A stretch of DNA of 21,742 nt, from positions 1 through 21,742 of the IMG/VR virus record IMGVR_UViG_3300021335_002125; one strand, 5' to 3'. The notes under the pieces were generated by a model. The model ran no database searches and had not been told where the DNA came from. It worked only from the letters and a program-made list of their open reading frames with translations. Positions 1 to 21,742 of this stretch are shown piece by piece. Position numbers and translations under genes: made by a program. Position 1 is the first letter of the stretch. Each line of letters opens with the position of its first letter. Origin of the DNA: a virus.

Positions 1-13
1 ATTCATACCAAGA

Positions 14-820
14 TTAGGTTACATAACTAGAACTAGTAGTTTCATACTCATAAGTTTTAGAAATAGGAATTAAATATCCATGAGGTTCATCAATATGCTG
101 GGGTCCTTCCATTGGTCCCTTATCTGGGTGGATATGGTAAAATCCTATATAAGGTTTTCCAGTTAGTGAGCTTCTAAATTCAGTTCCATCTGTGTATAAA
201 TTTTCATTATCAGAATATTTAAATAATTGATCATATTTATTTTTAAAGTAAGATGATAAACCTTGGATTTGGTTTTCAGTTTCTACTCTTTTTACAGTAT
301 TTTTATTTACTGTGTAAGCGTTGGCCCTTTTACCTGTTATTACCCAAGGAAAAGTAAATGGGGAATATTGTTGATAACTAACATTTATATCTTGATTTTC
401 GTATCTTTCATATTCATCCTTACTAACTTCAATATATTTATTTTCATTTATTTTTTTTACAAAATATCTTTGAATTTCTCCTATATTATATTCTTCCTCT
501 GTTGGGACAGGGAATATTTGAATAGGTAAGGATGTTGGGGGAGGGATTGTATCCTCACCCTTAGCATAATAGTAATAATCATCAACTAAATAATAAGATT
601 GGGGTTTAAATTCTGATCCCGATCTTGAAGGAGTTATTTCGCTTACTTTATTTAGAATTAATAAATTGTTTGGTTTATCATTTGGGTTTCTACCCGTGTA
701 TACAGTTCCATCACCTACTATAAAATAATCTCCTATGTATGGTTTATTATCACTAGCATAAACATATTCCCCACCATTGGTGTATAAATTAGTTTTTATT
801 TGTGATTTAGGATAAAACAT
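14..820 (-). CDS. Putative virion/baseplate-associated protein with internal duplication, 268 aa
   Basis: I do not recognise a named family. The protein carries two related segments, at about residues 11-55 and 207-253. Both begin NLYT(N/D)G, continue through KPYIG, an aromatic Tyr and a glycine-rich turn, and end in a Leu-Ile strand. Between them is a Tyr- and Pro-rich region (YYLVDDYYYYAKG, IPPPTSLP). There is no signal peptide, membrane segment or catalytic motif. The ATG lies 2 nt after the stop of the large hub gene, so the two are almost certainly translated together, at the end of the baseplate operon. I infer a structural or baseplate-peripheral role from this position and from the repeated beta-rich motif, which I recall from other marine phage structural proteins. 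The stop codon TAA is at positions 14-16. Confidence 0.6.
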   Translation of the reverse strand: MFYPKSQIKTNLYTNGGEYVYASDNKPYIGDYFIVGDGTVYTGRNPNDKPNNLLILNKVSEITPSRSGSEFKPQSYYLVDDYYYYAKGEDTIPPPTSLPIQIFPVPTEEEYNIGEIQRYFVKKINENKYIEVSKDEYERYENQDINVSYQQYSPFTFPWVITGKRANAYTVNKNTVKRVETENQIQGLSSYFKNKYDQLFKYSDNENLYTDGTEFRSSLTGKPYIGFYHIHPDKGPMEGPQHIDEPHGYLIPISKTYEYETTSSSYVT

Positions 821-822
821 TA

Positions 823-3800
823 TTAAGAGTATTGATCATATCTTTTTAGAGATGAATTATAAATAGATAATTTATTATTGTATGTGGTTGTTCCTTTAGT
901 AAATTCTGCTTTTTTAGCTGGGCTCCACCATTTATTTATATAAGTAGTAGTCCAACTGTCTCCATTATCTCCATTAAATCCTTTAGATGTTATTCTATTT
1001 ACCATAAATTCTAAAAAAGCTTTATTATTTTCAAAAACAGCAAACTCTCTTAGTCTCTCAGCATCTTTTCTTACATATCTAGCTGTAATGTATTGGCTAG
1101 CACCCCATCTAATAGCTTTTCCACCACTTCTAACATCTGTTTGAACCCCAGCATAATTAAACCCACCTGCTGAACTAAATGCCTGTCCTTTTTTGCTTGC
1201 TTCTGCAAATAAAACTGCAAATACTGCTTTTGCTATATTAGGGGTAGTAATTGAATTCAAGGTTTGAACTGCTTCTTGATAAGGAAGTAGATTAGTTGTT
1301 GGGGGAGGATCAATAAGTGGTAATTCAGGATAAGAACTTACTACATTTCCACTTGAAGTAGAAGTAGTAGATGATGTTGAAGTGTTAGTAGGTAATGGTG
1401 ATGCCTTACTATTATCCTTAACAACTGAGGGGGTATTTTCTGTTGGGGTTGTTGATATTGTTGTGATATTCGTTTCCCAAATATTATTACTAATTTTATG
1501 ATCAACTCCTTTAATAATAAATTTTAAAGCACTAGGGTATGAAGAAGGGAGGAATTTTTGGTTTATTGAAATTTTATTATAAATTTTTATACCACTAATC
1601 CCTTCCATAGTAAGACCTAATTCAACAGGAATAAATCCACTTAAACTAGAATTAACTCCTCTTTTTTCAAATTCTAAAAGATTTAATTGTTGAATATAAC
1701 TTCTAAAAGTTTGTTGTCCAACTTTTAAAAAATCCCCTGTGTTTACATCCGCAACTTCTCCAGAATAATTACTATACCAAAACATAGCATCTTTTGGTGG
1801 GATTATTTTTTTAGTATATTCGATTATATTATCTTTCAAAAGTCCACCTCCACCTTCATCTCTATATTGGACAAAAGTTGCTAATCCAGTGTCACCTCCC
1901 CAAGCTCGAACAACATGTTGTAAATAACCTCCATACGAATTATTAAAATTGCTTGTGTGTACAAGTTCTCTACCTATTTGATTTGCAGCTAATCTTCTTC
2001 TACTTTGAAGAACTTCTACTCTTCTTACTACTTCATCTAATAAAGCAGCTAATCTTTGAGGGTTTGCTAAATCCTCAGCTGGGCCTTGGGCTTCATCTCC
2101 TGGTATGTATATATTAAATATGTTAGTTCCTTCCCATTTCCAATCATAATTGTTTGTTACCCCGTAAGAATCATAATCTAATTGACTTTCCCTAGAGTTA
2201 ATGTTTTCTAAATCCCATAAAAAAGCATCTTTTATTTTTTTTCTATTTATTTCTTGAGGGGTTAAATTTGTATCTGTAGTTGTTGGAGGATCTACAAACT
2301 TTTCTTCAAATCTATCTATAAGACCCTTATTCCAATTTTTATAAGGGATAGCATCAATATTTTTAGTAGAAGATCCTTCAGCAGTCTTAGATACTGTTAT
2401 CATTGACATTAATTTGGGAGTGATTTTAGTTTGAAATTTAAAATCTTTAACAAAGGTAGAAGAACCATTTGAGTTATAACCAAAAATTTCTAAAGGATAT
2501 TCTTTAGATGGGGATTTAGTTGAATCAAATCCTTTAATTGGGTTTTGTTCTAAAAAATATATAGTATTATCTTCTTTTATTGCAGGCTCTAGGTTAGTAA
2601 CCCCTCCAGTACATTCATTTATTCCATCACATATATTTTTCAAAAAATCAAATACACTTAAATTACCTTCATCATCTGTGCTATCATTTAATGCCTTACT
2701 GATAAAATCTAAATTTATATACATGTTCATCAACGATCCAGCTACTACTTCTGGATTGCCATCTACTTGATATGCAAATGCGTAAGTAGTATTTTTTATT
2801 TTAGTAGGATTATATGAGGATGGGGATTGTGTAAATTTTTTTTCAAAATTAGAATCAAACATAAATGAAAAAAAAGCCTTATCTATACTTAGGGGAAATA
2901 AATTATAAACATAATTACAAATGTTATTATCAGAATAATCTATTTGCAATAATTCTCCTTTAGCGTTGCCATTTACATATTCTCCTATAATTAAAGTTTG
3001 TAATTTTTGCAAAAATGTACGAAGTTTTACATAATATCTAGATGTAGGTGGTATTAATGGTCTAAGTAATTTCAAATTATCTCCTATTATATTAGGTAAA
3101 TATAAATAATTTTTATTACTAAAAGGAAAATCGGCTATAGTAAGCCCAACCCATTGTGATAATAAATTGCTTGATAAACTATCAATTATAGAACTATCTT
3201 CTGATTCTTCATAACCATCAAAAGTACTACTAAGTCTAGTTTCTATTTTTTTCTTTAGATTTTTTGCTTCATTTGAAGTTAGTGGTTTAGCAGGAATATT
3301 GGCTTTTAAAGATTCTATAATACTTCCTATAGATATTAAGTCTATTTTAATACTATAGCTAAGATCGTTATTTAATGTCCATGAAAAATTAGAAACTTTA
3401 CCAAAAAACCCTCCATAGTTTCCCTTATACTTATTTTGATAAAATGAAATTTTATTTAACATTTGTCTTTGAGTATAAGATTGACCATTAAACCAACTAT
3501 TTTCTATAATAGTAGATTGTGTATCCTTAACTTTAACATTAGGAGGTGAAGTAGACACATCAATGTCTTCAATATATTTATCCCAACCCCATTCTAACAT
3601 CATCATATAACCTAACCTTAAATAAAGGGTTTCAATTATTGTAAACTGAAATTTGTTATATACTTTTAAATTTACTGTTGCTTTTTTAATAGAGCCCCTA
3701 TTAACACTTTTTACTGATATATCTGTAATTCCTCCTACAGGTTGGAGACCTTTTGAATTTCCTCCTAATCCGCCATACATTTTACCTTGAGAATTAGCAA

Positions 3801-4182
3801 ATAAGCTATCTTTTCTCACTCCACTTCTGGGGGTAAATCCTGCATTTTTTCCATCTTGTGTTCTATTTGAAGTTTGAATTGTATTAAATAATACACCCTT
3901 TTTAGCTAAACCTGTTCCTTTTAAGCTTTCAAAATCACTTTCAGTAATATAACCCGATTCTTGAGATTGTAAATCTTTTAGTCTGTCTTCTCCAAAAGAG
4001 CCAGAAATAGAAACACTAGATGCCATTTTTATCCAAGCATTTCTATTATTCAAATAATTTAATACTTTAGGATCTCTACTAATAGAAGAAGCATTATACC
4101 CAGACCCATGCATTTTTTGCCTTAGGTCTATTTGTTTTAAAATTTCTTCATTAATTGGTTCTCCTATTAAATTCCCAGCCAT
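823..4182 (-). CDS. Large baseplate hub protein with C-terminal cell-wall hydrolase-like domain, 1119 aa
   Basis: This is the largest complete tail gene. Its N-terminal half contains the pattern of myovirus hub proteins (T4 gp27-like): a beta-rich stretch with NRGSIKKATVNLKVYNKFQF, then a hydrophobic segment rich in Met and Trp (LGYMMMLEWGWDKYIED, about residues 185-205). A Ser/Thr/Pro-rich linker at about 925-970 joins a C-terminal domain of about 150 residues. That domain contains LFAEASKKG, FNYAGVQTD, RWGASQYITARYVRKD and REFAVFENNKAFLEF. The arrangement recalls glucosaminidase/lysozyme-type domains, with the Glu of FAEAS as a candidate catalytic residue. I infer that the protein forms the central hub and helps breach peptidoglycan, combining the roles of T4 gp27 and the gp5 lysozyme. 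The start is ATG, 2 nt after the gp53-like stop (TAATTATG), consistent with coupling. Hub assignment is moderate; the hydrolase call is by pattern only. Confidence 0.7.
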   Translation of the reverse strand: MAGNLIGEPINEEILKQIDLRQKMHGSGYNASSISRDPKVLNYLNNRNAWIKMASSVSISGSFGEDRLKDLQSQESGYITESDFESLKGTGLAKKGVLFNTIQTSNRTQDGKNAGFTPRSGVRKDSLFANSQGKMYGGLGGNSKGLQPVGGITDISVKSVNRGSIKKATVNLKVYNKFQFTIIETLYLRLGYMMMLEWGWDKYIEDIDVSTSPPNVKVKDTQSTIIENSWFNGQSYTQRQMLNKISFYQNKYKGNYGGFFGKVSNFSWTLNNDLSYSIKIDLISIGSIIESLKANIPAKPLTSNEAKNLKKKIETRLSSTFDGYEESEDSSIIDSLSSNLLSQWVGLTIADFPFSNKNYLYLPNIIGDNLKLLRPLIPPTSRYYVKLRTFLQKLQTLIIGEYVNGNAKGELLQIDYSDNNICNYVYNLFPLSIDKAFFSFMFDSNFEKKFTQSPSSYNPTKIKNTTYAFAYQVDGNPEVVAGSLMNMYINLDFISKALNDSTDDEGNLSVFDFLKNICDGINECTGGVTNLEPAIKEDNTIYFLEQNPIKGFDSTKSPSKEYPLEIFGYNSNGSSTFVKDFKFQTKITPKLMSMITVSKTAEGSSTKNIDAIPYKNWNKGLIDRFEEKFVDPPTTTDTNLTPQEINRKKIKDAFLWDLENINSRESQLDYDSYGVTNNYDWKWEGTNIFNIYIPGDEAQGPAEDLANPQRLAALLDEVVRRVEVLQSRRRLAANQIGRELVHTSNFNNSYGGYLQHVVRAWGGDTGLATFVQYRDEGGGGLLKDNIIEYTKKIIPPKDAMFWYSNYSGEVADVNTGDFLKVGQQTFRSYIQQLNLLEFEKRGVNSSLSGFIPVELGLTMEGISGIKIYNKISINQKFLPSSYPSALKFIIKGVDHKISNNIWETNITTISTTPTENTPSVVKDNSKASPLPTNTSTSSTTSTSSGNVVSSYPELPLIDPPPTTNLLPYQEAVQTLNSITTPNIAKAVFAVLFAEASKKGQAFSSAGGFNYAGVQTDVRSGGKAIRWGASQYITARYVRKDAERLREFAVFENNKAFLEFMVNRITSKGFNGDNGDSWTTTYINKWWSPAKKAEFTKGTTTYNNKLSIYNSSLKRYDQYS

Positions 4183-4184
4183 AA

Positions 4185-4487
4185 TTAAATTCCATTTAAT
4201 CTATTATATTCAAGTATTATTTCTCCTATATTATTTGGGATTCTAATTTGAACTCCTATAGGTGGAAAAATTGAATTTTGTGGTAAATGGGGGTTAGCTG
4301 TTGATATAACCCACCACAAACTAGAATCACTATAATAAGTTTGGGCTAAAATGTCAAATCTATCTCCTTCATCTGTGTAAACGTAGATATCAGAAAAATC
4401 AATAGGAATATCAGGGTAGTTTGTTGTAGCTTTATACCTTTTTCCACCTACTGTACGAAGAGTTGCTATGTCAGAATATCTACTCAT
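4185..4487 (-). CDS. gp53-like baseplate wedge protein with LysM-type fold, 100 aa
   Basis: The protein matches the core of T4 gp53-type wedge proteins and the LysM-like gpX of P2. Residues about 33-85 read YVYTDEGDRFDILAQTYY, then SSLWWVISTANPH, a Pro/Gly turn and VQIRIPNN. That is the LysM plan: a strand, a helix with DxLAxxYY, a WWVI helix and a final strand with RIP. T4 gp53 is about 196 aa, so this is a short form holding little beyond the LysM unit. In the T4 family gp53 links wedge and hub in the baseplate. The ATG overlaps the stop of the upstream tail-junction gene by 8 nt, and the hub gene follows 2 nt after its stop, so the three are translated as a block. Confidence 0.8.
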   Translation of the reverse strand: MSRYSDIATLRTVGGKRYKATTNYPDIPIDFSDIYVYTDEGDRFDILAQTYYSDSSLWWVISTANPHLPQNSIFPPIGVQIRIPNNIGEIILEYNRLNGI

Positions 4488-6540
4488 TTACAAAATCTGT
4501 ATAATTGTTAGAAAAATTATTTGTTAAAGCAATATACCTTTGATCTCCATAAGTAGTTACTTTCCCTGTATTATCTGTGTCGCTATCTCCATATAAATTT
4601 TCTTGTATGGAAGGGACAAAACTATGAATAGGTATAAATTTAAATCCTGATACTTTTATTATCATTGGTAATTCTTTAACAGTATTATCTGCTTGAATAG
4701 GTTGTCCTAAATTAACTCCATTAAATGCTTGGCCCACTGCGTTTTGGGCAGCTGTTACGTTATCCCCAATTGCTATTTCCCATGGAGATTCTTGTGGTAC
4801 ATCATATGAAATTCCTTGCATTATTCCAACTTGTTTATAAAGATAACCTCCTACTGTTAATTCTATTAAGTTTCCTCTCATATACCCATCATCTGAGTAA
4901 GATGGGGCACATGAAGAAGCTAAATAATTTAATTTACGATACATTGGCATTAATTCCTCTTTAGACTGAGCTGCTACTGTCCAACCTAAATTAATACTTC
5001 TATCAAAACCCTGATATTTGTAAAGTTGTTCTGCTCTACCAGCAAAATTATCAGCTACCCATTCAGCACTATAACTATCACTAAAATTATCTAAAAATGC
5101 TCTAAAATGAATATAAGTTTTAAAAGAAGGATCATCATTATCTATTATTCCTATTCTAAATTTACATAAATCATTTATGGGTTTGCTTTTATCAACATCT
5201 TTAGATCTATATAAAGGTAAAGCTGTAATTTTATCTAAAGCTTCACCCGTACCTGTTACATACCTTGTTCTTGGTATTGTTTTATTACCAGGATCTCCTA
5301 AATTTACTCTACCCTCTAATCTAGAACTTTGATCTGTATAATCTAATGATATAATTCCCGGGTTTTTCTTTCTTTGTAATCTAAAATCTTGAAGAATAGT
5401 CGATCTATTATATACATTATTAGTACTTCCATTGCTTAAATTTTGATTAGAACCACTATAAGCATTTTGTATTTGGTTATAATCCATAGTTGTACCTAAT
5501 CCTAGTACGTTTTCTGGGGCTTGTGGATTGAAGGTACCTGGTTGGAAAACATTTGTTGAAAATAATCTTAATGCTCCTGTATCTAAATTATCTGTTTTAT
5601 ATTGATCTTCTATAACATTAATTCCTGTTAAATCTTCATAGATAGCGCTTACATTTTTACCATTGAAAATTTTAGCTCCTTGGAAATTAACTGAACGTCT
5701 TTTAAATACAGAATAATCAAAGTATCCAAAATCAACTTCAGTAGCAAAAAAGTTAGAATTAGTTAAACTAGGATTATTACGCCCAGTTCTATCCCTTGAC
5801 ATAAGGATATTAGTTTTTCCAACTCCTAATGTTGAACCAGGGCCACCAGAATAATTATATAAATTTACTTGATCCCCTAAATTAGAATTAATTTTACTAT
5901 CTAAAAATTGAATTAATCTACTTGAATTTACATTATTTTGTCTTTCAAATTGAGCTATTGTATCTAAATAAATAGGATTGGATAAAGGGAGTGAAATACC
6001 AAACCCAGTTGAAAAAACATTTCCTTGATTTACATTATTTGTTTCAGCAAAAGGATTAATTCCTTGTTTAAGTAAATGCCCTCCTAATGGGTTTACCGCA
6101 GCCTGTAGTAATGTAGAGGTTGGCAAGTAAATACCGTTATTTAACGCTAATCTATTAGGATCTCCAGTTATCTTTAAATTAAATGCACCTTGAGCTTTAA
6201 TATTGACCCCAGATCTAGAAAGTGCATTTTGTTTAATTGTAAACAAAAGACCATTTGGTGATTTTAAATCAGTCATCATTTTAGTTAACCTAGAAACATC
6301 TTGTGCTAATGCCCCTGGAAGTAATGATCCTCCTCTTAAAAGAAAATCTGCACCTTCTAAGAGTCCAGAAGAATCTAAGCCAAAATCTCTATCACTAAAT
6401 GATCTTTTAGGTGTTGTTTTTAATTCATAGGGTTGGCCACTCGCATTAGTATTGCGAGAACCAGCTCCAAGTCTATCATATCCGTATTGTGGAGCTTTAT
6501 ATTCGGATAAATCCGTCCTTATTGTTAATAATCTAGACAA
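4480..6540 (-). CDS. Baseplate tail-tube junction protein (gp48/gp54-like), 686 aa, TTG start
   Basis: The C-terminal half, about residues 445-690, carries the recognisable domain: CKFRIGIIDNDDPSF, HFRAFLDNFSDSYSAEW, YKYQGFDRSINLGWTVAAQS, MYRKLNYLASSCAPSYSDD, GNLIELTVGGYLY and SPWEIAIG. This is the pattern of tail-tube-like proteins that cap the baseplate and nucleate tube growth (gp48/gp54 in T4). At 686 aa it is about twice the size of either T4 protein, with a Gly/Asn/Ser-rich N-terminal half that I do not recognise. The start is unusual. An in-frame TAA lies directly before a TTG at 6540, and the next Met is near residue 88, past a well-formed N-terminus, so TTG is the likely initiator. 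No Shine-Dalgarno is visible. The gene follows the 61-aa gene by 7 nt and overlaps the gp53-like gene. Confidence 0.72.
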   Translation of the reverse strand: MSRLLTIRTDLSEYKAPQYGYDRLGAGSRNTNASGQPYELKTTPKRSFSDRDFGLDSSGLLEGADFLLRGGSLLPGALAQDVSRLTKMMTDLKSPNGLLFTIKQNALSRSGVNIKAQGAFNLKITGDPNRLALNNGIYLPTSTLLQAAVNPLGGHLLKQGINPFAETNNVNQGNVFSTGFGISLPLSNPIYLDTIAQFERQNNVNSSRLIQFLDSKINSNLGDQVNLYNYSGGPGSTLGVGKTNILMSRDRTGRNNPSLTNSNFFATEVDFGYFDYSVFKRRSVNFQGAKIFNGKNVSAIYEDLTGINVIEDQYKTDNLDTGALRLFSTNVFQPGTFNPQAPENVLGLGTTMDYNQIQNAYSGSNQNLSNGSTNNVYNRSTILQDFRLQRKKNPGIISLDYTDQSSRLEGRVNLGDPGNKTIPRTRYVTGTGEALDKITALPLYRSKDVDKSKPINDLCKFRIGIIDNDDPSFKTYIHFRAFLDNFSDSYSAEWVADNFAGRAEQLYKYQGFDRSINLGWTVAAQSKEELMPMYRKLNYLASSCAPSYSDDGYMRGNLIELTVGGYLYKQVGIMQGISYDVPQESPWEIAIGDNVTAAQNAVGQAFNGVNLGQPIQADNTVKELPMIIKVSGFKFIPIHSFVPSIQENLYGDSDTDNTGKVTTYGDQRYIALTNNFSNNYTDFVNE

Positions 6541-6547
6541 TTATAGA

Positions 6548-6733
6548 TTATTGTACGTTACCTGTAGTATCTACTGCTCTTGGTGCTTCAGAAACATAAT
6601 CAACATACGTTCCTTTTGAGAATGTATTATTAACTGGAATTGTAGAACCATCTGTCAATGAAGACTTTGGTTGGTTACCTGTTAAAGGTGTTAATGTAGA
6701 TCCTTCTGTTTCTAATTTTTTAAGTAAAGGCAT
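6548..6733 (-). CDS. Small uncharacterised tail-operon protein, 61 aa
   Basis: I do not recognise this protein. It is hydrophilic, rich in Thr, Ser, Pro and Gly (LTPLTGNQPKSSLTDGSTIP), with no helix-forming run, membrane segment or Cys. It looks extended or disordered. It is supported as a gene by its own ATG, by a perfect copy of the late-promoter-like 13-mer 28 nt ahead, and by its place between the tape measure and the tail-junction gene, 7 nt from the latter. In T4-type operons this slot holds small hub or tape-associated proteins, so I infer a minor tail role without direct evidence. Confidence 0.6.
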   Translation of the reverse strand: MPLLKKLETEGSTLTPLTGNQPKSSLTDGSTIPVNNTFSKGTYVDYVSEAPRAVDTTGNVQ

Positions 6734-6759
6734 AATTTTAAATTTTAATAGTTAAACAT

Positions 6760-6773
6760 TTATTATAAATATT
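6760..6773 (-). promoter_or_regulatory. Late-promoter-like 13-mer before the 61-aa tail gene
   Basis: The sense (minus) strand reads AATATTTATAATAA, a perfect copy of the shared 13-mer with an embedded TATAAT. The TATAAT ends 28 nt before the ATG at 6733. The element sits in the short gap just after the tape-measure stop. No -35-like box is seen, as in T4-type late promoters that use a phage sigma factor. Confidence 0.5.
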
Positions 6774-6774
6774 A

Positions 6775-9108
6775 TTATTGTATAGAGAATGCACTCATAC
6801 CAGCTACCGTACCTACTTCAACTGAATCCATTTGTACTACAGGTGCTGGTTTTTTCATTAGTGCTTCTAATAACTCATTTGTTCTTTTTGATTCAGAATT
6901 ATCTGGCATTGATAATGCTCCTGCTGGGGAAGATAGAACATCATCTCCTTTACGGAATAAATTTGTACCTGCTATAACTGTATCTTTATTATTTAATGCA
7001 ATAGCACCTTCTGGTCCAAATAATGTTCTATTACCATACCCAGATGAATTTGATCCTGGAGACATTATATCATTACCTTTTGAAAGATATTGATATCCTA
7101 AGGTGGCTGCTGCTGCAGCAGCCGCAATACCTAAAACTGGTCCTATAAATGGAATTTTTGCTACAGAAGTAAATGCGGTCATTGCCATATCGGCAATTGC
7201 TTTTAATAAACCTTTGGTTTTAATAGCATTAATAGCATTTCCTATTATTAAACTAGTATTGTCATAACCCAATTTTAATAATGCTACAGCAGCTGATGCT
7301 TTTTCTTTTAAGAAAGTTTGGTTTTTTAAATATAAATAAGTTGTAGCTCCAGCTATTAAAGCATTCATTAAAGGAAGTGAGGAAGAAATATATTCAATTA
7401 TTTCTCCAAAAATATCCGCTACAAATCTTAAGGGAACTGCTAATACTTCAAAAGTTGTAGCTAAATATCCAATAGCGGGTACTAAAATATCTATTATAGG
7501 TGTAATAATTTGCATTAAAGGCCCTGCTATACTAACAAATAGTTCTTTTAATTTTTTAACTCCTTTATTTAAATTTTCCTGTACACTTGCTTGGGCTTTT
7601 AAATCATTTATACTTTCTTTTCCTAATTGTTTGGCAATTTCTTTCTGAGATAATCCTTGGGCTTCTAATTTTTCTATTTGCGCTTTCCTTAATTCATATT
7701 CTTCACCTGTAAGATTGCCAATTTGTTCTTGTATAAATAAAGATTTAGCTAATTCTTCTCTAGACATACCAACTGCATCAGCTAATGCTTGTTGTTGAAT
7801 TCTATTCATTTGGCCAAACTCAGCTGCTGATCCTGCTTGTTTAGCTATTTCCTCTGCGACTGTAGCTAAGTCATTATTTAATGCTGCTTGTCTTGCCTTT
7901 TCTAAATTAATATTTTTACCTAATAATAATTCAGCTTCTAATTCTTTTTCAATTGATGATTCAAAATCAAGTATACTATCAGCAATGCCTTCTACATTGC
8001 TTAATTCCATACCTAAAGCTTTAGCAGTTGAAACAGCATTTGCTAGTTCTTTTGTACTCATCCCTAATGATAAAGTTGTAGCTTTTGATACTTGACTAAT
8101 ATCTTTTAATACGTCTTTTTCATTTAAAGCTACTCCAAGCCTTTGACCCGTTAATCTAGCTTGAGCTAAAAGTTCTTTAGTATTTGTTTCTAAATCCCCT
8201 CCAGTTGCATCTGTAATAGATTTAATACCACTTAATTCATCATAAGTTAAACCCGCGGTTTTATTGAGTTTTTCAAATAAAATTAAGTTATCATCAATAG
8301 TTGTATTAAATATACCTAATTCACCATTAGAGGCCATTAAAGCTTCACCTAATCCTTTAGTAGTTATTGATAAAGCGCCTGATCTATTTGCAGCTTCTGA
8401 TAATTCATTTGTTAAATCAGATGCTTCAGAGACGCTTATGTTAAGATTTTTAGCTAATTCCCCATTCAACTTATCAACAGATGCTAAAGCATCAAGTATT
8501 CCTAATACTGTTAATTCTAATACTCTCATTGGAGTAATAACAGATTTTATTCCCCCACTTAATATTTTAGATAAAGTACCTGATTTATCAATTTTATCCG
8601 CTAAGCCGCCAGCATTTTCTTGAAGTAATTGAAATAGGGGTTTTGCTTTTTGTTTTGCAGCATTTTGTTCTTCCATGGCTTTGAGCATTTTTATCTCAAG
8701 GTCATACTGCTCTTTTAATTGAACTTTCATCTCCATAGTGTCGACTCCTAGTTCCTTACCCACCATCATAATTTTTTTAAGAGTAGCTACTCTTCTAACC
8801 TCGGCAGCATCCATTTTTTTCTTGATATCTGCTTCTACATTTACACCTTGTTTAATTTTTAATTGAAGTGCAATTGTCTCCTCTAAACCTGTGGTTGTTT
8901 TTTTAATGGAATTGGTTATATCTTTTTGGTAAGATTGTGCTACTTTTTTAGTTACTGTATCTAAACCATTCATTTGGTCGATAGCATCTTCTAAAGTAGT
9001 AGATATAGTAGCAGCTAAAGATTTAAAGGCATTGTCTAAAAAACCAACTTCATCAACTTGGTCTTTTAATAATTGTTGTCCTTTTTTTAATTCTTCGTTA
9101 GTAGGCAT
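6775..9108 (-). CDS. Tail tape measure protein, 777 aa
   Basis: This sets tail length and occupies the tail-tube lumen. The N-terminal 180 residues or so are alpha-helical and charged, with coiled-coil character (ADIKKKMDAAEVRRVATLKK, LKEQYDLEIKMLKAMEEQ). A long helical middle follows. Hydrophobic segments lie around residues 520-570 (MQIITPIIDILVPAIGYLAT) and again further on (IGPVLGIAAAAAAATLGYQY), typical of tape measures that insert in the membrane. The C-terminus has NRTLFGPEGAIALNNKDTVI, which I recall from marine phage tape measures. At about 1.5 angstrom per residue, a rule from other phages, the tail would be near 115 nm. The gene follows the gp51-like gene with a terminator and a late-promoter-like element between them, matching the usual order of chaperone then tape measure. 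Confidence 0.88.
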   Translation of the reverse strand: MPTNEELKKGQQLLKDQVDEVGFLDNAFKSLAATISTTLEDAIDQMNGLDTVTKKVAQSYQKDITNSIKKTTTGLEETIALQLKIKQGVNVEADIKKKMDAAEVRRVATLKKIMMVGKELGVDTMEMKVQLKEQYDLEIKMLKAMEEQNAAKQKAKPLFQLLQENAGGLADKIDKSGTLSKILSGGIKSVITPMRVLELTVLGILDALASVDKLNGELAKNLNISVSEASDLTNELSEAANRSGALSITTKGLGEALMASNGELGIFNTTIDDNLILFEKLNKTAGLTYDELSGIKSITDATGGDLETNTKELLAQARLTGQRLGVALNEKDVLKDISQVSKATTLSLGMSTKELANAVSTAKALGMELSNVEGIADSILDFESSIEKELEAELLLGKNINLEKARQAALNNDLATVAEEIAKQAGSAAEFGQMNRIQQQALADAVGMSREELAKSLFIQEQIGNLTGEEYELRKAQIEKLEAQGLSQKEIAKQLGKESINDLKAQASVQENLNKGVKKLKELFVSIAGPLMQIITPIIDILVPAIGYLATTFEVLAVPLRFVADIFGEIIEYISSSLPLMNALIAGATTYLYLKNQTFLKEKASAAVALLKLGYDNTSLIIGNAINAIKTKGLLKAIADMAMTAFTSVAKIPFIGPVLGIAAAAAAATLGYQYLSKGNDIMSPGSNSSGYGNRTLFGPEGAIALNNKDTVIAGTNLFRKGDDVLSSPAGALSMPDNSESKRTNELLEALMKKPAPVVQMDSVEVGTVAGMSAFSIQ

Positions 9109-9120
9109 TAAAAAAGTATT

Positions 9121-9133
9121 TTATTATAAATAT
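9121..9133 (-). promoter_or_regulatory. Late-promoter-like 13-mer before the tape measure gene
   Basis: The sense strand reads ATATTTATAATAA, a perfect copy. TATAAT ends 14 nt before the tape measure ATG (9108). It directly abuts the T-tract of the terminator at 9135-9162, so termination of the upstream unit and initiation of the next are back to back. Confidence 0.55.
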
Positions 9134-9134
9134 G

Positions 9135-9162
9135 AAAAAAAGCAACTATTTATAGCTGCTTT
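9135..9162 (-). terminator. Intrinsic terminator after the gp51-like gene
   Basis: On the minus strand a 10-bp stem (AAAGCAGCTA pairing with TAGTTGCTTT, one G-U) closes a TAAA loop and is followed by seven T residues. The stem overlaps the last codons of the gp51-like gene, and its TAG stop (9146-9148) lies at the loop edge. Ribosomes finishing that gene would therefore cover the hairpin, which could tie termination to translation. Confidence 0.7.
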
Positions 9163-9457
9163 TACCTTTATAATCTTTAGATGCTTGTTGAAATTGTGGA
9201 ACATTTACTTTCCCTTCAGAATCTACAAGTGATGTTTTTCCTGAGGATTGTTCGTTTTTAATAGCTGCTTGTTCTGCTTCATAATAATCATTTATTTCTT
9301 TAAATGTAAATTTACGAAGCCATAAAGGCATATGATATATAGTAGCGTAATCGTATCCACCTTTTCCATGAAAAACTATTTCATGGATTTGTTTAAATAT
9401 ACTTAATCTAATTTGAGGAGCTGTCTCCGAAGTCAGGCCAAAAAAAGCTAAGCCCAA
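9146..9457 (-). CDS. gp51-like hub assembly protein / possible frameshifted tail assembly chaperone, 103 aa
   Basis: The protein contains FKQIHEIVFHGKGGYDYATI followed by YHMPLWLRKFTFKEINDYYE, a pattern I recall from small hub-assembly proteins of T4-like phages. It sits where gene 51 lies in T4, right after gene 26. Two start models exist. In the first, translation begins at a TTG (9457), 12 nt after an AGGAGGT that is almost the only strong Shine-Dalgarno in the window. In the second, it is reached by frameshifting from the gp26-like gene: the two overlap by 50 nt, this frame is +1 relative to gp26, and a run of seven T residues lies inside the overlap. Its C-terminal third is Lys/Ser/Gln-rich. 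T4 gp51 acts in hub assembly and is absent from the finished virion. The family call is moderate. Confidence 0.65.
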   Translation of the reverse strand: MGLAFFGLTSETAPQIRLSIFKQIHEIVFHGKGGYDYATIYHMPLWLRKFTFKEINDYYEAEQAAIKNEQSSGKTSLVDSEGKVNVPQFQQASKDYKGKSSYK

Positions 9458-10151
9458 TGGGCACGGTTACCTCCTCTCCCGAATCTAGAATAACATTAAG
9501 ATCTACATCTGGTTGTGTTTGTCTTAAATGGTCTCTAAATGCTCTAGCATCACGTGCTAAGAAATAATTATCAACAAATTCTCTAATAGCTTTAGGTTCA
9601 GTTTCTCCATTAACAGAAGTTAATGTATATTTTAATCTAGTAGATGCTTCTGGTGAGGAGTTTTTATTTAATTTTTTAAGTCCTTTTAATTCTCTTTCAA
9701 TCTTAACTTCATCATGCCCATCTAAAATTTTATAAGTAATTGGAGTATTACTATGGGGTAAAGTAAACGAAAATTCATTTTTACCATCTATCATTGTAGA
9801 ACCATCAAATGGTTTGTTTTCTAATTCTGATAGGTCTATTTCTTGTTGTGATCCATTAATATTTACTTTATAATCACTTCCATATCCCAAAATTCGTGTA
9901 GCGATTAAAATTGCATTTTTGTCTCCTATAATAAGATCTTTAGCATTTATTTTAGAAATAATTACAGAATCTAGAAGTTTATCTAATACTGTACCATTTT
10001 CAATGTACGCTTGGTTTGATAAAATATCTTCTTCTTTAGCAGTCATATACTTAATTTCTACTTTACCACTTGAAAGAGGATTTTCTTTTGAATAAACTAA
10101 ACCTTTAGAAGGCAAGTCTATTTCTTCAGTTGGGAATTTAAATTCGGCCAT
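9408..10151 (-). CDS. gp26-like baseplate hub/assembly protein, 247 aa
   Basis: The N-terminus FKFPTEEIDLPSKGLVY, then NPLSSGKVEIKYMTAKEEDIL, is the signature of the T4 gp26-type baseplate family (short acidic lead, LPSKG(L)xY, then a Met-Thr-Ala-x-Glu-Glu helix). Residues about 175-245 form the C-terminal part (EFVDNYFLARDARAFRDHLR, then a short strand region and GLSFFWPDFGDSSSN). It is slightly longer than T4 gp26 (208 aa). T4 gp26 is needed for hub assembly. The gene is separated from the tail tube gene by a strong terminator and has only a degenerate late motif ahead (sense AATATTTATC, 10183-10192). Its 3' end overlaps the gp51-like gene out of frame, which raises the possibility of a frameshifted fusion. 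Confidence 0.78.
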   Translation of the reverse strand: MAEFKFPTEEIDLPSKGLVYSKENPLSSGKVEIKYMTAKEEDILSNQAYIENGTVLDKLLDSVIISKINAKDLIIGDKNAILIATRILGYGSDYKVNINGSQQEIDLSELENKPFDGSTMIDGKNEFSFTLPHSNTPITYKILDGHDEVKIERELKGLKKLNKNSSPEASTRLKYTLTSVNGETEPKAIREFVDNYFLARDARAFRDHLRQTQPDVDLNVILDSGEEVTVPIGLSFFWPDFGDSSSN

Positions 10152-10197
10152 AATCTTTATTTAATTAAAACGTTTTTTTGTTGATAAATATTAAGAT

Positions 10198-10223
10198 AAA
10201 AAAAAGCTTGACCGAAGCCAAGC
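10198..10223 (-). terminator. Intrinsic terminator after the tail tube gene, UUCG tetraloop
   Basis: The minus strand folds as GCTTGGC-TTCG-GTCAAGC, a 7-bp stem with one G-U pair and a C(UUCG)G tetraloop, followed by eight T residues (10205 down to 10198). The 5' side is preceded by an A-run that can extend pairing with the T-tract. It lies about 30 nt after the tail tube stop and would end the abundant sheath/tube transcripts before the lower-demand hub genes. Confidence 0.82.
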
Positions 10224-10253
10224 AATTTTTCAAATTAGGGGTGGGTAAAATTT

Positions 10254-10742
10254 TTAGAAATTTAATACACAGTAATCTGGTTGAACTGTCATTTGAATTT
10301 CTTGGGCAGCATTTTCTGTATCCCAGTTAAAGTCTCCAAAATTAGCTTCTGTAATTAAAGCTCCTTTAATGATCCATTCGGATACGATATCACCTACAGG
10401 TCCTAATACATTGATTGTAAGATCTTTCTTATAGAAATCACTATAACCATCTCTACCAGTTACTGATTCGTGATGTAAACGTACCCACTCCATTACTGAT
10501 TGTGCACCAGAAGGGGTAATTGGGTCAAATAATGTGAACTGAATAGTACCCCAAGTTGTTTTACCTTTTACAAATCTTTGAACATTGATGTGATTTAAAG
10601 GTACTGTTCCTTGTGATACAGTTACAGCTCCAACTCCTTTCATAATATAAGCTGGGAATCCATCTACAAAACAAATAAATCTATTCTTTTGTTTTGGCTC
10701 GAAAGCTGTGAAAAATATTTCGTTTGGGTTTAATACTGCCAT
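10254..10742 (-). CDS. Tail tube protein (gp19-like), 162 aa
   Basis: Length is nearly equal to T4 gp19 (163 aa). The N-terminus NRFICFVDGFPAYIMKG, the central FVKGKTTWGTIQFTLFDPI with SVMEWVRLHHES, and the C-terminal GDIVSEWIIKGALITEANFG ending in EIQMTVQPDYC match the gp19 tube family. Subunits stack as hexameric rings to form the inner DNA-conducting tube. The gene follows the sheath gene by 42 nt and has its own perfect late-promoter-like element, then a strong terminator, which fits independent high-level expression of this abundant protein. The ATG at 10742 has no Shine-Dalgarno, only an A-rich leader. Confidence 0.93.
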   Translation of the reverse strand: MAVLNPNEIFFTAFEPKQKNRFICFVDGFPAYIMKGVGAVTVSQGTVPLNHINVQRFVKGKTTWGTIQFTLFDPITPSGAQSVMEWVRLHHESVTGRDGYSDFYKKDLTINVLGPVGDIVSEWIIKGALITEANFGDFNWDTENAAQEIQMTVQPDYCVLNF

Positions 10743-10756
10743 TTTATTTTCTTATT

Positions 10757-10769
10757 TTATTATAAATAT
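10757..10769 (-). promoter_or_regulatory. Late-promoter-like 13-mer before the tail tube gene
   Basis: A perfect sense-strand copy of ATATTTATAATAA, with TATAAT ending 16 nt before the tube ATG, placed in the 42-nt gap after the sheath stop. It would give a short A-rich leader (AAAATAAGAAAATAAA). Confidence 0.55.
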
Positions 10770-10784
10770 TTATCTTTTAAATTT

Positions 10785-12881
10785 TTATGCTGGGAACGTT
10801 GCTCCAGTTGGTAATACATTGAAATCTAATATAATAAATTCAGCTGTTTTTGTTGGTTGTAAGAAAATTTGTCCAATTAACTCATTTCTATCAATTACAT
10901 CTGGTGTGTTATTAGTTTCATCCATTACTACTTTAAACGCATACAATCCTTGACGTTGTTGAACACTTTCTAAATATGGATTAACTTGTGTTAAGAAATT
11001 TTGTCTTGTTGCAATTGTATTTTGTTCGAATACTAAGTTATCAGCAATTTGAGAAATATAATCTTTTAAAGCTATTAACAATCTACGTACATTTACTCTA
11101 TCTAATGCAGAAGCTGCTTTTTGTAATGTCTTTTGACCAAATACAACTACTCCTTGTTGTGGGAATGATGCAATTGGGTTAACATTTGCTTCGTATAAAC
11201 TATCTCTATTTGTAGATGTTAATTTTCTTTCAGCTCTTACTACAGATCCTAATCCTCCTCTAGTAATACCTGCTGGTGCAAACCATGGGTCTGAAGAAGC
11301 ATCTGTAAATGCATATACTCCAGGGATCATAGTTGAAGCTGGTACATAAACTAATAATCCAGTATTTGGATCAATAGTTTGTAACCATGGCCAATATGCA
11401 GCTGCATAACTGCTATCAACACCACCTGCTTTAGTAAGTACTGTCCCAAGTGCAGTATTATAAGGAACTAAATCCATTACATAAATTGCATCTCCTCTAG
11501 CAATTGTGTTATTTTTTACTAGATTAACTTGTGCAGCGTGATTTGTTAAATTTAAACCCGGTGTTGAGATTACATTATATTGATAATCATCTTGATTAGC
11601 TAATAAATTTATAGCATTTGTATAATCACCTCCAACTAATCCTTGTGTTTGTGTACTAATATTTTCATAAAAGTTATTAGCTCCCTCAGCATTAAGGTTT
11701 GAACCTACAGCATCTCCAAATGAACCAGATGCTACTATTGGTAAGCTTCCAGTAAATTCATCTTTTGCACTTCCATCATTGTTAAAATAATGAGGTGTAT
11801 TACTAAGTACTTCTTTTACTCTTACATAATTAGAAATATTAGGATAAGATCCTGATTCTTGTAAGTAAGTTCCAGATCCATCTGATGCTACTACTACATT
11901 AGTAGTTATATCTCCAATTGCTCTTGAAATATAATTTGGTGAAAATGGGTCTAATGAAATATTGTTATAAGATTCTAATATTACTTTTTGGTTATTGTTA
12001 TCATTACCACGTCTAACTAGTAATGAAAATACTCCTGAGGCTGTATTTACACTAGCAATTTCCCATCTAACATTATCAGCTGATCCTGTTTGTAATGCTC
12101 CGTTGCCTATTTCTACATCCCCTGTGTTCATTATTTCTCCTTCAGAAAGAGTTTCTAAAACAAAAGCATTTGATGAACCTGCTCCAGCAACACCTCCTTG
12201 TAAAGTTAATACTGTACTAAATGTAGTTGAGGAACCAGTTAAAACTGATATATTATTTCCAGACGTTCCTATAGCTGAAGAAGTAATTTCTATGGCAGTT
12301 GTATTATCTGTAGCATCTACTCCAATACTTACAGCATCTATTTTAGCTACTAAGTTGTCTATATAAGTTGCAGTTGAAGAACCTGTTGCTAAAAAGAATA
12401 CAGGTGAATTATCAACTGGTAGTCCTCCTGCTGGGTCTGCAGCTACAAATCTATAAGTTGTACCTCCTACTGGGATTCTAAATTCATCATCTACTGTTTC
12501 TCCAAAACTATTAACAATAGTTAATGATCCTGTTGCCTTTGCTCCTCCAGTTACTGTATTATTATTTGCAATTAATGAAGAAGTTGCTGGGGTAAATGAA
12601 CCACTAGTAACACGGGTTACTAATAATGATTCACCTCCTTGTGAAAAATAGTTATTAGCTGCTATAGAAGTTAGATATGTGTAATCTGTAGATCCACTTT
12701 CTAAAGCCCCACCAAAAATTGTTTGAAATGAACTAAATGAACTAACAAGTGTAGGTTTTTCAACTGGACCTTTTACTGTTGGGCCTATAATAGCTGCACC
12801 TCTAGTAAGTGGTTGTTGAGTAACAAATGATTGATCATTTTCTCTTGCTAATACACCTGGAGATATTAATGTTTCTGCCAT
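10785..12881 (-). CDS. Contractile tail sheath protein (gp18-like), 698 aa
   Basis: The N-terminus LISPGVLARENDQSF and then RGAAIIGPTVKGPVEKP with FGG is the classic sheath opening. The C-terminal domain, about residues 565-698, contains NVRRLLIALKDYISQIADNL, QVNPYLESVQQRQGLYAFKV, a DxTNNTPDVIDRNEL segment and IFLQPTKTAEFIILDFNV, all typical of myovirus sheaths. Residues about 100-270 are Thr/Ser/Gly-rich and beta-like, and probably form the exposed insertion domain that varies between phages. The length is close to T4 gp18 (659 aa). It polymerises around the tube and contracts on infection. It starts with ATG at 12881 behind a perfect late-promoter-like element, and the tube gene follows directly, the usual sheath-tube pair. 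Confidence 0.95.
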   Translation of the reverse strand: MAETLISPGVLARENDQSFVTQQPLTRGAAIIGPTVKGPVEKPTLVSSFSSFQTIFGGALESGSTDYTYLTSIAANNYFSQGGESLLVTRVTSGSFTPATSSLIANNNTVTGGAKATGSLTIVNSFGETVDDEFRIPVGGTTYRFVAADPAGGLPVDNSPVFFLATGSSTATYIDNLVAKIDAVSIGVDATDNTTAIEITSSAIGTSGNNISVLTGSSTTFSTVLTLQGGVAGAGSSNAFVLETLSEGEIMNTGDVEIGNGALQTGSADNVRWEIASVNTASGVFSLLVRRGNDNNNQKVILESYNNISLDPFSPNYISRAIGDITTNVVVASDGSGTYLQESGSYPNISNYVRVKEVLSNTPHYFNNDGSAKDEFTGSLPIVASGSFGDAVGSNLNAEGANNFYENISTQTQGLVGGDYTNAINLLANQDDYQYNVISTPGLNLTNHAAQVNLVKNNTIARGDAIYVMDLVPYNTALGTVLTKAGGVDSSYAAAYWPWLQTIDPNTGLLVYVPASTMIPGVYAFTDASSDPWFAPAGITRGGLGSVVRAERKLTSTNRDSLYEANVNPIASFPQQGVVVFGQKTLQKAASALDRVNVRRLLIALKDYISQIADNLVFEQNTIATRQNFLTQVNPYLESVQQRQGLYAFKVVMDETNNTPDVIDRNELIGQIFLQPTKTAEFIILDFNVLPTGATFPA

Positions 12882-12906
12882 CTTATTATATTATTTTAAT
12901 ATTGTT

Positions 12907-12919
12907 TTATTATAAATAT
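12907..12919 (-). promoter_or_regulatory. Late-promoter-like 13-mer before the sheath gene
   Basis: A perfect sense-strand copy of ATATTTATAATAA. TATAAT ends 27 nt before the sheath ATG. It lies 20 nt after the stop of the small coiled-coil gene. Confidence 0.55.
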
Positions 12920-12938
12920 TAAAAAAGACTTCAAAAAC

Positions 12939-13199
12939 CTATTCTGTCACAATAAACTCTCCAGTTTCTAGATCAATGTTACCATCACCATATTTGTCCT
13001 GTAGTTCTTTAGCTGTTTTATTAGATTCTTCTTGTAAGTTAGCTAAATTTTCTAAAATTTGGTTCCTTTGTCCTTCGAGAATAGCTTTTTGAATATCAAC
13101 ATTACCTAAATTAAAAGTAATTTGGTTTTGTTTTTGATTATAACCTCTAAGAATTTCTAATTCTTCTTCTGATAACTTAATGTTTTCTTTTTTACTCAT
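12939..13199 (-). CDS. Small coiled-coil protein of unknown function, 86 aa
   Basis: The protein is strongly helical: SEEELEILRGYNQKQNQITF leads into a heptad-like stretch at about residues 25-66 (IQKAILEGQRNQILENLANL and following), and ends in an acidic tail with KYGDGNIDLETGEFIV. I recall similar small coiled-coil proteins with this GxGxxxLxxGxF ending in marine T4-like phages, but know of no assigned function. It has its own ATG and a near-copy of the late motif, and sits directly ahead of the sheath gene, so a late or structural-assembly role is plausible. Confidence 0.7.
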   Translation of the reverse strand: MSKKENIKLSEEELEILRGYNQKQNQITFNLGNVDIQKAILEGQRNQILENLANLQEESNKTAKELQDKYGDGNIDLETGEFIVTE

Positions 13200-13208
13200 T
13201 GTTTTAAT

Positions 13209-13221
13209 TTATTATACATAT
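13209..13221 (-). promoter_or_regulatory. Variant late-promoter-like element before the 86-aa coiled-coil gene
   Basis: The sense strand reads ATATGTATAATAA, one mismatch from the shared 13-mer with TATAAT intact. TATAAT ends 11 nt before the ATG at 13199. It separates the metabolic four-gene operon from the tail genes. Confidence 0.45.
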
Positions 13222-13224
13222 TAA

Positions 13225-13434
13225 TTATTTTTTATTTATTCCAAACTTACTAAATTTATACCAAATTCTTTCATGGAAAAAATATAATACCATTTTAGTA
13301 ACTACTTCAACACCCCCAATTGCTAATCCCCATCTCCAATTACCTGTGATTAACCATGAAACTATCATAGTATCTAAAGTACCTATAATTCTCCATGATA
13401 TTGTTTTAGCAATATGTCTTTTATAACTTACCAT
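13225..13434 (-). CDS. DUF2061-type small membrane protein, 69 aa
   Basis: The sequence opens YKRHIAKTISWRIIGTLDTM and continues through two hydrophobic segments, at about residues 10-30 (ISWRIIGTLDTMIVSWLITG) and 35-55 (WGLAIGGVEVVTKMVLYFFH), followed by HERIWYKFSKFG. The K(T/S)xSWRxxGTxDT opening and the central GGxExxTKMxLYxxHERxW are the DUF2061 signature. Function is unknown. From memory, DUF2061 occurs beside or fused to APS kinases in some bacteria, which makes its presence at the end of this operon meaningful. Its ATG overlaps the nucleotidyltransferase 3' end by 14 nt, so it is translationally coupled. I infer an inner-membrane location from the hydrophobic segments. Confidence 0.83.
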   Translation of the reverse strand: MVSYKRHIAKTISWRIIGTLDTMIVSWLITGNWRWGLAIGGVEVVTKMVLYFFHERIWYKFSKFGINKK

Positions 13435-13822
13435 CTTTTTTCATTTGATTTCTAATTGAAGTTGCTGATATATCACCAATTTCTTTTGGTGGTACATGTT
13501 CAATAATGTCATAACCTACACCTCTACCATAATTAATAGATTCAATATCTGGGATGATAGTAGGTAAAACTTTGCCCTCTTCAATAAGTTCTTTTAATTC
13601 ACCTTCTTTTACCATTTCTAGTATTTGTTCTGCTGTCCAAGGATTTTTTTCATCTGGTTTTACATCTCTAATCCCTAACCATACATTATATCCTTCTTTA
13701 AGTCTTTCATTAATTAACCATAGATGTCCTTTGTGTAAAGGTTGCCATCTACCAGCAAAAAATGAATATTTAACTTCTGTACTTGAGCTTTCTTTATCTG
13801 CTTTAGCTTTTAATTCCGCCAT
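13421..13822 (-). CDS. HxGH nucleotidyltransferase (NMN adenylyltransferase-like), 133 aa
   Basis: Residues 19-35 read YSFFAGRWQPLHKGHLW, with the HxGH nucleotide-binding motif at 30-33, and residues 118-124 are ISATSIR, the second signature of the superfamily. The form GRWQPxHxGH plus ISATxIR is closest to NMN adenylyltransferases (NadM/NadR type), but the superfamily also includes ATP sulfurylase and CTP-transferases. At 133 aa it is shorter than typical NadM (about 170 aa). The ATG lies 20 nt inside the HAD gene and the 3' end overlaps DUF2061. Since the first operon gene is APS-kinase-like, supply of an adenylylated substrate is an attractive inference, but the motif set points to NMN or a similar nucleotide. 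Fold confidence is high, substrate confidence low. Confidence 0.85.
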   Translation of the reverse strand: MAELKAKADKESSSTEVKYSFFAGRWQPLHKGHLWLINERLKEGYNVWLGIRDVKPDEKNPWTAEQILEMVKEGELKELIEEGKVLPTIIPDIESINYGRGVGYDIIEHVPPKEIGDISATSIRNQMKKDGKL

Positions 13823-14147
13823 CTCTTTCTAAATTTATTGCAATTGCCCGTTCTCCGGGTTTATTTGGATCCATATCGTTAATTAAGTAACGAGGTCCTC
13901 TTTCAATCCCCATAATTAATCTATCATAAGGAACATAATTTTCATGTAATTCTATTTCTGTGTGTGTTCTAAGATATTCAGGGCGAGCTGTTGTTAAAAT
14001 AATCATATGCCCTTCACTTACCGCCTGGTCTAAATAATCTATTGTAGATTTTATCCCTTCAGCCTTTGTAGTTTCATATGTTTCAAATTTACGATATTTA
14101 AATATAGTCCCATCTATATCTACAAAATATGTGTTTTTCTTTTCCAT
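13803..14147 (-). CDS. HAD-superfamily phosphatase, 114 aa
   Basis: Motif I is FVDIDGT with Asp10 and Asp12, motif II is LTTARP (Thr52/Thr53), and motif IV is LINDMDP (Asp91/Asp93), with Arg86 near the usual Lys position. No cap domain is inserted, so this is a minimal HAD fold. The pattern resembles small capsule-biosynthesis phosphatases (EcbF/BcbF type) and the phosphatase half of some polynucleotide kinases. It would hydrolyse a phosphate monoester. Within this operon the substrate could be a sugar phosphate or a nucleotide released by sulfotransfer, but nothing in the sequence decides this. Its ATG overlaps the APS-kinase-like stop by one base (TAATG) and its end overlaps the nucleotidyltransferase by 20 nt. 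Confidence 0.84.
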   Translation of the reverse strand: MEKKNTYFVDIDGTIFKYRKFETYETTKAEGIKSTIDYLDQAVSEGHMIILTTARPEYLRTHTEIELHENYVPYDRLIMGIERGPRYLINDMDPNKPGERAIAINLERDGGIKS

Positions 14148-14578
14148 TAAATTTGGTCTATAATTTTTTGTAATGATTCTTCAGGTGTATCGTCTGTAGT
14201 ATCTATATCGATAAAATTGTCTTGAGGGCCAATATACGCAATTGCTTTCCAATGATCACGTTCTCTTGCCTCTGATGTATGAACATAAATTTCTTTAATA
14301 TTATCACCTAATAATACTTTAAAATCTTCTCTTTGATCTAAATAAGGTGCTACTAAAGATACTATAACATCTTCTCCCTGATTATGTAAATAATGGGCAA
14401 TGCGTTGTGCTGTTCCTACATTTTCAACTCTACCTTTAATAGAATAATCTTTATTTGAGAATAATTCTCTCATATCATCTCCATCAATTCTATAAGCATT
14501 AGGTAGGTGTTTTTCTTTAAGCAAATTTGCTAAAACTGTTTTTCCATGAGCGGGTTGTCCCGTAAACCAATATATCAT
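14147..14578 (-). CDS. cysC-like: APS kinase-like P-loop kinase (CysC-like), 143 aa
   Basis: The Walker A motif is GQPAHGKT (residues 7-14). It is followed by IDGDDMR (31-37), DYSIKGRVENV (44-54) and SLVAPYLDQRE (74-84), then IYVHTSEARERD. These line up in order with the APS kinase motifs GxxGxGKS, DGDxxR, (G)FSxxDRxENxR, SxxSPxxxxR and (E)VxVxTPxxxxxxRD. APS kinase phosphorylates APS at the 3' position to give PAPS, the donor for sulfotransferases. Two departures matter. Typical CysC is about 200 aa, and this protein lacks most of the lid with the FTGxxxPYE-type APS-binding loop. The Ser phosphorylated in E. coli CysC is Ala77. It may still act on APS or on another nucleotide. It heads the four-gene operon behind the class-2 element. 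APS kinase family: fairly sure; activity: uncertain. Confidence 0.78.
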   Translation of the reverse strand: MIYWFTGQPAHGKTVLANLLKEKHLPNAYRIDGDDMRELFSNKDYSIKGRVENVGTAQRIAHYLHNQGEDVIVSLVAPYLDQREDFKVLLGDNIKEIYVHTSEARERDHWKAIAYIGPQDNFIDIDTTDDTPEESLQKIIDQI

Positions 14579-14580
14579 AA

Positions 14581-14631
14581 TTTATAACTTTTTAGTAAGA
14601 CTAATATACAAAACTTAATTTACTTTTCCTA
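14581..14631 (-). promoter_or_regulatory. Class-2 upstream element before the APS-kinase-like gene
   Basis: The sense strand carries TAGGAAAA, then 14 nt, then GTATATTA, two bases, CTTAC and TTATAA before the ATG. The same arrangement with identical spacing lies before the GT9-like gene at 17475-17526. GTATATTA is 23 nt from the ATG, suitable for a -10-like box and a short leader. It lacks the ATATTTATAATAA late motif, so this operon may belong to a different expression class. Confidence 0.4.
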
Positions 14632-14638
14632 ATAATTT

Positions 14639-15394
14639 TTAAGGAAAATCATAACCTAAAGTAGTAAAATCTTCCCAATATGTTGTTGTTAGTAATTTTT
14701 TTAATTCCTCATCATAATATTCTATATAAGGTCGTTTTTTTTTAATTGGTCTTCCTTCATTTACTGTTGGAAAAGCTGGTAGATTTTCTCCAAATATTTC
14801 TGATAGTATAGAATTATCTTCTCGTAAGTCTTCTAACTTAAGATAAGTTATATTAGCATCTATATTATTCCAAAAACATTGTGGGATGTAAAATTGAAAA
14901 TAATTAAACCCTGCTGTTTTAAAAAATGAATGGGGGTGATTCTTTAAGTATTTTCTGTAGAATTTGGTATCTTTATATCTAAAAAATTCAGGTGTTGTAG
15001 GGTAATGTGAAACTAAGGGTAAAGTTAATTTCATAGCATCTACAAAGTTAAGCCCTTCAAGTGGTCTTCTTACTCTTTTAATATGTTTAGGATTTCTAAT
15101 TCTTCTTCTTGGGGGACGATTTTTTCTAGTTTCATGTTGTTGATCAATAAATAAATAAGAAGATACTAATCTATTAAGAGGGTTTCTGCAAATTTGGTAA
15201 ACTTTATAATCTTGTAAATTTTCTCCATTTTTTTCCAACACAGAATTATCTACTCCTAGTAGACTATGTCTCCCCCTATCAGTAGTTAGGGGGTCATCAA
15301 ATAAAGATGTATTATCTTTAATTAATCTAACAAAAGAAGAAGTACCACACTTTGGAGGTAAAAGAAAAATGGTCTTTTTAGAAGGAAATATCAT
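14639..15394 (-). CDS. Sulfotransferase (carbohydrate sulfotransferase type), 251 aa
   Basis: The 5'-phosphosulfate-binding loop is LPPKCGTSS at residues 12-20, and the 3'-phosphate-binding motif is CRNPLNRLVSSY, with Arg70 and Ser78 at the standard eight-residue spacing. The form PPKCGTSS plus RNPxxRxxSSY is that of the Sulfotransfer_2-type carbohydrate sulfotransferases. A strongly basic insert lies at about residues 92-112 (ENRRPPRRRIRNPKHIK-like stretch), possibly binding an anionic acceptor. It transfers sulfate from PAPS to a hydroxyl, probably on a glycan. It is cytosolic, with no signal peptide. It is the last sulfotransferase before the APS-kinase-like operon, and a hairpin fills the gap just ahead of its ATG. 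Confidence 0.85.
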   Translation of the reverse strand: MIFPSKKTIFLLPPKCGTSSFVRLIKDNTSLFDDPLTTDRGRHSLLGVDNSVLEKNGENLQDYKVYQICRNPLNRLVSSYLFIDQQHETRKNRPPRRRIRNPKHIKRVRRPLEGLNFVDAMKLTLPLVSHYPTTPEFFRYKDTKFYRKYLKNHPHSFFKTAGFNYFQFYIPQCFWNNIDANITYLKLEDLREDNSILSEIFGENLPAFPTVNEGRPIKKKRPYIEYYDEELKKLLTTTYWEDFTTLGYDFP

Positions 15395-15416
15395 AAAAAT
15401 ACATTTAGGTATTTTT
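15395..15416 (-). other. Perfect inverted repeat abutting a sulfotransferase start codon
   Basis: The minus strand reads AAAAATAC-CTAAAT-GTATTTTT and the ATG of the sulfotransferase follows with no gap. The 8-bp arms are perfect but mostly A-T. The repeat fills nearly all of the 24-nt space after the preceding 103-aa gene. It could weaken initiation or act as a poor terminator with its T-run inside the arm; in such AT-rich DNA chance is also possible. Confidence 0.4.
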
Positions 15417-15418
15417 AA

Positions 15419-15730
15419 TTAATCCCAAGGAGTACCTCTTTTTGTAGTTCTTGCAGCTTGTCTTACAATAGCTTGTGCAATAGAAGCAGAGTTAGAAGTT
15501 TCAATAGAAGATTTATCTACATTACTATGTACCCATTCTAAAACTTTTTCTTCAGTAAGACTATCAAAAGCTATAAAACCTGAGTCACTTGCTGATCCTG
15601 ATAATGTAATATCACCAATTTGTCTAGTTCCAGATTGTTCATGAGCAGATTCACATGCATAGGTCACTTCAATTACTACACCATCAGCAATGTTTCTTTT
15701 AAGGTCGTATATTTTCCAAGTATGTTGCAT
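15419..15730 (-). CDS. Small marine-phage protein, paralogue of the 105-aa protein (DUF7936-like), 103 aa
   Basis: The protein has an opening strand (TWKIYDLKR), an acidic/Ser middle with SGSASDSGFIAFDSLTEEKV, a conserved helix VLEWVHSNVD, then SASIAQAI and the C-terminal GTPWD. It shares this whole plan with the 105-aa protein at 17524-17841. I recall this fold plan (FxxLTExxVxxWV, IxxxxAxIAxQ, PW end) from cyanophage and other marine phage proteins now grouped as a DUF. The function is not known. Its promoter-like 13-mer is perfect, so it is probably made late with the virion proteins. It sits between two sulfotransferase genes. Confidence 0.8.
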   Translation of the reverse strand: MQHTWKIYDLKRNIADGVVIEVTYACESAHEQSGTRQIGDITLSGSASDSGFIAFDSLTEEKVLEWVHSNVDKSSIETSNSASIAQAIVRQAARTTKRGTPWD

Positions 15731-15747
15731 TTTATATAAATTATAAT

Positions 15748-15760
15748 TTATTATAAATAT
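15748..15760 (-). promoter_or_regulatory. Late-promoter-like 13-mer before the 103-aa gene
   Basis: A perfect sense-strand copy of ATATTTATAATAA. TATAAT ends 19 nt before the ATG at 15730, in the gap after the sulfotransferase stop. Confidence 0.5.
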
Positions 15761-15774
15761 GATAAAATTTTATT

Positions 15775-16596
15775 CTAATTAATTTTATATTTAAAATATT
15801 CGTAAAACCAAGGGTAAGTATTAATTATATTCTGTGATAGTTGTTCACCTAAATATTCATTATATATTTCAGGAACAGGTTTAATTTCTTTACGAATTGT
15901 ATGGTCTCCAAAAATACCATGTACTGTATCATCTTCTTGGGTTACTTGTTTTATATTTTGGAAATCATGTTTATATCTATCCAATTCAAAAAAATCATAT
16001 ATTTTATCTAATTCTCTTTGAGGATATAAAGTTAGATCTTCAAACCGAATAAATAAAATATTTTTATCTATTCCTTCATCCATCATTTGTTTTAGTCTTT
16101 CTAGAGCGATACCAACTGGAGGGGATTGTGCCCAAAAATCAACTCTTTTAGATGTTGTAGTATTTTTTAATTCAGCCCAATTTACTATACCACTATCTTT
16201 ATCTTGGTTTTTTCTAAAATTTTTTTCCATAGAAGCATAGATAGATCTTAAATCTCTAACCATACAAACTATTTTAGGGTTTGGGTAAAATAAATTTAAC
16301 CAGTCATAATGGATTCCCCATCCTCTAGATTTATCCATTATATATTTTTTATCTGTGATACCATTAAAAAATCCTTCCATCCCATGACGACAAAAACTAA
16401 GCCATCCTTTTTTCATTAGTTCAGGATCTTGAGCTGTAAAACCAGCATCCGAGGTATAATTTTGACGAGCAGCAAATAAAAGTTCTAATACCCCAGAAGT
16501 AGGGGTTACATAAAAATCAGGATTTTGTCCTAAAATATTTTGTAATAATGTACTACCTGCTCTAGGTAAAGAAGATTGAAAGAATATTTTTTCCAT
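15775..16596 (-). CDS. Sulfotransferase, 273 aa
   Basis: The N-terminus FFQSSLPRAGSTLLQNIL contains the PAPS 5'-phosphosulfate loop (LPRAGST, residues 10-16). The 3'-phosphate motif is CMVRDLRSIYASM, with Arg114 and Ser122 at the standard spacing. A second conserved element, IRFEDLTLYPQRELDKIYDF, around residue 185, is the (Y)EDLxxxPxxxLxxIxxFL block of the family. This is a general Sulfotransfer-type enzyme using PAPS; the acceptor is unknown, and tyrosine-protein or glycan targets are both possible. The ATG overlaps the GT9-like stop (TAATG), so it is translated with that glycosyltransferase, suggesting that the sugar added by one is sulfated by the other. Confidence 0.88.
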   Translation of the reverse strand: MEKIFFQSSLPRAGSTLLQNILGQNPDFYVTPTSGVLELLFAARQNYTSDAGFTAQDPELMKKGWLSFCRHGMEGFFNGITDKKYIMDKSRGWGIHYDWLNLFYPNPKIVCMVRDLRSIYASMEKNFRKNQDKDSGIVNWAELKNTTTSKRVDFWAQSPPVGIALERLKQMMDEGIDKNILFIRFEDLTLYPQRELDKIYDFFELDRYKHDFQNIKQVTQEDDTVHGIFGDHTIRKEIKPVPEIYNEYLGEQLSQNIINTYPWFYEYFKYKIN

Positions 16597-17474
16597 TATT
16601 GGTTATTTATAGATTCTATAATTTTATTTGTATCAAATATATCAGTTAAATCATTATAAGGTACATTATGAATGCTTTCTGATAACCCAAAAGGTTGATA
16701 TTGTGCATTTTGATAATTAGGTTCTTTTGTAAAAGGATTCGCCTTTATATTATCATGTAATTTGTAACCAAATACTTCGGGATTTGTGCTTATCCAACAT
16801 ACTGTAGATTTTAAATCTAGTGATGCTGCTAAATGTTGTCCAAAACTGTCTATTAGTAATCTTTTATTTGATAGTTGTAATAATATAGCAATACTTCTAT
16901 AATTATCTAAAGCCTGCATTGTATCAGGGTATATTTTTTGGTCTTCTCTTTTAATATGAATAATTGTGTAATCGTTTTTATAATGTTCGATTAATTCTAA
17001 AATAGTAGGTTCTGGGATATCTCTTGTCCAAGCATATTGATATGGTAACCCTGCTGGTCCCCCATTTGGTTGGATTGCTAATATAGGTTTATCTGTATTA
17101 TAATAGGGTGCAAAATAATCAATTTCTGGTTGGGTTAGGTATATTTGGGGTTGTTCTCCATTATACCTTAAACCAAATAATTCACACCATGTTTTAAGTA
17201 ATAATTTAGGTTTATCTAAAATAAAATCACTATGTCTATAGGGATCTTCTACAAATATTTTACAATCCTGATCTTTTATAAATTTTAAATAAAAGCCATT
17301 TGTGTTATCAAAATGATAAACTTCATTAATGTAAGGATTATTTAAAAAAACATCAGTATGAGCTGTTACTATTATAATATTAGCATTTTTATAACGTTTT
17401 CTTATAACTTTAGTCATAGCAGTTGCTAATATACTTTTACCTAGACCTCCGTCTATTTGAAATATAATATTCAT
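16596..17474 (-). CDS. GT9/heptosyltransferase-like glycosyltransferase, 292 aa
   Basis: The N-terminus NIIFQIDGGLGKSILATAMTK begins a Rossmann-like domain, followed by IIIVTAHTDVFLNNPYINEV, the pattern of ADP-heptose:LPS heptosyltransferases and related GT9 proteins. The second domain has LAIQPNGG (residues about 131-138), then HIKREDQ, and a C-terminal LLIDSFGQHLAASLDLKSTV with CWISTNPEVFGY, corresponding to the donor-binding (S)xxxHxAxAxxxxxVxLFG(s) block. I recall this branch as common in marine phages. It probably adds a sugar to a lipopolysaccharide-like or virion glycan. It is behind the class-2 element and is translationally coupled to the 273-aa sulfotransferase. The donor sugar is unknown. 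Confidence 0.77.
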   Translation of the reverse strand: MNIIFQIDGGLGKSILATAMTKVIRKRYKNANIIIVTAHTDVFLNNPYINEVYHFDNTNGFYLKFIKDQDCKIFVEDPYRHSDFILDKPKLLLKTWCELFGLRYNGEQPQIYLTQPEIDYFAPYYNTDKPILAIQPNGGPAGLPYQYAWTRDIPEPTILELIEHYKNDYTIIHIKREDQKIYPDTMQALDNYRSIAILLQLSNKRLLIDSFGQHLAASLDLKSTVCWISTNPEVFGYKLHDNIKANPFTKEPNYQNAQYQPFGLSESIHNVPYNDLTDIFDTNKIIESINNQ

Positions 17475-17526
17475 TTATAACATTTTATAATAAGGTTAAT
17501 ATACATAACTAATTTAAATTTTCCTA
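17475..17526 (-). promoter_or_regulatory. Class-2 upstream element before the GT9-like gene
   Basis: The sense strand reads TAGGAAAA, 14 nt, GTATATTA, two bases, CTTATTATAAAA and TTATAA before the ATG, matching the element at 14581-14631 in parts and spacing. The first TAG is also the stop codon of the 105-aa gene. GTATATTA ends 22 nt from the ATG. Confidence 0.4.
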
Positions 17527-17841
17527 GTTATCCCAAGGAACACCTGTTTTTTTTATTATTTGATTACTTGAAGAAAATTCAATTTGTGCTATAGAAGCAG
17601 AATTTTGCACTTCAATAGCTGGGATATCTATTGAAGATGTTATCCACCCTAAAACTACATCTTCTGTAAGATTTTCAAAAGAAATAAAACCTTCATCTGT
17701 AGAAGAACCTGTTATAGCTAAAGTAGAAGTATATCTTTCTGTGTGATTATTATGATTTGATTCTAAACCATACATTATTGAGTTTACTACTCCATCTGAT
17801 TCTACTCTTTGGAGGCTATAAATTTTTAAAATATGTTCCAT
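17524..17841 (-). CDS. Small marine-phage protein, paralogue of the 103-aa protein (DUF7936-like), 105 aa
   Basis: It aligns over its full length with the 103-aa protein: LKIYSLQR, then GSSTDEGFISFENLTEDVVL, GWITSSIDIPAIEVQNSASI, AQ, and the C-terminal GVPWDN. Conservation is visible at DNA level too, for example around the TCCCAAGGA and ATAGAAGCAGA stretches on the plus strand. No enzymatic motif is present. It has a perfect late-promoter-like 13-mer directly at the preceding stop codon. It lies upstream of the GT9-sulfotransferase pair, just as its paralogue lies downstream. Function unknown. Confidence 0.8.
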   Translation of the reverse strand: MEHILKIYSLQRVESDGVVNSIMYGLESNHNNHTERYTSTLAITGSSTDEGFISFENLTEDVVLGWITSSIDIPAIEVQNSASIAQIEFSSSNQIIKKTGVPWDN

Positions 17842-17851
17842 TTAATTTACT

Positions 17852-17864
17852 TTATTATAAATAT
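17852..17864 (-). promoter_or_regulatory. Late-promoter-like 13-mer before the 105-aa gene
   Basis: A perfect sense-strand copy of ATATTTATAATAA, starting at the last A-T of the GT-A stop codon region (GGATAATATTTATAATAAA). TATAAT ends 12 nt before the ATG at 17841. Confidence 0.5.
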
Positions 17865-18571
17865 TATCCAATTCCATCCCAATTTATTTTTTCTGGAGAT
17901 AAATGAATGCAATGAGTATTTAAAGATATTACTTGATAGAATAATTGTTTAAAAACATAATCATCTGTACCTGCATTATTTGACATAGTAGGATATACTT
18001 GGTATAAATTTTTATATACTTTTTTTAGTGCTTTTAAATTAAATAATTGAAAATACCCCCATCCTAACCATTGTTGAATTATTTGACTTTTATTTTTAAA
18101 TACTTCTTTAAAATTAATAACATCAAGATCTTCATCTCCATTAAGATTAATTCTACCCATTGTATATAAATAAAGAGCAACAGGTGCTTCTCCTATTTGG
18201 TGTTTATGAGTTATAATTCTTTGTAAATATGTATGTCTTAATTTACCCGTAATATGAGTAGAGGTAAAGGTTGATGGGAAGTCATCGTTTAATAAAACAT
18301 CGGCATCTATATGACAATACCATTCTTCATCTTTACCCATATAGTCAAAACCTTCATTTATAGCTGCCCCCTTATTAAAAGTTCTTTCATATATTTTTTT
18401 AGATAAAATATATTCTAAATCATTATCTTTACAAAGTTTAATTGTATCTTCATCATCTTCATGAGTTACAATAACCCATCTTTTAAAAAATCTTCTATTT
18501 GAAATACAATACTTTAAGTAATGGGAATAGTTTATACAAACTGTAACTGCATTTATTTCTATTGGAACCAT
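17864..18571 (-). CDS. GT-A fold glycosyltransferase, 235 aa
   Basis: The N-terminus INAVTVCINYSHYLKYCISN followed by RWVIVTHEDDEDTIKLC is the first strand-helix unit of GT-A enzymes. FNKGAAINEGFDYM (about residues 65-78) and YCHIDADVLL, with the metal-binding DxD at Asp89-Asp91, are the donor-site motifs. The C-terminal part has LGWGYFQLFN and a GTDDYVF(K) acidic block, then CIHLSPEKINW, resembling the catalytic-base and closing region of galactosyltransferase-like GT2/GT7 enzymes. It is a cytosolic enzyme using a nucleotide sugar and Mn or Mg. It stands between a sulfotransferase (26 nt upstream) and the 105-aa gene. Donor and acceptor are unknown. Confidence 0.84.
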   Translation of the reverse strand: MVPIEINAVTVCINYSHYLKYCISNRRFFKRWVIVTHEDDEDTIKLCKDNDLEYILSKKIYERTFNKGAAINEGFDYMGKDEEWYCHIDADVLLNDDFPSTFTSTHITGKLRHTYLQRIITHKHQIGEAPVALYLYTMGRINLNGDEDLDVINFKEVFKNKSQIIQQWLGWGYFQLFNLKALKKVYKNLYQVYPTMSNNAGTDDYVFKQLFYQVISLNTHCIHLSPEKINWDGIG

Positions 18572-18596
18572 AAATTATAACTAATTATAATAATTT

Positions 18597-19433
18597 TTAA
18601 GAATAATCGTACCAAGTACTATAATCTAAGTGTGGATATAAATCCTTTATAGCTGCTACATCATCTCTAAACATTGGTTTTAGATAATTTACAGTTGATG
18701 TTTCTATTTCACTAGAATAATCACCTACAAATATTTTATCAAACCCCTGAGATGGATCAAAGGGTGATACTCCTAAAAAAGTACATATTTTATTATATTC
18801 AGTTAATGGGTTAGCAGCAATACTTTCTTGCAATGTTACATAAATTTTATCTGAACCTATATCCGTTAACCAAGTAGATAAATTATCTTTATATAAACTT
18901 CTTTGAAATATATTTGTTCCAAAATAATATCTAGAAACAGTATCAAAAGATTTATTATAAGCATAAGAACCCCAAGTTGGATTTTTAGTCTGAATATGGT
19001 TAAAGTGACTATAAGCTCTTCTAATTGGATCCCTTAATAAAATAATGATTTTAGCATTTGGTAAATCTGATGCTATACGAGATGATGCACCCCCATTTAA
19101 AGATTCATCTAAACCAAAATAATTAGGAGATGATTCACCTCTTGCTGTTAAACGTCTTGGAAAAAATGATTTATATATGTCAAATGATCCAGTTAAGTTA
19201 TAATTAGTATCTAAATTAAAGTAATCCATTTCTTTATTACCTTTTTCTTTCATACTACCAGCCCAAGAGCCTGTTTGAGCAGAATAATTATATTGATCAC
19301 TACTTAATATTTTATCTTTCCAAAAAGTAGTAACCATGTATATTTCAGAATGCTTATTAAGATTAAAAGCAGCCGCAGTTGTACCTGCTTTCATTACTCC
19401 TGCTACAATAAAATTTGGTTCGTGTGATTTCAT
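18597..19433 (-). CDS. Sulfotransferase (heparan-sulfate sulfotransferase-like), 278 aa
   Basis: The N-terminus NFIVAGVMKAGTTAAAFNLN has the PAPS loop MKAGTT at residues 14-19. ARGESSPNYF (about 97-106) corresponds to the K(Y)GEkSPxYF block of heparan N- and 3-O-sulfotransferases. IILLRDPIRRAYSHFNH gives the 3'-phosphate motif with Arg134 and Ser142 at standard spacing. The C-terminal half contains YVTLQESIAANPLTEYNKIC, the (l)YEDLxxdPxxxxxxIxxFLG equivalent. This is a different subfamily from the other two sulfotransferases here. It starts 18 nt after the stop of the cysteine-rich repeat protein, so it is likely co-transcribed with it, and the acceptor could be that protein or a glycan on it. 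Confidence 0.88.
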   Translation of the reverse strand: MKSHEPNFIVAGVMKAGTTAAAFNLNKHSEIYMVTTFWKDKILSSDQYNYSAQTGSWAGSMKEKGNKEMDYFNLDTNYNLTGSFDIYKSFFPRRLTARGESSPNYFGLDESLNGGASSRIASDLPNAKIIILLRDPIRRAYSHFNHIQTKNPTWGSYAYNKSFDTVSRYYFGTNIFQRSLYKDNLSTWLTDIGSDKIYVTLQESIAANPLTEYNKICTFLGVSPFDPSQGFDKIFVGDYSSEIETSTVNYLKPMFRDDVAAIKDLYPHLDYSTWYDYS

Positions 19434-19451
19434 ATTTATAAATATATAAAG

Positions 19452-21742
19452 CTATTTTTTATATTTCAAATTATTTTTGTAATTAGTTATTTCTCCTTCA
19501 TTTTTCAATGTTTCAACTCCTTTCCATATTTTAATAGCATCTTTATCTTTTCTAGTTGCAACAACTAATACGTTATATTTACCAGGGTCTGAAGTTGTAA
19601 TTTTTACTTTAGTGGCACTTAAATTTACTATACCAAATGCTTTACCTAAGCTATCCATTGGGTTAACCCATACTTGAGAATTTTCATTTAAATATCTATA
19701 ATATTCAGGTAATATAATTTCACCTTCTAGATCTTCTCCTATTTCAACTTCAAATCTATATAAGTTATCTCCAGCAGTTGGTGATTCAACGAAACTATGA
19801 TGTAAATTATGTGTAGCTGATTTACATGGATTAGGATGATCAATTTTAAATGAGCCACCTGCTTTAGTTAATGAACCAAATGCACAAACATTACACATAA
19901 AAGTAGTGTTACATGCTGTACTATTTTTACCATATGTTCCTAATATAGCACTATAGGAATGGTTACAACATATTTGGTTATTATATCCAGCTATTAAAGT
20001 ATAGAAAGCACAAGATTTATTATTCCCACCAAATATTGCACCTGCAAACATTTCATTAGCAGTAGTTCCACCACCAGCATTGTTACCACATCCTGCTATA
20101 ATATTATATTTACTTTGACAACAAAAATTGTTGTTTTGACCAAATCCTGCATTATAACATATACAATTGTCTCCACATCCAATTCGGATATCACATCCAA
20201 ATGCTACGTTGTAACAAACATCATCACCACAAATAACATTCTGACATCCTCCTAAAATAGAATTCCATTTACCACCACCTAGCATTACATTTTCAGTACC
20301 CCCTAAAATATTGTTAAATTCTGGAAGCGTTGATGTAGAACAGATACGATTATTTCTACCCCCAACAATATTACTATTATGACCTCTACAAACTATGTTA
20401 CTATAACCAGCCCCTATAAAGTTTCTAGTAGAATTACAACATATTCTGTTATAAACGCCCGCTCCAATAAAATTTCCTGATTGGTAAGTAGTAGAACTTA
20501 AAGCACAACCCGTTATAATATTATTTGCCCCACCAGAAATTATACTAGCTTCATCACATGATATTCGGTTAAATGCACCACCAACTATCGTGTTAAATCT
20601 TCCACATGCAGCACAGGTGCATATTTTATTACTATCACCACCCACTATAGTATTAGCATTAGATGTTTGCCAAGGTGCTGCAGAATTATTTTGTTTTACA
20701 CAAATAAAGTTACTAGCTCCCCCTAATATTGAGTTAAATGAGGAATTACCATTACTATCTGCTATACAATTACTAAAACCTCCACCTATAACATTATGTT
20801 TACTTACATTTCCATTTTTATGTAAATAACCATTAGTACTTAGAGCTAAGCTATAAATCCTATTAAACTTACCTCCTCCAATATTAGAACCATGTTGATA
20901 ACAATAAATACAGTTAAAAGACCCACCTGCAATAGTCATATTTCCATCAAAAGATCCTGACCCTGCACATATTTTATTGCAATGGCCACCTAAAATTGAA
21001 CTATTTGTAGCTTTAAAGTTTGCATTAGCGGTATTACTTTGTATTGTGTTTTGACATCCTGCAAGAATTGATGAATTATTTGAACAGTTTTCTATGATAC
21101 TTCCGGTACCCGCACCTATAAATGCGTGATGTGCCTTTATAGTATTACAACAACCAGCTCCAATAAAGTTTTGGTTAGAACCACTAATGCAATTCTTAAA
21201 TCCACCTGCAATTATATTTTGGTATAAACCATTAGTAGAATAACCCCCACTTGTACCTGCATGTATTTTATTACATCTCCCAGCTAGAATTGCATTACCG
21301 CCAGCACCGTAAGGATAACCATTACTTATGCTATTACAACACCCACCTCCTATAAAAGAAAAATAACCATTATAACTAGTAGCAATACAATTAAAACGTC
21401 CTGTGACTATTCCACCTGCATTAACATTATAAATGCAATTATTACATCCCGCTCCCATAAAATTACCACTACCAAAGTAAGCACTATTTAATCTTCCCCC
21501 TCCAATAAATGTCCAACTTTGGTAATTAGATATAGAATTTGTACAACCTCCTACTATAGAATTTTGATAATAACCTGCTACAGTATTTGATTGTCCTCCT
21601 ACTATAACATGGTCTGATCCATTTGAAATATGGTTATTATGTCCTCCTCCTATAAAAGAAATTGAACCTTGCAGACAATTACAAAATCCTCCAACTATAG
21701 AAGAAATTGCTCTAGATACTATATTATTACATCCCCCTCCGA
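19452..21742 (-). CDS. Cysteine-rich glycine-repeat fibre/adhesin-like protein, 5'-truncated by window edge
   Basis: The reading frame is open from the window edge to a TAG at 19452, so the visible 763 codons are the C-terminal part; an internal Met at 21458 is not the start. About 34 imperfect repeats run to near residue 620, with core (I/V)(G/A)G(G/A)xxNxI spaced 12-25 residues apart. This suggests a beta-roll or beta-solenoid, as in trimeric adhesin heads. About 40 cysteines lie mostly just after GG or after N in the repeats. The C-terminal 140 residues hold a domain beginning GGSFKIDHPNP, followed by HHSFVESP and IILPEYY, which I recall at the ends of phage and bacterial fibre-like proteins. 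No S74 peptidase is visible after it. I infer a receptor-binding or decoration fibre. The downstream sulfotransferase is 18 nt away. Confidence 0.75.
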   Translation of the reverse strand, partial: GGGCNNIVSRAISSIVGGFCNCLQGSISFIGGGHNNHISNGSDHVIVGGQSNTVAGYYQNSIVGGCTNSISNYQSWTFIGGGRLNSAYFGSGNFMGAGCNNCIYNVNAGGIVTGRFNCIATSYNGYFSFIGGGCCNSISNGYPYGAGGNAILAGRCNKIHAGTSGGYSTNGLYQNIIAGGFKNCISGSNQNFIGAGCCNTIKAHHAFIGAGTGSIIENCSNNSSILAGCQNTIQSNTANANFKATNSSILGGHCNKICAGSGSFDGNMTIAGGSFNCIYCYQHGSNIGGGKFNRIYSLALSTNGYLHKNGNVSKHNVIGGGFSNCIADSNGNSSFNSILGGASNFICVKQNNSAAPWQTSNANTIVGGDSNKICTCAACGRFNTIVGGAFNRISCDEASIISGGANNIITGCALSSTTYQSGNFIGAGVYNRICCNSTRNFIGAGYSNIVCRGHNSNIVGGRNNRICSTSTLPEFNNILGGTENVMLGGGKWNSILGGCQNVICGDDVCYNVAFGCDIRIGCGDNCICYNAGFGQNNNFCCQSKYNIIAGCGNNAGGGTTANEMFAGAIFGGNNKSCAFYTLIAGYNNQICCNHSYSAILGTYGKNSTACNTTFMCNVCAFGSLTKAGGSFKIDHPNPCKSATHNLHHSFVESPTAGDNLYRFEVEIGEDLEGEIILPEYYRYLNENSQVWVNPMDSLGKAFGIVNLSATKVKITTSDPGKYNVLVVATRKDKDAIKIWKGVETLKNEGEITNYKNNLKYKK

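Follow-up and report, generated by a model that had tools for sequence, protein, structure and literature searches.

The window analysed, that is the whole stretch of 21,742 nucleotides (positions 1 to 21,742 of the IMG/VR virus record IMGVR_UViG_3300021335_002125), comes from an uncultured marine phage and carries at positions 13225-19433 a cassette flanked by fibre and tail-sheath genes. The cassette contains three sulfotransferases (ST), two probable glycosyltransferases and a CysC-like kinase (KIN), all on the minus strand, a gene set already listed in a preliminary description and recovered here in full, coordinates included. What had been called the kinase operon consists of KIN, a small HAD phosphatase, a nucleotidyltransferase of the CTP_transf_like type (NT) and a DUF2061 protein. 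Two copies of a DUF7936 protein (PF25590) are found on the same strand, copy a at 17524..17841 (44 bits) and copy b at 15419..15730 (72 bits), and at 19452..21458, also on the minus strand, an open reading frame with no Pfam match encodes a Cys/Asn/Gly-rich repeat protein, probably a fibre or adhesin, whose homologues are located upstream of the cassette in relatives too and which is a possible acceptor of sulfation.

The gene order of the cassette is identical in a sister contig, IMGVR_UViG_3300047375_001000, which rules out an assembly accident. A Pfam scan of the cassette genes revealed neither CysH nor any other sulfur-reduction gene, scans for promoters and terminators gave signals no higher than in shuffled sequence, and the region as a whole, searched at the DNA level, matched no phage. 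The position of the cassette within the structural block, on the same strand, suggests late expression.

Sulfotransferases and glycosyltransferases

All three sulfotransferases score above their Pfam cut-offs (27 bits for Sulfotransfer_3, 22 bits for Sulfotransfer_2), as the preliminary assignment had predicted, and each has the PSB loop and the Arg/Ser pair of the 3'-PB site, the residues named for them proving correct in every case. The two Sulfotransfer_3 proteins (PF13469) are ST3b (18597..19433, 50.4 bits, loop KAGTT, R134/S142) and ST3a (15775..16596, 70 bits, loop RAGST, R114/S122), while ST2 (14639..15394, loop KCGTSS, R70/S78) belongs to Sulfotransfer_2 (PF03567) and is the weakest profile match of the three with 25.3 bits. 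When compared with solved structures, ST3b is nearest to the sulfotransferase PDB 3rnl (E 2e-11) and to heparan-sulfate (HS) 3-O- and N-sulfotransferases, ST3a shows a distant likeness to protein-tyrosine sulfotransferases (TPST1, E 8e-4) and the profile search with ST2 found none.

Two glycosyltransferases had been proposed between these genes, and the evidence differs for the two. The probable GT-A type enzyme (17864..18571) gives weak matches to Glyco_tranf_2_4 and Glyco_transf_7N (E 0.003-0.005) and the sequence HIDADVLL, with its conserved DAD motif, is invariant among its relatives; the gene adjoins ST3b in all six relatives found via ST3b. The GT9/GT-B-like assignment (16596..17474) is tentative, as the gene itself has no Pfam match and two of its nine relatives reach Glyco_transf_9 (PF01075; best E 0.013). 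In 17 of 20 ST3a loci it is the gene immediately upstream of ST3a. Neither profile gave a believable match among solved structures.

The kinase operon

KIN (14147..14578) matches APS_kinase (PF01583) with 57.1 bits against a cut-off of 21.1, and its predicted model (pLDDT 93) has the fold of an APS kinase, with all 50 of the PDB matches listed being APS kinases or proteins fused to such a domain (best E 6e-8). The residues of the P-loop and of the DGDxxR...R..N motif (G12, K13, D32, G33, D34, R37, R50 and N53) are invariant among 54 sequences. An alignment with E. coli CysC revealed that the lid, about 20 residues (KGLYKKARAGE...FTGID), is missing, so that KIN is not a typical CysC; it scores 55.5 bits on the NCBIfam equivalog for apsK (TIGR00455), below the cut-off of 138.7, and equally on the broader subfamily PRK05541. 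The earlier term CysC-like thus holds for family and fold but has to be narrowed to a lidless, APS-kinase-like enzyme, for which we propose the conversion of APS to PAPS.

NT (13421..13822), overlooked in the preliminary description, is a small protein of the HIGH superfamily, about 120–133 aa, matching CTP_transf_like (PF01467, 25.9 bits) with an NMNAT/PPAT-like fold. Its motifs HxGH and ISxTxxR are conserved, H30, G32, H33, S119, T121 and R124 being invariant among 44 sequences, and its GRxVGY motif is a candidate site for holding sulfate. By both sequence and fold it is closest to NMN adenylyltransferase and does not resemble Sat, and the Pfam scan found CTP_transf_like alone and no match to Sat (PF01747); at the same time it falls below all curated NMNAT cut-offs (best 37.1 bits against 127). 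The best reading of NT is a non-canonical ATP sulfurylase, which would form APS from sulfate and ATP.

The HAD phosphatase (13803..14147) resembles the PNKP phosphatase and matches PF25109 (E 3e-4) and PF03767 (E 8e-5), both below cut-off. The gene is optional among relatives and its product possibly removes the 3'-phosphate of PAP. The DUF2061 protein (13225..13434, PF09834, 88 bits) is a small membrane protein; DUF2061 is placed between a sulfotransferase and cysD/cysN on Nod-factor plasmids of Mesorhizobium and forms a fusion with CysN in Microvirga, and we propose that it may be an accessory of sulfate activation.

Recurrence in viral contigs and cellular genomes

Searches among viral contigs by sequence pattern confirmed 370 relatives of KIN and 490 of NT, and the arrangement KIN-(HAD)-NT-DUF2061 was found in hundreds of contigs, often adjoining sulfotransferases. 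Among 50 such records 17 contain Sulfotransfer_3 (20 matches), all but one of the matches no more than 10 kb from KIN or NT and many ~200 bp upstream of KIN. When searching from ST3a instead, 10 of 20 loci had KIN no more than 6 kb away, and three more records had it elsewhere. In several records without a Pfam sulfotransferase match, proteins of ~200 aa with an ST-like loop (e.g. PRTGST) adjoin KIN, and 20 of 591 near ORFs, against none of 359 far ORFs, have pairs of ST-like motifs (p = 8e-5). Viral genes called cysC, usually regarded as sulfur-assimilation genes, may often belong to sulfation modules of this kind.

Many viral KIN-NT loci have no recognisable sulfotransferase nearby, and in some of them QueC or polysaccharide genes are found instead. 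At first sight viral records without Sulfotransfer_3 are counter-examples; several carry divergent ST-like proteins and others do not. Cultured phages gave three weak matches to KIN and two to NT, and around the one in Xanthomonas phage AhaSv no sulfation genes are annotated. The cultured phage with the most closely related sheath infects Flavobacterium.

Of 80 NT loci in cellular genomes, 16 encode NT and a CysC-type kinase as a single fusion protein, with both domain orders represented, and a further 43 have the two within 300 bp of each other (fused or near, 59/80); all four fused kinase domains tested score above the apsK cut-off. In one bacterial family of 121 genomes, 63 contain an APS kinase, and among these CysD is present in 61/61 genomes without NT and in 0/2 with NT (Fisher p about 5e-4). 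Class-wide and family-wide scans showed NT to be rare in this class and family, and the test of replacement therefore rests on these two NT genomes plus others outside.

There are 23 NT genomes with an apsK above cut-off, and 14 of them contain neither Sat nor a convincing CysD/CysN, absences that are soft because many of the cellular genomes are partial, assembled from single cells or metagenomes. Since CysN counts are inflated by cross-matches to elongation factors, only matches above or near cut-off were counted. In all 14 genomes the APS kinase is fused to NT or located within 1 kb of it, and 12 of them contain Sulfotransfer_3 proteins. NT thus takes the place of Sat or CysD/CysN in genomes with an APS kinase, with nine exceptions (9/23) in which NT is accompanied by a canonical ATP sulfurylase or, at the least, by CysN. 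Two Nitrospiraceae contain NT with no kinase nearby. In Microvirga lotononidis a KIN-NT fusion adjoins CysD/CysN and has lost the motifs in its NT half (HESH, VSPTAVQ), which counts in favour of NT as an ATP sulfurylase.

A proposed sulfation cassette

From the computed gene content, folds, motifs, conservation and co-occurrence we infer substrates for NT and KIN, roles for DUF2061 and HAD, and an acceptor. NT would adenylylate sulfate (ATP + sulfate to APS + PPi), with DUF2061 helping this activation at the membrane, and KIN would phosphorylate APS at the 3'-OH to give PAPS. The three sulfotransferases would then move sulfo groups onto a glycan made by the GT9-like and GT-A enzymes, or onto protein, and the by-product PAP would perhaps be cleared by HAD. 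The sulfated target would most likely be the fibre or another part of the virion, favoured because the cassette is embedded among structural genes. We regard such a self-sufficient cassette, with NT and KIN making PAPS and the sulfotransferases modifying glycan or protein targets that probably belong to the virion, as a fairly probable reading. The combination of donor making and sulfotransferases beside a fibre gene, noted at the outset, is supported by its wide recurrence and by a candidate ATP sulfurylase in the same operon, but the complete pathway then suggested does not follow from the kinase alone and depends on NT being that ATP sulfurylase.

The same chemistry could be directed at the host envelope, as a block to superinfection or a change of receptor. 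The likeness of ST3b to glycan sulfotransferases fits this, as do the glycosyltransferase, NeuB, pyruvyl transferase and carbamoyltransferase genes adjoining KIN-NT in other phages, but here and in close relatives the genes lie between fibre and sheath in a structural block of one strand, and we hold this target to be possible yet doubtful. It is unlikely that KIN and NT make another 3'-phosphorylated nucleotide donor, from which the sulfotransferases would transfer another group. In the phosphoramidate pathway of Campylobacter an APS-kinase homologue, Cj1415, phosphorylates CDP-phosphoramidate, and the missing lid, the equivalog score, the equal score on PRK05541 and the cytidylyltransferases in the superfamily of NT all agree with such a role; against it are the fusions of NT homologues to full-length APS kinases above the equivalog cut-off, the PAPS-binding loops kept in the sulfotransferases and the link of DUF2061 to CysD/CysN.

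The kinase might also be an ordinary auxiliary metabolic gene boosting assimilatory sulfate reduction in the host for cysteine and methionine, as reported for viral cysC genes (PMC9529941), but the clustering of sulfotransferases near KIN-NT, the lack of CysH and other reduction genes in the cassette and its place among structural genes make this very unlikely. A role of KIN, HAD and NT in NAD salvage or nucleic-acid repair, beside sulfotransferases by coincidence, would agree with the NMNATs as closest families of NT and with a PNKP-like kinase and phosphatase (PNKP phosphatase being among the families of HAD). It is judged highly improbable, as the fold of KIN, an APS kinase throughout among the matches listed, and the NT-CysC fusions in cells point elsewhere; NT is moreover under every NMNAT cut-off, and NAMPT and PnuC were not found among the neighbour families listed.

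Returning to the sulfation cassette, NT looks like a previously unrecognised kind of ATP sulfurylase common to phage, bacteria and archaea, and a search of the open-access literature turned up no paper on either a non-canonical ATP sulfurylase or phage sulfotransferases. We give even chances to the wider proposal that NT is a minimal ATP sulfurylase of a third class, with no relation to CysD/CysN and no place in the Sat family, forming PAPS synthases with CysC-type kinases in marine phages, SAR11, Marinimicrobia, marine archaea, Bacteroidota and Omnitrophota, and that phages use it to sulfate their own virions. If true, this would mean that abundant marine microbes and phages activate sulfate by a route so far unrecognised, it would account for cysC in many viral genomes and it would make phage-encoded sulfation directly testable.

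KIN is probably what viral surveys call cysC, an auxiliary metabolic gene described in the setting of assimilatory sulfate reduction (PMC9529941), whereas in this phage the setting is sulfation. Cyanophages S-SKS1, S-SRM01 and S-SCSM1 encode sulfotransferases homologous to ST3a (~30% identity), and searches with KIN and NT gave no match in these three. In PAPS synthetases, where ATP sulfurylase and APS kinase are fused, PAPS is made in two steps, as proposed for NT and KIN, which are neighbours in the phage and fused in cellular relatives; unlike those enzymes, the phage NT is small and NMNAT-like. In Xanthomonas, ATP sulfurylase and APS kinase (raxP raxQ) feed PAPS to a dedicated sulfotransferase, raxST (PMC4216712), but the rax system is bacterial, uses canonical enzymes, presumably has a secreted peptide as its target and is not a phage operon. 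The rhizobial Nod-factor cassette (nodH/nodPQ; sulfotransferase - DUF2061 - cysD - cysN/C), dedicated to sulfating a glycan (Roche et al. 1991, cited in PMC4216712), is likewise a mobile, self-contained unit of sulfotransferase, PAPS-making enzymes and DUF2061. Its donor-making enzymes are CysD/CysN and a lidded CysC, in place of which the phage encodes NT and a lidless KIN, with three sulfotransferases and HAD, among virion genes; if NT is an ATP sulfurylase, the two cassettes would be parallel gene for gene.

The proposed sulfation cassette and its place in the phage

The 21.7-kb virus record comes from a T4-like phage, and the cassette (13225-19433, all genes on the - strand) is flanked on one side by sheath, tube and baseplate genes and on the other by a Cys/Asn-rich repeat protein that is probably a fibre. 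Gene order is identical throughout in the sister contig IMGVR_UViG_3300047375_001000. The closest cultured relative of the sheath (51% identity) belongs to a Flavobacterium phage and the host is therefore perhaps, if tentatively, a member of the Bacteroidota; the fibre-to-sheath interval of that phage holds no annotated enzymes of the cassette kind.

Profile searches bore out the three sulfotransferases of the preliminary description, all passing the Pfam cut-offs, and the six Arg and Ser positions named for them were all correct. ST3b (Sulfotransfer_3) is similar to heparan-sulfate sulfotransferases, ST3a (also Sulfotransfer_3) shows distant similarity to protein-tyrosine sulfotransferases and ST2 (Sulfotransfer_2) is the weakest of the three assignments. 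The two proposed glycosyltransferases, of GT-A and GT9-like type, are plausible but have weak profile support; the GT9-like gene lies immediately upstream of ST3a in 17 of 20 ST3a loci. Two DUF7936 paralogs (15419-15730 and 17524-17841) each adjoin glycosyltransferase or sulfotransferase genes. In relatives, homologues precede the GT9-like gene, and others are present in cyanophages and roseophages.

A lidless kinase and a small nucleotidyltransferase

The structure of the kinase, KIN, was predicted with confidence, and all 50 PDB matches listed for the model are APS kinases or proteins with an APS-kinase domain. Its description as CysC-like stands for the fold and for the retained P-loop, DGD, Arg and Asn residues, but the ~20-residue lid of E. 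coli CysC is absent and the score falls below the apsK equivalog cut-off (TIGR00455). Marinimicrobia and marine group III archaea have a kinase of the same lidless form, next to the nucleotidyltransferase, NT.

NT, a protein of 133 aa, carries the motifs HxGH and ISxTxxR as well as a characteristic, nearly invariant GRGVGY stretch. Its model (pLDDT 83) has an NMNAT/PPAT-like fold (best E about 1e-3), and its sequence scores under the NMNAT family cut-offs; judged by eye, it is without a stretch that we take archaeal NMNATs to carry between the PDIE motif and ISxT. In the window the genes for KIN, the HAD phosphatase, NT and the small membrane protein DUF2061 overlap or touch, and this unit, with HAD optional, is conserved across hundreds of viral contigs.

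NT in bacterial and archaeal genomes

Searching bacterial and archaeal genomes with a profile yielded 80 NT loci, with NT fused to a kinase domain in 16 (eight in each order) and a kinase within 300 bp in 43. The four fusions compared with the apsK model, which has a cut-off of 138.7 bits, reached 159-203 bits. Of the 46 genomes with NT, five have Sat and eight have a CysD match of any strength (convincing in six); an APS kinase exceeds the cut-off in 23. In fourteen of these 23 neither Sat nor a convincing CysD or CysN was found (two have just CysD matches of 26-29 bits); each of the 14 has its kinase fused to NT or within 1 kb of it, and 12 encode Sulfotransfer_3 proteins. One such genome belongs to a family in which 63 of 121 members have an APS kinase: the 61 genomes without NT all have CysD, and in the two with NT no CysD was found. 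Incomplete genomes weaken single absences but not a pattern over related genomes.

Pelagibacteraceae (SAR11; L196-L237), which are not known to assimilate sulfate, often encode NT together with a divergent KIN. Gene starts resembling SAM synthetase and S-adenosylhomocysteinase stand beside KIN-NT or CysC-NT in a marine archaeon (L167:8434-10339) and a Bacteroidota genome (L180:9409-13008).

Association with sulfation and known systems

The preliminary description had proposed examining co-occurrence across related phage genomes, and clustering was found: in viral KIN-NT records 19 of 20 Sulfotransfer_3 matches lay within 10 kb of KIN-NT, 18 of these within 5 kb (chance expectation for proximity roughly 1/8, estimated from record lengths). 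A search begun from ST3a gave the same picture, and sulfotransferase-like proteins of ~200 aa occur next to KIN in records without a Pfam match. The association is nevertheless partial, since many viral KIN-NT loci have no recognisable sulfotransferase nearby; some have QueC (7 of 80 neighbour proteins scanned), cytidylyltransferase or polysaccharide genes. At L054:11155-11706 a 184-aa sulfotransferase-like protein lies between NT and DUF2061, and at L059:9153-10001 a QueC-family gene is immediately upstream of KIN.

Comparative genomics makes it rather probable that the cassette makes PAPS by way of NT and then KIN. NT, helped by DUF2061, would convert sulfate and ATP to APS and KIN would convert APS to PAPS, from which the three sulfotransferases would sulfate a glycan built by the two glycosyltransferases, or protein, with the HAD enzyme possibly clearing PAP. 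Gene position suggests, less firmly, the virion as target.

In marine viruses cysC has been reported and read as assimilatory sulfate reduction (PMC9529941); our search of open-access papers returned nothing relevant on non-canonical ATP sulfurylases or on phage sulfotransferases. The best plasmid matches of DUF2061 are rhizobial. In one of two Microvirga plasmids where the CysN C-terminus is fused to DUF2061, a KIN-NT fusion (L273:1405-2217) lies beside CysD and the CysN-DUF2061 fusion, and its NT half is degenerate with the catalytic motifs lost, as expected, in this single case, if NT is redundant beside CysD/CysN. Two Mesorhizobium symbiosis plasmids carry nodB, nodC, nodI, an ABC permease, a sulfotransferase, DUF2061, cysD and cysN/C in this order, a Nod-factor sulfation set; in Xanthomonas and rhizobia ATP sulfurylase and APS kinase supply a dedicated sulfotransferase (PMC4216712).

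Follow-up and report, generated by a model that had tools for sequence, protein, structure and literature searches.

Four tightly packed genes of a marine phage, encoding a CysC-like kinase, a HAD phosphatase, a small HxGH nucleotidyltransferase (NT) and a DUF2061 membrane protein, raise the question of which pathway such a combination serves, and in particular whether it supplies the sulfate donor PAPS. The stretch of DNA analysed, referred to here as the window, is the entire IMG/VR record IMGVR_UViG_3300021335_002125 (21,742 bases). The record is part of the genome of a marine myovirus with relatives among the Flavobacterium phages, and its tail sheath shares 51% identity with that of the Immuto group of these phages. 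No kinase, NT, DUF2061 or sulfotransferase gene is annotated in the tail fibre-to-sheath stretch of Immuto and, because annotated counterparts are missing there, the cassette looks like an accessory island. The four overlapping reading frames described in the first-pass annotation were all recovered on the minus strand, transcribed in the order kinase, HAD, NT and DUF2061 (Table 1), with overlaps of 1 nt (kinase/HAD, TAATG at 14147), 20 nt (HAD/NT) and 14 nt (NT/DUF2061), and their families agree with the Pfam and profile matches. The fixed stoichiometry formerly deduced from this packing was abandoned, since the HAD gene comes and goes between cassettes.

Table 1. Features of the cassette and of the region upstream of it in the window
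Feature	Position	Strand	Basis
DUF2061 small membrane protein, 69 aa	13225..13434	-	PF09834; CysC-CysD neighbours in Flavobacteriales
14-nt dual-coding overlap (DGKL-stop / MVSYK), conserved in cassettes	13421..13434	-	63/92 NT-DUF2061 junctions with an NT ending in DGKL and the exact 14-nt overlap
HxGH nucleotidyltransferase (NT), 133 aa; proposed minimal ATP sulfurylase	13421..13822	-	PF01467, invariant residues, APS kinase fusions in cells
HAD phosphatase of PNKP type, 114 aa; optional member	13803..14147	-	weak PF25109/PF03767, phrog_415/505, Pnkp1 4xrp, motifs
CysC-like (APS kinase family) P-loop kinase, 143 aa	14147..14578	-	PF01583, profile matches, motifs
Sulfotransferase (Sulfotransfer_2), proposed PAPS consumer	14639..15394	-	PF03567, 25.3 bits against a cut-off of 22
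Sulfotransferase (Sulfotransfer_3), proposed PAPS consumer	15775..16596	-	PF13469, 4.4e-19, 70 bits against a cut-off of 27
Glycosyltransferase-like protein, recurs beside the cassette	16596..17474	-	read from sequence; no Pfam match; phrog_8954
GT-A-like glycosyltransferase, possible maker of the acceptor glycan	17864..18571	-	weak PF13704/PF13733, below cut-off
Third sulfotransferase-like protein	18597..19433	-	KAGTT loop and RDPxxRAYSHF read from sequence; profile homology to other sulfotransferases

Viral contigs were scanned separately with each of the four cassette proteins, the results clustering into 136 distinct contigs, and co-occurrence was counted in loci of at least 8 kb. With the NT as query, the kinase was present in 42/44 loci and DUF2061 in 38/44; with the kinase, NT was present in all 47 and DUF2061 in 45/47; both enzymes accompanied DUF2061 in 46/49 loci, and kinase and NT together accompanied HAD in 38/41. 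The grouping of the four genes is thus beyond chance and constitutes a recurring cassette, with the viral order kinase-(HAD)-NT-(one insert)-DUF2061. The insert between NT and DUF2061 is either a small 2OG-Fe(II) oxygenase (L196, L256, L132 and others) or a member of a sulfotransferase-like family with a PRTGST loop, a family of about 200 aa (L148:7168-7767 and 11 relatives) that occurs beside or inside the cassette and was read from sequence, with no Pfam match. In one virus group a NodU/TobZ-type carbamoyltransferase lies downstream of the cassette (L289:6888-8540 and about 20 relatives), and the same group also carries QueC/QueE-like genes. Motifs of a phage inorganic pyrophosphatase were sought around the cassette without success, although one neighbour matched PF00719 in Pfam.

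The HAD gene was found in 63 of the 121 clusters having kinase and NT, so the four-gene form is one variant and the phosphatase, at first taken as an obligate part, is missing from about half of the cassettes. Fusions occur in viruses between kinase and HAD (L039, L254, L260) and between kinase and NT (L263). The HAD protein is of the PNKP/acid-phosphatase type, with matches to the polynucleotide kinases phrog_415/505 and to Pnkp1 (4xrp, 7e-4) and weak, below-cut-off matches to PF25109 (21.5 bits, cut-off 27.6) and PF03767; its catalytic DxDGT is invariant in the 16 members aligned, and DxDGT, TTARP and ND are invariant or nearly so. Relatives of this protein have 3'-phosphates in nucleic acids as substrates. 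Kinase and HAD might accordingly be regarded as a split Pnkp-like pair that heals nucleic-acid ends, with NT as an unrelated neighbour, a proposal in line with the matches of HAD to polynucleotide kinase phosphatase domains and yet a most improbable one, given a HAD missing in half of the cassettes, a kinase and an NT that are nearly inseparable, and a kinase of CysC-like and not Pnkp-like character.

The kinase of the window passes the cut-off of the APS_kinase family PF01583 (2.9e-15, 57.1 bits, cut-off 21.1), and its top profile matches are the SAT/APS kinase 2gks (5e-18) and CysC structures; among 37 viral kinase members, Walker A, DGDxxR, GRxxN and (S)PYxxxR are invariant or nearly so. 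Against the NCBIfam apsK equivalog TIGR00455 it scores 55.5 bits, under the cut-off of 138.7, and the full lid with FTGxDxPYE is missing in the viral kinases, where the lid is shortened; this sub-cut-off score and the shortened lid are among the weakest points of an assignment to PAPS synthesis.

The NT scores over the cut-off of PF01467 (1.3e-5), and its N-terminal half is related to the NadM-type NMN adenylyltransferases (TIGR01527, 1ej2, 2qjo), which are its top match (profile matches to 2qjt, 2.9e-10, and 1f9a, 5e-12) and with which it shares GRxQPxHxGH and SxTxxR. Across 57 viral and cellular members, G24, R25, Q27, H30, G32, H33, R52, P61, G99, R100, G103, S119, T121 and R124 are invariant; H30, H33, S119, T121 and R124 belong to the nucleotidyltransferase motifs HxGH and SxTxxR, and R52, G99, R100 and G103 are specific to the NT family. 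Unlike NadM, the NT falls far under the family cut-off (27.3 bits against 181.2 for TIGR01527), and in an alignment with 18 archaeal NadM sequences the Trp and TNNP block that follows the IPDI region, present in nearly all NadM rows, is absent in all NT rows, with GRxVGY in its place and NadM GSA replaced by IRD. The Trp of NadM stacks on nicotinamide in the 1ej2 structure. Arg52 and the Arg100 of GRxVGY probably bind an oxyanion, forming a sulfate pocket where NadM binds NMN. As to the Sat type, no PF01747 match to the 133-aa NT was obtained in the Pfam scan, and the sulfate-binding QxRN motif is not in NT, which has GRWQP instead. The NT family forms its own clade in the tree, distinct from NadM (100/100), and has changed between viral and cellular carriers four times or more. 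Judged by the defining features in their sequences, the NT is a member of neither NadM nor Sat.

An AlphaFold model of NT (pLDDT 89.7, pTM 0.80), made with 57 sequences from viruses and cells, has NadM as its top match (2qjo, 7.8e-4; 1ej2, TM 0.65), with ATP sulfurylase lower. Naming the NT by fold alone was set aside, given that both AlphaFold models favour NadM over ATP sulfurylases and that fold does not decide. The outcome declared beforehand to speak against a sulfurylase was a best structural match to NadM with conserved NMN-binding residues and no association with sulfur genes, and half of it came about: NadM is the best match in sequence and structure, but its NMN-binding residues are not retained in the NT, and the family does occur with sulfur genes.

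That association is most evident in cells. Scanning of GTDB genomes with the NT alignment located the family in Marinimicrobia, Bacteroidota, SAR11, a marine group III archaeon, Nitrospiraceae and Acidobacteria, and also in Dadabacteria, Planctomycetota, Omnitrophota, Patescibacteria and Diapherotrites. In most of these loci a CysC-type kinase adjoins the NT or is fused with it, and the fusions come in both orders, as kinase-NT fusions (L310, L316, L318, L335, L339, L340) and as NT-kinase fusions (L320, L324, L326, L329, L332, L336, L337, L341); against a role in PAPS synthesis, the Dadabacteria and Nitrospira loci have no adjacent kinase. The apsK cut-off of 138.7 bits is exceeded by the fused kinases of L316, L320, L324, L326, L332, L336, L337 and L341, these passing partners reaching 159-212 bits, and by the adjacent, unfused kinase of L302. 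A sulfotransferase-like gene lies within two genes in 9/14 fusions, called by Pfam above cut-off in L320, L332, L336, L339 and L340, by weak matches in L316 and L335, and in L324 and L326 by sequence motifs and homology to the other fusion-linked ones. Neither Sat nor CysN was over cut-off in 43/50 NT genomes (Sat, PF01747, in 4, CysN in 3 others), an absence that is suggestive only, as the genomes are mostly incomplete; two of the eight genomes with apsK-passing fusions (L316, L320) also have Sat, and a PF13469 sulfotransferase is present in 36/50 NT genomes. From such sequence and context features, the NT would appear to be an ATP sulfurylase of a type not described before, which many uncultivated bacteria and archaea also carry, frequently joined to APS kinase. 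In a marine group III archaeon (L314) and in Bacteroidota (L317, L321, L323, L325, L328), NT or kinase-NT adjoins an S-adenosylmethionine synthetase gene, several of these loci also having S-adenosylhomocysteine hydrolase.

The same data bear on NAD salvage by a NadR-like pair, in which the NT would be an NMN adenylyltransferase in reduced form and the kinase would act on nicotinamide riboside. NadM is the top match in sequence and structure, and NadR too combines an NMN adenylyltransferase with a P-loop kinase; nevertheless, the NMN-binding Trp and TNNP block is lost, the kinase is of CysC type and exceeds apsK cut-offs in the cellular fusions, the recurrent partners are sulfotransferases and DUF2061, NadD is already encoded in 39/50 NT genomes, and only one of the 50 viral records has NAMPT, placed 168 kb away. 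On the motif loss, the apsK fusions and the NadD and NAMPT counts, NAD salvage is unlikely and was rejected.

The SAR11 members are a special case. Their kinase is divergent, with NADE in place of DGD, and the presence of NT and of PF13469 is weakly correlated (26/59 versus 17/59, p = 0.063); for these two reasons the main argument does not draw on SAR11. In several genomes the SAR11 kinase-NT (L344, L342) adjoins genes for DMSP-demethylase-like (DmdA-like) and methanethiol-oxidase-like proteins, and SAR11 encodes AprBA, reportedly without sat and most assimilation genes (PMC5069961); a table in that paper lists cysC and cysQ with almost no cysD, cysN, cysH, cysI or cysJ, although its text calls cysC missing (PMC5069961). 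Such surroundings would fit an NT that in some lineages runs in reverse (APS + PPi to ATP + sulfate), completing the oxidation of sulfite. This direction appears very unlikely, since the kinase and sulfotransferases of the viral cassettes would then be unneeded, and the SAR11 branch is divergent in the tree.

In the window, three sulfotransferases, two glycosyltransferase-like genes and a large fibre protein lie upstream of the cassette in the same orientation. The large protein (19452-21740, open at the contig end) is repetitive, with a Gly/Asn/Cys pattern, and is probably fibre or adhesin-like; between its gene and the cassette, the stretch 14639-19433 also holds two DUF7936 proteins (phrog_7802), and its sulfotransferases are of three different families. 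The composition of 14639-19433 suggests a glycan sulfation island. The Sulfotransfer_3 family of the window adjoins the kinase in many viruses and, reciprocally, a scan with this protein placed the kinase in the flank of 11/20 loci, usually immediately downstream. In 50 whole cassette-bearing viral records, 12 of the 13 PF13469 matches above cut-off were no more than 4 kb from the kinase, where the record lengths would predict 1.6 (P about 5e-11; 10/11 when counted once per record, P about 1e-9), P values that are overstated because related contigs are not independent, though the association recurs in records between 42 and 250 kb long. In 46/130 cassette clusters a member of one of four sulfotransferase families is no more than five genes away, and in 30 of these it is adjacent. 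About two thirds of the viral cassettes thus have none within five genes, and none is annotated near the NT of cultured Xanthomonas and Stenotrophomonas phages, both of which argue against PAPS as the product.

DUF2061 provides a further link to sulfur. The protein of the window matches PF09834 (4.4e-25, 88.3 bits, cut-off 23.1), a domain found in 14/60 Flavobacteriales genomes, where it directly precedes CysC-CysD in six and lies by CysC, CysD, CysH or nitrite/sulfite reductase in about 10/14; three weak matches and one strong match among the 14 have no sulfur neighbour. In L383 the partners are secure by NCBIfam (CysC 253.8 against 138.7 bits, CysD 434.7 against 195). These operons bear out the first-pass annotation of DUF2061 as a genomic partner of sulfate-activation genes; the literature found on it consists of passing mentions and was uninformative. 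Given DUF2061 in the CysC-CysD operons of Flavobacteriales, the NT in the phage cassette takes the position of CysDN in cells. The neighbourhood statistics proposed at the outset for DUF2061 and NT show co-occurrence of kinase, NT and DUF2061 in viruses, and of DUF2061 with CysC-CysD in Flavobacteriales.

Alternatively, the NT may adenylylate another oxyanion or acid (a phosphonate, a phosphoramidate-like compound or a sugar phosphate) and the CysC-like kinase phosphorylate the conjugate, the sulfotransferases being mere co-residents of glycan islands. The shortened lid and sub-cut-off apsK score of the viral kinases, the many cassettes without a nearby sulfotransferase and the resemblance of the kinase-phosphatase-NT order to ADP-heptose synthesis are compatible with this, and some CysC homologues, such as Campylobacter Cj1415, act on other substrates. 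Such a substrate is doubtful, nevertheless, considering that NTs of the same family are fused to apsK-passing kinases, that DUF2061 ties the cassette to CysC-CysD operons and that the sulfotransferase linkage is strong and reciprocal. An ADP-heptose-like pathway in particular was discarded, with no recurrent heptose partner seen and a kinase not of the PfkB type.

The sulfotransferase linkage, the apsK-passing fusions, the DUF2061-CysC-CysD operons and the loss of NMN elements point instead, from context and sequence, to the shared APS/PAPS pathway of the first-pass annotation, and the same lines speak for its speculative suggestion of NT as a putative minimal sulfurylase substitute. With a probability of roughly 0.7, the cassette is a compact PAPS-supply module in which the NT is a minimal, non-orthologous ATP sulfurylase that leads, together with the CysC-like kinase, to PAPS. 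From the observed gene order, linkage, fusions and motifs, we infer each catalytic step, its direction and the acceptor as follows. The NT would adenylylate sulfate (ATP + sulfate to APS + PPi), and the kinase would phosphorylate the 3'-OH of APS to give PAPS, a step proposed to pull the unfavourable sulfurylase reaction forward. The neighbouring sulfotransferases would spend PAPS, probably on a phage-encoded glycan or fibre, with release of PAP. For the two other members the roles are likewise inferred: the PNKP-like HAD, where present, may strip the 3'-phosphate from PAP, and DUF2061 would be a membrane partner of sulfate activation, perhaps in sulfate entry or in enzyme anchoring.

To our knowledge, the routes from sulfate to APS are Sat and CysDN. 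Among known systems, the bifunctional PAPS synthases (animal PAPSS and bacterial Sat-APS kinase fusions) likewise join an APS kinase with an HxGH nucleotidyltransferase, in both fusion orders and with sulfotransferases as consumers, but the putative sulfurylase half is here a NadM-like domain of 110-130 aa with neither QxRN nor the PF01747 architecture, and is not Sat. The CysC-CysD-CysN operons of Flavobacteriales similarly contain CysC and DUF2061 together, whereas in the phage cassette the small HxGH nucleotidyltransferase replaces CysDN. In siphophages of Xanthomonas and Stenotrophomonas, phrog_10255, labelled 'kinase', combines in one protein an NT of this family, with GRDVGY, and a CysC-like kinase (AhaSv WRQ05410.1); unlike the cassette of the window, it is fused and has no DUF2061 or annotated sulfotransferase nearby. 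In Xanthomonas phage AhaSv (L445) the fused protein has 248 aa and its gene lies about 3 kb from one annotated as cysteine dioxygenase. Sulfotransferases have previously been noted in phages (PMC10829341), and cysC is listed, not validated, as an auxiliary metabolic gene of aquatic viruses (PMC12713726); the cassette shares cysC with these, while its pairing with NT and DUF2061 was not found described in the literature searched. Nor did the freely available journal articles searched yield a description of the NT itself, of an NT paired with APS kinase or of a NadM-like sulfurylase.

Taken more widely, and at somewhat better than even odds, the NT family would represent a third, NadM-derived class of ATP sulfurylase of about 110-130 residues, linked to APS kinase, which phages have carried into Bacteroidota, Marinimicrobia, Omnitrophota, Patescibacteria and archaea and which serves to sulfate glycans of phages and cell surfaces in the absence of the classical enzymes. 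If this is true, a much smaller and unrelated route to APS would account for genomes in which APS kinase and sulfotransferases occur without a sulfurylase; as a fusion of about 250-300 residues, it would be a compact PAPS synthase that may serve enzymatic sulfation; and a sulfation pathway would be added to those carried by many aquatic phages.
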